Shown here: positions 1-38,939 of the stretch, piece after piece
Numbering within the stretch: position 1 is the first letter of the stretch
Layout: the number at the start of each line of letters is the position of its first letter
Notes under the pieces: model-generated
Database searches by the model: none
Told to the model about the DNA's origin: nothing
What the model saw: only the letters and a program-made list of their open reading frames with translations
Translations under genes and position numbers: made by a program
Virus record (IMG/VR): IMGVR_UViG_3300006738_000001
Coordinates: 1 to 38,939 of that record
Reading direction: 5' to 3' (one strand)
Source: a virus
DNA: 38,939 bases

Positions 1-85
1 AATGCGGCCTTACCAATCCTCATGGTGGTCGAGCAATCTGCGACAAATGCGCTAATAATCCTAATGAAATGTTGCGTATTACCAG
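1..85. repeat. Terminal direct repeat, left copy
   Basis: These 85 bases recur exactly at 38855-38939. The simplest reading is an assembly overlap of a circular or circularly permuted genome. The repeat falls inside a coding stretch that reads straight through the junction, which argues for true circular continuity. A genuine short terminal repeat of virion DNA is less likely but not excluded. Confidence 0.95.
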
Positions 86-149
86 ACATGAAGAAAATGT
101 TGCGGCCGACAACGATTGGCTGGTCAGTGCTGGTTGGGGGGAAATGTAA
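1..149 (+). CDS. C-terminal part of a small Cys-rich, probably zinc-binding protein
   Basis: The frame is open from the window edge to TAA at 147-149 and continues from the far end of the window through the 85-base overlap. The joined product contains KCGLTNPHGGRAICDKC, a C-x(13)-C-x2-C arrangement, with two further cysteines upstream, typical of small phage zinc-knuckle proteins. It ends in VSAGWGEM. No ATG, GTG or TTG exists in this frame after the upstream stop at 38749-38751, so the start is unexplained. The segment is visibly more AT-rich than its neighbours. Function unknown. Confidence 0.6.
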   Translation, partial: CGLTNPHGGRAICDKCANNPNEMLRITRHEENVAADNDWLVSAGWGEM

Positions 150-154
150 TAAGT

Positions 155-174
155 GGAAAAAGGAGAATGCCGAA
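155..174 (+). repeat. 20-bp direct repeat carrying a ribosome binding site, copy 2
   Basis: GGAAAAAGGAGAATGCCGAA is repeated exactly at 38769-38788. In the circle the two copies bracket about 220 bp that hold the Cys-rich ORF. This copy supplies the AAGGAG ribosome binding site for the gene starting at 174. The layout looks like insertion or duplication of a small cassette at a gene start. Confidence 0.85.
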
Positions 175-536
175 TGAAGAAGCCTCTTGATCTCTCAAAC
201 CTCGACGCCCCCGCCGCGGCCTTGGCCCTCTATGGGTTGGTCCGCAAAAAAGCCGAGATCCTCGGCATGAACCCCGATATCGAAACGGTGCTCTTAACCC
301 CGGAAGAAGGCGAAGCCCGGGGGTTCGGGAAAGCGTGGCGCGTAATGTGGGAAGCCGGTCCCTTCGAGTGGGGAGTGGGAATGTCAATGTCAAGTACCTT
401 CTCTTTCTCGGATTGGGAAGAGCGGTATGTCGGCGCCTACGATGAGAAGGGGGAGCCTGATGTTATCGGGATCCACTCGGGGAAAGATTGGTACCTAGAG
501 CCCCATTACAGGTTCGATGTGGGGTTCCCGGCATGA
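174..536 (+). CDS. Hypothetical protein, 120 aa
   Basis: The ATG at 174 is chosen because AAGGAG lies 8 bases upstream; an in-frame GTG at 153 would precede that site. The protein is soluble and acidic. An N-terminal helical part (LSNLDAPAAALALYGLVRKK) is followed by an aromatic-rich part with alternating short strands. I recognise no family. It overlaps the next gene by four bases (ATGA), implying translational coupling in the rightward early operon. Confidence 0.75.
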   Translation: MKKPLDLSNLDAPAAALALYGLVRKKAEILGMNPDIETVLLTPEEGEARGFGKAWRVMWEAGPFEWGVGMSMSSTFSFSDWEERYVGAYDEKGEPDVIGIHSGKDWYLEPHYRFDVGFPA

Positions 537-724
537 CCTACCATGTGGTTGTCACGATCCGGGAAGGAGTGATCGACGCGGAAGCAACGATCGCCACCTT
601 CCCCACAAAAGAAGAAGCGGTCGCGAACATGGCGGAAGAAATTATGTGGGAAGGAACGAAGACCGTCACGATCCTCGACAACGACGGCGAAGTCGTTGAC
701 GGGGCAGTTGGAACTTTCACCTAG
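533..724 (+). CDS. Hypothetical small protein, 63 aa
   Basis: It starts at the ATGA overlap with the preceding stop. The sequence reads as beta-strand (YHVVVTIREG), acidic helix (TKEEAVANMAEEI), then strands (KTVTILDNDGEVV), a compact alpha/beta fold of the kind common in phage early regions. There are no cysteines or membrane segments. Function unknown. Confidence 0.7.
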   Translation: MTYHVVVTIREGVIDAEATIATFPTKEEAVANMAEEIMWEGTKTVTILDNDGEVVDGAVGTFT

Positions 725-738
725 AAAGGAGATCGCGA

Positions 739-927
739 ATGGACGCCACTTTTAAGATGAGCATCTATCTCGGGAACGCCGCCTTCGATGAAGACGTTGC
801 CGGGGAGCTCTCGAAGATCCTCAGGCTCGCGGCCGTCAACATTGCCAACGGGAATGTCGGGGTCTTGAGCAACATCCGGGACGCCAACGGGAACACGATC
901 GGCGCCGCCGTTATTGTCAACGACTAG
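739..927 (+). CDS. Hypothetical small protein, 62 aa
   Basis: AAAGGAG at 725-731 precedes the ATG at the usual distance. The product (MDATFKMSIYLGNAAFDEDV...) is a small soluble alpha/beta protein ending in strand-forming residues (GAAVIVND). Similar short proteins occur as anonymous early genes in many phages. No motif points to a function. Confidence 0.75.
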   Translation: MDATFKMSIYLGNAAFDEDVAGELSKILRLAAVNIANGNVGVLSNIRDANGNTIGAAVIVND

Positions 928-939
928 GGGGGAGAGCCC

Positions 940-1062
940 ATGACCGTCACTTGCGAAAACCTCGAAGTTTTTGTCAAGACCGTCGCCGCCTTGGTGCGGG
1001 AAGGGATCTGCTTCGAGGCCGATACGAACAATTTTGTCATCACTCTGACCGGGGGATATTAG
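940..1062 (+). CDS. Hypothetical protein, 40 aa
   Basis: A GGGGGGAGAG ribosome binding site precedes the ATG at 940. The product (MTVTCENLEVFVKTVAALVR...) has an amphipathic helix followed by a short strand pair ending LTGGY. Its TAG at 1060-1062 abuts the ATG of the next gene at 1063, which supports real translation of this short frame. Function unknown. Confidence 0.65.
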   Translation: MTVTCENLEVFVKTVAALVREGICFEADTNNFVITLTGGY

Positions 1063-1380
1063 ATGCCAGCAACCACCCACGATTTCAAAGTCGGCGCCAT
1101 ACTGTACGCCTCTTGGGGGTACGATCAGACCAACGTCGATTTCTACGAAGTCACGGCGCTCGCCGGGAAGACAATGATCGTAATGCGCCCGATCGAGAGC
1201 GAGTGCGAGAGTAGCAAGCCGCCCCAGGATATGATGATCGCGAAGCCCGGGGCATTCACCGGGAAGCCCATGAGGAAAAGGGTCCACAAGCGAGGTTGGG
1301 TCAAGATGGCGAGTTACTCGAACGCCTACCCTTGGGACGGCACCCCGAAATACGAAACCTCTTTTGGATGGGGGCATTAA
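1063..1380 (+). CDS. Hypothetical protein, 105 aa
   Basis: It begins directly after the previous stop. The N-terminal half (FKVGAILYASWGYDQTNVDFYEVTALAGKTMIVMRPI) looks like a small beta-barrel seen as an uncharacterised protein in other phage early regions. The C-terminal half is basic (GKPMRKRVHKRGWVKM), compatible with nucleic-acid contact. That role is only inference. Confidence 0.75.
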   Translation: MPATTHDFKVGAILYASWGYDQTNVDFYEVTALAGKTMIVMRPIESECESSKPPQDMMIAKPGAFTGKPMRKRVHKRGWVKMASYSNAYPWDGTPKYETSFGWGH

Positions 1381-1381
1381 G

Positions 1382-1549
1382 ATGACAACAGAAGAAGCCT
1401 GGAAAATCGTGGGGAATAGCCCGAAATGGGCCCTGCGAAAAATGATCAAGGCGCTCTCGATGCACTCTTGGGCGAACACCCCGGAAGACAACGAGCGCCT
1501 CGAAGCGGCGAAGATCGCCGTTAAAACCAACAACCCTCGCTACGAATGA
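1382..1549 (+). CDS. Hypothetical helical protein, 55 aa
   Basis: The ATG at 1382 is preferred over an in-frame TTG at 1364, which lies inside the previous gene; GGGGG lies just upstream. The product (MTTEEAWKIVGNSPKWALRK...) is largely helical and ends in NNPRYE. Small helical proteins in this position are often modulators of host proteins, but nothing here is diagnostic. Confidence 0.65.
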   Translation: MTTEEAWKIVGNSPKWALRKMIKALSMHSWANTPEDNERLEAAKIAVKTNNPRYE

Positions 1550-1561
1550 AAGGAGAGAAAA

Positions 1562-1876
1562 ATGACTGAGAAAACCTACAAGATCTTAACCAAGCATACC
1601 TTCATCGAAGCCGCGATCGAAGGTGAAAAGATCGGGTTCAATCGGGCCCTCTCGCCGCTGGCTCTCGATGATGAGTTGCCCGACGATAAGGTCTTCCCGA
1701 TCATCGAAGTCATGCACCATGAGCATATCGCCGGGGAGCCGGTCGAGCTCCACTATCGGGTAAAGGTCGTACTCCCGAGCTCCGAAACGGTGCTCATGGA
1801 TATGACCACGGCAACCTACCACGCCTTGCCCGAGGTTGTGGTGAACCATCCTGATAAAGAAGGAGATCCCGCATGA
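1562..1876 (+). CDS. Hypothetical acidic protein, 104 aa
   Basis: AAAGGAGAG precedes the ATG. The protein is acidic and soluble, with a helical N-terminal third and strand-rich remainder (ELHYRVKVVLPSSETVLMD). It overlaps the next gene by four bases. I recognise no family. Confidence 0.7.
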   Translation: MTEKTYKILTKHTFIEAAIEGEKIGFNRALSPLALDDELPDDKVFPIIEVMHHEHIAGEPVELHYRVKVVLPSSETVLMDMTTATYHALPEVVVNHPDKEGDPA

Positions 1877-2238
1877 GGCATCCTGACGATATCGCGGATG
1901 AAATGGCTTACGCTTGTGGCCCCCGCAATGAATACGCCGCGGCCTTCGAGGTTTCCAATCTGAGGCACTCGGCGGCAAATATGTTGCCCCCGATCCCCCC
2001 GGGAATGTTCGCGGTCGTCTGCGAGGCGATCGCCTACTGCCCGATCACTGACGCAACGCTTCATTCCCCGCATAGGGAACTCAAGGGGATCTACGGATCT
2101 CGCCGCGTTGCCGAGTATCACCGGGACAAGATCGAAGAGGAGCTCTACGAAGCCAAGGGGGAAGCATGGGCCTACGTTCTGCCCAAGCTCCCGGCAAAAG
2201 AGCCCGAGCCGCTCGACTTCGATGATATCCCGTTTTGA
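1873..2238 (+). CDS. Hypothetical protein with an SSB-like C-terminal tip, 121 aa
   Basis: It starts at an ATGA overlap, with AAGGAG upstream. The body is helical, with two cysteine-containing segments, and shows no OB-fold pattern. The last residues, EPEPLDFDDIPF, are nearly identical to the acidic tip of bacterial SSB (E. coli ends DFDDDIPF), the peptide that docks RecO, RecQ, PriA, exonuclease I and others. The next functional genes are YqaJ and RecT, so recruitment or competition at recombination forks is a reasonable inference. A chance tail cannot be excluded. Confidence 0.75.
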   Translation: MRHPDDIADEMAYACGPRNEYAAAFEVSNLRHSAANMLPPIPPGMFAVVCEAIAYCPITDATLHSPHRELKGIYGSRRVAEYHRDKIEEELYEAKGEAWAYVLPKLPAKEPEPLDFDDIPF

Positions 2239-2241
2239 TCC

Positions 2242-2268
2242 TTGACGCCGCGGGCGCCGGGATATACT
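2242..2268 (+). promoter_or_regulatory. Weak candidate promoter ahead of the recombination genes
   Basis: TTGACG at 2242-2247 and TATACT at 2263-2268 are separated by 15 bases, shorter than the usual 16-18. They lie just after the stop at 2238 and before the ATG at 2299. A separate transcript for the YqaJ-RecT module is plausible, but readthrough would also serve. Confidence 0.3.
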
Positions 2269-2298
2269 TTCATCCATCGAACAGATTGGGGAAACAGC

Positions 2299-2436
2299 AT
2301 GAACGATAAAGATACACCCCCGCCCGAGAAATCGGATCTTGCGATCGCCATCGATGAGATCCAGACCGAGCGCGAGGATCGCGAAGAAGCGGAAGCCGAG
2401 CGTCTTCACAACCTCTCACTGAAAGATCCATCATGA
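2299..2436 (+). CDS. Hypothetical charged peptide, 45 aa
   Basis: The ATG at 2299 follows GGGGAAACAGC, a usable ribosome binding site; an in-frame TTG at 2242 overlaps the candidate promoter and is less likely. The product is very charged and probably a single helix (IDEIQTEREDREEAEAERLH). It overlaps the next gene by ATGA. Function unknown. Confidence 0.6.
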   Translation: MNDKDTPPPEKSDLAIAIDEIQTEREDREEAEAERLHNLSLKDPS

Positions 2437-2606
2437 TCATGACCATGTTGCGCCGCCTCTGGCGCGGAAACAAAAGACCGGCCGCGGCGCGGGCCTGCTA
2501 CCTGAGATCCCTCGCCGCGATCGAAGTATGTGGAAACAAATACGATGGGCAATGGGCCCTGAGATTTTCAGAACAGGAGAAGAAATATGGTCGGAAAACT
2601 GACTGA
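2433..2606 (+). CDS. Hypothetical basic protein, 57 aa
   Basis: It is coupled to the previous gene by an ATGA overlap and runs 20 bases into the YqaJ gene. The N-terminus (MIMTMLRRLWRGNKRPAAAR) is strongly basic and amphipathic. The rest includes GNKYDGQWALRFSEQE, resembling small phage proteins of unknown role found beside recombination genes. Confidence 0.6.
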   Translation: MIMTMLRRLWRGNKRPAAARACYLRSLAAIEVCGNKYDGQWALRFSEQEKKYGRKTD

Positions 2607-3543
2607 CGATCGAGTTGCGTCTGCCAGCCGCGTCCCCGGGATCCTCGGAAAGTCTCCTTGGTCAACGCCCAACGAGGAGCTCCAATTTTCCCTGGATGCC
2701 ATCGATGACAAGCCGCACGGTTGGAGCGGAAGCGAAGCCGCAGATTGGGGTAATAGGCTCGAAACGGCAATCCTTATCGAAGGATCCAAGCGCCTCGGGC
2801 TCGGCAACGTCGAGACTGAATTCGAGCGAGCCGTGATCCATGACAAGATCCCCCTGCAAGCGAGCCTCGACGGGCTCGGGGAAGGGGACGGCCGCGTGAT
2901 CACAGCGGCGAAGACCAGCATCGACGGGATCTACGTTGTCGGTGCGGATGAGATCAAGCTTGAGGGGATCGGCGTTCTCGAAGCCAAGCTTACCCGAGAC
3001 CGGCCAGAAAGCGAGCCCGCGTTGTATCGCGGCCCGATCCAGTTGCAAGCGCAAATGATGTGCTTGCCGCGAGCAGTACGGTGGGGCGCGATCATGGTGC
3101 TCTACGGCGGCGTTGAACTAAGGATCTTTTTGTATCCGCCTCACCCGGGGACGATGACGGCGATCAAGGATGCCGTGCTCGACTTCGATCGGCGGATCCG
3201 GGAGAAGGATTACTATCCCTTGGCCTCATCCGCGGACGGCAATGTCGTTTATCCTTACGCTGAGAAGGCGCCCGCGATCGAGCTCCCGGATGAAATGATA
3301 GGGGTGCTTCAAGAGCGAGCCGCCGCGTGGAATGATATGTTAGCAAGCGAAGCGGCGGTCGAGCGGGCCGACATCAAGCTCAAGGAATGCCTCGGAAACC
3401 ATGAGCGCGGAACGTCCCCCGGGTTCGAGGTTGCTTGGCCCATGCGGAACTATAAAGCGCGGCCCGAGAAGACAACCCCGGCGAAAGAAGCCTATTCGAT
3501 CAGGCAAACGAAACTCAGGGTCAAGGAGATCCTAGAATTTTAG
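2587..3543 (+). CDS. YqaJ-family phage exonuclease
   Basis: This 318-residue protein matches the YqaJ viral recombinase / lambda exonuclease fold, a PD-(D/E)XK nuclease that resects double-stranded DNA ends. Visible landmarks are an early acidic helix (GSEAADWGNRLETAI), the catalytic strand GVLEAKLTRD near residue 137, and the QLQAQMM helix. The partner RecT gene starts 28 bases downstream, the standard exonuclease-annealase pair for recombination-dependent replication and repair. AGGAG upstream supports the ATG at 2587. Length is normal for the family. Confidence 0.9.
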   Translation: MVGKLTDDRVASASRVPGILGKSPWSTPNEELQFSLDAIDDKPHGWSGSEAADWGNRLETAILIEGSKRLGLGNVETEFERAVIHDKIPLQASLDGLGEGDGRVITAAKTSIDGIYVVGADEIKLEGIGVLEAKLTRDRPESEPALYRGPIQLQAQMMCLPRAVRWGAIMVLYGGVELRIFLYPPHPGTMTAIKDAVLDFDRRIREKDYYPLASSADGNVVYPYAEKAPAIELPDEMIGVLQERAAAWNDMLASEAAVERADIKLKECLGNHERGTSPGFEVAWPMRNYKARPEKTTPAKEAYSIRQTKLRVKEILEF

Positions 3544-3571
3544 CGATCAACGAAATAGAGGAAATGAAATC

Positions 3572-4588
3572 ATGACAAAAGATGTTTCCGTTTACGCCGC
3601 GCCGACAACCGCGGCCCTTGTGCCCGCCAACATGACCGAGGCGCTCGCATTGGCCGAGGTCATGTCGAAAGGAAAAATGGTCCCGGTGCATTTGCAGAAA
3701 GACCCCGCAACGTGCTTGATGGTCATCGAGCAATCGATGCGTTGGGGCATGAGCCCGTTCGCCGTCGCGCAATCAACAAGCTCGATCCACGGCAAGCTCA
3801 TGTTCGAGGGCAAGCTGATTGCCGGGGTTGTCAACGCCAACGGCAAATTGAAAAAGCGCCTCGACTATCGATACGAGGGCGAGAGCACCGCCCGCAAGGT
3901 TATCGTTTCGGGAACGCTCCAAGGCGAAGACGATCCCCGGATCATCGAAGTCGAATACGCCAAGGCGAAGACGTCGAACGATACTTGGATCAAACAGCCC
4001 GATCAAATGCTCGCCTATCATGGCGTCCGCGTGTGGGCCCGCCGCCATACCCCGGAATTGATGCTCGGCATCTACGCGCCCGAGGAGTTTGGCGCTGAGA
4101 AAGTCGCCCATCCCGACAAGCTGGCCGATATCACCCCAGAAGACAGTGGATTGGATGTTTTTGGGCTGTCAAACAAGATGGGCCTTAGCCAGGATCCCCA
4201 AAATGGGCCCTCTGTGGGCGAGCCTGAGGCCCCGGCCCCTACCCCACCCGAGGGGGCCGAGGCTGGCACTCCTTTGGCATCTGGTGTAGGCGATTTTTTG
4301 ATGATCCTGCCCGCCAGCAATAACATCGATGAAGCTCAGTTTTCCTACGCCTCACCGCAAGCATGGGCAGACGTCTTCGCGCAGATCATGGATCAGATCC
4401 GCTCGAACAAGGATCTCGAATATGTTGGGCGGCGCCATGACCTCGCCGAATTCAAAAAGGCAAACGATGAGATCCTCGACCGGCTCAAGAATGAGCTCCC
4501 GAGCGGCCATAAATTCTTGGCCGATACATATCGGAAGGCGATCAAGTCTCTTTCCGCAAAAGCCAAGCAAGAAAAGGATGCGCCATGA
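3572..4588 (+). CDS. recT: RecT-family single-strand annealing protein
   Basis: The 338-residue product has the RecT core: an N-terminal LALAEVMSKGKMVPVHL segment, SMRWGMSPFAVAQS, GKLMFEGKLIAG, and the strongly conserved block MLAYHGVRVWARRHTPELMLGIY. It would coat the 3' overhangs made by the neighbouring YqaJ exonuclease and anneal homologous strands. A Pro/Glu-rich linker around residues 208-235 separates the core from a helical C-terminal region. GAGGAAATG lies upstream of the ATG, and the stop overlaps the next ATG. Confidence 0.93.
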   Translation: MTKDVSVYAAPTTAALVPANMTEALALAEVMSKGKMVPVHLQKDPATCLMVIEQSMRWGMSPFAVAQSTSSIHGKLMFEGKLIAGVVNANGKLKKRLDYRYEGESTARKVIVSGTLQGEDDPRIIEVEYAKAKTSNDTWIKQPDQMLAYHGVRVWARRHTPELMLGIYAPEEFGAEKVAHPDKLADITPEDSGLDVFGLSNKMGLSQDPQNGPSVGEPEAPAPTPPEGAEAGTPLASGVGDFLMILPASNNIDEAQFSYASPQAWADVFAQIMDQIRSNKDLEYVGRRHDLAEFKKANDEILDRLKNELPSGHKFLADTYRKAIKSLSAKAKQEKDAP

Positions 4589-4908
4589 GATCCGCAATCA
4601 CTCCCCGGCAAAACGAAATGTTCACATTCCTCAAAAGCTATATCGCGGCTCATGGGATCTCCCCAACCTTCGCCGAATGCCAAGAGGCGCTCGGCATGAA
4701 GTCGAAAAACCAAGTCACAAAAACCTTGGTCGGGCTCGAACAACGGCAATACATCCGCCGCTTCAAATTCCTCAACCGCGGGATCGAGATCGTCAGTGAG
4801 GGGGATGCCGAAACAAAACGGCTTCGCGAGATCGAGGTTGCCGCCCGGGTTTATACGCGAACCCTCAACGCAAACGACTTCGCAATCCTCAAGGAGCTCG
4901 TTGCGTGA
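4585..4908 (+). CDS. LexA-type winged-helix DNA-binding protein without peptidase domain
   Basis: Residues 4-60 follow the LexA DNA-binding domain: ITPRQNEMFTFLKSYIAAHG, SPTFAECQEALGMKS, then QVTKTLVGLEQRQYIRR. LexA has the same helix order before its self-cleaving domain. Here the protein stops at 107 residues with a short helical tail and lacks the Ser-Lys peptidase part. It could be a non-cleavable regulator of phage genes or a competitor for SOS operators. It overlaps both recT and the following membrane peptide by four bases. Confidence 0.8.
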   Translation: MRSAITPRQNEMFTFLKSYIAAHGISPTFAECQEALGMKSKNQVTKTLVGLEQRQYIRRFKFLNRGIEIVSEGDAETKRLREIEVAARVYTRTLNANDFAILKELVA

Positions 4909-5099
4909 ATTCCCCCCTGACAATCCTCGCGCTTATGTGCACGATCGGGATCCTCGGGGGGGCAAGCTTTGGACTGACGGCCGCGTTACTCAAAGTTCAT
5001 AACGAATGCCTTGACGATCGAAGAGAGCTCTCCCGCCTGAGGATAGAAAACGCGATCACGCAAATCGCCATCGACAAACTCCATCGAAGGATCCAATAA
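4905..5099 (+). CDS. Small membrane protein with coiled-coil tail, 64 aa
   Basis: It starts with GTG overlapping the preceding TGA. One transmembrane helix (LTILALMCTIGILGGASFG) is followed by a charged coiled coil (RRELSRLRIENAITQI). It is the last gene of the rightward arm. It might be a superinfection-exclusion or accessory lysis peptide, but that is speculative. Confidence 0.6.
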   Translation: MNSPLTILALMCTIGILGGASFGLTAALLKVHNECLDDRRELSRLRIENAITQIAIDKLHRRIQ

Positions 5100-5133
5100 A
5101 TGCAACCCGGAGATACCTTATGAAGACTTTAAC

Positions 5134-5159
5134 ATGATGAAAATAGGAACCATCATTTT
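5134..5159 (+). terminator. Weak terminator-like hairpin between converging arms
   Basis: ATGATG (5134-5139) can pair with CATCAT (5151-5156) across an 11-base loop, followed by TTT. It sits exactly where the rightward and leftward arms converge. The stem is short and AT-rich, so the call is tentative. Nothing else is seen in 5100-5152. Confidence 0.3.
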
Positions 5160-5569
5160 GCCTTCCCCCGCATTTTCTCAAAGGATCTAAACGCGCCAAG
5201 GCCGAGCAATGACATTACGATCGATATCAACGCCTCGGTGCCCCCGAGCGCGGGCGGCGGCGCGGCCCCCGGGGCCCATATCTTTTGTCCCCAAGACAGG
5301 AGATCGAAGAGGATGAAATGCCATGCGAGCGCGAGCCCGCAAACCCATCCAATGAACGGGCGCCAACCGGCAACGAAAAGGGATCGATGCCCCGCCTCGA
5401 CTTTGTTGAGCTCGATCTGAGCAATCGAGGGCTCCATCATCATCTTCGCCTTGAGGATCTCGGCCGCTTGCTTTTCCTCATCAGTCTCGACAAACTTGTC
5501 GATGATGTTCGCAACACCCTCGGCCGCGGAGATCACCCCGCCGCCAACGATCGAACTAAAAAACCCCAT
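5153..5569 (-). CDS. Holin of the GTA / 3TM type
   Basis: The 138-residue protein starts MGFFSSIVGGGVISAAEGVA, has a charged middle (VETDEEKQAAEILKAKM) and then membrane segments around WRPFIGWVCGLALAWHFILF and ALISIVMSLLGLGAF, ending basic (EKMRGKAK). This fits the 3TM holin family known from gene transfer agents of alphaproteobacteria. It would permeabilise the inner membrane and release the endolysin encoded immediately upstream, which it overlaps by 14 bases. It is the last gene of the leftward arm. Confidence 0.8.
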   Translation of the reverse strand: MGFFSSIVGGGVISAAEGVANIIDKFVETDEEKQAAEILKAKMMMEPSIAQIELNKVEAGHRSLFVAGWRPFIGWVCGLALAWHFILFDLLSWGQKIWAPGAAPPPALGGTEALISIVMSLLGLGAFRSFEKMRGKAK

Positions 5570-5948
5570 CTTCGATCTCCTCTAGCAATTCAAAATGCGG
5601 GGCGTCGTAGAACGTTTTGAAATCCCCGCCCCACTTGATCCTGATTTCGAGTGCCGCCGCAACGCCGAGCATATAATGACCGAGCCGTGATTGAAGTAAT
5701 TTGTTCGAGTATTGCGACGGCCAAGGGACAAGATCCATCGCTCGACTAGGGAGTAAGTTGTGGGGGGATTGCCCCCATTCGGCCTTAGAATGCCCGCTCT
5801 CGAAAGCGGCGGTTTGATCGTGTTTATTTCGATGCCCGCAAACGACCGAAAAATCAAAGTCCCGGATCGCTACCTCGGCCAATTTAATTAAGGTCGGATG
5901 GCACATTGCGAGCCGCTTCCGGGACGTCGTTCCAAAAGAGTAGGTCAC
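5556..5948 (-). CDS. M15-family peptidoglycan endopeptidase (endolysin)
   Basis: This 130-residue protein is a single zinc-peptidase domain of the M15 family (T5 endolysin / D-Ala-D-Ala carboxypeptidase relatives). The conserved SVVCGHRN segment is followed by SPHNLLPSRAMD, giving zinc ligands His63 and Asp72, and by APHFEL with the third ligand His118. It cleaves peptide stems of the wall. There is no signal peptide, so release depends on the adjacent holin. The GTG start overlaps the upstream TGA (GTGA). Confidence 0.88.
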   Translation of the reverse strand: MTYSFGTTSRKRLAMCHPTLIKLAEVAIRDFDFSVVCGHRNKHDQTAAFESGHSKAEWGQSPHNLLPSRAMDLVPWPSQYSNKLLQSRLGHYMLGVAAALEIRIKWGGDFKTFYDAPHFELLEEIEDGVF

Positions 5949-6061
5949 TTCTTCCGCGCCACCCGTATCACCGCGGCAAGCATGACAATCGCTACTGATG
6001 TCAGGATGATGCCAATGCCTTCGCCAAGCGTGATCGCTGCGAATGTTTGGAGGAACGTCAT
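5945..6061 (-). CDS. Single-pass membrane peptide, 38 aa
   Basis: MTFLQTFAAITLGEGIGIIL begins a peptide with one transmembrane helix continuing through TSVAIVMLAAVI and ending in the basic RVARKK. It is locked in place by overlaps on both sides: its ATG overlaps the upstream TGA and its TGA overlaps the endolysin GTG. Position suggests an accessory lysis role such as a holin partner or antiholin. No family is recognised. Confidence 0.65.
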   Translation of the reverse strand: MTFLQTFAAITLGEGIGIILTSVAIVMLAAVIRVARKK

Positions 6062-6657
6062 GGATAGCCCATGCCTTTCAACCCCACGGCTTTCAACGTC
6101 TTTTCTACGTCGTCAATTGTAGCACCGAGGGCGGCATCATAAGCAGTTAAAATCGCATACATTTTACCATTTTGCGAGGTGTGAACTATTGACGTAACAT
6201 TATCTTCAATTGCTCTCACTAGGATATCCACCACGCGCTGATGCCACTTATTGAAGTCGTTGATGAACGCGCTTGATATCCCCTCTCGTTTTGCATCTGC
6301 AATGTAATCCGTCACCGTTTCACTTAGGTTGTGTGACAATAAGGCGTGCATTTCAGAGTCCGACAATTCATTAAAGTCTGTGGCCTTAACCAGTTTTTCC
6401 AGACCATCTTGGAAAGCAGCAAACTTAATCGTTAAGAATTTCTTAGCCGTTGCTGTTACATTCAGTTGCGGAATAACAAGTTGCAGCCAAGTATCTGCAT
6501 GGGTAAAGAGCGAATGATTTAATAGTACGGCCCGGTTGATTTCACCTGATGCCAATTCTTGTCGTTCAAGATGATTTTGTACCAGTAGCACGCCCATTGG
6601 ACTGAACCCTGTAATGGCCGCGACTGCAATCATGGCGATATTCTTTGTCAAAGTCAT
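6058..6657 (-). CDS. Hypothetical membrane-anchored protein in the lysis region, 199 aa
   Basis: An N-terminal hydrophobic segment (IAMIAVAAITGFSPMGVLLV) could be an anchor or signal. The rest is helical and soluble, with no recognised motif. The gene is clearly AT-richer than the recombination and structural genes and uses codons that are rare elsewhere, suggesting recent acquisition. Its stop overlaps the start of the small membrane peptide, so it is cotranslated with the lysis genes. Confidence 0.7.
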   Translation of the reverse strand: MTLTKNIAMIAVAAITGFSPMGVLLVQNHLERQELASGEINRAVLLNHSLFTHADTWLQLVIPQLNVTATAKKFLTIKFAAFQDGLEKLVKATDFNELSDSEMHALLSHNLSETVTDYIADAKREGISSAFINDFNKWHQRVVDILVRAIEDNVTSIVHTSQNGKMYAILTAYDAALGATIDDVEKTLKAVGLKGMGYP

Positions 6658-6669
6658 TAGACTAGGCTA

Positions 6670-6999
6670 TTACTCATTTTTCCCGCCATTTTGTTTTCTT
6701 AGTTCAAACAGAATTGACTTGATGTCTCGCTGCATTTCTTTTTGTTCTTCCCTAATAATCTCTACGACTGTCGCGACCCGGATTTGATCCTTTTGGGCCT
6801 CATTGATAGCAACATCTTGTCTTGCGTTAATCTTCGCCCCGTCCTCGGCCGTGAGGTACGTCGTCCCGGCAATGAACGCAATCCCTAGCAGGGATAAAAC
6901 GACGGTAAGCGGTAGATGCTTAATGACTGTACCAGGAACATATTTTAATGCTCCATCACTTACTGGACGCAGATGGCAATCGTTGCAGGGATCAACCAT
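6670..6999 (-). CDS. Membrane protein with coiled-coil tail, 109 aa
   Basis: The N-terminus carries a CNDCH pair of cysteines, followed by one transmembrane helix (LPLTVVLSLLGIAFIAGTTYL) and a long charged coiled coil ending RDIKSILFELRKQNGGKNE. The arrangement resembles inner-membrane spanin subunits, but no outer-membrane lipoprotein partner is visible. It is AT-rich like its neighbour. An accessory lysis role is inferred from position only. Confidence 0.65.
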   Translation of the reverse strand: MVDPCNDCHLRPVSDGALKYVPGTVIKHLPLTVVLSLLGIAFIAGTTYLTAEDGAKINARQDVAINEAQKDQIRVATVVEIIREEQKEMQRDIKSILFELRKQNGGKNE

Positions 7000-7031
7000 A
7001 ATCTCATTCCGATTGTCTGAGTTGTTCTATA

Positions 7032-7340
7032 TCACTCACCAGCCTTTGGATTGTCAGCCTTAACTTTAGCAACAACGGCCAGCATAGCCTCAGTCTCGGG
7101 GAGAGGGGTCTTACCTAGCCTCTTATCTTCGGCAAACTGCTTCCAGATCACATCAAGCTGATCCCCTATTGCAGGGTTCTGGTTTGTCCTTGTGGAGGCC
7201 ACCTTCCTCGCGGCGGCGCGGGCTGGCGTATCAGGCACATGAGAAGCTGTGCGCTCCACCGCTTCAGCCTCTTCCTCGGCGGTATAAGGGACTAACTTAC
7301 GCCCCCCTTGCCCATCAGATTGATTTTTATAGAGTGTCAT
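7032..7340 (-). CDS. Small helical tail-associated protein, possible fibre-assembly helper
   Basis: This 102-residue helical protein has GRKLVPYTAEEEAEAVER near its start and IGDQLDVIWKQFAEDKRLGK later, a layout seen in small proteins encoded after phage tail fibres. It lies directly after the 246-residue tail protein, mirroring the two upstream tail-protein/helper pairs, although its sequence is only loosely like theirs. A role in folding or attaching the tail protein is inferred. Confidence 0.65.
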   Translation of the reverse strand: MTLYKNQSDGQGGRKLVPYTAEEEAEAVERTASHVPDTPARAAARKVASTRTNQNPAIGDQLDVIWKQFAEDKRLGKTPLPETEAMLAVVAKVKADNPKAGE

Positions 7341-7349
7341 CGTTTTCTC

Positions 7350-8090
7350 CTACGCAGCTACACATCCATCCATCATCATGGGGGCGCTGACAGTGAAGTC
7401 ATCAAATTTATAATGTGAGATTGACCCTGCATCGAAGGTTGGGGCGTAGGTGTCCCAAGCAAATCGGATGCCTGAGATTTGTCCTTTGACTTGGCTATTG
7501 CCAATGCCTTTCCAGTGAATGCTGTCCTCCTCTACTGGGTTCCAAAGACACCAAGTGATAAATGAAACCAGCCCTGATCCTCGCTGGTGAATATCGACGA
7601 TCCCGTCCATTGTTTCGCCCGAGGGTATCTCAATCCTGCCACTGCCCTGTGGCTTACATTCACTGTCGGACCCGCTGCTGTAGGCGTCAACAGTGTCACA
7701 AGTGTCTTCAACTCCGCGCCAGTTATAGTTGGTCGTGGCGTATGACGCCGACACCGCGATGCGAATGAACATGTCTTTGGAATTGGATGGGCTAACTCCC
7801 GTCAAGATAAGCCGGTGCCACGCATAGCTAGTGTCAGCCATATCCGCGTGATCCATGTCGATATTACTGCCACTCGTGGTCGCAACGGTTTCGACAAGGG
7901 TTCCTCCGGCAGCAGCAGCCGCCTGGAACGTCGGAGCCGCGCCTGCCCCATTCGAGGTAAGAACATGAGTTGCCGTTCCAACCGCGACCGACGCCGGATT
8001 GCCACTAGCATCCCATGTGATTAACTCGCCGTCAGTGCCATCAGCAAGGTTCGCCGGGGTAATGCCGGATCCGGCCAGTACTAAAGTCAT
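7350..8090 (-). CDS. Tail-associated beta-rich protein, probable receptor-binding, 246 aa
   Basis: Residues 1-65 (ADGTDGELITWDASGNPA, then THVLTSNGAGAAPTFQAA) form the repeat-like adaptor typical of phage tail fibres, where each short motif packs as a trimer. The rest is beta-rich and aromatic, ending SHYKFDDFTVSAPMMM, consistent with a host-binding head domain. It starts at an ATGA overlap with the preceding helper gene. The receptor is unknown. Confidence 0.7.
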   Translation of the reverse strand: MTLVLAGSGITPANLADGTDGELITWDASGNPASVAVGTATHVLTSNGAGAAPTFQAAAAAGGTLVETVATTSGSNIDMDHADMADTSYAWHRLILTGVSPSNSKDMFIRIAVSASYATTNYNWRGVEDTCDTVDAYSSGSDSECKPQGSGRIEIPSGETMDGIVDIHQRGSGLVSFITWCLWNPVEEDSIHWKGIGNSQVKGQISGIRFAWDTYAPTFDAGSISHYKFDDFTVSAPMMMDGCVAA

Positions 8091-8449
8091 GGCTTCTCTC
8101 CTCGTAATGTGACCTTGGCCGCGTAGGCGTCCTGTGTGTATTGCGGCAGTTTATTGAATTGTGTCGGTGTCATCGTGCCGATAACGTCTTCTGATTGTCG
8201 GGTCATAGTCGCGTCTGTTTCGGCCATTGCGGTTTGCCAGTCACGTTTAGCAACAGACGCTGCCAGGAACGTGTCGTAGTCGGCTTCCTTGGCAATGACA
8301 TCGGCGGCACTGATATTGGTGACGCCTTGTTCATCAAAGTAGCCCTGCAAGGAAGCCTCGTTGCCGTCCCACTGTCGCGACAATGACCGCCCCGGCACTC
8401 GCCAGAACTTGTCGAGGACACGTCGCATCTTTGGATGATTAAGAGCCAT
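8087..8449 (-). CDS. Small tail-helper protein, paralogue of the 9013-9294 product
   Basis: The 120-residue helical protein ends in MTPTQFNKLPQYTQDAYAAK plus VTLRGEKP. The product of 9013-9294 ends almost the same way (LTADQKAALPEYTRDQHAAK, then LVARSERP), and both carry MTR about 12 residues before this block. The two genes are therefore duplicates, each following a different tail protein. A chaperone or adaptor role is inferred. Confidence 0.7.
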   Translation of the reverse strand: MALNHPKMRRVLDKFWRVPGRSLSRQWDGNEASLQGYFDEQGVTNISAADVIAKEADYDTFLAASVAKRDWQTAMAETDATMTRQSEDVIGTMTPTQFNKLPQYTQDAYAAKVTLRGEKP

Positions 8450-9011
8450 CGATTATCTCCACTAAAAAACGTGCCGTCGTCGTTGTACCAGTTATTGTTG
8501 TTTCGCCTGTTCGGCTATTTACGTTATCACCCATCCAAACTTCAACATCTTTTGCTGATCCTGATGTAATACTTCGCCCAACAATATCCCAACTCAACGT
8601 CATAGGGGCCATAACTGCTTCCATATCCGCCGACCAACCATTTGTTGTTATAAGGCTACTAACTGAAGCATTACCTTGCCACCCAACATAGTTTGAAGTC
8701 CCATCATAAAGATCAACAACCGCCCAAAGAATTGCGTCTGCGCCTACTTTTAATCCTAAAGCAAAGTCAGAAACATTTCCTTCTGTTTCATCATGCTCCA
8801 TCTCAAGGACGGTCAGGCGAATGATCCCAGCCGCTGGGATGACCATCGAAACCGCTGACCCTATCTGGCTCCCCCCACCGGCTTGTGTGGCGAGAGCAGT
8901 GTCAGAGGTATGCGTGATGAAGTCATACTGAACACGCCCCATACGAGCGCCGACAACGGTTCGCCCACCTACCGAAATGTCGTCGTCAGCTACTGTTAGT
9001 CCTGTTGCCAT
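8439..9011 (-). CDS. Tail-associated beta-rich protein, 190 aa
   Basis: The protein is beta-sandwich-like: short strands, many Ser/Thr/Gly, RVQYDFITHTSDTALATQAG near the start and TTARFLVEIIDGS at the end. It has no cysteines and no enzymatic motif. It stands between two paralogous helper genes, suggesting one of several interchangeable tail decorations or receptor-binding proteins. Its AT-rich codon use differs from the terminase and recombination genes. Confidence 0.65.
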   Translation of the reverse strand: MATGLTVADDDISVGGRTVVGARMGRVQYDFITHTSDTALATQAGGGSQIGSAVSMVIPAAGIIRLTVLEMEHDETEGNVSDFALGLKVGADAILWAVVDLYDGTSNYVGWQGNASVSSLITTNGWSADMEAVMAPMTLSWDIVGRSITSGSAKDVEVWMGDNVNSRTGETTITGTTTTARFLVEIIDGS

Positions 9012-9012
9012 G

Positions 9013-9294
9013 TTATCCTCCGTCAGGCCGTTCTGAGCGGGCCACTAACTTGGCCGCATGTTGATCACGGGTGTACTCTGGGAGAGCGGCCTTCTGGTCG
9101 GCGGTTAGATTGCTGATTACTTCTTCCTCTACCCTGGTCATCGTGAAGGATGCCATGCGACGCTCCCACGCCTTTAGTCGCCGCTTAGGCAAAGTCGCCT
9201 CATGAATAACAGCTAGAGCAGCCTTCTCATTGTCAGTGTACTCGACGGCTTCTGACGCCCCAGTTGCAGCATTGATCACCAGATTAGTACTCAT
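9013..9294 (-). CDS. Small tail-helper protein, 93 aa
   Basis: The ATG at 9294 is chosen because GGAG lies 8 bases upstream; a TTG six codons earlier is possible but lies deeper in the previous gene. The protein is helical, with EYTDNEKAALAVIHEATLPK in the first half and the block shared with its paralogue at 8087-8449 in the second. It overlaps the stop of the tail protein at 9291 (ATGA), indicating coupled synthesis. Confidence 0.7.
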   Translation of the reverse strand: MSTNLVINAATGASEAVEYTDNEKAALAVIHEATLPKRRLKAWERRMASFTMTRVEEEVISNLTADQKAALPEYTRDQHAAKLVARSERPDGG

Positions 9295-9926
9295 GACCGT
9301 CTCCTTCGCCAAACGGCAATGTCGCCCTGTGCCTTAAAAGTATCGGTGCCATAATTGGTTGTCCATCCGAATTGAATTGCATTGACAGCCGTCGTCGCCC
9401 CGATATATTGCCCTCCGAAGCTCGACGCATACATTCCTGGCGTGACGTCAGAACTTTGAAAAACGCCGTGTCCATAAAGATATGCTCCCTCGCCAGTGCC
9501 TCCAGGATTAAATAAAGTAAACCCAGCGCTATTTGCATTCCCGCTGTCGTTGCCTAAAGTCCCGCTCGTCCCTGGGTCTACCGATATCTCATTATCCGCT
9601 ATATCATTTTGTGCAACTCCGGCGCCCCATTTGTAGTCCGTCGCCCCCGCAAGATAAGCCGAGCCATTGTTGATGGAGACCCGGATTGCTAACTGATTTG
9701 CATCTGTGGTCGGACAAAAAGCCTCTAACTGGAAGAAGTAGTCGTAGCCCGCCGCAAGGCTTGTCACGCTGATGTTTGCGACAGCGGTAATAGCAGTGGT
9801 CGAGACGAACTCCCACGCCCCCCAATTCGGTCCGAGCGTGAAGTTAGAACCGCCAGACGTTGGAAGCGTGGCCTTCGGACCCGTGCCATCTACATCGTGG
9901 ATCGCAGCTACATTAAGTGTACTCAT
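9291..9926 (-). CDS. Tail-associated beta-rich protein, 211 aa
   Basis: The N-terminus (VAAIHDVDGTGPKATLPTSG) is an adaptor commonly seen in phage tail proteins, followed by a beta-rich body (TTAITAVANISVTSLAAGYD onward) and the end GDIAVWRRRRS. The pattern suits a trimeric C1q-like or carbohydrate-binding head. It overlaps the main fibre gene by ATGA and precedes the first helper gene, so it is the first of three tail-protein cassettes. Confidence 0.65.
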   Translation of the reverse strand: MSTLNVAAIHDVDGTGPKATLPTSGGSNFTLGPNWGAWEFVSTTAITAVANISVTSLAAGYDYFFQLEAFCPTTDANQLAIRVSINNGSAYLAGATDYKWGAGVAQNDIADNEISVDPGTSGTLGNDSGNANSAGFTLFNPGGTGEGAYLYGHGVFQSSDVTPGMYASSFGGQYIGATTAVNAIQFGWTTNYGTDTFKAQGDIAVWRRRRS

Positions 9927-12508
9927 ATGATCACCACCCTACTCCCGCTGGGAATTGTAAGACTGTTCCCCGTTTTAATGGTTATCGGCCCAACCGCCGT
10001 TGCATTAATCACCTCGAATACCGTGTGAGTACCCGAGCCATCATCCGCGATTGTCACCGCGGCCCCGCCAACAGTTGCTGCGAGTTGCATCGTGCTTGAT
10101 GTAGCGCCAATCACATAGTAGTCCGTATCGATGGCCCACCCGTCGGGAAGATCAGCGCCGCTGGTTGTCAGTCGGACATTGGTATCATTCGCGAAGTCAT
10201 CGTCTGTCCCGACGTTCAACACATTCGTCGCATTGGTCGCGGTAAACGTGGTCGAATGGTCCGACATCACGATATTCTCATTCTGGACTTTCGCGTTGGA
10301 GCGGTAGAACGTCGATGGCGCTGTGCCTTTGCCGGGGCCACCGCCTGCCCCCGCGACTACCGCTGTGCCATCTGCCTTGGTGTAGCTAATACATTGGACC
10401 GTATTCGCACCCGTGGACTGGAAGACTGCAACATCGCCAGCGGCTGTCGTGATATTGGCCTCGGACGGAAGGTCTAAGTTAGTAGCATGATGGGTCATGG
10501 TAAGCACACCATCGAACTGCAACGTGAATTGACGATCAGCCGCTACAGTCATTGCCGAGAAACTATTCGTTCCCGTCACGTCGAAATAATCACCGTCAGT
10601 ATCGACAACCAAGGGGTTGGCAGAAGTAAGGTCACCGCCTATTTGCGTCTGGATATAGTTGCCGTTAGCGTCGAGAAAGCCCCCGAGCTGGGGCGAGGTG
10701 TCATCGACAATGTTGTTGATGGCACCGTCGTTCCCAGAATAGGCAATCACCATCCCCACGCTATCGCCGTCTGTGAGAGTGCCGATTGTGGCGACGTGCG
10801 TCACGGCAATCTTGCTATACGTCGAGGCGCTGGTAACTGCCCCCGAGACTTGATAGACCACGCCCGCCGAGCCTGATCCAGCCTCTGCAATGTAGATCAA
10901 GGCGCTGTTGGTAGCCGTGGGATCATCAAGAGTGTCCACGAAGGCGTTGATTGAAACTCCGGCTGCATCAACGTCATCGATGTAGAGAACGGTGGCCGAC
11001 GCGAGTGCCGCGTTGTTCGCCCAAATCTTGCCAGCACCTTGATCAGCATCAGCGGTGTTGGCTTCCCACGCCATCTGGATGCCAGGAGCCTTGATCGCCG
11101 TATCGACATAGGCTTTGATGGCTTGCTGCGTGGACAACAAGGCGGCGCTGTCAGACGACATATCATCTTCGTCGGCAATACCAGTGACTGTGGCACCCGT
11201 GGCAAGGGCCAGCGAGGTGTTCCCTGTCAGCGTCGTGCCAGTGATAGCGGCAGCAGACGCCCCACCGATTACCGCGCCATCGACTGTGCCGCCATCAATA
11301 TCAACAGTCGTCACGGTCCCCAGGTCCGACGAGGTTCCACTGAATGTCGCGCCAGCCGCGGTGATCTGCGCGTCTGTCTGGTTATCTAGATTGCCGGTGT
11401 CAGCGCCCGTCATCGTGGTCGTGCAGAAAGCGAACCCGTCCTCGCTCTCGTCCCAGCCCATGAAGGCATTGGCAGACGAGCCGCGCTCTATGACGATGCC
11501 AGCATCGTTAGCCGGGGAGCCAGTCGTGCCGTTAGATAGCTCTATTAAGCTGTCCTTCACCACCGTATTAGTCGTCGCGATCGTTGAGGTGGTGCCGTTT
11601 ACCGTCAGATTGCCGGTGATGGTCGTATTGCCGGTCACGGTGGCGTTTCCGCCGACAGCTACGTCAGTCGTCACCGTGACATCGTCAACCCAGAGGTTCG
11701 CCCAGCGAACGCCCGTGGTGCCAAGATCGTCTGTGCTGTCGCTATCCGACACCACATTGCCGCCGTGAGTGGTGACGCCCGTGAAGGTCGTCGTGCCCGA
11801 TGCCGTCAGCGTTGAGAACGAGCCAGCGGCGGGGGTTGTGGCACCGATAATCCCATTCATCCCCGATGCATTGATATCGACAATCTTGGATCCGCCCGCC
11901 GAGATCCCAAGATTGTCGGCGCCGATCCGATAGATCCCGGTATTGGGATCCGCCGAGAAAGAATAGTACGGCAACGAGGCCGTGCCATTGCCGCCGAGCC
12001 ATTGCGCGGCCGCGGTGGCAGAAGTGGTGAACCCGTCGCCATCGGCGTTGAAAACGACATGGGCCCCGGCAACCGGCTCGGGAAGAGCGGGATCCGCGCC
12101 GCCCGTGTAAGTTTCGGGGAACTTGGCCGCTCGATCGAGCTCCTCTTGCAATTCGATCAAAGCCATCATCAGCCGATCGAGGGCCCCTTCATGGGTATCG
12201 GCCGGGAAAGGATCGTTGGTCACATAGTCTGTCGTCTGCGTTTGTGTAGTATTCCTGCGAATATGCCACTGAACCGCCGACGTGGGGGCCGTGACGGCCG
12301 TCACCGTGCCGGTTGAACCATCTCCCCCCGTGACCGCGTAATGCGTCACATTGGTCTTTGTCACCTCAACGCCAGTCGCGATCGTCCGCTCTACAACCGT
12401 GATCTCGGCGGAGCTTCCCGTACCCTGGAACGGATACGAAACCGCAAAGGCAACGGTTGAACCGTCACCCGTATAGCTGACTTTTGTCGTCGTCGTTGTG
12501 ACCGTCAT
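9923..12508 (-). CDS. Main tail fibre protein, 861 aa
   Basis: The first roughly 130 residues resemble the tail-attachment domain of T7-type fibres: VSYTGDGSTVAFAVSYPFQG, then LDRLMMALIELQEELDRA. The long middle is a series of short Gly/Thr/Ala-rich repeats (NATVTGNTTITGNLTVNG, GTVTTVDIDGGTVDGA) expected to form a beta-helical trimeric shaft. The end (GNSLTIPSGSRVVII) resembles a fibre-tip motif. It would attach to the tail tube and bind host surface glycans. Composition shifts within the gene, with the N-terminal part more like the GC-rich core genes. Confidence 0.82.
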   Translation of the reverse strand: MTVTTTTTKVSYTGDGSTVAFAVSYPFQGTGSSAEITVVERTIATGVEVTKTNVTHYAVTGGDGSTGTVTAVTAPTSAVQWHIRRNTTQTQTTDYVTNDPFPADTHEGALDRLMMALIELQEELDRAAKFPETYTGGADPALPEPVAGAHVVFNADGDGFTTSATAAAQWLGGNGTASLPYYSFSADPNTGIYRIGADNLGISAGGSKIVDINASGMNGIIGATTPAAGSFSTLTASGTTTFTGVTTHGGNVVSDSDSTDDLGTTGVRWANLWVDDVTVTTDVAVGGNATVTGNTTITGNLTVNGTTSTIATTNTVVKDSLIELSNGTTGSPANDAGIVIERGSSANAFMGWDESEDGFAFCTTTMTGADTGNLDNQTDAQITAAGATFSGTSSDLGTVTTVDIDGGTVDGAVIGGASAAAITGTTLTGNTSLALATGATVTGIADEDDMSSDSAALLSTQQAIKAYVDTAIKAPGIQMAWEANTADADQGAGKIWANNAALASATVLYIDDVDAAGVSINAFVDTLDDPTATNSALIYIAEAGSGSAGVVYQVSGAVTSASTYSKIAVTHVATIGTLTDGDSVGMVIAYSGNDGAINNIVDDTSPQLGGFLDANGNYIQTQIGGDLTSANPLVVDTDGDYFDVTGTNSFSAMTVAADRQFTLQFDGVLTMTHHATNLDLPSEANITTAAGDVAVFQSTGANTVQCISYTKADGTAVVAGAGGGPGKGTAPSTFYRSNAKVQNENIVMSDHSTTFTATNATNVLNVGTDDDFANDTNVRLTTSGADLPDGWAIDTDYYVIGATSSTMQLAATVGGAAVTIADDGSGTHTVFEVINATAVGPITIKTGNSLTIPSGSRVVII

Positions 12509-15381
12509 TGGTTCTGCCTTCCAAACTCTTCGATTATAACCTTTTGCTCCTCAATTTCAGCCGCTAAATCTGCATATTCTGGGTCCGCGAGAATTTGCTC
12601 CCGGGCGATCGTCTTATAGAGACTGTCGAGATCCGAAATTTCTTTCTGTTTTTGCCCTACGGATAGACCCGCAAAATTCTTATGGTTCATCAAGCCTTCG
12701 AGTGCCTCATAGAACGATCGCGCCCCTTTCGGAAAACTCGCCGCCATAACGAAGGCGTCATACTCGATATCATTGAGCCGCACCCCGTCGATAGAGCGCC
12801 CCGGCATCGTAACTGGCATCCCGAGTTTGACCAATCGAACCTTGATCGGATCGGCGCCCGTCGTCCGCGGATCGTCCCCAACGATGTCGGCAACGAAGGG
12901 CGGGAAGATCGCATCGACAACCCGGGCATTCTTGGCCGAGCGGGGCTCAGCAAAGCGATCGCGAAGGGGGGGGACGCCGCTCTTGTCTGTCCAAGGAAGT
13001 CGCGAACTCAGGCGCCGCAAGCCCGCCGTGACGTCGCGTAGGCCAAGGGGCTCGTTGCGATCGGGAAGAATATTCTCAAGTGTAGGATCTTGGAGCCGCT
13101 CGTATGTCGCGAGGAGCGAAGATCCCGGCATTTGAGATCCGACAAGATCTTGGATTGCCCGGGATGCTTGCCAGCCGCCTTTGGCGGGATCCACAGACAT
13201 AAGTTGTGCTATGTTCGCGAAACCCTGCAAGAAACTTTGATCCTTGAGGTATTCATAAACGACGCCAACCCCGTTCATTGCGATCTCTTCTGTTTCCTGT
13301 TGACCAACCCGGGGATATGCAAGCCGCTCGGTTATGTCGGCCGTCATCGCGAGCACCATCGAGATCGGCTCCATGCGGTGATAACTCACATATTCAACAT
13401 CGTCAGGATGAAGGATCTTACTGTTTCCCATTTGGAGCCAACGAGGATTATCGACCCCCTTCTTGGGCATAACAAATGACCAGCGTTTCCAGCCGATATC
13501 TTCCATCGCTCGGCGCAAATTGGTGTCCCCGGGGCCGCTTCCCGTTATCTTCCCCTCGGTGTACCAACTAGCGGTAATGGCCGAGATACCCGAGCCCAAA
13601 GAAAATCGAGCGATTGCCAGATCCCGAGCGGGCCCCGCGGGCGCCCTCACCGCGGCTAAGATCCCAAAGGGAACAGCCGTCCGCTCAAGCGCGGCCTTGG
13701 TGATGTTGTAAGGCGTTCTGAAAAACGGAAGCATGAAGCGGCCAAACATTGTCCCCTGGATCGCGGCGCCAAGCTGTCCGAAAACCCCCTGGACGGGATC
13801 GGTAAACGTCTGGACTTGAGCCATTTTCTCAGCGGCAAACCGTATGTCATCCGGGGGGTTTGCCAAGAGCTCGCGAGTGCTCCTGGCAATGTCCTCGGGC
13901 GAGGCCCCGGCCCGGGCCATTTCCTGAGCCTTGCGATAGGACAGGGTGTTGAGCTCCATGCGATAGCCCCACGCCTTGAAAAATTCATCTTCACTCATAA
14001 GCATTCGCCCCGGCGCGGTCGCCAGGAGATCGATCCCAGCGCCAATTGGGCCAGACAAATGCAACGCCTCGGAGATCCCCGAGCTCTGCCCCTCGGCAAT
14101 GATCTTCGCGGAGAGATCCCTTACCGGCGCATTCTGTTTGAACGACTGAGCGGCGAGAATGAAAGCCTCTTTTGTCGAAGTGATAAGTGCGTAGCCCTGA
14201 GCAACGGCCTCGCCGACATAAACACGCTCGGCTTCAGATCCAAAGAATTGCCTCACGCCGCCGACAACCCCGGCGATCGCCCGCTCGGGGATCTGCAACA
14301 AAGCGAAAATTGTATTGCCGGTAATATTCGCCATGTGGGTTGAGGGGCTGGACAGGAGCCCATTGATCCAGACGGTGAACCAAGCATCCTTGGCGCGGCT
14401 CCATCCATTCTTGGCAAACTGATTTCGGGGCCCGCCAACCGGCAAGGCGAGATACGCCTTCGCCATCTCCCGGGTTGAGTTCTCCCCACCAAGGCTATCC
14501 AGCATTTGCGCGACTGCTTGTTGCTTGATCTCATCCCCAGCATTCCGCGGGGTCTTGAACGCGCCAAGGGCTCGACCCGCTTCCATTTGGGCCCCCTTCA
14601 TGCTCGTCTGTAGAGCGGCGTGGAAAGCAAGATGCTGGCGGAATTTCAACAAGACCGCCTGATCGGTGGAGCCGAGCGCCTCTTTCGCCACCTTATCGAG
14701 TGACGCGGCCGAGGACGCGATCGTCTGCAACGACTTCGCGATCTCCTCGGCGTTGAACGTCTGCCCCTCGGTGCGATTGAGGAGCAACATTACATTATCT
14801 TCTAGGCCCATCTTCTCGGCGAGAGCAAGGATCTCGATTTGCGTCATCGTGCCCCGGCCCGCGGCGCGGCCCTGAGTTTGCCAAACTTTCGAGACACTAT
14901 CGATCGTTGCCTTGATATCCTCGGGGCCCTCGATCTTGTCGAGGTTGAATTCAACCGTTGGCGGCTTGCCCTCGGTGGCGCCCGGGGTATTGCGGAAGCG
15001 CGAGATCTCCTCTTCCGAGGCTTCCCGAATTACGGTGAATTGCTTGGGGCCCCCGGCAGCGCCGAATAGATCCCCTTGCGTATCGGTAGGCTCGGGCCCC
15101 TCGGGCGCGATATCCTTCAACCTCTTGGGCGGCGTATCGCCAAAACCCAAGATCGTCTTGAGCGCCTTCACCCCGGCCCCGGCGAATTGCACGGGCGGCT
15201 CTTCTTGCCCCTTTGCGGGCCCGTCGATCGTGAACAGCGGCAAAGGCACCTCAGGCGCCAGAGGCTCGCCTAACTGCGATCCCCCAAGCGTTGGGGGGGA
15301 TGTTCCAAGATCGACGTCGATCGCTCTCCTGAGTTGATCTACGCCGCCCGTGGGGGCTTCTGGCGTGGTTGTTGCCATCAT
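12505..15381 (-). CDS. Large internal virion / ejection protein, 958 aa
   Basis: Its position between tail genes and the other internal proteins matches T7 gp16. The N-terminus has DQLRRAIDVDLG followed by PP and G-LG spacing, shared with the neighbouring 699-residue protein. The middle carries WINGLLSSPSTHMANITGNT, a segment seen in large ejected proteins of other podoviruses, and hydrophobic stretches that could form a trans-envelope channel. I see no lytic transglycosylase signature. It overlaps the next upstream gene by ATGA. Confidence 0.72.
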   Translation of the reverse strand: MMATTTPEAPTGGVDQLRRAIDVDLGTSPPTLGGSQLGEPLAPEVPLPLFTIDGPAKGQEEPPVQFAGAGVKALKTILGFGDTPPKRLKDIAPEGPEPTDTQGDLFGAAGGPKQFTVIREASEEEISRFRNTPGATEGKPPTVEFNLDKIEGPEDIKATIDSVSKVWQTQGRAAGRGTMTQIEILALAEKMGLEDNVMLLLNRTEGQTFNAEEIAKSLQTIASSAASLDKVAKEALGSTDQAVLLKFRQHLAFHAALQTSMKGAQMEAGRALGAFKTPRNAGDEIKQQAVAQMLDSLGGENSTREMAKAYLALPVGGPRNQFAKNGWSRAKDAWFTVWINGLLSSPSTHMANITGNTIFALLQIPERAIAGVVGGVRQFFGSEAERVYVGEAVAQGYALITSTKEAFILAAQSFKQNAPVRDLSAKIIAEGQSSGISEALHLSGPIGAGIDLLATAPGRMLMSEDEFFKAWGYRMELNTLSYRKAQEMARAGASPEDIARSTRELLANPPDDIRFAAEKMAQVQTFTDPVQGVFGQLGAAIQGTMFGRFMLPFFRTPYNITKAALERTAVPFGILAAVRAPAGPARDLAIARFSLGSGISAITASWYTEGKITGSGPGDTNLRRAMEDIGWKRWSFVMPKKGVDNPRWLQMGNSKILHPDDVEYVSYHRMEPISMVLAMTADITERLAYPRVGQQETEEIAMNGVGVVYEYLKDQSFLQGFANIAQLMSVDPAKGGWQASRAIQDLVGSQMPGSSLLATYERLQDPTLENILPDRNEPLGLRDVTAGLRRLSSRLPWTDKSGVPPLRDRFAEPRSAKNARVVDAIFPPFVADIVGDDPRTTGADPIKVRLVKLGMPVTMPGRSIDGVRLNDIEYDAFVMAASFPKGARSFYEALEGLMNHKNFAGLSVGQKQKEISDLDSLYKTIAREQILADPEYADLAAEIEEQKVIIEEFGRQNQ

Positions 15382-17477
15382 TTACCCTTCGCGAACAATT
15401 CGTCGCCGCCCGTTTTAAGGTCCGCCGAGGCTGTCGGCTCGTTCCTTACTTTCGCGGCCGCTCGGGTACCTCGTCCATCGCCCTGAGCGTTCGCATTTCC
15501 CAATCCTCTTCCATGTATTCGTCCCGGGAAAGGCTCGGCGAAGGGGGATCCCCCGGTTTCGATGAGCGTGGGGACTTGTCCTCGGGGGACGTCGTTGGAG
15601 TATTTGGCATAGCTTGTCACACCTTCCATAGTTTTGAGACTGTCGAACACTTGCCCGGGCAAATCGCCCACTTCCTCGAATATGTATCTCGGATTTACAA
15701 AGCGGTTGCCTTCCGAGGGATCGCCCTTCACAAATCTCTCGATCGAGCGGCCAACCGCCTTCTCTATATCGAGATCGTTCAAGACAAGATCCACCTCATA
15801 GCCCCGGCTCGCGGCCTTTTCGATGATCTCTCTCAGCCTTCCCGGGCTCTTCCCAATCGAGGGGTAAACGATGTTCTCGCCGTTCTGCATCGCCTCTTTT
15901 AGTATTCGCTCTCCGATATCACTCGCCTCTTCATGCACGATCCCAGCGCCGTATCCTCGGACGCCCCCGATCGAATATTCGGGGATATGCTTCTTCACGA
16001 TATCGTTATCGACAATCCGAGCTCCGAGATCCAAGGCAAGCGGCGAGGCAATGGTCGATTTCCCGGCCGCGGGCGGACCGACAACAATAACTATTTTACG
16101 CTCGCGGCGGAATTCCGTAACCTTCGCCGCGGCCCTCATTTCCTTTTCGGCGAGCAATTTGGCCTCTCTCCTGACATCCAGCCGCTCGATCGCCGGGATC
16201 TGCCAAGTCCCGGGCGCGTTTTGCTTGCCGTTGAGAACGGCGGATCCGTATTTCTTGAGATAGAACGCCTCTTCCCTCGCCAAGATCGCCTCGGCTTCGA
16301 GGATCCTCGGATGGTCGAGAAGCGCCATAAGCTCGGCCGTCGCGGGAGTGCCCGAGCCTCGTTTTTGCGTTGCCCGAACAAGGGGGGCCCGAGGCTGTAC
16401 CGGCCGCTTGAACGGATTGGACAAAAGCCCGAGCGACGTTTGGGCGGGGGGCGCTCTATCGGCAGCCCCTCTGCCCCCAAGCGCATCGATCTCGGATTGG
16501 GATCTGCCTGTTGCTCTCCCGCTTATGAGCGCATCGATATCGGCTTGCGTTGTGATCCCGGCTCCGTTCGCGGCCGCATTAAAGGCGGATGGATCTGTTT
16601 CCTGCAAACGGGCCAAAGCTTTCTTAGATCTCGCCAACCGAGCAAGACCGATTACCCCTTTGATCGCAACATCAGCGCCGACGCCGAGAACAAGCCCTTC
16701 GAGCGCATTTTTGAAAGCGTTCTCGGCCAAGGTGTCATCTTCATCCGATTGCAGATATTGAGTGATCGGAGTGCTTAGTGCGGGGCTTTGCTCGATGAGA
16801 TCCGAGATCCGCTCGCCGGTAGGATCGAGTGCAAAGGCGTCAGCGGCGGCGCCGCGAAGAGCAGCTTGCGTAAGTGGCTTTCCGGGGACCAAAGCGGTCG
16901 CCAGGGCCTTGGGCCCCCTCGCCGCGTAACCCGTGAAGAATTTAAGAATACCCTCGGCCAACCCCCCGACAACGCCCTCGGGCTCGGCAACATTCCTGAG
17001 AACCTTATCGGCCGCATCGACAACGCTCCCCAGCGGATCGGAAATCAACTGGTCAAGAGGCTCATCCCCGGTCAGCGGCACCTCGAACTTTCCCCCAGGG
17101 AAAGACGTGTCGAGGAAATCAGCAAAGGTCTTCGCAGCACTAAAAACATTTCGGATCCCCCCCGCGGGCCCGCGAATGGCGGCCTCGGAGATACCGCTGA
17201 ACATAGAAGGCTCTTCAGGTGCGGCCGCCACGGGCGCGGGAGTAGGCGCAGGCGCCGCGGAAGCGGGCGTCTCACTGCCAAGCGGATTGCCCTCGCCGGG
17301 AAGCGGGGGATTATTCACCCTAATATCGAGGGCCCTTCGCAATTGGTCGAGATCGATCAGCCCGGGCGCCTGAGCGGGCGGCGCCTCGGCCGCCTCGGGC
17401 TTGAGCTCATCGGCCGTTGCCGGGGGCTCGATACGATCCCCGAGGCGCTCCATGTGCCGTTCGAGATATCCGCTCAT
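15378..17477 (-). CDS. Internal virion protein with zeta-toxin-like P-loop kinase domain, 699 aa
   Basis: A low-complexity Pro/Ala-rich N-terminus carries DQLRRALDI near residue 45, followed by a hydrophobic and helical region. From about residue 455 comes a P-loop domain: RKIVIVVGPPAAGKSTIASP (Walker A near 467-475), then GARIVDNDIVKKHIPEYSIG, GAGIVHEEASDIGERILKEA, and an Arg-containing lid (GRSIERFVKGDPSEGNRF). This is the zeta-toxin / UDP-GlcNAc kinase-like pattern. It sits among the internal proteins, so it is probably packaged and injected. No epsilon-like antitoxin gene is seen nearby. Confidence 0.75.
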   Translation of the reverse strand: MSGYLERHMERLGDRIEPPATADELKPEAAEAPPAQAPGLIDLDQLRRALDIRVNNPPLPGEGNPLGSETPASAAPAPTPAPVAAAPEEPSMFSGISEAAIRGPAGGIRNVFSAAKTFADFLDTSFPGGKFEVPLTGDEPLDQLISDPLGSVVDAADKVLRNVAEPEGVVGGLAEGILKFFTGYAARGPKALATALVPGKPLTQAALRGAAADAFALDPTGERISDLIEQSPALSTPITQYLQSDEDDTLAENAFKNALEGLVLGVGADVAIKGVIGLARLARSKKALARLQETDPSAFNAAANGAGITTQADIDALISGRATGRSQSEIDALGGRGAADRAPPAQTSLGLLSNPFKRPVQPRAPLVRATQKRGSGTPATAELMALLDHPRILEAEAILAREEAFYLKKYGSAVLNGKQNAPGTWQIPAIERLDVRREAKLLAEKEMRAAAKVTEFRRERKIVIVVGPPAAGKSTIASPLALDLGARIVDNDIVKKHIPEYSIGGVRGYGAGIVHEEASDIGERILKEAMQNGENIVYPSIGKSPGRLREIIEKAASRGYEVDLVLNDLDIEKAVGRSIERFVKGDPSEGNRFVNPRYIFEEVGDLPGQVFDSLKTMEGVTSYAKYSNDVPRGQVPTLIETGGSPFAEPFPGRIHGRGLGNANAQGDGRGTRAAAKVRNEPTASADLKTGGDELFAKGK

Positions 17478-18997
17478 TTCAAAGCCCTCGCCGCGGCCAA
17501 AGCGCGAATTCTATCTTCGCTCCCCCTGGGGAACCTCATCGCATGAGCTATAGCCTTAGCTCGATCCTTCGTTGTTATCCCAAGGGCTTTCAGCGTTGCG
17601 TATGCCGTTTCCAGTTTTTTTGTTTCATCCCCGAATTTGGTGTCTTTGTATTCCTTGATAATTCTCCGCATTTCGCGAATATGATTGAACGAGCCCGTCT
17701 TCCGATCCAGAGACCCCTCATGATCGTTCTTGGCTTTTGTCCATTCATTCAAAATAGTTGCCATATCAACGGTGAGCTCATCCTTCCCGAGCCGCGTTAT
17801 CTCTGCCGCCCTCAAAAGCTCGGGATCAGTTTCCAATTCCGCGATCGCCGCCCTTGCGCTTCTGCCCCGGGCCGCGGGGATTGCCTTCATTAAATTCGCC
17901 TTGCTCTCATGACTGATCCCATTGACGCCCGCGAGCGCCTCGGCCGACATTCTACCGCTATAGACCAACCCCGTGATCGTTGCTTCCATCGCATCGCTAT
18001 GGACGGCGCCACCGCCCTCAAGAAAATCTTGAACAGCCTTAATTTGGGTTCCCTTTAGCCCCGGCATTTTAGAAAGCTCTTCCGCCATGTTGTGAGCGCG
18101 AGCGATATCCGTATTTTTATCGTAAATCTGCACCAACGTCCGCTCTATATGATCCGTTTGCTGGCCCCGTAGCGCCGAGGCCGCGGCCGTGTTGGCCGAG
18201 ATAAAGCGGGACCGCCGCGTTGAGAGATCCGACAAGATCTTGCCCTGTTCGAGCCCGCCCAAATTATCCCAAAATGTCTTGGCAAGCTGATCCTCGGGGG
18301 TCGCCCCGAAATTCCCCGTCTGCATGGAAGTAATTGCGCCCGCGGTCCCGGCGAGATCCTTGCGCCCGATCCATGCCGTGACGATCCCAGCCGAGAAATC
18401 CTCTTTGAACTTGGCAACGAGCTTCGCCGCTTTCGGATCGTTGATAATCCCCGAGGCCCGCTTCTCTTCAACCCGCGCCATGACGTAATCGAATATCTGT
18501 TTTTTGTTGGCATCTTCGAGGCCCGGGATCTTGGCGCCCGTGACGGCATTGTCCATGAGCGTGATCAAGGCGCCCTCGGATTTCTCCCGGCCCCGCTTGA
18601 CCATATTGACTTGCGCCGCCGAAATCGCGGACGCCGACATAGTGTTCCATTTCTGATCGAAACGCCGCTTGCTAAATTGCGACATTCCCTTGGTCTTCTT
18701 GGCGTAGATCGTTTCGAGCTCGGTCAAAGTGTCATCGATATATTTTAGAGGATCACTGTTCCGCTCGATGCTGGTCTTCGCCGTGATGATTTCCATTTGA
18801 GCGCCGAGCGCGGCGCTATCGGCATGGTCTTCCGCGGCATCCTGTAGCAGCGTCATCCCGAGCGTATTGGTCGCGGCGCCAACCTTCGACATCGCGGCGC
18901 CCATCGCCCCGAGCTTGAGATCGGTCCTGGGGATCGAGGAAACGCCCGTCGTTGACGGGACGCTACTGGATGCCGTGAATTTCGGAAGTCTTCCCAT
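17474..18997 (-). CDS. Internal virion protein, helical, 507 aa
   Basis: The protein is long and almost entirely helical with no membrane segment, rich in Ala, Lys and Glu (FSKRRFDQKWNTMSASAISA, DQTDHIERTLVQIYD-like stretches). Size and position between the gp14-like and gp16-like proteins match the T7 gp15 internal core protein, which forms part of the DNA-ejection conduit. It overlaps the next gene by ATGA. Assignment rests mainly on gene order. Confidence 0.65.
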   Translation of the reverse strand: MGRLPKFTASSSVPSTTGVSSIPRTDLKLGAMGAAMSKVGAATNTLGMTLLQDAAEDHADSAALGAQMEIITAKTSIERNSDPLKYIDDTLTELETIYAKKTKGMSQFSKRRFDQKWNTMSASAISAAQVNMVKRGREKSEGALITLMDNAVTGAKIPGLEDANKKQIFDYVMARVEEKRASGIINDPKAAKLVAKFKEDFSAGIVTAWIGRKDLAGTAGAITSMQTGNFGATPEDQLAKTFWDNLGGLEQGKILSDLSTRRSRFISANTAAASALRGQQTDHIERTLVQIYDKNTDIARAHNMAEELSKMPGLKGTQIKAVQDFLEGGGAVHSDAMEATITGLVYSGRMSAEALAGVNGISHESKANLMKAIPAARGRSARAAIAELETDPELLRAAEITRLGKDELTVDMATILNEWTKAKNDHEGSLDRKTGSFNHIREMRRIIKEYKDTKFGDETKKLETAYATLKALGITTKDRAKAIAHAMRFPRGSEDRIRALAAARALK

Positions 18998-19001
18998 GAG
19001 C

Positions 19002-19610
19002 CTATCTAATCAAATTTCTAAAACCGCTGTCGGCGCCGCCAGCAGAAGACGCCTTACTTCCAAAGCTCTTGAAGAGACCTTTAAGGCTCCCGCTACCACT
19101 CGACGGCATTAAGAGCCCCGCGGTGCCAACGCTCGTTGCGAAGGATCCAAAGGCCGCGAAGTTGGCCGCTCTAGCTGCCCGCTTGCCCGCCGCCCGGGTT
19201 GCCCCCGCCGCGGACTTCAAGCCAATCGATTTGGTCCGCAAGGCCGTCGCCGCGGTGGATCCCCGATAGAGAATATTGAGCTCTTCGAGGCGAGCCTGTT
19301 CCACATTTGCAACAGCGCTCTCCATGAAACTATCGCCCCCGGATCCGCCGATCAGAACACCCGACTTAGCCGCGGCCGGTGCCGCTTTCCCGGAAACCTC
19401 ATGGCGGAACTTGCGGCGGAATAGAGAGGCGTCATTCAAGGCCGCGTACTCCGACATGATCGCGTCGTTATCCGCAATCGTCGCGTCACGCTCCAAGAGC
19501 AGGGCATCGAATTCGCTTTGCGCCTTGGCACCTTGCCCCTGCATGATCATGCCGGTGGCATTCATGGCGGCGCCGCCTACCGCGAGAGCGAATAAAAGAG
19601 GGGGGCACAT
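19002..19610 (-). CDS. Internal virion protein B-like (gp14-type), 202 aa
   Basis: An N-terminal hydrophobic segment (PPLLFALAVGGAAMNATGMI) is followed by a coiled coil (QSEFDALLLERDATIADNDA) and a motif AAKSGVLIGGSGGDSF. This plan is characteristic of T7 gp14-like internal proteins, in which GV..GSGS-like segments follow the coiled coil. The C-terminal half is Ala/Gly-rich and basic. It would insert into the host outer membrane during ejection. Confidence 0.72.
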   Translation of the reverse strand: MCPPLLFALAVGGAAMNATGMIMQGQGAKAQSEFDALLLERDATIADNDAIMSEYAALNDASLFRRKFRHEVSGKAAPAAAKSGVLIGGSGGDSFMESAVANVEQARLEELNILYRGSTAATALRTKSIGLKSAAGATRAAGKRAARAANFAAFGSFATSVGTAGLLMPSSGSGSLKGLFKSFGSKASSAGGADSGFRNLIR

Positions 19611-19615
19611 ATCAG

Positions 19616-21859
19616 TTATCCATCATGTTCGATGATCCTCGAAACGATCGCGACAAGCGTCATGGGCAAGGGCTGATCCTGGCGAGCAACCACTTGGCCC
19701 TCTCGGCCCCATGTATCGCGAAACTTCACGGTCTTATCGCCGGTAAAGAGCGGCGGCGAAACATCCATTGGATCCGAGCCCGTTCTAAATCGGATGGTAT
19801 CGAGATCCGAGGAATTCGGCCCAAACTTGGCGCCGAGGGTATCGACAAAGCGGAAGGTTACTTCATACGCCCGCTTCAGAGCCCCCTGAGCGGTCCCGGC
19901 CTCTGAACCCGCCTCAACGCGCAAGGTCTTCAAGTCCGACACATAATTCAGCCCAACGGCCGCGGCCGTAACGGTTGGATCCACGGCAACGGCTCCCGAG
20001 GATACGGTTTTGGTTGGGTAGACCGAGCCGTTTCCAAGTATGTCGACGGTTTCCCCTTCAAGGTGGTGGAAGCCGAGTAAGGAGCTCGCCGAGGATCCCG
20101 AATATGAAAGCCCGCTGTCAACGAAAAAGGCACTCGATTTGGTATCGCCTTCATCCGTATCGAAATCATTGGTCATAAACTCAACGTATCGAACGGTGGA
20201 TCCGTTGATCGTTCTCTTCGCCACCATCCAGAGCTCTTCTTGCCGCGTTGCCGGGATCACCGCGAGAGCCTCAACAACGGCATGGGCGGTGGATCCGAAT
20301 GAGCCCCCAATTTTGTGCCGGTGCCATGCGACAACTTGTTGGTCGCGCATGAATGTGAGGCCGATCAATTGCCCATCATTTCGCACCGCCCAAACGGTTG
20401 AATTGGGCTCTTGCTGATAGACGATCTGAGTAATCCCGCCCGCGGTAATATGCTCGGCCAAGATCGTGAGATCCGGGGACTGGAAGGCGTCACTCTCGAA
20501 AACGTAACTGTATTCCCTGAGGTTGCGCTTCTGGCGCTGGATGAAGATGACAACTTGGTCAACGCGAACAGGGATATGGGTATGGCTTCCACGGGTGCCT
20601 TCCCGGATGATCCTGACGTTTGTCGGCGTCAGCGGCTCGGCCGTTGTCGATGAGCTCACAATAAACTCACCGCCCGCGGTGCCGCAAGCCATGACCTTCG
20701 CCGGGGAAAGCCAGCGGATGACGTTCACCCGATCGGTTGCGATCGTGTAGACAACGGGATCCTCATCGAGCGTCCCGGGCTGGAAATTCTCGTAATCGCC
20801 GCTCTTGGATCCCCAAAGGGTTTGCGGCTGATCGGTCGAGGCGGCGAACATGAGGCGCTGTTCAAAAAAGGCAACCGTCGCCGGGAAGCCGGTCCCGGTC
20901 GACCATGCCCCCAGGCGCCATTTCGTTTCCGCGGTTGTCCCATCAAAGTCGTTTACGACCGTTGCCGTAACGTGCGTTGTATCGGTAAAGGCCGTGACCT
21001 TGGCATAACCCCAATAGACGCCGCCCTCATAAAGGAATTTCCATGTTACGGTCCCCTCGACAATCTCATCCCCGTCGCTTGTCGGCGCGTCCGTTGCGGT
21101 GGCCGAGCTCGTTCCCGCCTTTGTTACCTCATAGACGTTGCCCCCGGATCCAGCGTGATCGCCAGCCGAATAGGCTGTCGACGTCGCCCACTTAGTTGCT
21201 TGATGCCCGATACGGATGAAGCGCCCAATGTCGGAAGTCCTGAACCCGTCGCCATCGTTGATCCCAGTGATTGCCGAGGCGGTGATCGTGACCGAACCCG
21301 TCGCGGCCGAGGGGGTCAAAGTGGTCGTTGTAATATTCTCATCTTGGAAGGGACCATCGAGGAAGGTGATCGCGGTGAGCGTCCAGGCGGTGTGCGACGT
21401 TCGCGTGAGCTTACGCGGCGCATAACTAGCGTGGGTGATATAAAGCACGTCCGCAGATTGCGCGAATTGCAATTCATCGATGTCGGCTTCCAGATAAGGT
21501 GTAGCAACCTCAATCGCCGTCGAGACAATGAACGCGGCCGCGAAGGCATGAGCGAAAGCGCCCGTTTCGATCCGCCCCTGATCCTTGAAAAAGCGGAAAT
21601 AGAGATCCCCGGCCTCGATGACATAAGCTTGCGTGACTGAGAATTCAAACGGGATCAGATAGGTCGCCTTCGAGCTATCCTTTACCTCGGCAACAAACTT
21701 GGTCCCGGGGCGCCGCGTGATCCCGCCATGAGGATGAACGATAAAATTTTCAACCGTTTCGGCGGCGTTATTGTACTTCGCCAGATCCACGCGGCCGAGC
21801 AATCGAGGAGAGACTTCCCCTGCCGTAAAATTTGTTTGAATTCTTGAGACGCGAGCCAT
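19616..21859 (-). CDS. Tail tubular protein B (T7 gp12-like nozzle)
   Basis: The N-terminus is diagnostic: QTNFTAGEVSPRLLGRVDLA, then NFIVHPHGGITRRPGTKFVA, the signature of the T7 gp12-like tail nozzle family. At 747 residues the length is normal for the family. Later blocks such as GFPATVAFFEQRLMFAAS and SPDLTILAEHIT are also typical. Six copies form the distal tail tube and carry the fibres. It directly follows tail tubular protein A, the standard order. Confidence 0.92.
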   Translation of the reverse strand: MARVSRIQTNFTAGEVSPRLLGRVDLAKYNNAAETVENFIVHPHGGITRRPGTKFVAEVKDSSKATYLIPFEFSVTQAYVIEAGDLYFRFFKDQGRIETGAFAHAFAAAFIVSTAIEVATPYLEADIDELQFAQSADVLYITHASYAPRKLTRTSHTAWTLTAITFLDGPFQDENITTTTLTPSAATGSVTITASAITGINDGDGFRTSDIGRFIRIGHQATKWATSTAYSAGDHAGSGGNVYEVTKAGTSSATATDAPTSDGDEIVEGTVTWKFLYEGGVYWGYAKVTAFTDTTHVTATVVNDFDGTTAETKWRLGAWSTGTGFPATVAFFEQRLMFAASTDQPQTLWGSKSGDYENFQPGTLDEDPVVYTIATDRVNVIRWLSPAKVMACGTAGGEFIVSSSTTAEPLTPTNVRIIREGTRGSHTHIPVRVDQVVIFIQRQKRNLREYSYVFESDAFQSPDLTILAEHITAGGITQIVYQQEPNSTVWAVRNDGQLIGLTFMRDQQVVAWHRHKIGGSFGSTAHAVVEALAVIPATRQEELWMVAKRTINGSTVRYVEFMTNDFDTDEGDTKSSAFFVDSGLSYSGSSASSLLGFHHLEGETVDILGNGSVYPTKTVSSGAVAVDPTVTAAAVGLNYVSDLKTLRVEAGSEAGTAQGALKRAYEVTFRFVDTLGAKFGPNSSDLDTIRFRTGSDPMDVSPPLFTGDKTVKFRDTWGREGQVVARQDQPLPMTLVAIVSRIIEHDG

Positions 21860-22420
21860 CTATGCGCGACTTTCAAGCCAATCATTGACCTTCTCAGATT
21901 GAGCTTCTTTGGCGTCGATGTTCCGAGCTTGCCTGAGAAGTTGTTGATACAACGTCGTGGCCGTCTCGACCACTCGAACGGATGCGGTGATTTCATAGGC
22001 TATATCCGCGGCAATCCGCGCAGCATAGACCTCGATAAACAAGGCATCGAATTCATTGGGATCCTCGACTTGGTAGATATAGAGGATGTTCAACGAACCC
22101 GTGACGTCAGTAAGGATCTGGCGCCCCTCAACGACCCATTCCTCGGTAGTGTCTACCTCGACAATCCGTAGACAGTCGGCGGGCCAATTATAAGCGGTCG
22201 CGAACTCCCACGTCGGGGCCGTTGTCGTTGCCGCGAGCGCGGCCCGCTTCAACGCAAAATTCCAAGGATGGGCCCTTAGAACATTGTCCCGGGTTTGAGC
22301 GTGGATCGCCTTGCAAGCCCGCCCTTCCTTGGTATCGTCATCGAGTGAAGTGATCCTCTCGCTACCGAGAAAGGTAATCGCTCGATTGCAGATATCGACA
22401 AACGATGTAACTATCGCCAT
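21860..22420 (-). CDS. Tail tubular protein A (T7 gp11-like)
   Basis: The 186-residue protein opens VDICNRAITFLGSERITSLD, followed by EGRACKAIHAQTRDNVLRAH and PWNFALKRAAL, the classical gp11-like gatekeeper signature, and then WPADCLRIVEV. Twelve copies form the ring between portal and nozzle. Its stop adjoins the ATG of tail tubular protein B with no gap. Confidence 0.93.
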   Translation of the reverse strand: MAIVTSFVDICNRAITFLGSERITSLDDDTKEGRACKAIHAQTRDNVLRAHPWNFALKRAALAATTTAPTWEFATAYNWPADCLRIVEVDTTEEWVVEGRQILTDVTGSLNILYIYQVEDPNEFDALFIEVYAARIAADIAYEITASVRVVETATTLYQQLLRQARNIDAKEAQSEKVNDWLESRA

Positions 22421-22430
22421 GAGCTAGATC

Positions 22431-22607
22431 CTAGCTATCGATCGCGACGATCTTCCCGCGCAAGAGCTCAAGAGCGATCACAAGCTCCTTGGTGGTAATA
22501 GCGTCGTCAGCAATAAGCTGGACGCCGTTGCCGGTATCGGTCGCAGCATCACGTGTTATGTCGGATCTCTTCTCTCCAGCCTTGACGATAAACTTCCTTG
22601 CCGCCAT
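22431..22607 (-). CDS. Hypothetical small protein, 58 aa
   Basis: AAGGAGAAAACCG precedes the ATG at 22607, a strong ribosome binding site. The product (MAARKFIVKAGEKRSDITRD...) is basic at its start and helical at its end (ITTKELVIALELLRGKIVAI). It lies just ahead of the tail tube genes and downstream of a strong hairpin. Similar short proteins occur between capsid and tail genes in other podoviruses, without known function. Confidence 0.68.
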   Translation of the reverse strand: MAARKFIVKAGEKRSDITRDAATDTGNGVQLIADDAITTKELVIALELLRGKIVAIDS

Positions 22608-22640
22608 CGGTTTTCTCCTTCTGATCTACTACTACGCTAT

Positions 22641-22673
22641 AGGGCTTCGCCGCCTGGGGCGGCAGTTAGCCCT
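22641..22673 (-). terminator. Strong two-part hairpin, terminator-like
   Basis: An inner perfect stem GCCGCC/GGCGGC with a 3-base loop is enclosed by an outer stem AGGGCT/AGCCCT. It begins inside the end of the upstream gene (stop at 22666-22668) and precedes the next ribosome binding site. There is no T-run, so it may attenuate or punctuate the late transcript rather than end it. The surrounding 22608-22640 holds nothing else. Confidence 0.6.
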
Positions 22674-23310
22674 GGTGGATTGCGGGTTTGATTAAATACC
22701 CGTAGAGCCGATCCTCGGGCAGATAGTCTGCATCGAGAAGCGGTGAATTCGGCGTGATGATAATATCCATCCCGCGAGCTTCGCAGATCCCCGCCCAATA
22801 GGCGGTGCAAGCCATATACCGAAATGGTTCCATGCGCCGAATATAAGAGTTCCCATTAGCGTATTGAGCGCCTGGATCGATATAATCGCATCCAAACACG
22901 ATGAGCTCTTCAACGCCGATCAGGGCCGCGTAGGCCATCATGTAGGCGCAAGTGTGATTAAGATAGTCTCCCCGTTTTGGGTTCATCATCATGACGCCAG
23001 CGAGAGGATAGTCGACCGCGGTTGGGCACTCCTTCCGAGCTACCGATGTTATGATGGGCACGGTCGCAGTCTCGAAGATATCTTGAAGAATAGGGATCTT
23101 CTCGTTTATTTGAGCATAATCGTCCATCATGAAAACAAGGTCTATATTCGGCGCGAAATTATACGCGCCATTGACCCCCCAGACCTCATCGCGGTCAATC
23201 GATTGGGGGTCCGCGGACGCCAAAAGATCCAAATAATCGGCCCGAGAAGGTCCGCATCCAACGATGATCACCTTTTTAGGTTTGTTGCCGGTGGGATGCT
23301 CGAAGGTCAT
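22666..23310 (-). CDS. Rossmann-like protein of the DUF115 / MptE type
   Basis: The 214-residue protein starts with a nucleotide-binding-type loop KKVIIVGCGPSRADYLDLL, followed by WGVNGAYNFAPNIDLVFMMD, VPIITSVARKECPTAV and ELIVFGCDYIDPG. These resemble DUF115 proteins, which include motility-associated and pterin-kinase-like members. No such enzyme is needed for capsid assembly. It is flanked by strong hairpins on both sides, suggesting an independent cassette inserted between capsid and tail genes. The reaction is unknown. Confidence 0.68.
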   Translation of the reverse strand: MTFEHPTGNKPKKVIIVGCGPSRADYLDLLASADPQSIDRDEVWGVNGAYNFAPNIDLVFMMDDYAQINEKIPILQDIFETATVPIITSVARKECPTAVDYPLAGVMMMNPKRGDYLNHTCAYMMAYAALIGVEELIVFGCDYIDPGAQYANGNSYIRRMEPFRYMACTAYWAGICEARGMDIIITPNSPLLDADYLPEDRLYGYLIKPAIHQG

Positions 23311-23332
23311 CGGTTCCTTTCATGGTGGGCCG

Positions 23333-23354
23333 GGGGGGGCCCGAAAGCCCCCCC
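23333..23354 (-). terminator. Very stable GC hairpin after the capsid-region genes
   Basis: An 8-base perfect stem GGGGGGGC/GCCCCCCC with a 6-base loop lies 18 bases beyond the stop of the gene at 23373. Many phages place a partial terminator after the capsid gene to raise capsid levels relative to tail genes. No U-tract follows, so partial termination or RNA stabilisation is likelier than full termination. Confidence 0.6.
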
Positions 23355-23372
23355 TAAACCAACCCCTCGACC

Positions 23373-23867
23373 TTAATCGAGAACGTAAGCCAGATACCCG
23401 ACGAGATCATCGCCGTCACCGATTGCCTCGTCCTGCGACGTGGCGCGGATAACAACGCCATCTTTGCTCGCAAACACATAGGTTCCGCCCGTTAGAAGGT
23501 TCGCCGCAATGGCGCCTTCCAGCGTTTTAAAACCAACGGCATCGACATCCAGGCCATTGATGAGGCCGTCAGGATCGGCCGCGGTGGTCGATCCATCCAT
23601 CGCCGTGTATGCGTCCCACCCCAAGTCCAACGTCGCTGACGCCGTCGTCCAGTTGACGTAGGCCCTAGAGAGGGATGCCAGCACACGAACTCGCCCAGGC
23701 GGGAGCTTGCCAAGGGCAACGCTCGAAGTAGCATCGCCAGCGCCATCCTGGGTACAGGTGAAAAACATGATCCGAACACGGCCATGCTCCTCGGTTGTGT
23801 TGTTGTTCACAACCGGGGTCGCGGTGGCATTTGTGTATTCGGTGGACTTTTGAGTAGTTACAGCCAT
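23373..23867 (-). CDS. Probable head decoration or structural protein, 164 aa
   Basis: The sequence is beta-rich and Gly/Ala/Thr-rich, with TTEEHGRVRIMFFTCTQDGA and GRVRVLASLSRAYVNWTTAS. It ends EAIGDGDDLVGYLAYVLD. It lies 12 bases after the major capsid gene and ahead of a strong hairpin, so it is probably made at high level with the capsid. A capsid-decorating or stabilising role is inferred from position. Gene-level family not recognised. Confidence 0.65.
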   Translation of the reverse strand: MAVTTQKSTEYTNATATPVVNNNTTEEHGRVRIMFFTCTQDGAGDATSSVALGKLPPGRVRVLASLSRAYVNWTTASATLDLGWDAYTAMDGSTTAADPDGLINGLDVDAVGFKTLEGAIAANLLTGGTYVFASKDGVVIRATSQDEAIGDGDDLVGYLAYVLD

Positions 23868-23879
23868 TTCAAAGCCCTC

Positions 23880-24147
23880 CTAGCTTGGATCACATTCGAT
23901 GTAACCGACTTTTGCCTCTTCCATACGGGTCGCCCCAATGGTCATGGAAACGAAGACCTGAGTGGAATGATTTTTATCAACCCTCTCAGCAATCTTCACA
24001 GTCGGCTCGGCACCAATTGCCAACACGATGCCGCTCTGCGAATAGAACAGCACCTTGTGATCAGAGTTACTGTCGGTCTCGATCCGTTGGGTTCGCAAGA
24101 ATTTGAACCCAAGGAACGTGTCGACCTCACCCTGCACTAAAGCTTTG
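23880..24147 (-). CDS. Major capsid protein, exon 2 (C-terminal part)
   Basis: The exon starts by completing a split Val codon (GT in exon 1, C here) and continues KALVQGEVDTFLGFKF to the end VGYIECDPS. It matches the C-terminal third of podovirus HK97-fold capsid proteins, in which this block follows the ADYN-type segment directly. On its own it has no ribosome binding site and only an internal GTG, so it makes sense only as spliced sequence. Joined with exon 1 the protein is 293 residues. Confidence 0.88.
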
Positions 24148-24395
24148 CCTTATGTTCGCCAAGATGCGCGACTATCTTGACCGTCTTTCGACTGCTTACT
24201 GTCGCCAGCAAGAGCAGACCATATCATCACCCCATAGGGGCGTCCTGCGCTTCGGATCGCTTGATCCTACTCCCGACAAAGGGATGGTCGTTGAACCTTC
24301 CTCGTTAGAGGCTTGGCTGCTGATTGTCTCAATGAGAGTTTCCAGCAATTCACAGGATTTTCATCACCACATTACTGTGATGCGTGGCCTAGTTG
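24148..24395 (-). ncRNA. Group I self-splicing intron in the capsid gene, 248 nt, no ORF
   Basis: On the minus strand all core elements appear in order. P is AATTGCTGGAAA (intron nt 46-57), Q is AATCAGCAGCCAAGCC (71-86), R is GTTCAACGACCA (100-111) and S is GATGATATGGTC (168-179). Stems: P1 exon TGGT with GGCCA (7-11), keeping the U-G pair at the splice site; P2 14-19/29-34; P3 TCCTGTG 39-45 with CGCAGGA 147-153; P4 48-53/74-79; P5 59-62/66-69; P7 GACCA 107-111 with TGGTC 175-179; P7.1 and P7.2 hairpins; P8 CCCC/GGGG; P9 184-190/195-201 with a GCGA loop; P9.1 with a GAAA loop; P9.2 217-222/231-236. It ends in G. P7.1/P7.2 suggest subgroup IA. An in-frame TAG lies at 24389-24391. Confidence 0.93.
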
Positions 24396-25009
24396 ACCAT
24401 GTTGTAGTCAGAGCTTGTGACCTCCGTCTCTGCGAGGAGATTGCGAAGCTGTTTCGCATTCACCACACAAAAGCGGCTGTCATCAGGATCGACTTCGCCA
24501 GCATCGAGAACCTCTTTCGCAGCGCGAAGCTTCTCGACGTTCAATCCGACGTCAGTCGCTGACCCGCCGACTTGAACGTCGACAGTGTTCGAGCTATCGT
24601 AGCTCGTTGAGGTTCCGCCAGCAACGCCCGTATAGGCGGTGCCGTCAGCGGCGTCGATGATTGCATCATCCATCGCTCGACCCATCGCAAAGGAAGCAGC
24701 CTCGGCATAGGGACCAGTGGGCAAGATGAGCATTCGGACGCGATCTTCACCATCGATGAGATCGGCCCAGTCGTAGTCGGCAAGGGATACCCGACGCCGA
24801 GAATGGGGACTGTCCATTCTAGGGGTGTCGGAATGGCGCGACGTTCTCTTGCGAGCGGCCGTTGAGCCGATCTGCTCGAAAAACGCATTCTTCCCAACAA
24901 CGGTTTCGACGCGAACGGAACCCCGTAGCCTCGAACCCTTTTGCTGCACAAGATGCGCCACATTGCCCCGGTATTGTTCCACAAACGCTGTGGTAATTTG
25001 GACAGACAT
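24396..25009 (-). CDS. Major capsid protein, exon 1 (N-terminal part)
   Basis: The ATG at 25009 is preceded by CGGAGG. The product begins MSVQITTAFVEQYRGNVAHL and includes VGKNAFFEQIGSTAARKRTS, VSLADYDWADLIDGED and FAMGRAMDDAIIDAADG, the pattern of HK97-fold capsid proteins of BPP-1/T7-like podoviruses. The exon ends within EVTSSDYNM plus GT of a Val codon. Reading on without splicing gives only Val-Asn and a stop, removing a conserved third of the capsid protein. The gene follows the scaffold in normal order. Confidence 0.92.
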
Positions 25010-25114
25010 ATGTCGGTCCTCCGGTTAGTTGCACAAAGGATGAAACGGGCGAGGTGTCCGCAAGCGGGCTCGATCCTACGCATAACGAGCGTTCAACGGT
25101 CTTCTTTCAGACTG

Positions 25115-25303
25115 TCAATCGGGGGCCTTAGAGGCCGTGCCCGATCCTTTCTTTTGTCGGCCTTTCGAGGGGGCTTTCACCGTATCCTCGGAAACCCAAC
25201 GGTGGAAAATTTTGGCGATCCTCACAAGATCGTCAGGTGATTGCTTCCCGCTTCTAAGCGCGATTGCGAGACGCAAACATTCAAGTTTATGTAGCTCCGA
25301 CAT
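25115..25303 (-). CDS. Hypothetical protein between scaffold and capsid, 62 aa
   Basis: It overlaps the end of the scaffold gene by 17 bases. The product is basic and helical (MSELHKLECLRLAIALRSGK...) with a Lys-rich tail (SKGRQKKGSGTASKAPD). Position suggests a capsid-assembly accessory protein. The 105-base gap to the capsid start (25010-25114) holds the capsid ribosome binding site; I see no convincing complete promoter in it. Confidence 0.6.
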   Translation of the reverse strand: MSELHKLECLRLAIALRSGKQSPDDLVRIAKIFHRWVSEDTVKAPSKGRQKKGSGTASKAPD

Positions 25304-26090
25304 TCTCGGGATGCGCGATACTGTGGAGCTCGGTCAAGCGGTCATTGAGCATTTTATACTCCGCATGATGCTTGTCATAAAGAGCAGGATTGGCGCGGAG
25401 CCGGGAGATCTCCTCTTTCGCCGTCGCGGGCGTCTGAGCGAAATTCCTGTTGCCAGCGCCATCCTTGAAACCGGGGGTCGAGATCTCCATCCCCGCCTTT
25501 ACAAGCCCATTCATAACGACCGGGTTGGCCGATAGCCCATGTTGATAGAGTAGATCAAAAAACTCCTCTCCGAAAAACGTGCGCCCCGCCTTATCGGCAA
25601 GCGCAATGCGCTCATCGAAGGCGGCGCCATATTCCTTCTTCAGGTCTTCTTGGCGCTTATGCATGGCCTCATCATCGCCATTAGCCTTGGCCGTGTATTG
25701 CTCGCCCATGCGCTCGACAAACTTGTCGTGCATCGCCTGAGCCATCGAGGCTGGCATCTTGATCTCATGAGCCGCGGCGCGGAACCAATCGCTGAGCCCA
25801 TCGTCGTAACCCTCGAACCCCTCGGGCGCCGCGAGCTCATAGGCGCTCGCTTCCTCGGGCCAGCCAAGCTCGCTCCAGCCTTCCCAATTCGCAAGCTCTT
25901 CGCCCGCCTTTGGAACAGACAGGCGCTGATCCCCGATTTTGCTTTCGAGGTGCATATGAGCTTGTACAACATCCGCGGGAGATCCGTATCCCTTGTTCGC
26001 GATATGCTGTTTCGCCGCGTCATCGAACCCCTCGATCCAACTCTGATCAGACGGGGTGCCCGCGGTCGCGGACCCATCATTGTCAGCCAT
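25287..26090 (-). CDS. Head scaffolding protein
   Basis: The 267-residue acidic helical protein shows the usual podovirus scaffold plan: WIEGFDDAAKQHIANKGY, then DVVQAHMHLESKIGDQRLSV, the blocks RTFFGEEFFDLLYQHGLSAN and NPVVMNGLVKAGMEI, and a charged C-terminal helical hairpin (LYDKHHAEYKMLNDRLTEL). It would guide procapsid assembly with portal and capsid and then exit. It overlaps the Bbp19-like gene by 8 bases. Confidence 0.88.
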   Translation of the reverse strand: MADNDGSATAGTPSDQSWIEGFDDAAKQHIANKGYGSPADVVQAHMHLESKIGDQRLSVPKAGEELANWEGWSELGWPEEASAYELAAPEGFEGYDDGLSDWFRAAAHEIKMPASMAQAMHDKFVERMGEQYTAKANGDDEAMHKRQEDLKKEYGAAFDERIALADKAGRTFFGEEFFDLLYQHGLSANPVVMNGLVKAGMEISTPGFKDGAGNRNFAQTPATAKEEISRLRANPALYDKHHAEYKMLNDRLTELHSIAHPENVGAT

Positions 26091-26343
26091 CTTCTTTTTC
26101 TCCTATCATTGCCAGTTGCAAGAGCTTGTTCTCATCGATCGAGAGCAAGCTTACGATCCGCCGCACCATATCGCGGCTTCCCTCAAGATGCTGTAACTCG
26201 CTATCGGGCCGGTTGCCGGTAACGGTAAAAAGTTGGGACGCCTTCACAAGATCGATCAAGACGGCGCGGCCCTCGGGGGATCCGAAAATCGCCTGATAGT
26301 TCTCGATCGTTTTCTTATGCTGGCTTGTCGATGACTTCGCCAC
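26083..26343 (-). CDS. Bbp19-like phage protein, 86 aa
   Basis: The sequence YQAIFGSPEGRAVLIDLVKA near residue 16 and the neighbouring helices follow the Bbp19-like domain, named from Bordetella phage BPP-1, where it also lies between portal and scaffold. Its exact role is unsettled. The gene sits immediately after the portal stop, consistent with a head-assembly function. Confidence 0.78.
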   Translation of the reverse strand: MAKSSTSQHKKTIENYQAIFGSPEGRAVLIDLVKASQLFTVTGNRPDSELQHLEGSRDMVRRIVSLLSIDENKLLQLAMIGEKEDG

Positions 26344-27984
26344 TTAGCCCTCTCCCGGGGTTGCGATCAACTCATTGATCTTCGCGACGTTGAGTGCAGC
26401 CTTCGAGGCGGGCTCGGCGGCGCCGATCATTTGTTGAGCCGAATTCATTTGCTGACGAGCCTCACGCATTTGCTGTACCTCTTCAATGCGGCGAAGGATC
26501 CGTTTCGGAGCCCCGTTGGTATCGGAGAGGATCCGCGTAATCTCATCCGTATCGAAATTGTCCATGACGCCGGGATCGACGGCGGCGATCGGTTGGACCA
26601 TTTCGAGCGTCCGCAAAATTCCGACACCTTCCTCGGCCTTCAAGGCCCGCGAGAGCGGCGATACATACTCGATCTCGAACTCGCCTTCCGCCTCTTCAAG
26701 CAACGGCGGCGGCGGCGGTAGGATCCCCTGACGGGCGAGGATGGCGATCTCGCGCTCGACCAAGGGGCCGAGTGTCTCGGATTGCTGACGCCCGACAGTT
26801 GGCGCCAAAAGGGCCCCCTTTTCCTGGGCGCGTTGGAGAACTTCCGTCGCCGTCATCTGGGGCGTTTCGACCAAAATCTGGAACAAGGTAACGAGAAACG
26901 CATCGTTGATTACCCGACGCCGCTGATCCATCATCTCAAGGCCGATATCCACGCGGCCGCCGGTCAGGAGCGGTTGGATCGGGGCTTGGCCTCGGCCGTC
27001 GAGGCGGGCGAAGGTGGCGCCGCCGGGAGTAAGATCGACCGGCAAGATCACGCCGTCGTCCGCAATTATAAGGGGCGGATCGACAACCTTCTGGCCCGCC
27101 TTGATGACCGTCTTGCTCATCTCGTTGATCATCTTTATCTCAGGCAAAACCAGCATGGCCGGGGATCGACCATAGACCTCTCGCGGCCCCGTAACGTACC
27201 GGCTCATAATGTAGGGGAGCTCCTCTTCCCCGCCTTCTTCGAGAAGGTGTTTCTCCTTGACCTCGTAGTAATTGGAGAGCCAGGGGCGCTGATCGGTGCG
27301 CCGGGAAGTTGGATCCCGATCAGATCGCGGCATAACAACGTGAAGAATATCAACCCGGGTATCGGGCTTGTCCTCAACGATCTTTTTCAGATCCGCCGAG
27401 AGATTGGCATCCGGGAACATCCGCATCACTTGACGGGCCGCGACATTGAACTCGCGAAACACGGTATCGATCTTGCCGTGCTCGTCCTCGGCAATGAAGA
27501 TATCGCCGAGGTGGACGGCTCGATAGTGCATCCCGGCGATCTTGTCCTCGCCGACAAAAAGGGTTCCCGTTCCGAATGCGCCGAGCGAGATATAACCTTC
27601 ATGCATCTGGCTGGCGAAATTAGCCTTGGGCGAATACCGTTGTTGGAAAAGCATATCCTCGACGGTATCGAACCATAGGCGGACGTCGTAATCGGCATCG
27701 AGGGTTTTATCGGTGGCGCGAAGCGTATGCCAGCGAGCGCCTCTGGGCGTCAACAAACTCTCGACGGCCGAGGCAAACCGTTCCAAGGCGAGGGCCGCGG
27801 TGGCGTCATAGAGCTTCTCGGTCCTCTTGTCGCCGCCCGTGCGGTGCCCAACAAAGAGCGAGCTCCGGGGGAGACACCGCTCGGAGATCTCTTCCCAGTG
27901 GCTTTCCCATACTCCCCGCTCGCGCTTCATCCCCTCATAGCGCTTGAAGATCTCATCGATATTGTCAACGCCGGTTTCTGCCAT
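26344..27984 (-). CDS. Portal protein (T7-type head-to-tail connector)
   Basis: The ATG at 27984 has GGAG seven bases upstream; a TTG two codons earlier is also in frame. The 546-residue product has the T7-like portal signatures: ERGVWESHWEEISERCLPRS, KLYDATAALALERFASAVES, LLTPRGARWHTL and LGAFGTGTLFVGEDK, with INEMSKTVIKAGQKVVDPPL in the middle and a helical C-terminal barrel. Twelve copies form the DNA channel and nucleate the procapsid. Length is typical. Confidence 0.93.
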   Translation of the reverse strand: MAETGVDNIDEIFKRYEGMKRERGVWESHWEEISERCLPRSSLFVGHRTGGDKRTEKLYDATAALALERFASAVESLLTPRGARWHTLRATDKTLDADYDVRLWFDTVEDMLFQQRYSPKANFASQMHEGYISLGAFGTGTLFVGEDKIAGMHYRAVHLGDIFIAEDEHGKIDTVFREFNVAARQVMRMFPDANLSADLKKIVEDKPDTRVDILHVVMPRSDRDPTSRRTDQRPWLSNYYEVKEKHLLEEGGEEELPYIMSRYVTGPREVYGRSPAMLVLPEIKMINEMSKTVIKAGQKVVDPPLIIADDGVILPVDLTPGGATFARLDGRGQAPIQPLLTGGRVDIGLEMMDQRRRVINDAFLVTLFQILVETPQMTATEVLQRAQEKGALLAPTVGRQQSETLGPLVEREIAILARQGILPPPPPLLEEAEGEFEIEYVSPLSRALKAEEGVGILRTLEMVQPIAAVDPGVMDNFDTDEITRILSDTNGAPKRILRRIEEVQQMREARQQMNSAQQMIGAAEPASKAALNVAKINELIATPGEG

Positions 27985-27986
27985 GC

Positions 27987-28199
27987 TCAAACTCCAATCG
28001 ACGTCGTCTTGCGAAGCGCGTCAACGCCCGAGTTGCGGGGCGCTCCACTCAGAACAGTATTGGCAACGCCGCGTTTCACCGTGCCCCCCCGCCCAGTGGC
28101 AGAGGTTGCGCGTTGCGCTCTATCCAATCGAGCACCAGCGGATCCAATCGCAGGGCGGCGGCCGCGGCTCTGGTTGCCCGCCGGGGCTTGACCACACAT
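27987..28199 (-). CDS. Hypothetical Arg-rich protein, 70 aa
   Basis: Its ATG shares the last base of the upstream TAA (TAATG), and it ends just before the portal ATG. The sequence is strongly basic (GNQSRGRRPAIGSAGARLDR) with no predicted membrane segment. Short basic proteins are often found just ahead of podovirus portals. DNA contact in the head is possible but not shown. Confidence 0.6.
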   Translation of the reverse strand: MCGQAPAGNQSRGRRPAIGSAGARLDRAQRATSATGRGGTVKRGVANTVLSGAPRNSGVDALRKTTSIGV

Positions 28200-28726
28200 T
28201 AGTCGCCAAGCGCCGACGTTGCGCCTAGTCGGTTCAAGCGGCGGATCTCAGCGGCGTCAGGATCCTCGCCGCCGTTGATATCCTCAGGCGGCGCATCCGG
28301 GTTGCCGAGCGCATCTCGATTGCGGGCCGAGCTTCCACCGCGCCCCGCGGCACTCGCGGCGGCGGCGGCACCGCGGCGGCTTTCGGTAATGGCCGCTTCC
28401 GCGGCGCGAACTCCCGGCAGATCAATGTCCACCTCGGTGCGGCTTGTGTTGACCCCAACCGTTGCAACATTCTTCTGCTCCGTTAATGCATCAATAATAC
28501 CGCCGCCCGCGCTCATAACCTGACGGCCAACAAAACCGAGCGGCGTAAACTGAGACGCAATGGAAGCAATAGCGCCAAAGGGGCCAATCCCGAATGAATA
28601 ATCACTTCCGGGTACATCCCCGGGCCGGTCAAAGCCACCGCCCCCCTTGCCACGATGATAGCCGCCAGGACGGCCCCTGGGGGTCGATGGGTTGTCGGGT
28701 TCTGCCGGGGTACTATCGACGCACAC
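28199..28726 (-). CDS. Hypothetical protein ahead of the portal, 175 aa
   Basis: It starts at GTG two bases after the previous stop. The N-terminus is Gly/Arg/Pro-rich and disordered (STPRGRPGGYHRGKGGGGFD), followed by a hydrophobic segment (GPFGAIASIASQFTPLGFVG) and a helical Arg/Ala-rich tail. Tight coupling to the portal block suggests a minor virion protein. No family is recognised. Confidence 0.6.
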   Translation of the reverse strand: MCVDSTPAEPDNPSTPRGRPGGYHRGKGGGGFDRPGDVPGSDYSFGIGPFGAIASIASQFTPLGFVGRQVMSAGGGIIDALTEQKNVATVGVNTSRTEVDIDLPGVRAAEAAITESRRGAAAAASAAGRGGSSARNRDALGNPDAPPEDINGGEDPDAAEIRRLNRLGATSALGD

Positions 28727-28728
28727 AA

Positions 28729-28953
28729 CTAGGCCCCAAGGGCAGTTTTACGAACAACCGGCGCAGCCGAGGTGTCACCGAGAGCGGATGTCTTGATCGT
28801 ATTCGAGCGTCCCTTCGCCGCAAGTGACCGCCGCCTTTTTCCTGAAGAAGAGCGGTTTAATTTCGCGACATCCGCGGGATTAGCGATCGGCGGCGGAACC
28901 ACAGGCGGCGGCGCCGGGATCGATGGGATCGCGGGGGCAGAGAAAATGCACAT
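28729..28953 (-). CDS. Small Pro-rich protein of the podovirus head module, 74 aa
   Basis: The ATG is placed at 28953 because the product then starts MCIFSAPAIPSIPAPPPVVP, like the short Cys-Pro-rich proteins that precede podovirus portal genes. A basic segment follows (SSSGKRRRSLAAKGRSNTIK), ending VVRKTALGA. It overlaps the end of the GNAT-like gene by 74 bases. Function unknown. Confidence 0.65.
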   Translation of the reverse strand: MCIFSAPAIPSIPAPPPVVPPPIANPADVAKLNRSSSGKRRRSLAAKGRSNTIKTSALGDTSAAPVVRKTALGA

Positions 28954-29422
28954 TATCAACGGTCCTCGTTCGCGTCCATGAGAATAGGTGATAGGTTTCT
29001 CGGCGGTGCCCGTAATCTTCAAGGGGCCCCCCATCGACGGCGCCGAGCAATTCCAACCATCGATGAGCTTCCTTGTGCCCAGCAATCGCCCGAGCCTCGA
29101 CACGATTAACGCCGCGATCAGTAAGGAACGGGATTATTTTGCGTCTAACGTGCTTAGTAACCGAAAGCGCAACCTCGGGCCACCGATCGGTCGTCAACAT
29201 CCAGGCGCACCATAAACGCTCCCGAACAGGCGTCACACCAACAACGGCAACGGGGGTACCCCCAACCAAGGCAACGTGGCTCAGGCCCGCGAGAAGCTGC
29301 ATAGCGCGGGTCTCTGGCGCCAACCCTGGCGCCTCACCCTCGACCTCGGCAAGATCCCAAGCCCTCAGACGCCGCATGATATAAACAATATCCGAATAAC
29401 ACCCGGGGACGATCTCGACCAC
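28880..29422 (-). CDS. GNAT-fold-like virion-associated protein, 180 aa
   Basis: The sequence follows the acetyltransferase-like layout seen in podovirus head modules: LSHVALVGGTPVAVVGVTPV (strands 2-3), WCAWMLTTDRW, a long basic helix (VTKHVRRKIIPFLTDRG), then RVEARAIAGHKEAHRWLELL and GHRRETYHLF. T7 gp13-type proteins show a comparable fold. Whether it acetylates anything is doubtful, because the acetyl-CoA pyrophosphate loop is not clear. Its last 25 residues overlap the next gene. Confidence 0.68.
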   Translation of the reverse strand: MVEIVPGCYSDIVYIMRRLRAWDLAEVEGEAPGLAPETRAMQLLAGLSHVALVGGTPVAVVGVTPVRERLWCAWMLTTDRWPEVALSVTKHVRRKIIPFLTDRGVNRVEARAIAGHKEAHRWLELLGAVDGGPLEDYGHRRETYHLFSWTRTRTVDNVHFLCPRDPIDPGAAACGSAADR

Positions 29423-29423
29423 T

Positions 29424-29987
29424 TTAGATTAAGATCGATTGCGCCATGAAAGTCATTTTCTGCACGGTGATATTGGTCGCGTCTGTCTCGTTGGAAATCC
29501 AGACCTCAAGATAATCAGAAGTCGAAAGCTGGACTTCGCCGATCAGCGTAATGGCGGAGATGTTCGAGTTGGTGTCTGAATTAACCCGGACCTCACTGGC
29601 ATCAATGACCGCCCCCGAGCTTCCACTATTATCGTAATGGTAGAGCTTCGCCCCCACCAAAATATTACCGGCCGCATTATCAAAGCAAATCGAGGCGGTG
29701 GCGACAAAATGGCGGTTTGGAGTGCCCGAATAGGCCAAACGATTAGTGGCCGACATACTCATATCGGCACTCGATCCCCCCCCCGTCGTCGTCCCGGCCG
29801 CCTTCAAATAAACAGATTGGCTCGCCACCGACGTCTCGGCTGGAGTGGAGACATAACAATATCCAAAAGTTGGCACCGCCGAGACGATAAAATCGCGGAC
29901 ATCATTCTCGGAAATCGCACCGGCCGACTGACCGTCTTGGAACAAATTGGTCAGAAGATCGGCCGACGTTCTTTTCGTATCAGCCAT
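29424..29987 (-). CDS. Head fibre / decoration-type protein, 187 aa
   Basis: The N-terminal block DLLTNLFQDGQSAGAISEND followed by VRDFIVSA is a capsid-attachment motif common in phage head-fibre and structural proteins. The C-terminal part (RHFVATASICFDNAAGNILV, then DYLEVWISNETDAT) resembles a trimeric C1q/TNF-like domain. It lies just after the large terminase. A capsid-surface fibre able to bind host glycans is the likely role. Confidence 0.7.
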   Translation of the reverse strand: MADTKRTSADLLTNLFQDGQSAGAISENDVRDFIVSAVPTFGYCYVSTPAETSVASQSVYLKAAGTTTGGGSSADMSMSATNRLAYSGTPNRHFVATASICFDNAAGNILVGAKLYHYDNSGSSGAVIDASEVRVNSDTNSNISAITLIGEVQLSTSDYLEVWISNETDATNITVQKMTFMAQSILI

Positions 29988-29988
29988 T

Positions 29989-31329
29989 CTATGCTCCCGT
30001 CAGCACCAACGGTCGCCCGTCAGGCAAGGTCTTCGTTCGCGCCATCACATGGATATCGCTATCATCCCCGTCGTCGTCGCGCAAACCAACCGCGAAATAC
30101 CGAAAAGCGTCAGTCGCGTGGCTCGACCAATCGTGATTTGGTTTTGCCTTCCAGTCGTTGCGGACACTATCAAATTGCCGGTGATAATGGCGCAACGCCT
30201 TCAGCCCCGACGCCGTGTTAGAACGATCGAAATAGCACCGCGGTAAAATCGCCCGCATCGCCTCAATCCCATCCTGTACAGTCAATTTATGGACAACCGT
30301 GGGGCGTATGCCCAGCGCCGACAGCATCTCATACCGCGACGATCCACTTCCCAATTCGCGCACCATGACATCATGTGGGAAGTAGTGGCGCCCATACACA
30401 TAAGAGCGTGATCGCAATTCGGCGATATAATGATGAAGCCCCTCTCCGCTGGCGTCGTAGAAGTCAATAATTCGTAATTCTCCCCGGTATATTTGTGCGA
30501 ACCAGATGGCGGTTGCGTCAGCAATTCCAAGATCCCAAGCGGTTGTGACGGGCAGATTGGGGTCATAAGGCACATTCCCAATTCGGCCGCCAGCCTCGGC
30601 CTTATCAAGCTGATCCGCGAGATAAGCGCCTATAAGCGCCGCGCTCCAGGAACACTGAAACTCTTGCTCATACTGGCTCGGATCCATTGTCGCCCTCGCG
30701 GCATCAAGCTCCTCTTGCGGCAAAATCCCCGTCTCGCTCGCCGGGAACCGCATGGCAAACCAATCAGGGTCTCCCTGCTCAATCATCGCCAAAGCATGAT
30801 CATATATATCCTTGAACTGATTTTGCCCCCGCGGCGTCCCAATCCAAAGACACGACCCCAAACGATCAGCCAAAGACGGTCGAATTACCTCAGGATACAA
30901 CCGCGCATTCATGTCGGCATATTCATCAAGCACAACAGCATCGAGAAACATCCCGCGGAGACTATCCGGGTTCTCAGCACCAAGCAGCCAAATCCGCTTG
31001 CCGTCCGGGAGATCGCAACGAAGCTCAGCCTCGTTAAACTTAACCCCGGGGATCACCCCGGCAAACTCCCTGAGAAACTGCCACGCAACGCGCTTCGCAC
31101 TGCCGTAAGTCGGCGCAATATAAGCACCCTGCGCCCGCTGATGTGGACACGTCAAAACCACCTTCAAAAGATGATTGACCGCCATCACCGTCTTACCAAA
31201 TCTCCTGTGGCAAACCGCGACCGAAAACCGCTTCGCCTTGCCGTGAAACAAATCCTGTAAATCCCGGGGCGAGTACGGAATAATTACAGCGGTAGGACTA
31301 ATCGCAGAAGAAGACAGCCCACCACCCAT
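29989..31329 (-). CDS. terL: Terminase large subunit
   Basis: The ATG at 31329 has GGGGGAG upstream; another ATG at 31350 lies inside the previous gene. The 446-residue product has a Walker A variant CHRRFGKT (residues 40-47), Walker B VVLDEYADM (about 132-140), the coupling motif WIGTPRGQNQF, and an RNase H-type nuclease with DLGIADA and C-terminal SHATDAFRYFAVG. It drives headful or site-specific DNA packaging through the portal. Confidence 0.95.
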   Translation of the reverse strand: MGGGLSSSAISPTAVIIPYSPRDLQDLFHGKAKRFSVAVCHRRFGKTVMAVNHLLKVVLTCPHQRAQGAYIAPTYGSAKRVAWQFLREFAGVIPGVKFNEAELRCDLPDGKRIWLLGAENPDSLRGMFLDAVVLDEYADMNARLYPEVIRPSLADRLGSCLWIGTPRGQNQFKDIYDHALAMIEQGDPDWFAMRFPASETGILPQEELDAARATMDPSQYEQEFQCSWSAALIGAYLADQLDKAEAGGRIGNVPYDPNLPVTTAWDLGIADATAIWFAQIYRGELRIIDFYDASGEGLHHYIAELRSRSYVYGRHYFPHDVMVRELGSGSSRYEMLSALGIRPTVVHKLTVQDGIEAMRAILPRCYFDRSNTASGLKALRHYHRQFDSVRNDWKAKPNHDWSSHATDAFRYFAVGLRDDDGDDSDIHVMARTKTLPDGRPLVLTGA

Positions 31330-31330
31330 C

Positions 31331-31540
31331 CTAAATCTCCCCCATAACATTCCGTAAAGCCTTGCGCCCAGTCGCGCTGATCGTCTTCAACGGAGAGCGT
31401 AAACTAGAAAAAGCCGAATTGATATTCGATGAATTCGGCTCCGGGACATCTCGGGCATCCGCATCCCCATTGTCACGCCCGCCGCGTAAAGCATCGCCCG
31501 CGGCTCGGCCAACCATCGATGATAGAAAAGCCATGCACAT
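31331..31540 (-). CDS. Hypothetical small protein upstream of terL, 69 aa
   Basis: Its TAG lies one base before the terL ATG, indicating coupling. GGGGGG upstream serves either the ATG at 31540 or an in-frame GTG at 31549; the ATG is preferred for spacing. The product starts MCMAFLSSMVGRAAGDALRG and ends SATGRKALRNVMGEI, an amphipathic helical peptide. Function unknown. Confidence 0.55.
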   Translation of the reverse strand: MCMAFLSSMVGRAAGDALRGGRDNGDADARDVPEPNSSNINSAFSSLRSPLKTISATGRKALRNVMGEI

Positions 31541-31750
31541 TCCACACACCCCCCAAAAAGAGGTTTCCGAAAATTACTCCCCACAATTAGGACCGGGGCC
31601 CCACCGAGGCTCGCGGCAACCGCGGCGCCGGGGTACCCCCCCCCTCGGCCGTGAACGAAAAAAAAAGATTTTCTTGTGGGTGGAAACGTGGGTCAGGACA
31701 ACATCAAAAAGGTAAGGCCCTTACTCACTGGGGGATACGGGCGATCGTTG

Positions 31751-31769
31751 GGCGGACGGGGCATCCGCC
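31751..31769. repeat. Perfect inverted repeat beside the dif-like site
   Basis: GGCGGA (31751-31756) and TCCGCC (31764-31769) form a 6-base GC stem with a 7-base loop, ending 9 bases before the dif-like site. It may be a protein-binding site for recombination or packaging, or a chance hairpin. Confidence 0.5.
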
Positions 31770-31778
31770 ATCATTTCA

Positions 31779-31806
31779 TTGTCGCATAACATGTATTATG
31801 GAAAAT
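31779..31806 (+). other. dif-like XerC/XerD recombination site, candidate attP
   Basis: Two arms flank a 6-base centre: TTGTCGCATAA, CATGTA, TTATGGAAAAT. Against the E. coli dif site the left (XerC) arm matches at 7 of 11 and the right (XerD) arm at 9 of 11, including the inner CGCATAA and TTATG halves at the correct 6-base spacing. It is in an intergenic region of a phage with no visible integrase. Phages and elements that integrate through host Xer proteins use such sites. Confidence 0.6.
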
Positions 31807-31835
31807 ATTGGCGTGTTTTGTTTTAGATCAACGCC

Positions 31836-32033
31836 TTACGCCAGGAGTTGGGATGGCTCTAGTGTTCGCGGGCGCGACGCGGCGGATACGTTGGTTCCAA
31901 CCCACCCCACATCTTCCCCTTGTATGGTTTTCTGATGGGGGCCTTTGCGCTCCCCCGGTTCCTCCACCCCTCTTCTGTTGCCACGCAGGGATAAACGCCG
32001 GGTCTTACCCAGTATATCTAGGCATCCCACCAT
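31836..32033 (-). CDS. Doubtful ORF after terS, 65 aa
   Basis: ATG follows the terS TAA directly and the frame stays open for 65 codons (MVGCLDILGKTRRLSLRGNR...). Codon choice is unlike the neighbours, with rare ATA, TTA and AGA codons, and the sequence looks like no known protein. There is no dedicated ribosome binding site. It may be noncoding, for example part of a packaging site. Confidence 0.3.
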   Translation of the reverse strand: MVGCLDILGKTRRLSLRGNRRGVEEPGERKGPHQKTIQGEDVGWVGTNVSAASRPRTLEPSQLLA

Positions 32034-32492
32034 TTAACCGTCACTGCCTAGCTCCACGATCCCCGAGGATTGCTCAGGACTGGCGTGATCAATGATCTTG
32101 GGGGGTTGCCCCTCTTCGATCGCTCTTGGTTGCCAGCCGATCACCACGGGGCCGATATGCTCGACCTCGGACTTCTGGATTGGTTGGAAAACTGCCAAGA
32201 GTTTTTCGGCGAGCCATCGAGTATGGTTTGCGATTTTGTCTGCAATGATGGCGGCGTCGCGATCCTTGGCGTTTCTGAGTGCATCTTCCGCGGCTTCGAG
32301 CTTGGGCCAGATCCCTGCGAGCCTTGCGTTGAAGATTTGGGTTTCGAGCTCTTCATCCCCTTGGCGCCATTCTCTCATCGTTCTGTCGCTAACGTGCTCG
32401 GCTTTGCAAGCGGCCTTGAGGGTTGCGCCGAGGCGCACACGATCGATGATTGCTTGAACGCGCTCGGGGGTTCTAAGGGACGGTCTTCCCAT
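32034..32492 (-). CDS. terS: Terminase small subunit
   Basis: The ATG at 32492 follows AAGGTGAGC and yields MGRPSLRTPERVQAIIDRVR, a typical start; upstream in-frame residues are probably untranslated. Residues 10-50 form a helix-turn-helix (GATLKAACKAEHVSDRTMRE), followed by the oligomerisation helices ending RWLAEKLLAVFQPIQ. It binds the packaging site and loads TerL. The TerL gene lies about 700 bases downstream, an unusually long separation for this pair. Confidence 0.85.
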   Translation of the reverse strand: MGRPSLRTPERVQAIIDRVRLGATLKAACKAEHVSDRTMREWRQGDEELETQIFNARLAGIWPKLEAAEDALRNAKDRDAAIIADKIANHTRWLAEKLLAVFQPIQKSEVEHIGPVVIGWQPRAIEEGQPPKIIDHASPEQSSGIVELGSDG

Positions 32493-32606
32493 GAGCTCAC
32501 CTTGAATGCGAGCGGCGCCGCGAGAGACGGACTGAGGGAACGTTTCGGCGGCGCCTTCTCGATCTTCCAAGTGGCGATTATGAAGTCACCAAGACCAAGA
32601 TATATT

Positions 32607-32636
32607 TTTTTACCACTCGAATGCCACTCAAGTCAA
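32607..32636 (-). promoter_or_regulatory. Candidate promoter for terS and the late genes
   Basis: On the minus strand TTGACT (32631-32636) and TAAAAA (32607-32612) are 18 bases apart, followed by an AT-rich tract. The -35 overlaps the last codons of the DUF6456 gene. The 135-base gap before terS (32493-32627) is otherwise empty. It is the best promoter candidate for the virion operon. Confidence 0.4.
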
Positions 32637-33119
32637 GCGATAGTGTTTCGCGAGCTCGGATAGTGCTAGGCGTAGTATGTCGATGCCTGATCTGCTCGCG
32701 ATATTTTTACCTTTTGCCCAATCGGCGGCTGAGTGCCCTGACCCGACAATATTGATGGCGCAATCGGTGAGCATGACGCCGAGTTGGCTTATGGCTTTTT
32801 GGACCCGATCGCGAGCCATTATCACTCGATCGGCACTATCGGCAATTGGGCCCAGCCTTAGACCGCTAAGGTTAGGCGAGGCGAAATATGGGGTCATTCG
32901 AGCGATATAAAAATCCTTCTGAAAACGCACTCCCGCGTCGTATTGCTTGCGGGTGATCTGGTTTCGGTTCAAGCATCGATCGAGGGGATCATGTTCACGA
33001 TTTCGAAGCCTGAGGACGCCGGGGATCATGGTTTCCTCGACGGTATATTCGCCGTGTTTCAGTTTTTCCTCAGGCCCGAGATCGCTTTGGGATTTCTTTT
33101 TTTTAGAACGAGAGATCAT
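32628..33119 (-). CDS. DUF6456-family protein
   Basis: The 163-residue protein has the DUF6456 pattern: DPLDRCLNRNQITRKQYDAG, VRFQKDFYIA, then GVMLTDCAINIVGSGHSAAD and the end SGIDILRLALSELAKHYRLT. The family is nearly restricted to alphaproteobacteria and their phages and is thought to be regulatory, with C-terminal helices. Here it lies just ahead of terS, where an antiterminator or late-gene activator would be expected. That role is inference. Confidence 0.78.
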   Translation of the reverse strand: MISRSKKKKSQSDLGPEEKLKHGEYTVEETMIPGVLRLRNREHDPLDRCLNRNQITRKQYDAGVRFQKDFYIARMTPYFASPNLSGLRLGPIADSADRVIMARDRVQKAISQLGVMLTDCAINIVGSGHSAADWAKGKNIASRSGIDILRLALSELAKHYRLT

Positions 33120-33375
33120 CGTCCATCCCTTGATCGGGTGCGGGCTGTTGGGCTGGCGCCGCGAATGGTTTCGGAGTGAAACATGATATCAGGACGGTAT
33201 CGCGGTTTTCGGGATTTGGGACGCCCGCGGCGTTGAAGGCTCGGTTCATGATTACAAATTTTCCGCCGTCTTTGTCTTCCATGATTTTGCCTACGTTGAG
33301 GTATCGGCCCTTGGTTTGACCATCCTTGATGTAGGATCCAGTTTTCACGGCGAGATCGTAGATAACCTTGGTCAT
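33103..33375 (-). CDS. Single-strand-binding-type protein with acidic tip, 90 aa
   Basis: The ATG at 33375 overlaps the upstream TGA and gives MTKVIYDLAVKTGSYIKDGQ. The body is a small beta-rich domain (RYLNVGKIMEDKDGGKFVIM) with basic and aromatic residues; after a Pro/Gln linker it ends QGMDDDLSF, close to the SSB acidic tip. It follows replication genes, so a phage SSB or SSB mimic is likely. Full OB-fold assignment is not certain from sequence alone. Confidence 0.65.
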   Translation of the reverse strand: MTKVIYDLAVKTGSYIKDGQTKGRYLNVGKIMEDKDGGKFVIMNRAFNAAGVPNPENRDTVLISCFTPKPFAAPAQQPAPDQGMDDDLSF

Positions 33376-33965
33376 TCGGCTTTCTCCTGAGGTTGGTGAT
33401 TGGTGATTGCGTTGAGGATGAGGTTGCGTTCGTTGTGGATTTTTATGTCTTCGAGAATTTCGTTGAGGGTTGGGAACCATTTGGATTTTTCGGGCCAGCG
33501 TTTGAGAACGGTGAAGACGACTTCGCCGGGGAAGTCGGCGAGGCGATCGGCGAGTGAGGCGAAGGTCAAGCCGAGCTCCTTATCGGTCATCGATCGGGTT
33601 CGAGTAAGCAATTTAAGCTCGGCGAGCCATTCGAGGGTTTCGCGTCGACCGGCCGGTTGGCAGACTGAGTGAAGGTATGCGATCGCGTTTGCCTGATCGA
33701 TTGGGGGGATCTCCATGTTGGGATCGAAGCGGATGCGCCTGAGGCTGTAATTCTGATCAAGATCCATGATCATAGCCCGCATGACTGAGGATGGCAAAGA
33801 TGCCCTGATTTCCTTCGCCCTCTTTGCCAGCGTTTCGGGTTTTAATCGCGGTGTGGGAGTACGGCGATCGGATCCAGTTGTAGAAAGCTCGGTCCCAATC
33901 TGAGTATTTTCTGGCGTTAGCGATTGCGCTGTCTTGGAATTGTTCCGCGAGCCATTGGACGTCAT
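33372..33965 (-). CDS. Putative replication accessory protein, start uncertain
   Basis: The helical C-terminal half (MTDKELGLTFASLADRLADF, EVVFTVLKRWPEKSKWFPTL) resembles phage helicase-loader or helicase-inhibitor type proteins, where the WFPT-x-x-E block is typical. The first 70 codons overlap the end of the DUF1376 gene by about 209 bases. A start at 33965 or further in (for example 33782) is possible. No P-loop is present. Confidence 0.6.
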   Translation of the reverse strand: MTSNGSRNNSKTAQSLTPENTQIGTELSTTGSDRRTPTPRLKPETLAKRAKEIRASLPSSVMRAMIMDLDQNYSLRRIRFDPNMEIPPIDQANAIAYLHSVCQPAGRRETLEWLAELKLLTRTRSMTDKELGLTFASLADRLADFPGEVVFTVLKRWPEKSKWFPTLNEILEDIKIHNERNLILNAITNHQPQEKAE

Positions 33966-34494
33966 TGGAATTAAATCCTTCTGCTATTCCGATTTGATGG
34001 GCCCGATCTGGCGGCGTCCAGTTTTCGGGGATGGGTGATTTTCCGTTCGATTTTCTTCTCGGGTTTTCGACCTTGGGGGGGGCCTTAGGGGGGGTATCTT
34101 TCTTCTTCTTACTACTCTTATAACATAGAGGCATAGCGATCGCATCGCGCTTTTTGTTTATTTTCTTATGTTTAGCCCATCTGCTATTCGCCGCTTGTTG
34201 TCCAGCTATGCTGGTAGCTAAGCTCTTACTAAGCGATAGCTGTGCGTTAAGCGGTGTAATTATGCCGTTGATCACCTCGATTTTACCGGCCTCGATGAGC
34301 TCATTTTTCAGCCTCTTGTAGAGCCTCATATCGACGGCCAATTCGCGCCGCCTGAGCTTGTCGATATCTTCGAGAAGACCATCCTTCGAGATATAGAGAT
34401 CAAGGAAATCGTTATAAGCGCCGCGTTGCTCCATCGTGAGCGTTCGCGTCCCGGCGAAGAAGCTATCGGGGTGCCTGAGGTAAGATCTAGCCAA
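33757..34494 (-). CDS. DUF1376-family replication protein
   Basis: A TTG at 34494 is chosen as start because GGGGGAG lies 6 bases upstream; it gives LARSYLRHPDSFFAGTRTLT, where the DUF1376 domain (about residues 5-85) begins. The family is linked to phage and prophage DNA replication initiation. A basic Lys/Pro linker (SKKKKDTPPKAPPKVENPRR) leads to a C-terminal domain with WDRAFYNWIRSPYSH, typical of such proteins. Confidence 0.78.
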   Translation of the reverse strand: MARSYLRHPDSFFAGTRTLTMEQRGAYNDFLDLYISKDGLLEDIDKLRRRELAVDMRLYKRLKNELIEAGKIEVINGIITPLNAQLSLSKSLATSIAGQQAANSRWAKHKKINKKRDAIAMPLCYKSSKKKKDTPPKAPPKVENPRRKSNGKSPIPENWTPPDRAHQIGIAEGFNSNDVQWLAEQFQDSAIANARKYSDWDRAFYNWIRSPYSHTAIKTRNAGKEGEGNQGIFAILSHAGYDHGS

Positions 34495-35050
34495 GATTAT
34501 CTCCCCCCCAATGACGCAAAATGCTGATATTAACGAGCTCGTTAAAGAGCATATACCAAGTCCCGTCCACGATACCCCGTTCACCTGCGGCCGTGCGGCG
34601 CCGAGCGCGGAAATCATCTTTGTGGGTAAAACCGTGGATCATTATTTTATCAAAATCTCGGCCCCGCCCATTTTGGGCCCCGATAAAAACCTCGGCCGCG
34701 TGATCTTCATAAAGGTGCTTCTTGCTCACCGGCCATATCAAGCGTTGAGCGAAAGGGTGATCGGTCCCCTTGACGTCGACATCGTATCCGCCGAATTGGA
34801 AGTCGGCGCCGCGATCGGGGCTATCGGACCAATCGAGCACGGCAACGGGATCGAGCCCGAGCGCGATCGCCGCGGCGCATTCGCACCGCCGAGCCATTGC
34901 TTGAACCTCGACGTTGCCGTCGATCGGGGGCTTCTCCTTCACTACCACTGCCTGAGATCGAGGCTTGTTACCGGCCGCGTAAGACGCGACAACGCGGCCC
35001 CCGAATTCCCGGCTTCGATCCAAGAGCTCGGGCGATAGGTGGATAATCAT
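34487..35050 (-). CDS. Putative PD-(D/E)XK nuclease-like protein, 187 aa
   Basis: The core DSPDRGADFQFGGYDVDVKG contains an acidic residue followed by a D-x-K strand, the spacing of PD-(D/E)XK nucleases, then LIWPVSKKHLYEDHAAEVFI. Related phage proteins are annotated as hypothetical or as resolvase-like. It could process replication or recombination intermediates. It overlaps the DUF1376 gene by 8 bases. Activity is not established. Confidence 0.62.
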   Translation of the reverse strand: MIIHLSPELLDRSREFGGRVVASYAAGNKPRSQAVVVKEKPPIDGNVEVQAMARRCECAAAIALGLDPVAVLDWSDSPDRGADFQFGGYDVDVKGTDHPFAQRLIWPVSKKHLYEDHAAEVFIGAQNGRGRDFDKIMIHGFTHKDDFRARRRTAAGERGIVDGTWYMLFNELVNISILRHWGGDNLG

Positions 35051-35065
35051 GTGGAAAAACCCCCG

Positions 35066-35221
35066 TCATTCTGCGTGAAACTTTCTGTAATATTCCCCGT
35101 AACCGGCCTTGGAAGTCTCGCTTACGGGCATCTCGTTTTCCTCGCACCATTCCTCGAAGGTGAGCGGCGCTCGGATCTCATTGTCGAGCAAAAGATACTT
35201 ATCGCATTCACTGTCGATCAT
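35066..35221 (-). CDS. Hypothetical acidic protein, 51 aa
   Basis: GGGGCAGGGG lies upstream and the ATG overlaps the preceding TGA. The product (MIDSECDKYLLLDNEIRAPL...) is acidic and contains TFEEWCEENEMPVS. The tight coupling on the upstream side supports a real gene. Function unknown. Confidence 0.6.
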   Translation of the reverse strand: MIDSECDKYLLLDNEIRAPLTFEEWCEENEMPVSETSKAGYGEYYRKFHAE

Positions 35222-35433
35222 CCCCTGCCCCTTATGCGGTGGCCGTCTACAATCGGACCCAAACCTTCCTGGGCAACCGCCTCAGAAAGAGCTCGGGCGC
35301 AACGCGGCGAGCAAACGTTGGTCCCACTCGGAAGCGGCTTGATCCCCTCGGCGATCATGTGAGCCGCATCGCAACAATACCGTTGAGCCGCATCGCAACA
35401 ATACCGTGCCCCGTTTCCCTTCATGATAATCAT
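35218..35433 (-). CDS. Cys-rich small protein with internal 8-residue repeat, 71 aa
   Basis: The N-terminal part has RYCCDAAQ and RYCCDAAH in tandem, produced by an exact 24-bp DNA duplication; later comes VCSPRCARAL. CC plus CxxxC suggests a small zinc-binding module in which one CC unit has been duplicated. The ATG overlaps the upstream TGA. It lies between DUF1064 and an anonymous gene; function unknown. Confidence 0.62.
   Translation of the reverse strand: MIIMKGNGARYCCDAAQRYCCDAAHMIAEGIKPLPSGTNVCSPRCARALSEAVAQEGLGPIVDGHRIRGRG
35360..35407. repeat. Exact tandem duplication, 2 x 24 bp
   Basis: The unit at 35360-35383 is repeated without mismatch at 35384-35407. It is in frame and adds eight residues (one CC motif) to the encoded Cys-rich protein. 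Perfect identity implies a recent slippage or unequal recombination event. Confidence 0.9.
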
Positions 35434-35777
35434 GTTTCATCGATGATCAATCCGGGATAGAACGCCTCGGTCATCTTCTTCTTGAGCCGGTAGACGGCCG
35501 TTTTCACCCCCTTGACGTCTTCGACCACGATCATTCCCTTTTGGCCGCGGGGCCCGATCCGGGAAGGATCAACGTATCGGAAGTCGGCAATGTATTTACA
35601 GATCTTGACCCCGTTGATCGTGATCACAAATTCGGGTTGAAGGCTCAGCCGGGAGATCTCCCCGGCCCGTTCGAGAAGCTTGAGCTCGCCATATCGAGCG
35701 GCTTCCCGCTTCGAGGCGAACGTGATCCCGTCGACCGTCGTCCGCACGGCGCTGAATTTATTGGGCCTCACGCCCAT
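35430..35777 (-). CDS. DUF1064-family phage protein
   Basis: The 115-residue protein carries the family blocks: DGITFASKREAARYGELKLL, then ISRLSLQPEF, YIADFRYVD, and VVEDVKGVKTAVYRLKKK. The acidic D-F...VEDVKG arrangement is PD-(D/E)XK-like, so a nuclease in replication or recombination is suspected. It overlaps the regulator gene by 10 bases and so belongs to the first leftward transcript. Confidence 0.85.
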   Translation of the reverse strand: MGVRPNKFSAVRTTVDGITFASKREAARYGELKLLERAGEISRLSLQPEFVITINGVKICKYIADFRYVDPSRIGPRGQKGMIVVEDVKGVKTAVYRLKKKMTEAFYPGLIIDET

Positions 35778-35938
35778 GTTGCCGCCACTTCGCTCGCCGC
35801 TTGGCGCTCGGCCAAAGCTTGATCCACGGCGGCCTCGACAATCGAGACGATAGAAACGTCATCGACCGCGGCCTGAATGCGTAAACGATCGACAAGATCA
35901 GCCTCCATCTTGAAGAAAATGGGGGTTTTCCGCGCCAT
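35768..35938 (-). CDS. Ribbon-helix-helix regulator, 56 aa
   Basis: The ATG at 35938 has GGAG seven bases upstream; the longer frame running back across the control region is not credible. The layout fits RHH (CopG/Arc) repressors: a short strand (KTPIFFKM), helix LVDRLRIQAAVDDVS, turn, and helix IVSIVEAAVDQALAERQ. It is the first leftward gene, directly beside the divergent promoters with a GTATATAC element, so autoregulation and control of the rightward arm are likely. Confidence 0.75.
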   Translation of the reverse strand: MARKTPIFFKMEADLVDRLRIQAAVDDVSIVSIVEAAVDQALAERQAASEVAATWA

Positions 35939-35980
35939 TTGGGGCTCCAAAACTTTTTTCAAAAAAATGCAAATTAGGGG

Positions 35981-36009
35981 TTGACAATAGTATATACCAC
36001 CCCTATATT
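35981..36009 (+). promoter_or_regulatory. Rightward sigma70-type promoter
   Basis: TTGACA (35981-35986) and TATATT (36004-36009) are separated by exactly 17 bases, near consensus. It drives the rightward arm starting at 36036. The spacer contains AGTATATACC at 35989-35998. Confidence 0.8.
35989..35998. promoter_or_regulatory. Putative operator between divergent promoters
   Basis: AGTATATACC lies in the spacer of the rightward promoter and overlaps the -10 of the leftward one. The fully palindromic form GGTATATACC occurs in the second rightward promoter at 37852-37861. A dimeric RHH protein, encoded next door, is the likely ligand. Confidence 0.6.
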
Positions 36010-36018
36010 CAAGGTGAA
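35989..36018 (-). promoter_or_regulatory. Leftward promoter, divergent
   Basis: On the minus strand TTCACC (36013-36018) and TATACT (35989-35994) are 18 bases apart. The -10 lies on the operator-like palindrome. It would start the leftward arm at the RHH gene. Its -35 is weaker than the rightward one. Confidence 0.5.
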
Positions 36019-36035
36019 CGGATAGGGGACGATAA

Positions 36036-36194
36036 ATGAAACATGGTGGAACAAGCGAGATTGTTGGGGGTTGGGCGGTCGCCGCCGAGCTCTCTTCGAT
36101 CGGGAAAATCGAGTTTTGGGAAATCACTCTCAAGCTCGGGCTTCCCACGTTTGCATTTTTCCTCTTCGCACTAGCAATGAAAGGTGGTTTTTGA
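36036..36194 (+). CDS. Small protein with C-terminal membrane helix, 52 aa
   Basis: First gene of the rightward arm, 26 bases after the -10, with GGGGA upstream of ATG. The product starts MKHGGTSEIVGGWAVAAELS and carries a hydrophobic helix LKLGLPTFAFFLFALAM before KGGF. A membrane-acting early peptide is plausible. Its TGA shares its last base with the next ATG. Confidence 0.6.
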   Translation: MKHGGTSEIVGGWAVAAELSSIGKIEFWEITLKLGLPTFAFFLFALAMKGGF

Positions 36195-36202
36195 TGGCTG
36201 AG
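36183..36202 (+). repeat. 20-bp direct repeat spanning a gene junction, copy 1
   Basis: GGTGGTTTTTGATGGCTGAG spans the end of one gene and the start of the next (codons for GGF, stop, then MAE). It recurs exactly at 36377-36396, so two successive junctions are identical. Confidence 0.85.
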
Positions 36203-36388
36203 CCAAGGTACGGGGTTTGGGAAAAAAACGATGATGATGGGGAAAGTTATTTGATTGATAACTTCATCGTTGAATGTGGGGAAACTGAGAAGGTTCTTTT
36301 CGAGGGGACTAACGCGGAATGCCGAAACTTCATTGAAACAATGAAAAACGAAATCCTCGAAGACATAAAAATCCACGGTGGTTTTTGA
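36194..36388 (+). CDS. Hypothetical acidic protein, 64 aa
   Basis: It begins MAEPRYGVWEKNDDDGESYL and ends EDIKIHGGF; start and end both lie in the 20-bp direct repeats. The protein is acidic with strand-rich first half and helical second half (NAECRNFIETMKNEILEDIK). Translation appears coupled to the gene before. Function unknown. Confidence 0.62.
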   Translation: MAEPRYGVWEKNDDDGESYLIDNFIVECGETEKVLFEGTNAECRNFIETMKNEILEDIKIHGGF

Positions 36389-36396
36389 TGGCTGAG
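36377..36396 (+). repeat. 20-bp direct repeat spanning a gene junction, copy 2
   Basis: Exact copy of 36183-36202, 194 bases downstream. The gene between the two copies could have been inserted or could be lost by recombination between them without disturbing reading frames. Confidence 0.85.
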
Positions 36397-36651
36397 AAAT
36401 TCACTTACCGACGCATTAAATCGGGGCGGATTAAGTTGAGCCCCGGGGTTGCCGGGATCCGGGTTCGGGATCCGAGCGGCAAGGTTGTCGACTATTTCAC
36501 CCACTTGAAAAACGCCCGCAAGGTCTACCCCGGGATAAAAGAGTACAAGCGGGGGACCGGCGCCGTGCCGGTTGTTCCCCCGGCGCCGCCCGCGGCGGTC
36601 GATAATGAGGATCTCCTGGCGATCCCCGACTTTTTGAAAAGGGCCGCATGA
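36388..36651 (+). CDS. Hypothetical basic protein, 87 aa
   Basis: It starts MAEKFTYRRIKSGRIKLSPG at a TGATG junction. The first 50 residues are basic and strand-rich, followed by a Pro/Val linker (GAVPVVPPAPPAAVDNEDLL) and a short helix DFLKRAA. Nucleic-acid binding is possible. It overlaps the next gene by ATGA. Confidence 0.65.
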   Translation: MAEKFTYRRIKSGRIKLSPGVAGIRVRDPSGKVVDYFTHLKNARKVYPGIKEYKRGTGAVPVVPPAPPAAVDNEDLLAIPDFLKRAA

Positions 36652-36917
36652 TGGCTTACGCATGGATCATCGAAGAAGACCTCATCGATAACGGTGAAGC
36701 CGTTGGAGTTTGGGGCCCCCGCGGCGCGGTGAAGCCGAGCCCCGGCGAAGGCGCCAAATTCCGCTTGCTCGATGGGGACGGGGAAGTCTACGCGAAGGGC
36801 CGTTTCGTTGGGGACGCCGGGAGCGAAGACGCTTTCGGGCCCCTGGACGATTACGGGATGCCTAATTGGGGATGCACCTCGATCGAGTATTGGAAGAACG
36901 GATGGAAGGCGCTTTGA
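36648..36917 (+). CDS. Hypothetical protein, 89 aa
   Basis: It begins at ATGA; an ATG one codon later is equally possible. The protein is small and rich in Trp and Gly, with WIIEEDLIDNGEAVGVWGPR near its start and DYGMPNWGCTSIEYWKNGWK at its end. It looks like a compact beta fold known from other phages as hypothetical. Confidence 0.68.
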   Translation: MMAYAWIIEEDLIDNGEAVGVWGPRGAVKPSPGEGAKFRLLDGDGEVYAKGRFVGDAGSEDAFGPLDDYGMPNWGCTSIEYWKNGWKAL

Positions 36918-37222
36918 TGAAATACCTCGCAATCGCTCGTGATGGTGACATCCCCGGGATGGGCGGAACTGATGTGAGTTTCCCCATCACCACACCGGCC
37001 GAGCTTGCCATGTGGCGGGACTTCAACCGCGCCAACAAGGATTGGCTCGAAATCTCCTGGATTGTTGTTCTGGCTGGTCGTAGAGCGCCCCGGCGGCTCT
37101 ACGATAAGCTCTTGGGCGTATATATCAAAGCAAACGCGGCGCTCAGGGAATACTACGGGGAAGAAGTTTTTTCCAAGTACCACTCGCGGACAATTTGGGT
37201 GGTTGTGAAAGACAAGGGATAG
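36917..37222 (+). CDS. Hypothetical protein, 101 aa
   Basis: ATG shares its A with the previous TGA. It starts MKYLAIARDGDIPGMGGTDV and contains a helical middle (PRRLYDKLLGVYIKANAALR) and a basic end (SRTIWVVVKDKG). No family is recognised. Its position in the early operon suggests host or replication modulation. Confidence 0.68.
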   Translation: MKYLAIARDGDIPGMGGTDVSFPITTPAELAMWRDFNRANKDWLEISWIVVLAGRRAPRRLYDKLLGVYIKANAALREYYGEEVFSKYHSRTIWVVVKDKG

Positions 37223-37227
37223 ATTTG

Positions 37228-37848
37228 ATGAAATACCGCTTCTCATACGGCGCCTCACCCTCGGGGAAGGTCGCCCTTCTCCGGGGCAAGACCCACGCCA
37301 ACGATCGATGCGATCGATGCGGCGGCGCGGGGGGCGCGGATGATCCTCGCTGGCTCCGGTACGATCCCGGTGGGGTTCCGGGGAACTGCTTCAAGTGCCT
37401 CGGCAAGGGCAAGGTAGCGCGGCGCGTCTATAACGAAAAGGAATACGCCGCTCTCGAACGGGCCCGGGCCAAGCGGGCCGAGAAGCTCGAAGCCGCCCGA
37501 GTTGCCCGCCTCGATGCCGAGCGCGATCGGAATGACGGGCTCACCAACGCCGAGCTATGGGCGAAGAAAGAGGCTGACGCGGCCAAGGCCGATAAGAAGA
37601 AGCGGGCCCCCCTGATCAAGCTCCTAACGCCGCTCGGGGACGATCTATGGGATGGGCGGCATGGGTTCTGCGATAGCATGGCCGGGGATTTGCGAAAGGG
37701 GCATCTGCCCCGCGGCCGAGGCGCCGAACTCGTTTGCGATATCATCGCCAAGCATCATGGGCGCCGAGGATCGAAGGCATACGAAACCGAATTCGATCGG
37801 ATCGAGGCCGTTTTAGAAAAAGCAAAAAAAATTGATGGGGGGGGTTGA
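37228..37848 (+). CDS. DnaJ-like zinc-finger protein without J domain, 206 aa
   Basis: The start at 37228 follows the previous stop by 5 bases and gives MKYRFSYGASPSGKVALLRG. Residues 27-65 contain CDRCGGAGG and CFKCLGKGK, two CxxCxGxG-type zinc motifs as in DnaJ. Then comes a highly charged coiled coil (LERARAKRAEKLEAARVARL) and a C-terminal helical part. No J domain or HPD motif is present. It could bind unfolded protein or nucleic acid; its end overlaps a promoter. Confidence 0.7.
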   Translation: MKYRFSYGASPSGKVALLRGKTHANDRCDRCGGAGGADDPRWLRYDPGGVPGNCFKCLGKGKVARRVYNEKEYAALERARAKRAEKLEAARVARLDAERDRNDGLTNAELWAKKEADAAKADKKKRAPLIKLLTPLGDDLWDGRHGFCDSMAGDLRKGHLPRGRGAELVCDIIAKHHGRRGSKAYETEFDRIEAVLEKAKKIDGGG

Positions 37849-37873
37849 CGGGGTATATACCTTTCTGTATATT
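37845..37873 (+). promoter_or_regulatory. Second rightward promoter with embedded palindrome
   Basis: TTGACG (37845-37850) and TATATT (37868-37873) are 17 bases apart. The spacer holds the perfect palindrome GGTATATACC (37852-37861). Past the -10, GGTGAACG occurs at the same distance as in the promoter at 35981, so the two promoters look like duplicated, co-regulated units. Confidence 0.75.
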
Positions 37874-37910
37874 GATGGTGAACGTAGATGAAACGTTGGA
37901 TGGAAGAAGG

Positions 37911-38069
37911 ATGAAAATGAAGTTGACCAAGAAAGAGACAGCGGAGAAGCGGCGGATCGACCGGCGCGTAATGACCGGCAAGGCAACGCGCACCGAGATC
38001 CATCGCGGTTTGGAATTGCTGACCAAGATCAATTCCCGCGGGCGATCACTGAAAGGAGAGACAGCATGA
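37911..38069 (+). CDS. Hypothetical basic protein, 52 aa
   Basis: First gene after the second rightward promoter; GAAGAAGG precedes ATG at 37911. An upstream in-frame ATG at 37875 lies at the expected transcription start and is unlikely. The product (MKMKLTKKETAEKRRIDRRV...) is strongly basic and helical, ending RGRSLKGETA. It overlaps the next gene by ATGA. Confidence 0.62.
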   Translation: MKMKLTKKETAEKRRIDRRVMTGKATRTEIHRGLELLTKINSRGRSLKGETA

Positions 38070-38380
38070 GCTTGGACTGGAAAGTTGACAAAATCGAGAA
38101 CTTCGAAGAGCTCGTTTGGCTCCCCAACGACGACGGGGAAACCTTCCACTTGAACCCGACAACCAATACCCTGATTTGGGCAACGATGGGCGTTGGGATA
38201 AATAAGATCACTGAGAAGAATTGGCCGGTTTTCCTGGGGCGGGCCGCGGCGCTCGAAGCGTTTGGAGCCGCCCCGATTTCCGCGGAAGACGTCGAGGCCC
38301 ATATCGGATTGAGCACCAACGCCTCGAACATGACGGCCGCGGCCTTCGAAAAGATGATACTGAAAATGGTGGCGGCATGA
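38066..38380 (+). CDS. Hypothetical protein, 104 aa
   Basis: AAAGGAGAG precedes the ATG. It starts MSLDWKVDKIENFEELVWLP and is acidic and alpha/beta, with NPTTNTLIWATMGVGINKIT in the middle and helices at the end. Similar proteins occur in phage early regions as conserved hypotheticals. It overlaps the next gene by ATGA. Confidence 0.7.
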   Translation: MSLDWKVDKIENFEELVWLPNDDGETFHLNPTTNTLIWATMGVGINKITEKNWPVFLGRAAALEAFGAAPISAEDVEAHIGLSTNASNMTAAAFEKMILKMVAA

Positions 38381-38640
38381 AGAGACACGCCAAGACGGCC
38401 TTCGACGCCCTCAAAAAAATGGGGGCGCCGGTGATCTACCCCGATATGGGATGGGGCGAGCACTTCGCGATCAGCGGGGAGAGCAACCACCCTGAAATAT
38501 GGGCGGATTACTGGAAAGAGTTTGGCGGGCCCGGGCTCGATGGTTTTGGGGTGAGCCTCAAGATCAACGCGGTCCTCGAAAAGAACGGGCTCTTCGCCGA
38601 GTGGATCAACGCGGGAGTATTGGGGGTTTACGATGCCTAA
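38377..38640 (+). CDS. Hypothetical protein, 87 aa
   Basis: The ATG at 38377 overlaps the preceding TGA. The product begins MKRHAKTAFDALKKMGAPVI and includes FAISGESNHPEIWADYWKEF and LKINAVLEKNGLFAEWINAG, which resembles conserved hypothetical phage proteins rich in aromatic residues. Function unknown. Confidence 0.7.
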   Translation: MKRHAKTAFDALKKMGAPVIYPDMGWGEHFAISGESNHPEIWADYWKEFGGPGLDGFGVSLKINAVLEKNGLFAEWINAGVLGVYDA

Positions 38641-38939
38641 GATTGACAAACCTGAGCCTGGAAAAATCTACGCTCTGACGGGGGCGAAAGGAACGCCCTC
38701 GATCGCGGCCGGTAATTCCTGGGCCGAAAGCGAAGTGACCGAGAAAGTTGAGCCCGGGACAAACACGCGGAAAAAGGAGAATGCCGAAAGAGCTGTGAAA
38801 ACAAAGTTAGTTATTATATCCCTAGAGGATATGATTACAGAGAGGTATTTGTCAAATGCGGCCTTACCAATCCTCATGGTGGTCGAGCAATCTGCGACAA
38901 ATGCGCTAATAATCCTAATGAAATGTTGCGTATTACCAG
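38633..38939 (+). CDS. Hypothetical protein running off the window, N-terminal part
   Basis: GGGGG precedes ATG at 38633, which overlaps the previous TAA. It reads MPKIDKPEPGKIYALTGAKG and on to TNTRKKENAE. In the circle this frame stays open to TGA at 175-177, giving 132 residues, but after KKENAE (residue 52) it runs through the segment where another frame encodes the Cys-rich protein. The same KKENAE plus stop occurs at 160-177, so the original gene probably ended there, with the segment between inserted later. Confidence 0.55.
   Translation, partial: MPKIDKPEPGKIYALTGAKGTPSIAAGNSWAESEVTEKVEPGTNTRKKENAERAVKTKLVIISLEDMITERYLSNAALPILMVVEQSATNALIILMKCCVLP
38769..38788 (+). repeat. 20-bp direct repeat carrying a ribosome binding site, copy 1
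   Basis: Exact copy of 155-174. It is followed by an AT-rich segment that continues across the junction. An inverted repeat ATATCC/GGATAT lies at 38816-38832 inside that segment. Confidence 0.85.
38855..38939. repeat. Terminal direct repeat, right copy
   Basis: Identical to bases 1-85. See the left copy for interpretation; the same Cys-rich reading frame crosses both. Confidence 0.95.

Follow-up and report, generated by a model that had tools for sequence, protein, structure and literature searches.

Introns in phage capsid genes have been reported for mycobacteriophage LittleE and lactococcal phage Tuc2009 (PMC3706429). Splicing of the LittleE capsid intron was shown by RT-PCR and protein sequencing, and its assignment to group I was considered likely by its authors (PMC3706429). 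Group I introns are also found in the capsid gene of crAss-like phages of the Delta and Zeta groups, sometimes several per gene (PMC7886860). Small ORF-less group I introns occur in the Jug phages, many of them in essential genes, and about half of those tested were backed by metatranscriptome reads (PMC12363816). For phages of the HTVC010P type, a full-text search of an incomplete literature returned no paper on introns.

The interrupted capsid gene

The stretch of DNA analyzed here, referred to as the window, is an environmental contig of 38,939 nt (IMG/VR record IMGVR_UViG_3300006738_000001). Its major capsid gene lies on the minus strand, is followed by tail and internal virion genes, and is divided into two exons.

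26344-27990, minus strand: head-tail connector, upstream of the capsid gene
25287-26090, minus strand: gene with a weak protease match, between the connector and the capsid gene
24396-25009, minus strand: first exon (614 nt) of the major capsid gene, from the ATG at 25009 to ...AAC ATG GT (ORF and spliced translation)
24385-24399, minus strand: predicted P1, exon UGGU (24399-24396) with intron guide GCCA (24388-24385) (pairing scan)
24389-24391, minus strand: UAG in frame with exon 1, two codons beyond the splice site, where the unspliced reading frame stops (ORF end and translation)
24148-24395, minus strand: group I intron, 248 nt, ORF-less, bearing P7.1/P7.2, IA-like (Rfam RF00028; precise gap relative to intronless relatives)
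23880-24147, minus strand: second exon (268 nt with its stop codon) of the major capsid gene, beginning C AAA GCT TTA GTG (spliced translation)

The frame of exon 2 differs from that of exon 1 in the unspliced DNA. Joining position 24396 to 24147, with the junction sequence AACATGGT|CAAAGCTTTAG, gives an uninterrupted ORF of 614 + 268 nt that encodes 293 aa, residues 206-293 of which map to 24146-23883 (tblastn). The spliced protein matches PF19821 (Phage_capsid_2) over residues 5-291 of 293 (E 9.8e-92) and phrog_3437 (E 2.1e-78), and is 61% identical to the capsid of Pelagibacter phage Baldr, 61% to that of EXVC032P, and 56% to that of HTVC010P. By this full-length family match, the predicted product of the joined exons is an HTVC010P-type major capsid protein (PF19821/phrog_3437), and the joining in perfect frame agrees with the initial annotation. 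No second capsid copy is present in the window.

The insert was identified with the Rfam model RF00028 (Intron_gpI), which matches the minus strand at 24405-24195 with 88.9 bits (E 1.4e-21; gathering score, 50) over the full model, 1-253, and is the sole Rfam hit in the window. This bears out the group I intron that the initial annotation had placed in the capsid gene, with the correct boundaries and length. A chance match is excluded by the Rfam E value together with the covariation over ten introns described below. At the level of sequence, positions 24148-24395 of the minus strand are thus confirmed as a complete ORF-less group I intron splitting the major capsid gene.

Both splice sites are where they had been predicted, the 5′ site being marked by the U·G pair of P1, U24396·G24388, and the 3′ site by the last intron base, G24148. 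U24396 is the only one of four U residues tested within 12 nt that gives both a stem of at least 4 pairs and the right protein; at U24406, 5 pairs are possible, but the frame would stay broken. The junction falls inside NMVKALVQGE, where intronless relatives read N-T-V-K-A-L-V-Q-G-E and align without a gap. This is the outcome of the capsid alignment proposed as a check of the annotation: relatives run continuously across the junction, with no insertion at this point. The insertion point is surrounded by strongly conserved sequence, with K206 retained in 77 and L208 in all 79 of 79 relatives. In the capsid search, 76 of 80 relatives were uninterrupted, which is not a frequency because interrupted genes score lower and get pushed out.

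Met204 (codon 24398-24400, minus strand) is shared by none of the 79 intronless relatives. In P1, the first pair draws its U from this ATG codon, and the ACG common at this position would produce a C·A mismatch. Pressure to pair with the guide may therefore have influenced codon 204 of the capsid gene.

That the capsid gene is simply frameshifted, decayed, or misassembled is ruled out by the ribozyme fold, the same insert in several contigs, and the empty sites in relatives. An intein is likewise ruled out, the insert having in-frame stops.

Elsewhere, at 2587-4588 (plus strand) and in other ORFs, the window encodes a RecT protein with a weak YqaJ-type neighbor, a protein with a LexA-type DNA-binding domain, a DUF1064/resolvase-like protein, and a GTA-type holin. 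The presence of a repressor-like protein may be a hint of a temperate lifestyle.

Fold and covariation of the intron

All helices from P2 to P9.2 can be formed in the window intron, including those named in the initial annotation (P3 with 7 pairs, P7 GACCA/TGGTC, P7.1/P7.2, and the GNRA-capped P9 hairpins).

24357-24351 with 24249-24243, minus strand: P3, 7/7 pairs, paired in all ten introns
24347-24343 with 24322-24318, minus strand: P4, 5/5 pairs, enclosing P5
24337-24334 with 24330-24327, minus strand: P5, inside P4
24311-24308 with 24303-24300, minus strand: P6, CCUC/GAGG, 4-nt loop
24289-24285 with 24221-24217, minus strand: P7, GACCA/UGGUC, 5/5, guanosine-binding helix, enclosing P7.1 and P7.2
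24284-24281 with 24274-24271, minus strand: P7.1, 4/4
24267-24263 with 24258-24254, minus strand: P7.2, 5/5
24240-24237 with 24233-24230, minus strand: P8, CCCC/GGGG, 4/4
24212-24206 with 24201-24195, minus strand: P9, 7/7, GCGA loop
24192-24190 with 24185-24183, minus strand: P9.1, 3/3, GAAA loop
24179-24174 with 24165-24160, minus strand: P9.2, 6/6

Covariation was explored using an alignment of the window intron and nine related introns that was not fitted to the structure. Across these ten introns, 89.4% of the helix cells are paired, and double-sided changes occur at 28 pairs. The covariation score is 0.400 versus 0.164 in shuffles, with none of 500 shuffles reaching 0.400, and it is at most 0.09 once the partners are slid by 1 to 3 nt. 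P4, P6, P7, P8, P9, and P9.1 are, like P3, paired in 10/10 introns. P7 shows a compensatory C-G to U-A change in one of them (L232), P8 shows double changes at 3 of its 4 pairs, and the region of P9, P9.1, and P9.2 (24160-24212) is also backed by covariation. P2 is unconserved on the ten-intron alignment and P7.2 is paired in 76% of cells, a shortfall that is probably due to an alignment shift there. The position of P7.1/P7.2 between P7 and P3′ is that of subgroup IA, and by these helices the intron appears IA-like.

Related introns in capsid and other genes

An identical intron is found in contigs L083/L045, L108, and L113, and its last 203 nt are found in L109. Where they align with the window, these contigs are 97-100% identical to it; they belong to the same phage population and are not independent gains. 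Within the same capsid family, codon 47 is interrupted by a different group I intron (55.9 bits) in three contigs (L075, L076, and L077). Another site, 8 nt downstream of that in the window (site 2), holds an ORF-less intron, 249-262 nt long and inserted after GCGU in K-A-L-V, in at least 17 more contigs (L226, L182, L210, L167, L168, L188, L190, L216, L232, and others). The site 2 introns resemble the window intron in being ORF-less, in their fold, in their host gene (phrog_3437), and in being 60-70% identical to it; they differ in the insertion point and in the guide sequence, the guides differing because the sites do. Two insertions per capsid gene, at codon 47 and at the K-A-L-V codons, are seen in L226 (6068-7404, plus strand) and L153 (1224-2443, plus strand).

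Two motif scans of IMG/VR, pooled with one further scan, gave at least 194 nonredundant related introns. At least 48 of these are within, or immediately adjacent to, major capsid genes of at least seven PHROG families, and at least 40 of those 48 have capsid-family exons on both sides. By PHROG counts of the flanking exons among the matches listed, the gene most often identified as interrupted is that of the major head protein. Also among the matches listed, 10 of the 14 introns nearest to that of the window are in capsid genes, from six families (334, 1328, 11589, 3437, 283, and 267). The enrichment in capsid genes among these nearest relatives is modest (odds ratio, 2.6-2.9; p, 0.01-0.03, versus the rest of the listed set and with L116 and L172 uncounted). 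The distribution points to coat genes as a favored home for such introns. The initial annotation had noted that phage group I introns are best known from DNA-metabolism and lysis genes; given these counts and the published cases (PMC3706429, PMC7886860), capsid genes are no exceptional location. A lineage confined to capsid genes is ruled out, as relatives also occur in DNA polymerase, ribonucleotide reductase, terminase, tape-measure, and single-strand-binding genes.

The nearest intron among the matches listed is that of L105 and its copies (L102, L093, and L111), in a capsid gene of PF13252 (phrog_334). Like the window intron, to which it is 80.8% identical over 125 and 89% over 46 aligned positions, it interrupts a major capsid gene. 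It differs in its capsid family and site, and in holding an HNH-like ORF of 171 aa in P6, where the window intron has its 4-nt loop. This ORF (4119-4634, minus strand) has no Pfam family match; its CxxC and LDH motifs are like those of HNH/Endo VII enzymes, and from these motifs it is read as a putative HNH-like nuclease.

Other arrangements were also observed. A related ORF-bearing intron interrupts the phrog_11589 major head gene of L116 (about 7560-8850, plus strand), and this type recurs in L128, L104, L094, and L085. In L123 (about 7350-8510, plus strand), and also in L088 and L129, a phrog_1328-type capsid gene is cut by three apparent short introns, the exon pieces between them being only a few tens of residues long.

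Probable splicing and possible routes of arrival of the intron

Taken together, it is very probable that this is an ordinary group I intron spliced from the late capsid message to give the 293-aa capsid, and likely an ORF-losing descendant or an arrival aided in trans. This reading is preferred because of the Rfam score, the in-frame ORF, the continuous intronless relatives, P1 with the terminal G, and the covariation. Moreover, the identical intron in further contigs, the single capsid copy, and the closest relative, which interrupts another capsid gene and has an ORF in its P6, all argue for it. The P1 of only 4 pairs counts against it.

For splicing in vivo and the use of guanosine, we infer the following course. 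The late transcript would be translated through exon 1 up to the UAG just inside the intron. Such an early in-frame stop has been proposed to hold ribosomes off folding intron RNA (PMC3984707), and here it may keep them away in the same manner. The intron RNA would fold, the exon end UGGU would dock on the guide GCCA, and a guanosine bound at P7 would attack after U24396. The freed exon end would then attack after G24148, so that the exons are joined in frame.

As to its arrival, we infer that the window intron most likely descended from an endonuclease-bearing intron with loss of the ORF, as the P6 of its closest relative suggests, or moved with help in trans; the loss of the P6 ORF draws on comparison with one relative and is not a reconstructed history. 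That no homing endonuclease is visible in the intron or the window, as noted in the initial annotation, agrees with the profile searches. The 248 nt of the intron contain no such gene and have multiple in-frame stops. In the window, none was found by Pfam among 40 further ORFs, by genome scans with HNH_3, HNH, GIY-YIG, and the L105 ORF, or by PHROGs among 25 of 34 window families listed. The HNH_3, HNH, and GIY-YIG Pfam models and the L105 ORF query likewise gave no match in the site 2 records, which are mostly short fragments. The Pfam HNH model also misses the L105 ORF, and divergent enzymes escape such models.

Evidence on movement comes from two site 2 introns, in L156 (2541-3641, minus strand) and L182 (5645-6772, minus strand), which do not differ at any of their 249 nt, although the capsid proteins of the two contigs share only 54% identity. 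Identity in the exons is limited to about 22 nt upstream and 10 nt downstream of the intron, and a chimeric contig is unlikely because both L156 exons are divergent. This points to a recent horizontal transfer of an intron that has no endonuclease gene.

Collaborative homing, in which a separate endonuclease (the phage's own or that of the host or a co-infecting phage) cut the intronless site and an otherwise normal group I intron was copied in, is a credible route, if somewhat short of probable. It has been described for ORF-less introns (PMC3984707), and it fits both the recent movement of ORF-less relatives 8 nt away and the HNH-like ORF of the nearest relative. It is weakened by the searches above, in which no endonuclease was detected in the window or in the largely fragmentary site 2 records. 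It is unlikely that the intron arrived by reverse splicing into the abundant capsid message, with reverse transcription and recombination as the later steps. Related introns do occur at different sites of non-orthologous capsid genes, and the identical flank shared by L156 and L182 barely exceeds the guide target. This pathway, however, is without direct experimental evidence (PMC3984707) and requires a reverse transcriptase, none of which was seen among the scanned window proteins. A broader proposal, which we hold as tentative and rather doubtful, is that the lineage is specialized in major capsid genes and that its ORF-less members cross between phages and non-orthologous capsid families by means of enzymes acting in trans or by such reverse splicing.

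That the intron is degenerate and unspliced, leaving a truncated 206-aa capsid protein or a defective phage, would fit the early in-frame UAG, which truncates the unspliced product, and sequence cannot prove splicing; this is, however, very improbable, given that the core helices are all intact and covarying, that the two exons still encode capsid-family sequence and are 99.5-100% identical between contigs, and that the window holds no other capsid gene.

If the preferred reading, splicing from the late message, is true, every virion of this phage depends on a ribozyme in a very abundant late message, in the capsid family of the widespread HTVC010P-type marine phages. The earlier statement that the intron ties virion production to splicing stands in this sense, as it follows from the position; a regulatory function has no evidence behind it. 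Annotation pipelines take such genes as broken, so that surveys using the capsid as a marker miss or split them. With at least seven capsid families invaded, two sites 8 nt apart in one of them, and an identical ORF-less intron in two distant phages, the spread of introns lacking an endonuclease becomes testable.

Compared with the systems already described, the window is like LittleE and Tuc2009 in having an intron in a phage major capsid gene. It differs from them in the capsid family, and its intron is unlike that of LittleE, which measures about 819 bp and contains a nuclease ORF. The introns of crAss-like phages share with it both the group I class and the major capsid gene; those introns, however, were detected through endonuclease domains and belong to large gut phages. 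The Jug introns come from huge gut phages, and the reported examples are in terL, nrdD, and polymerase genes. Capsid introns as such are therefore already known, and what is worth pursuing is that capsid genes are invaded recurrently and that ORF-less introns are transferred.
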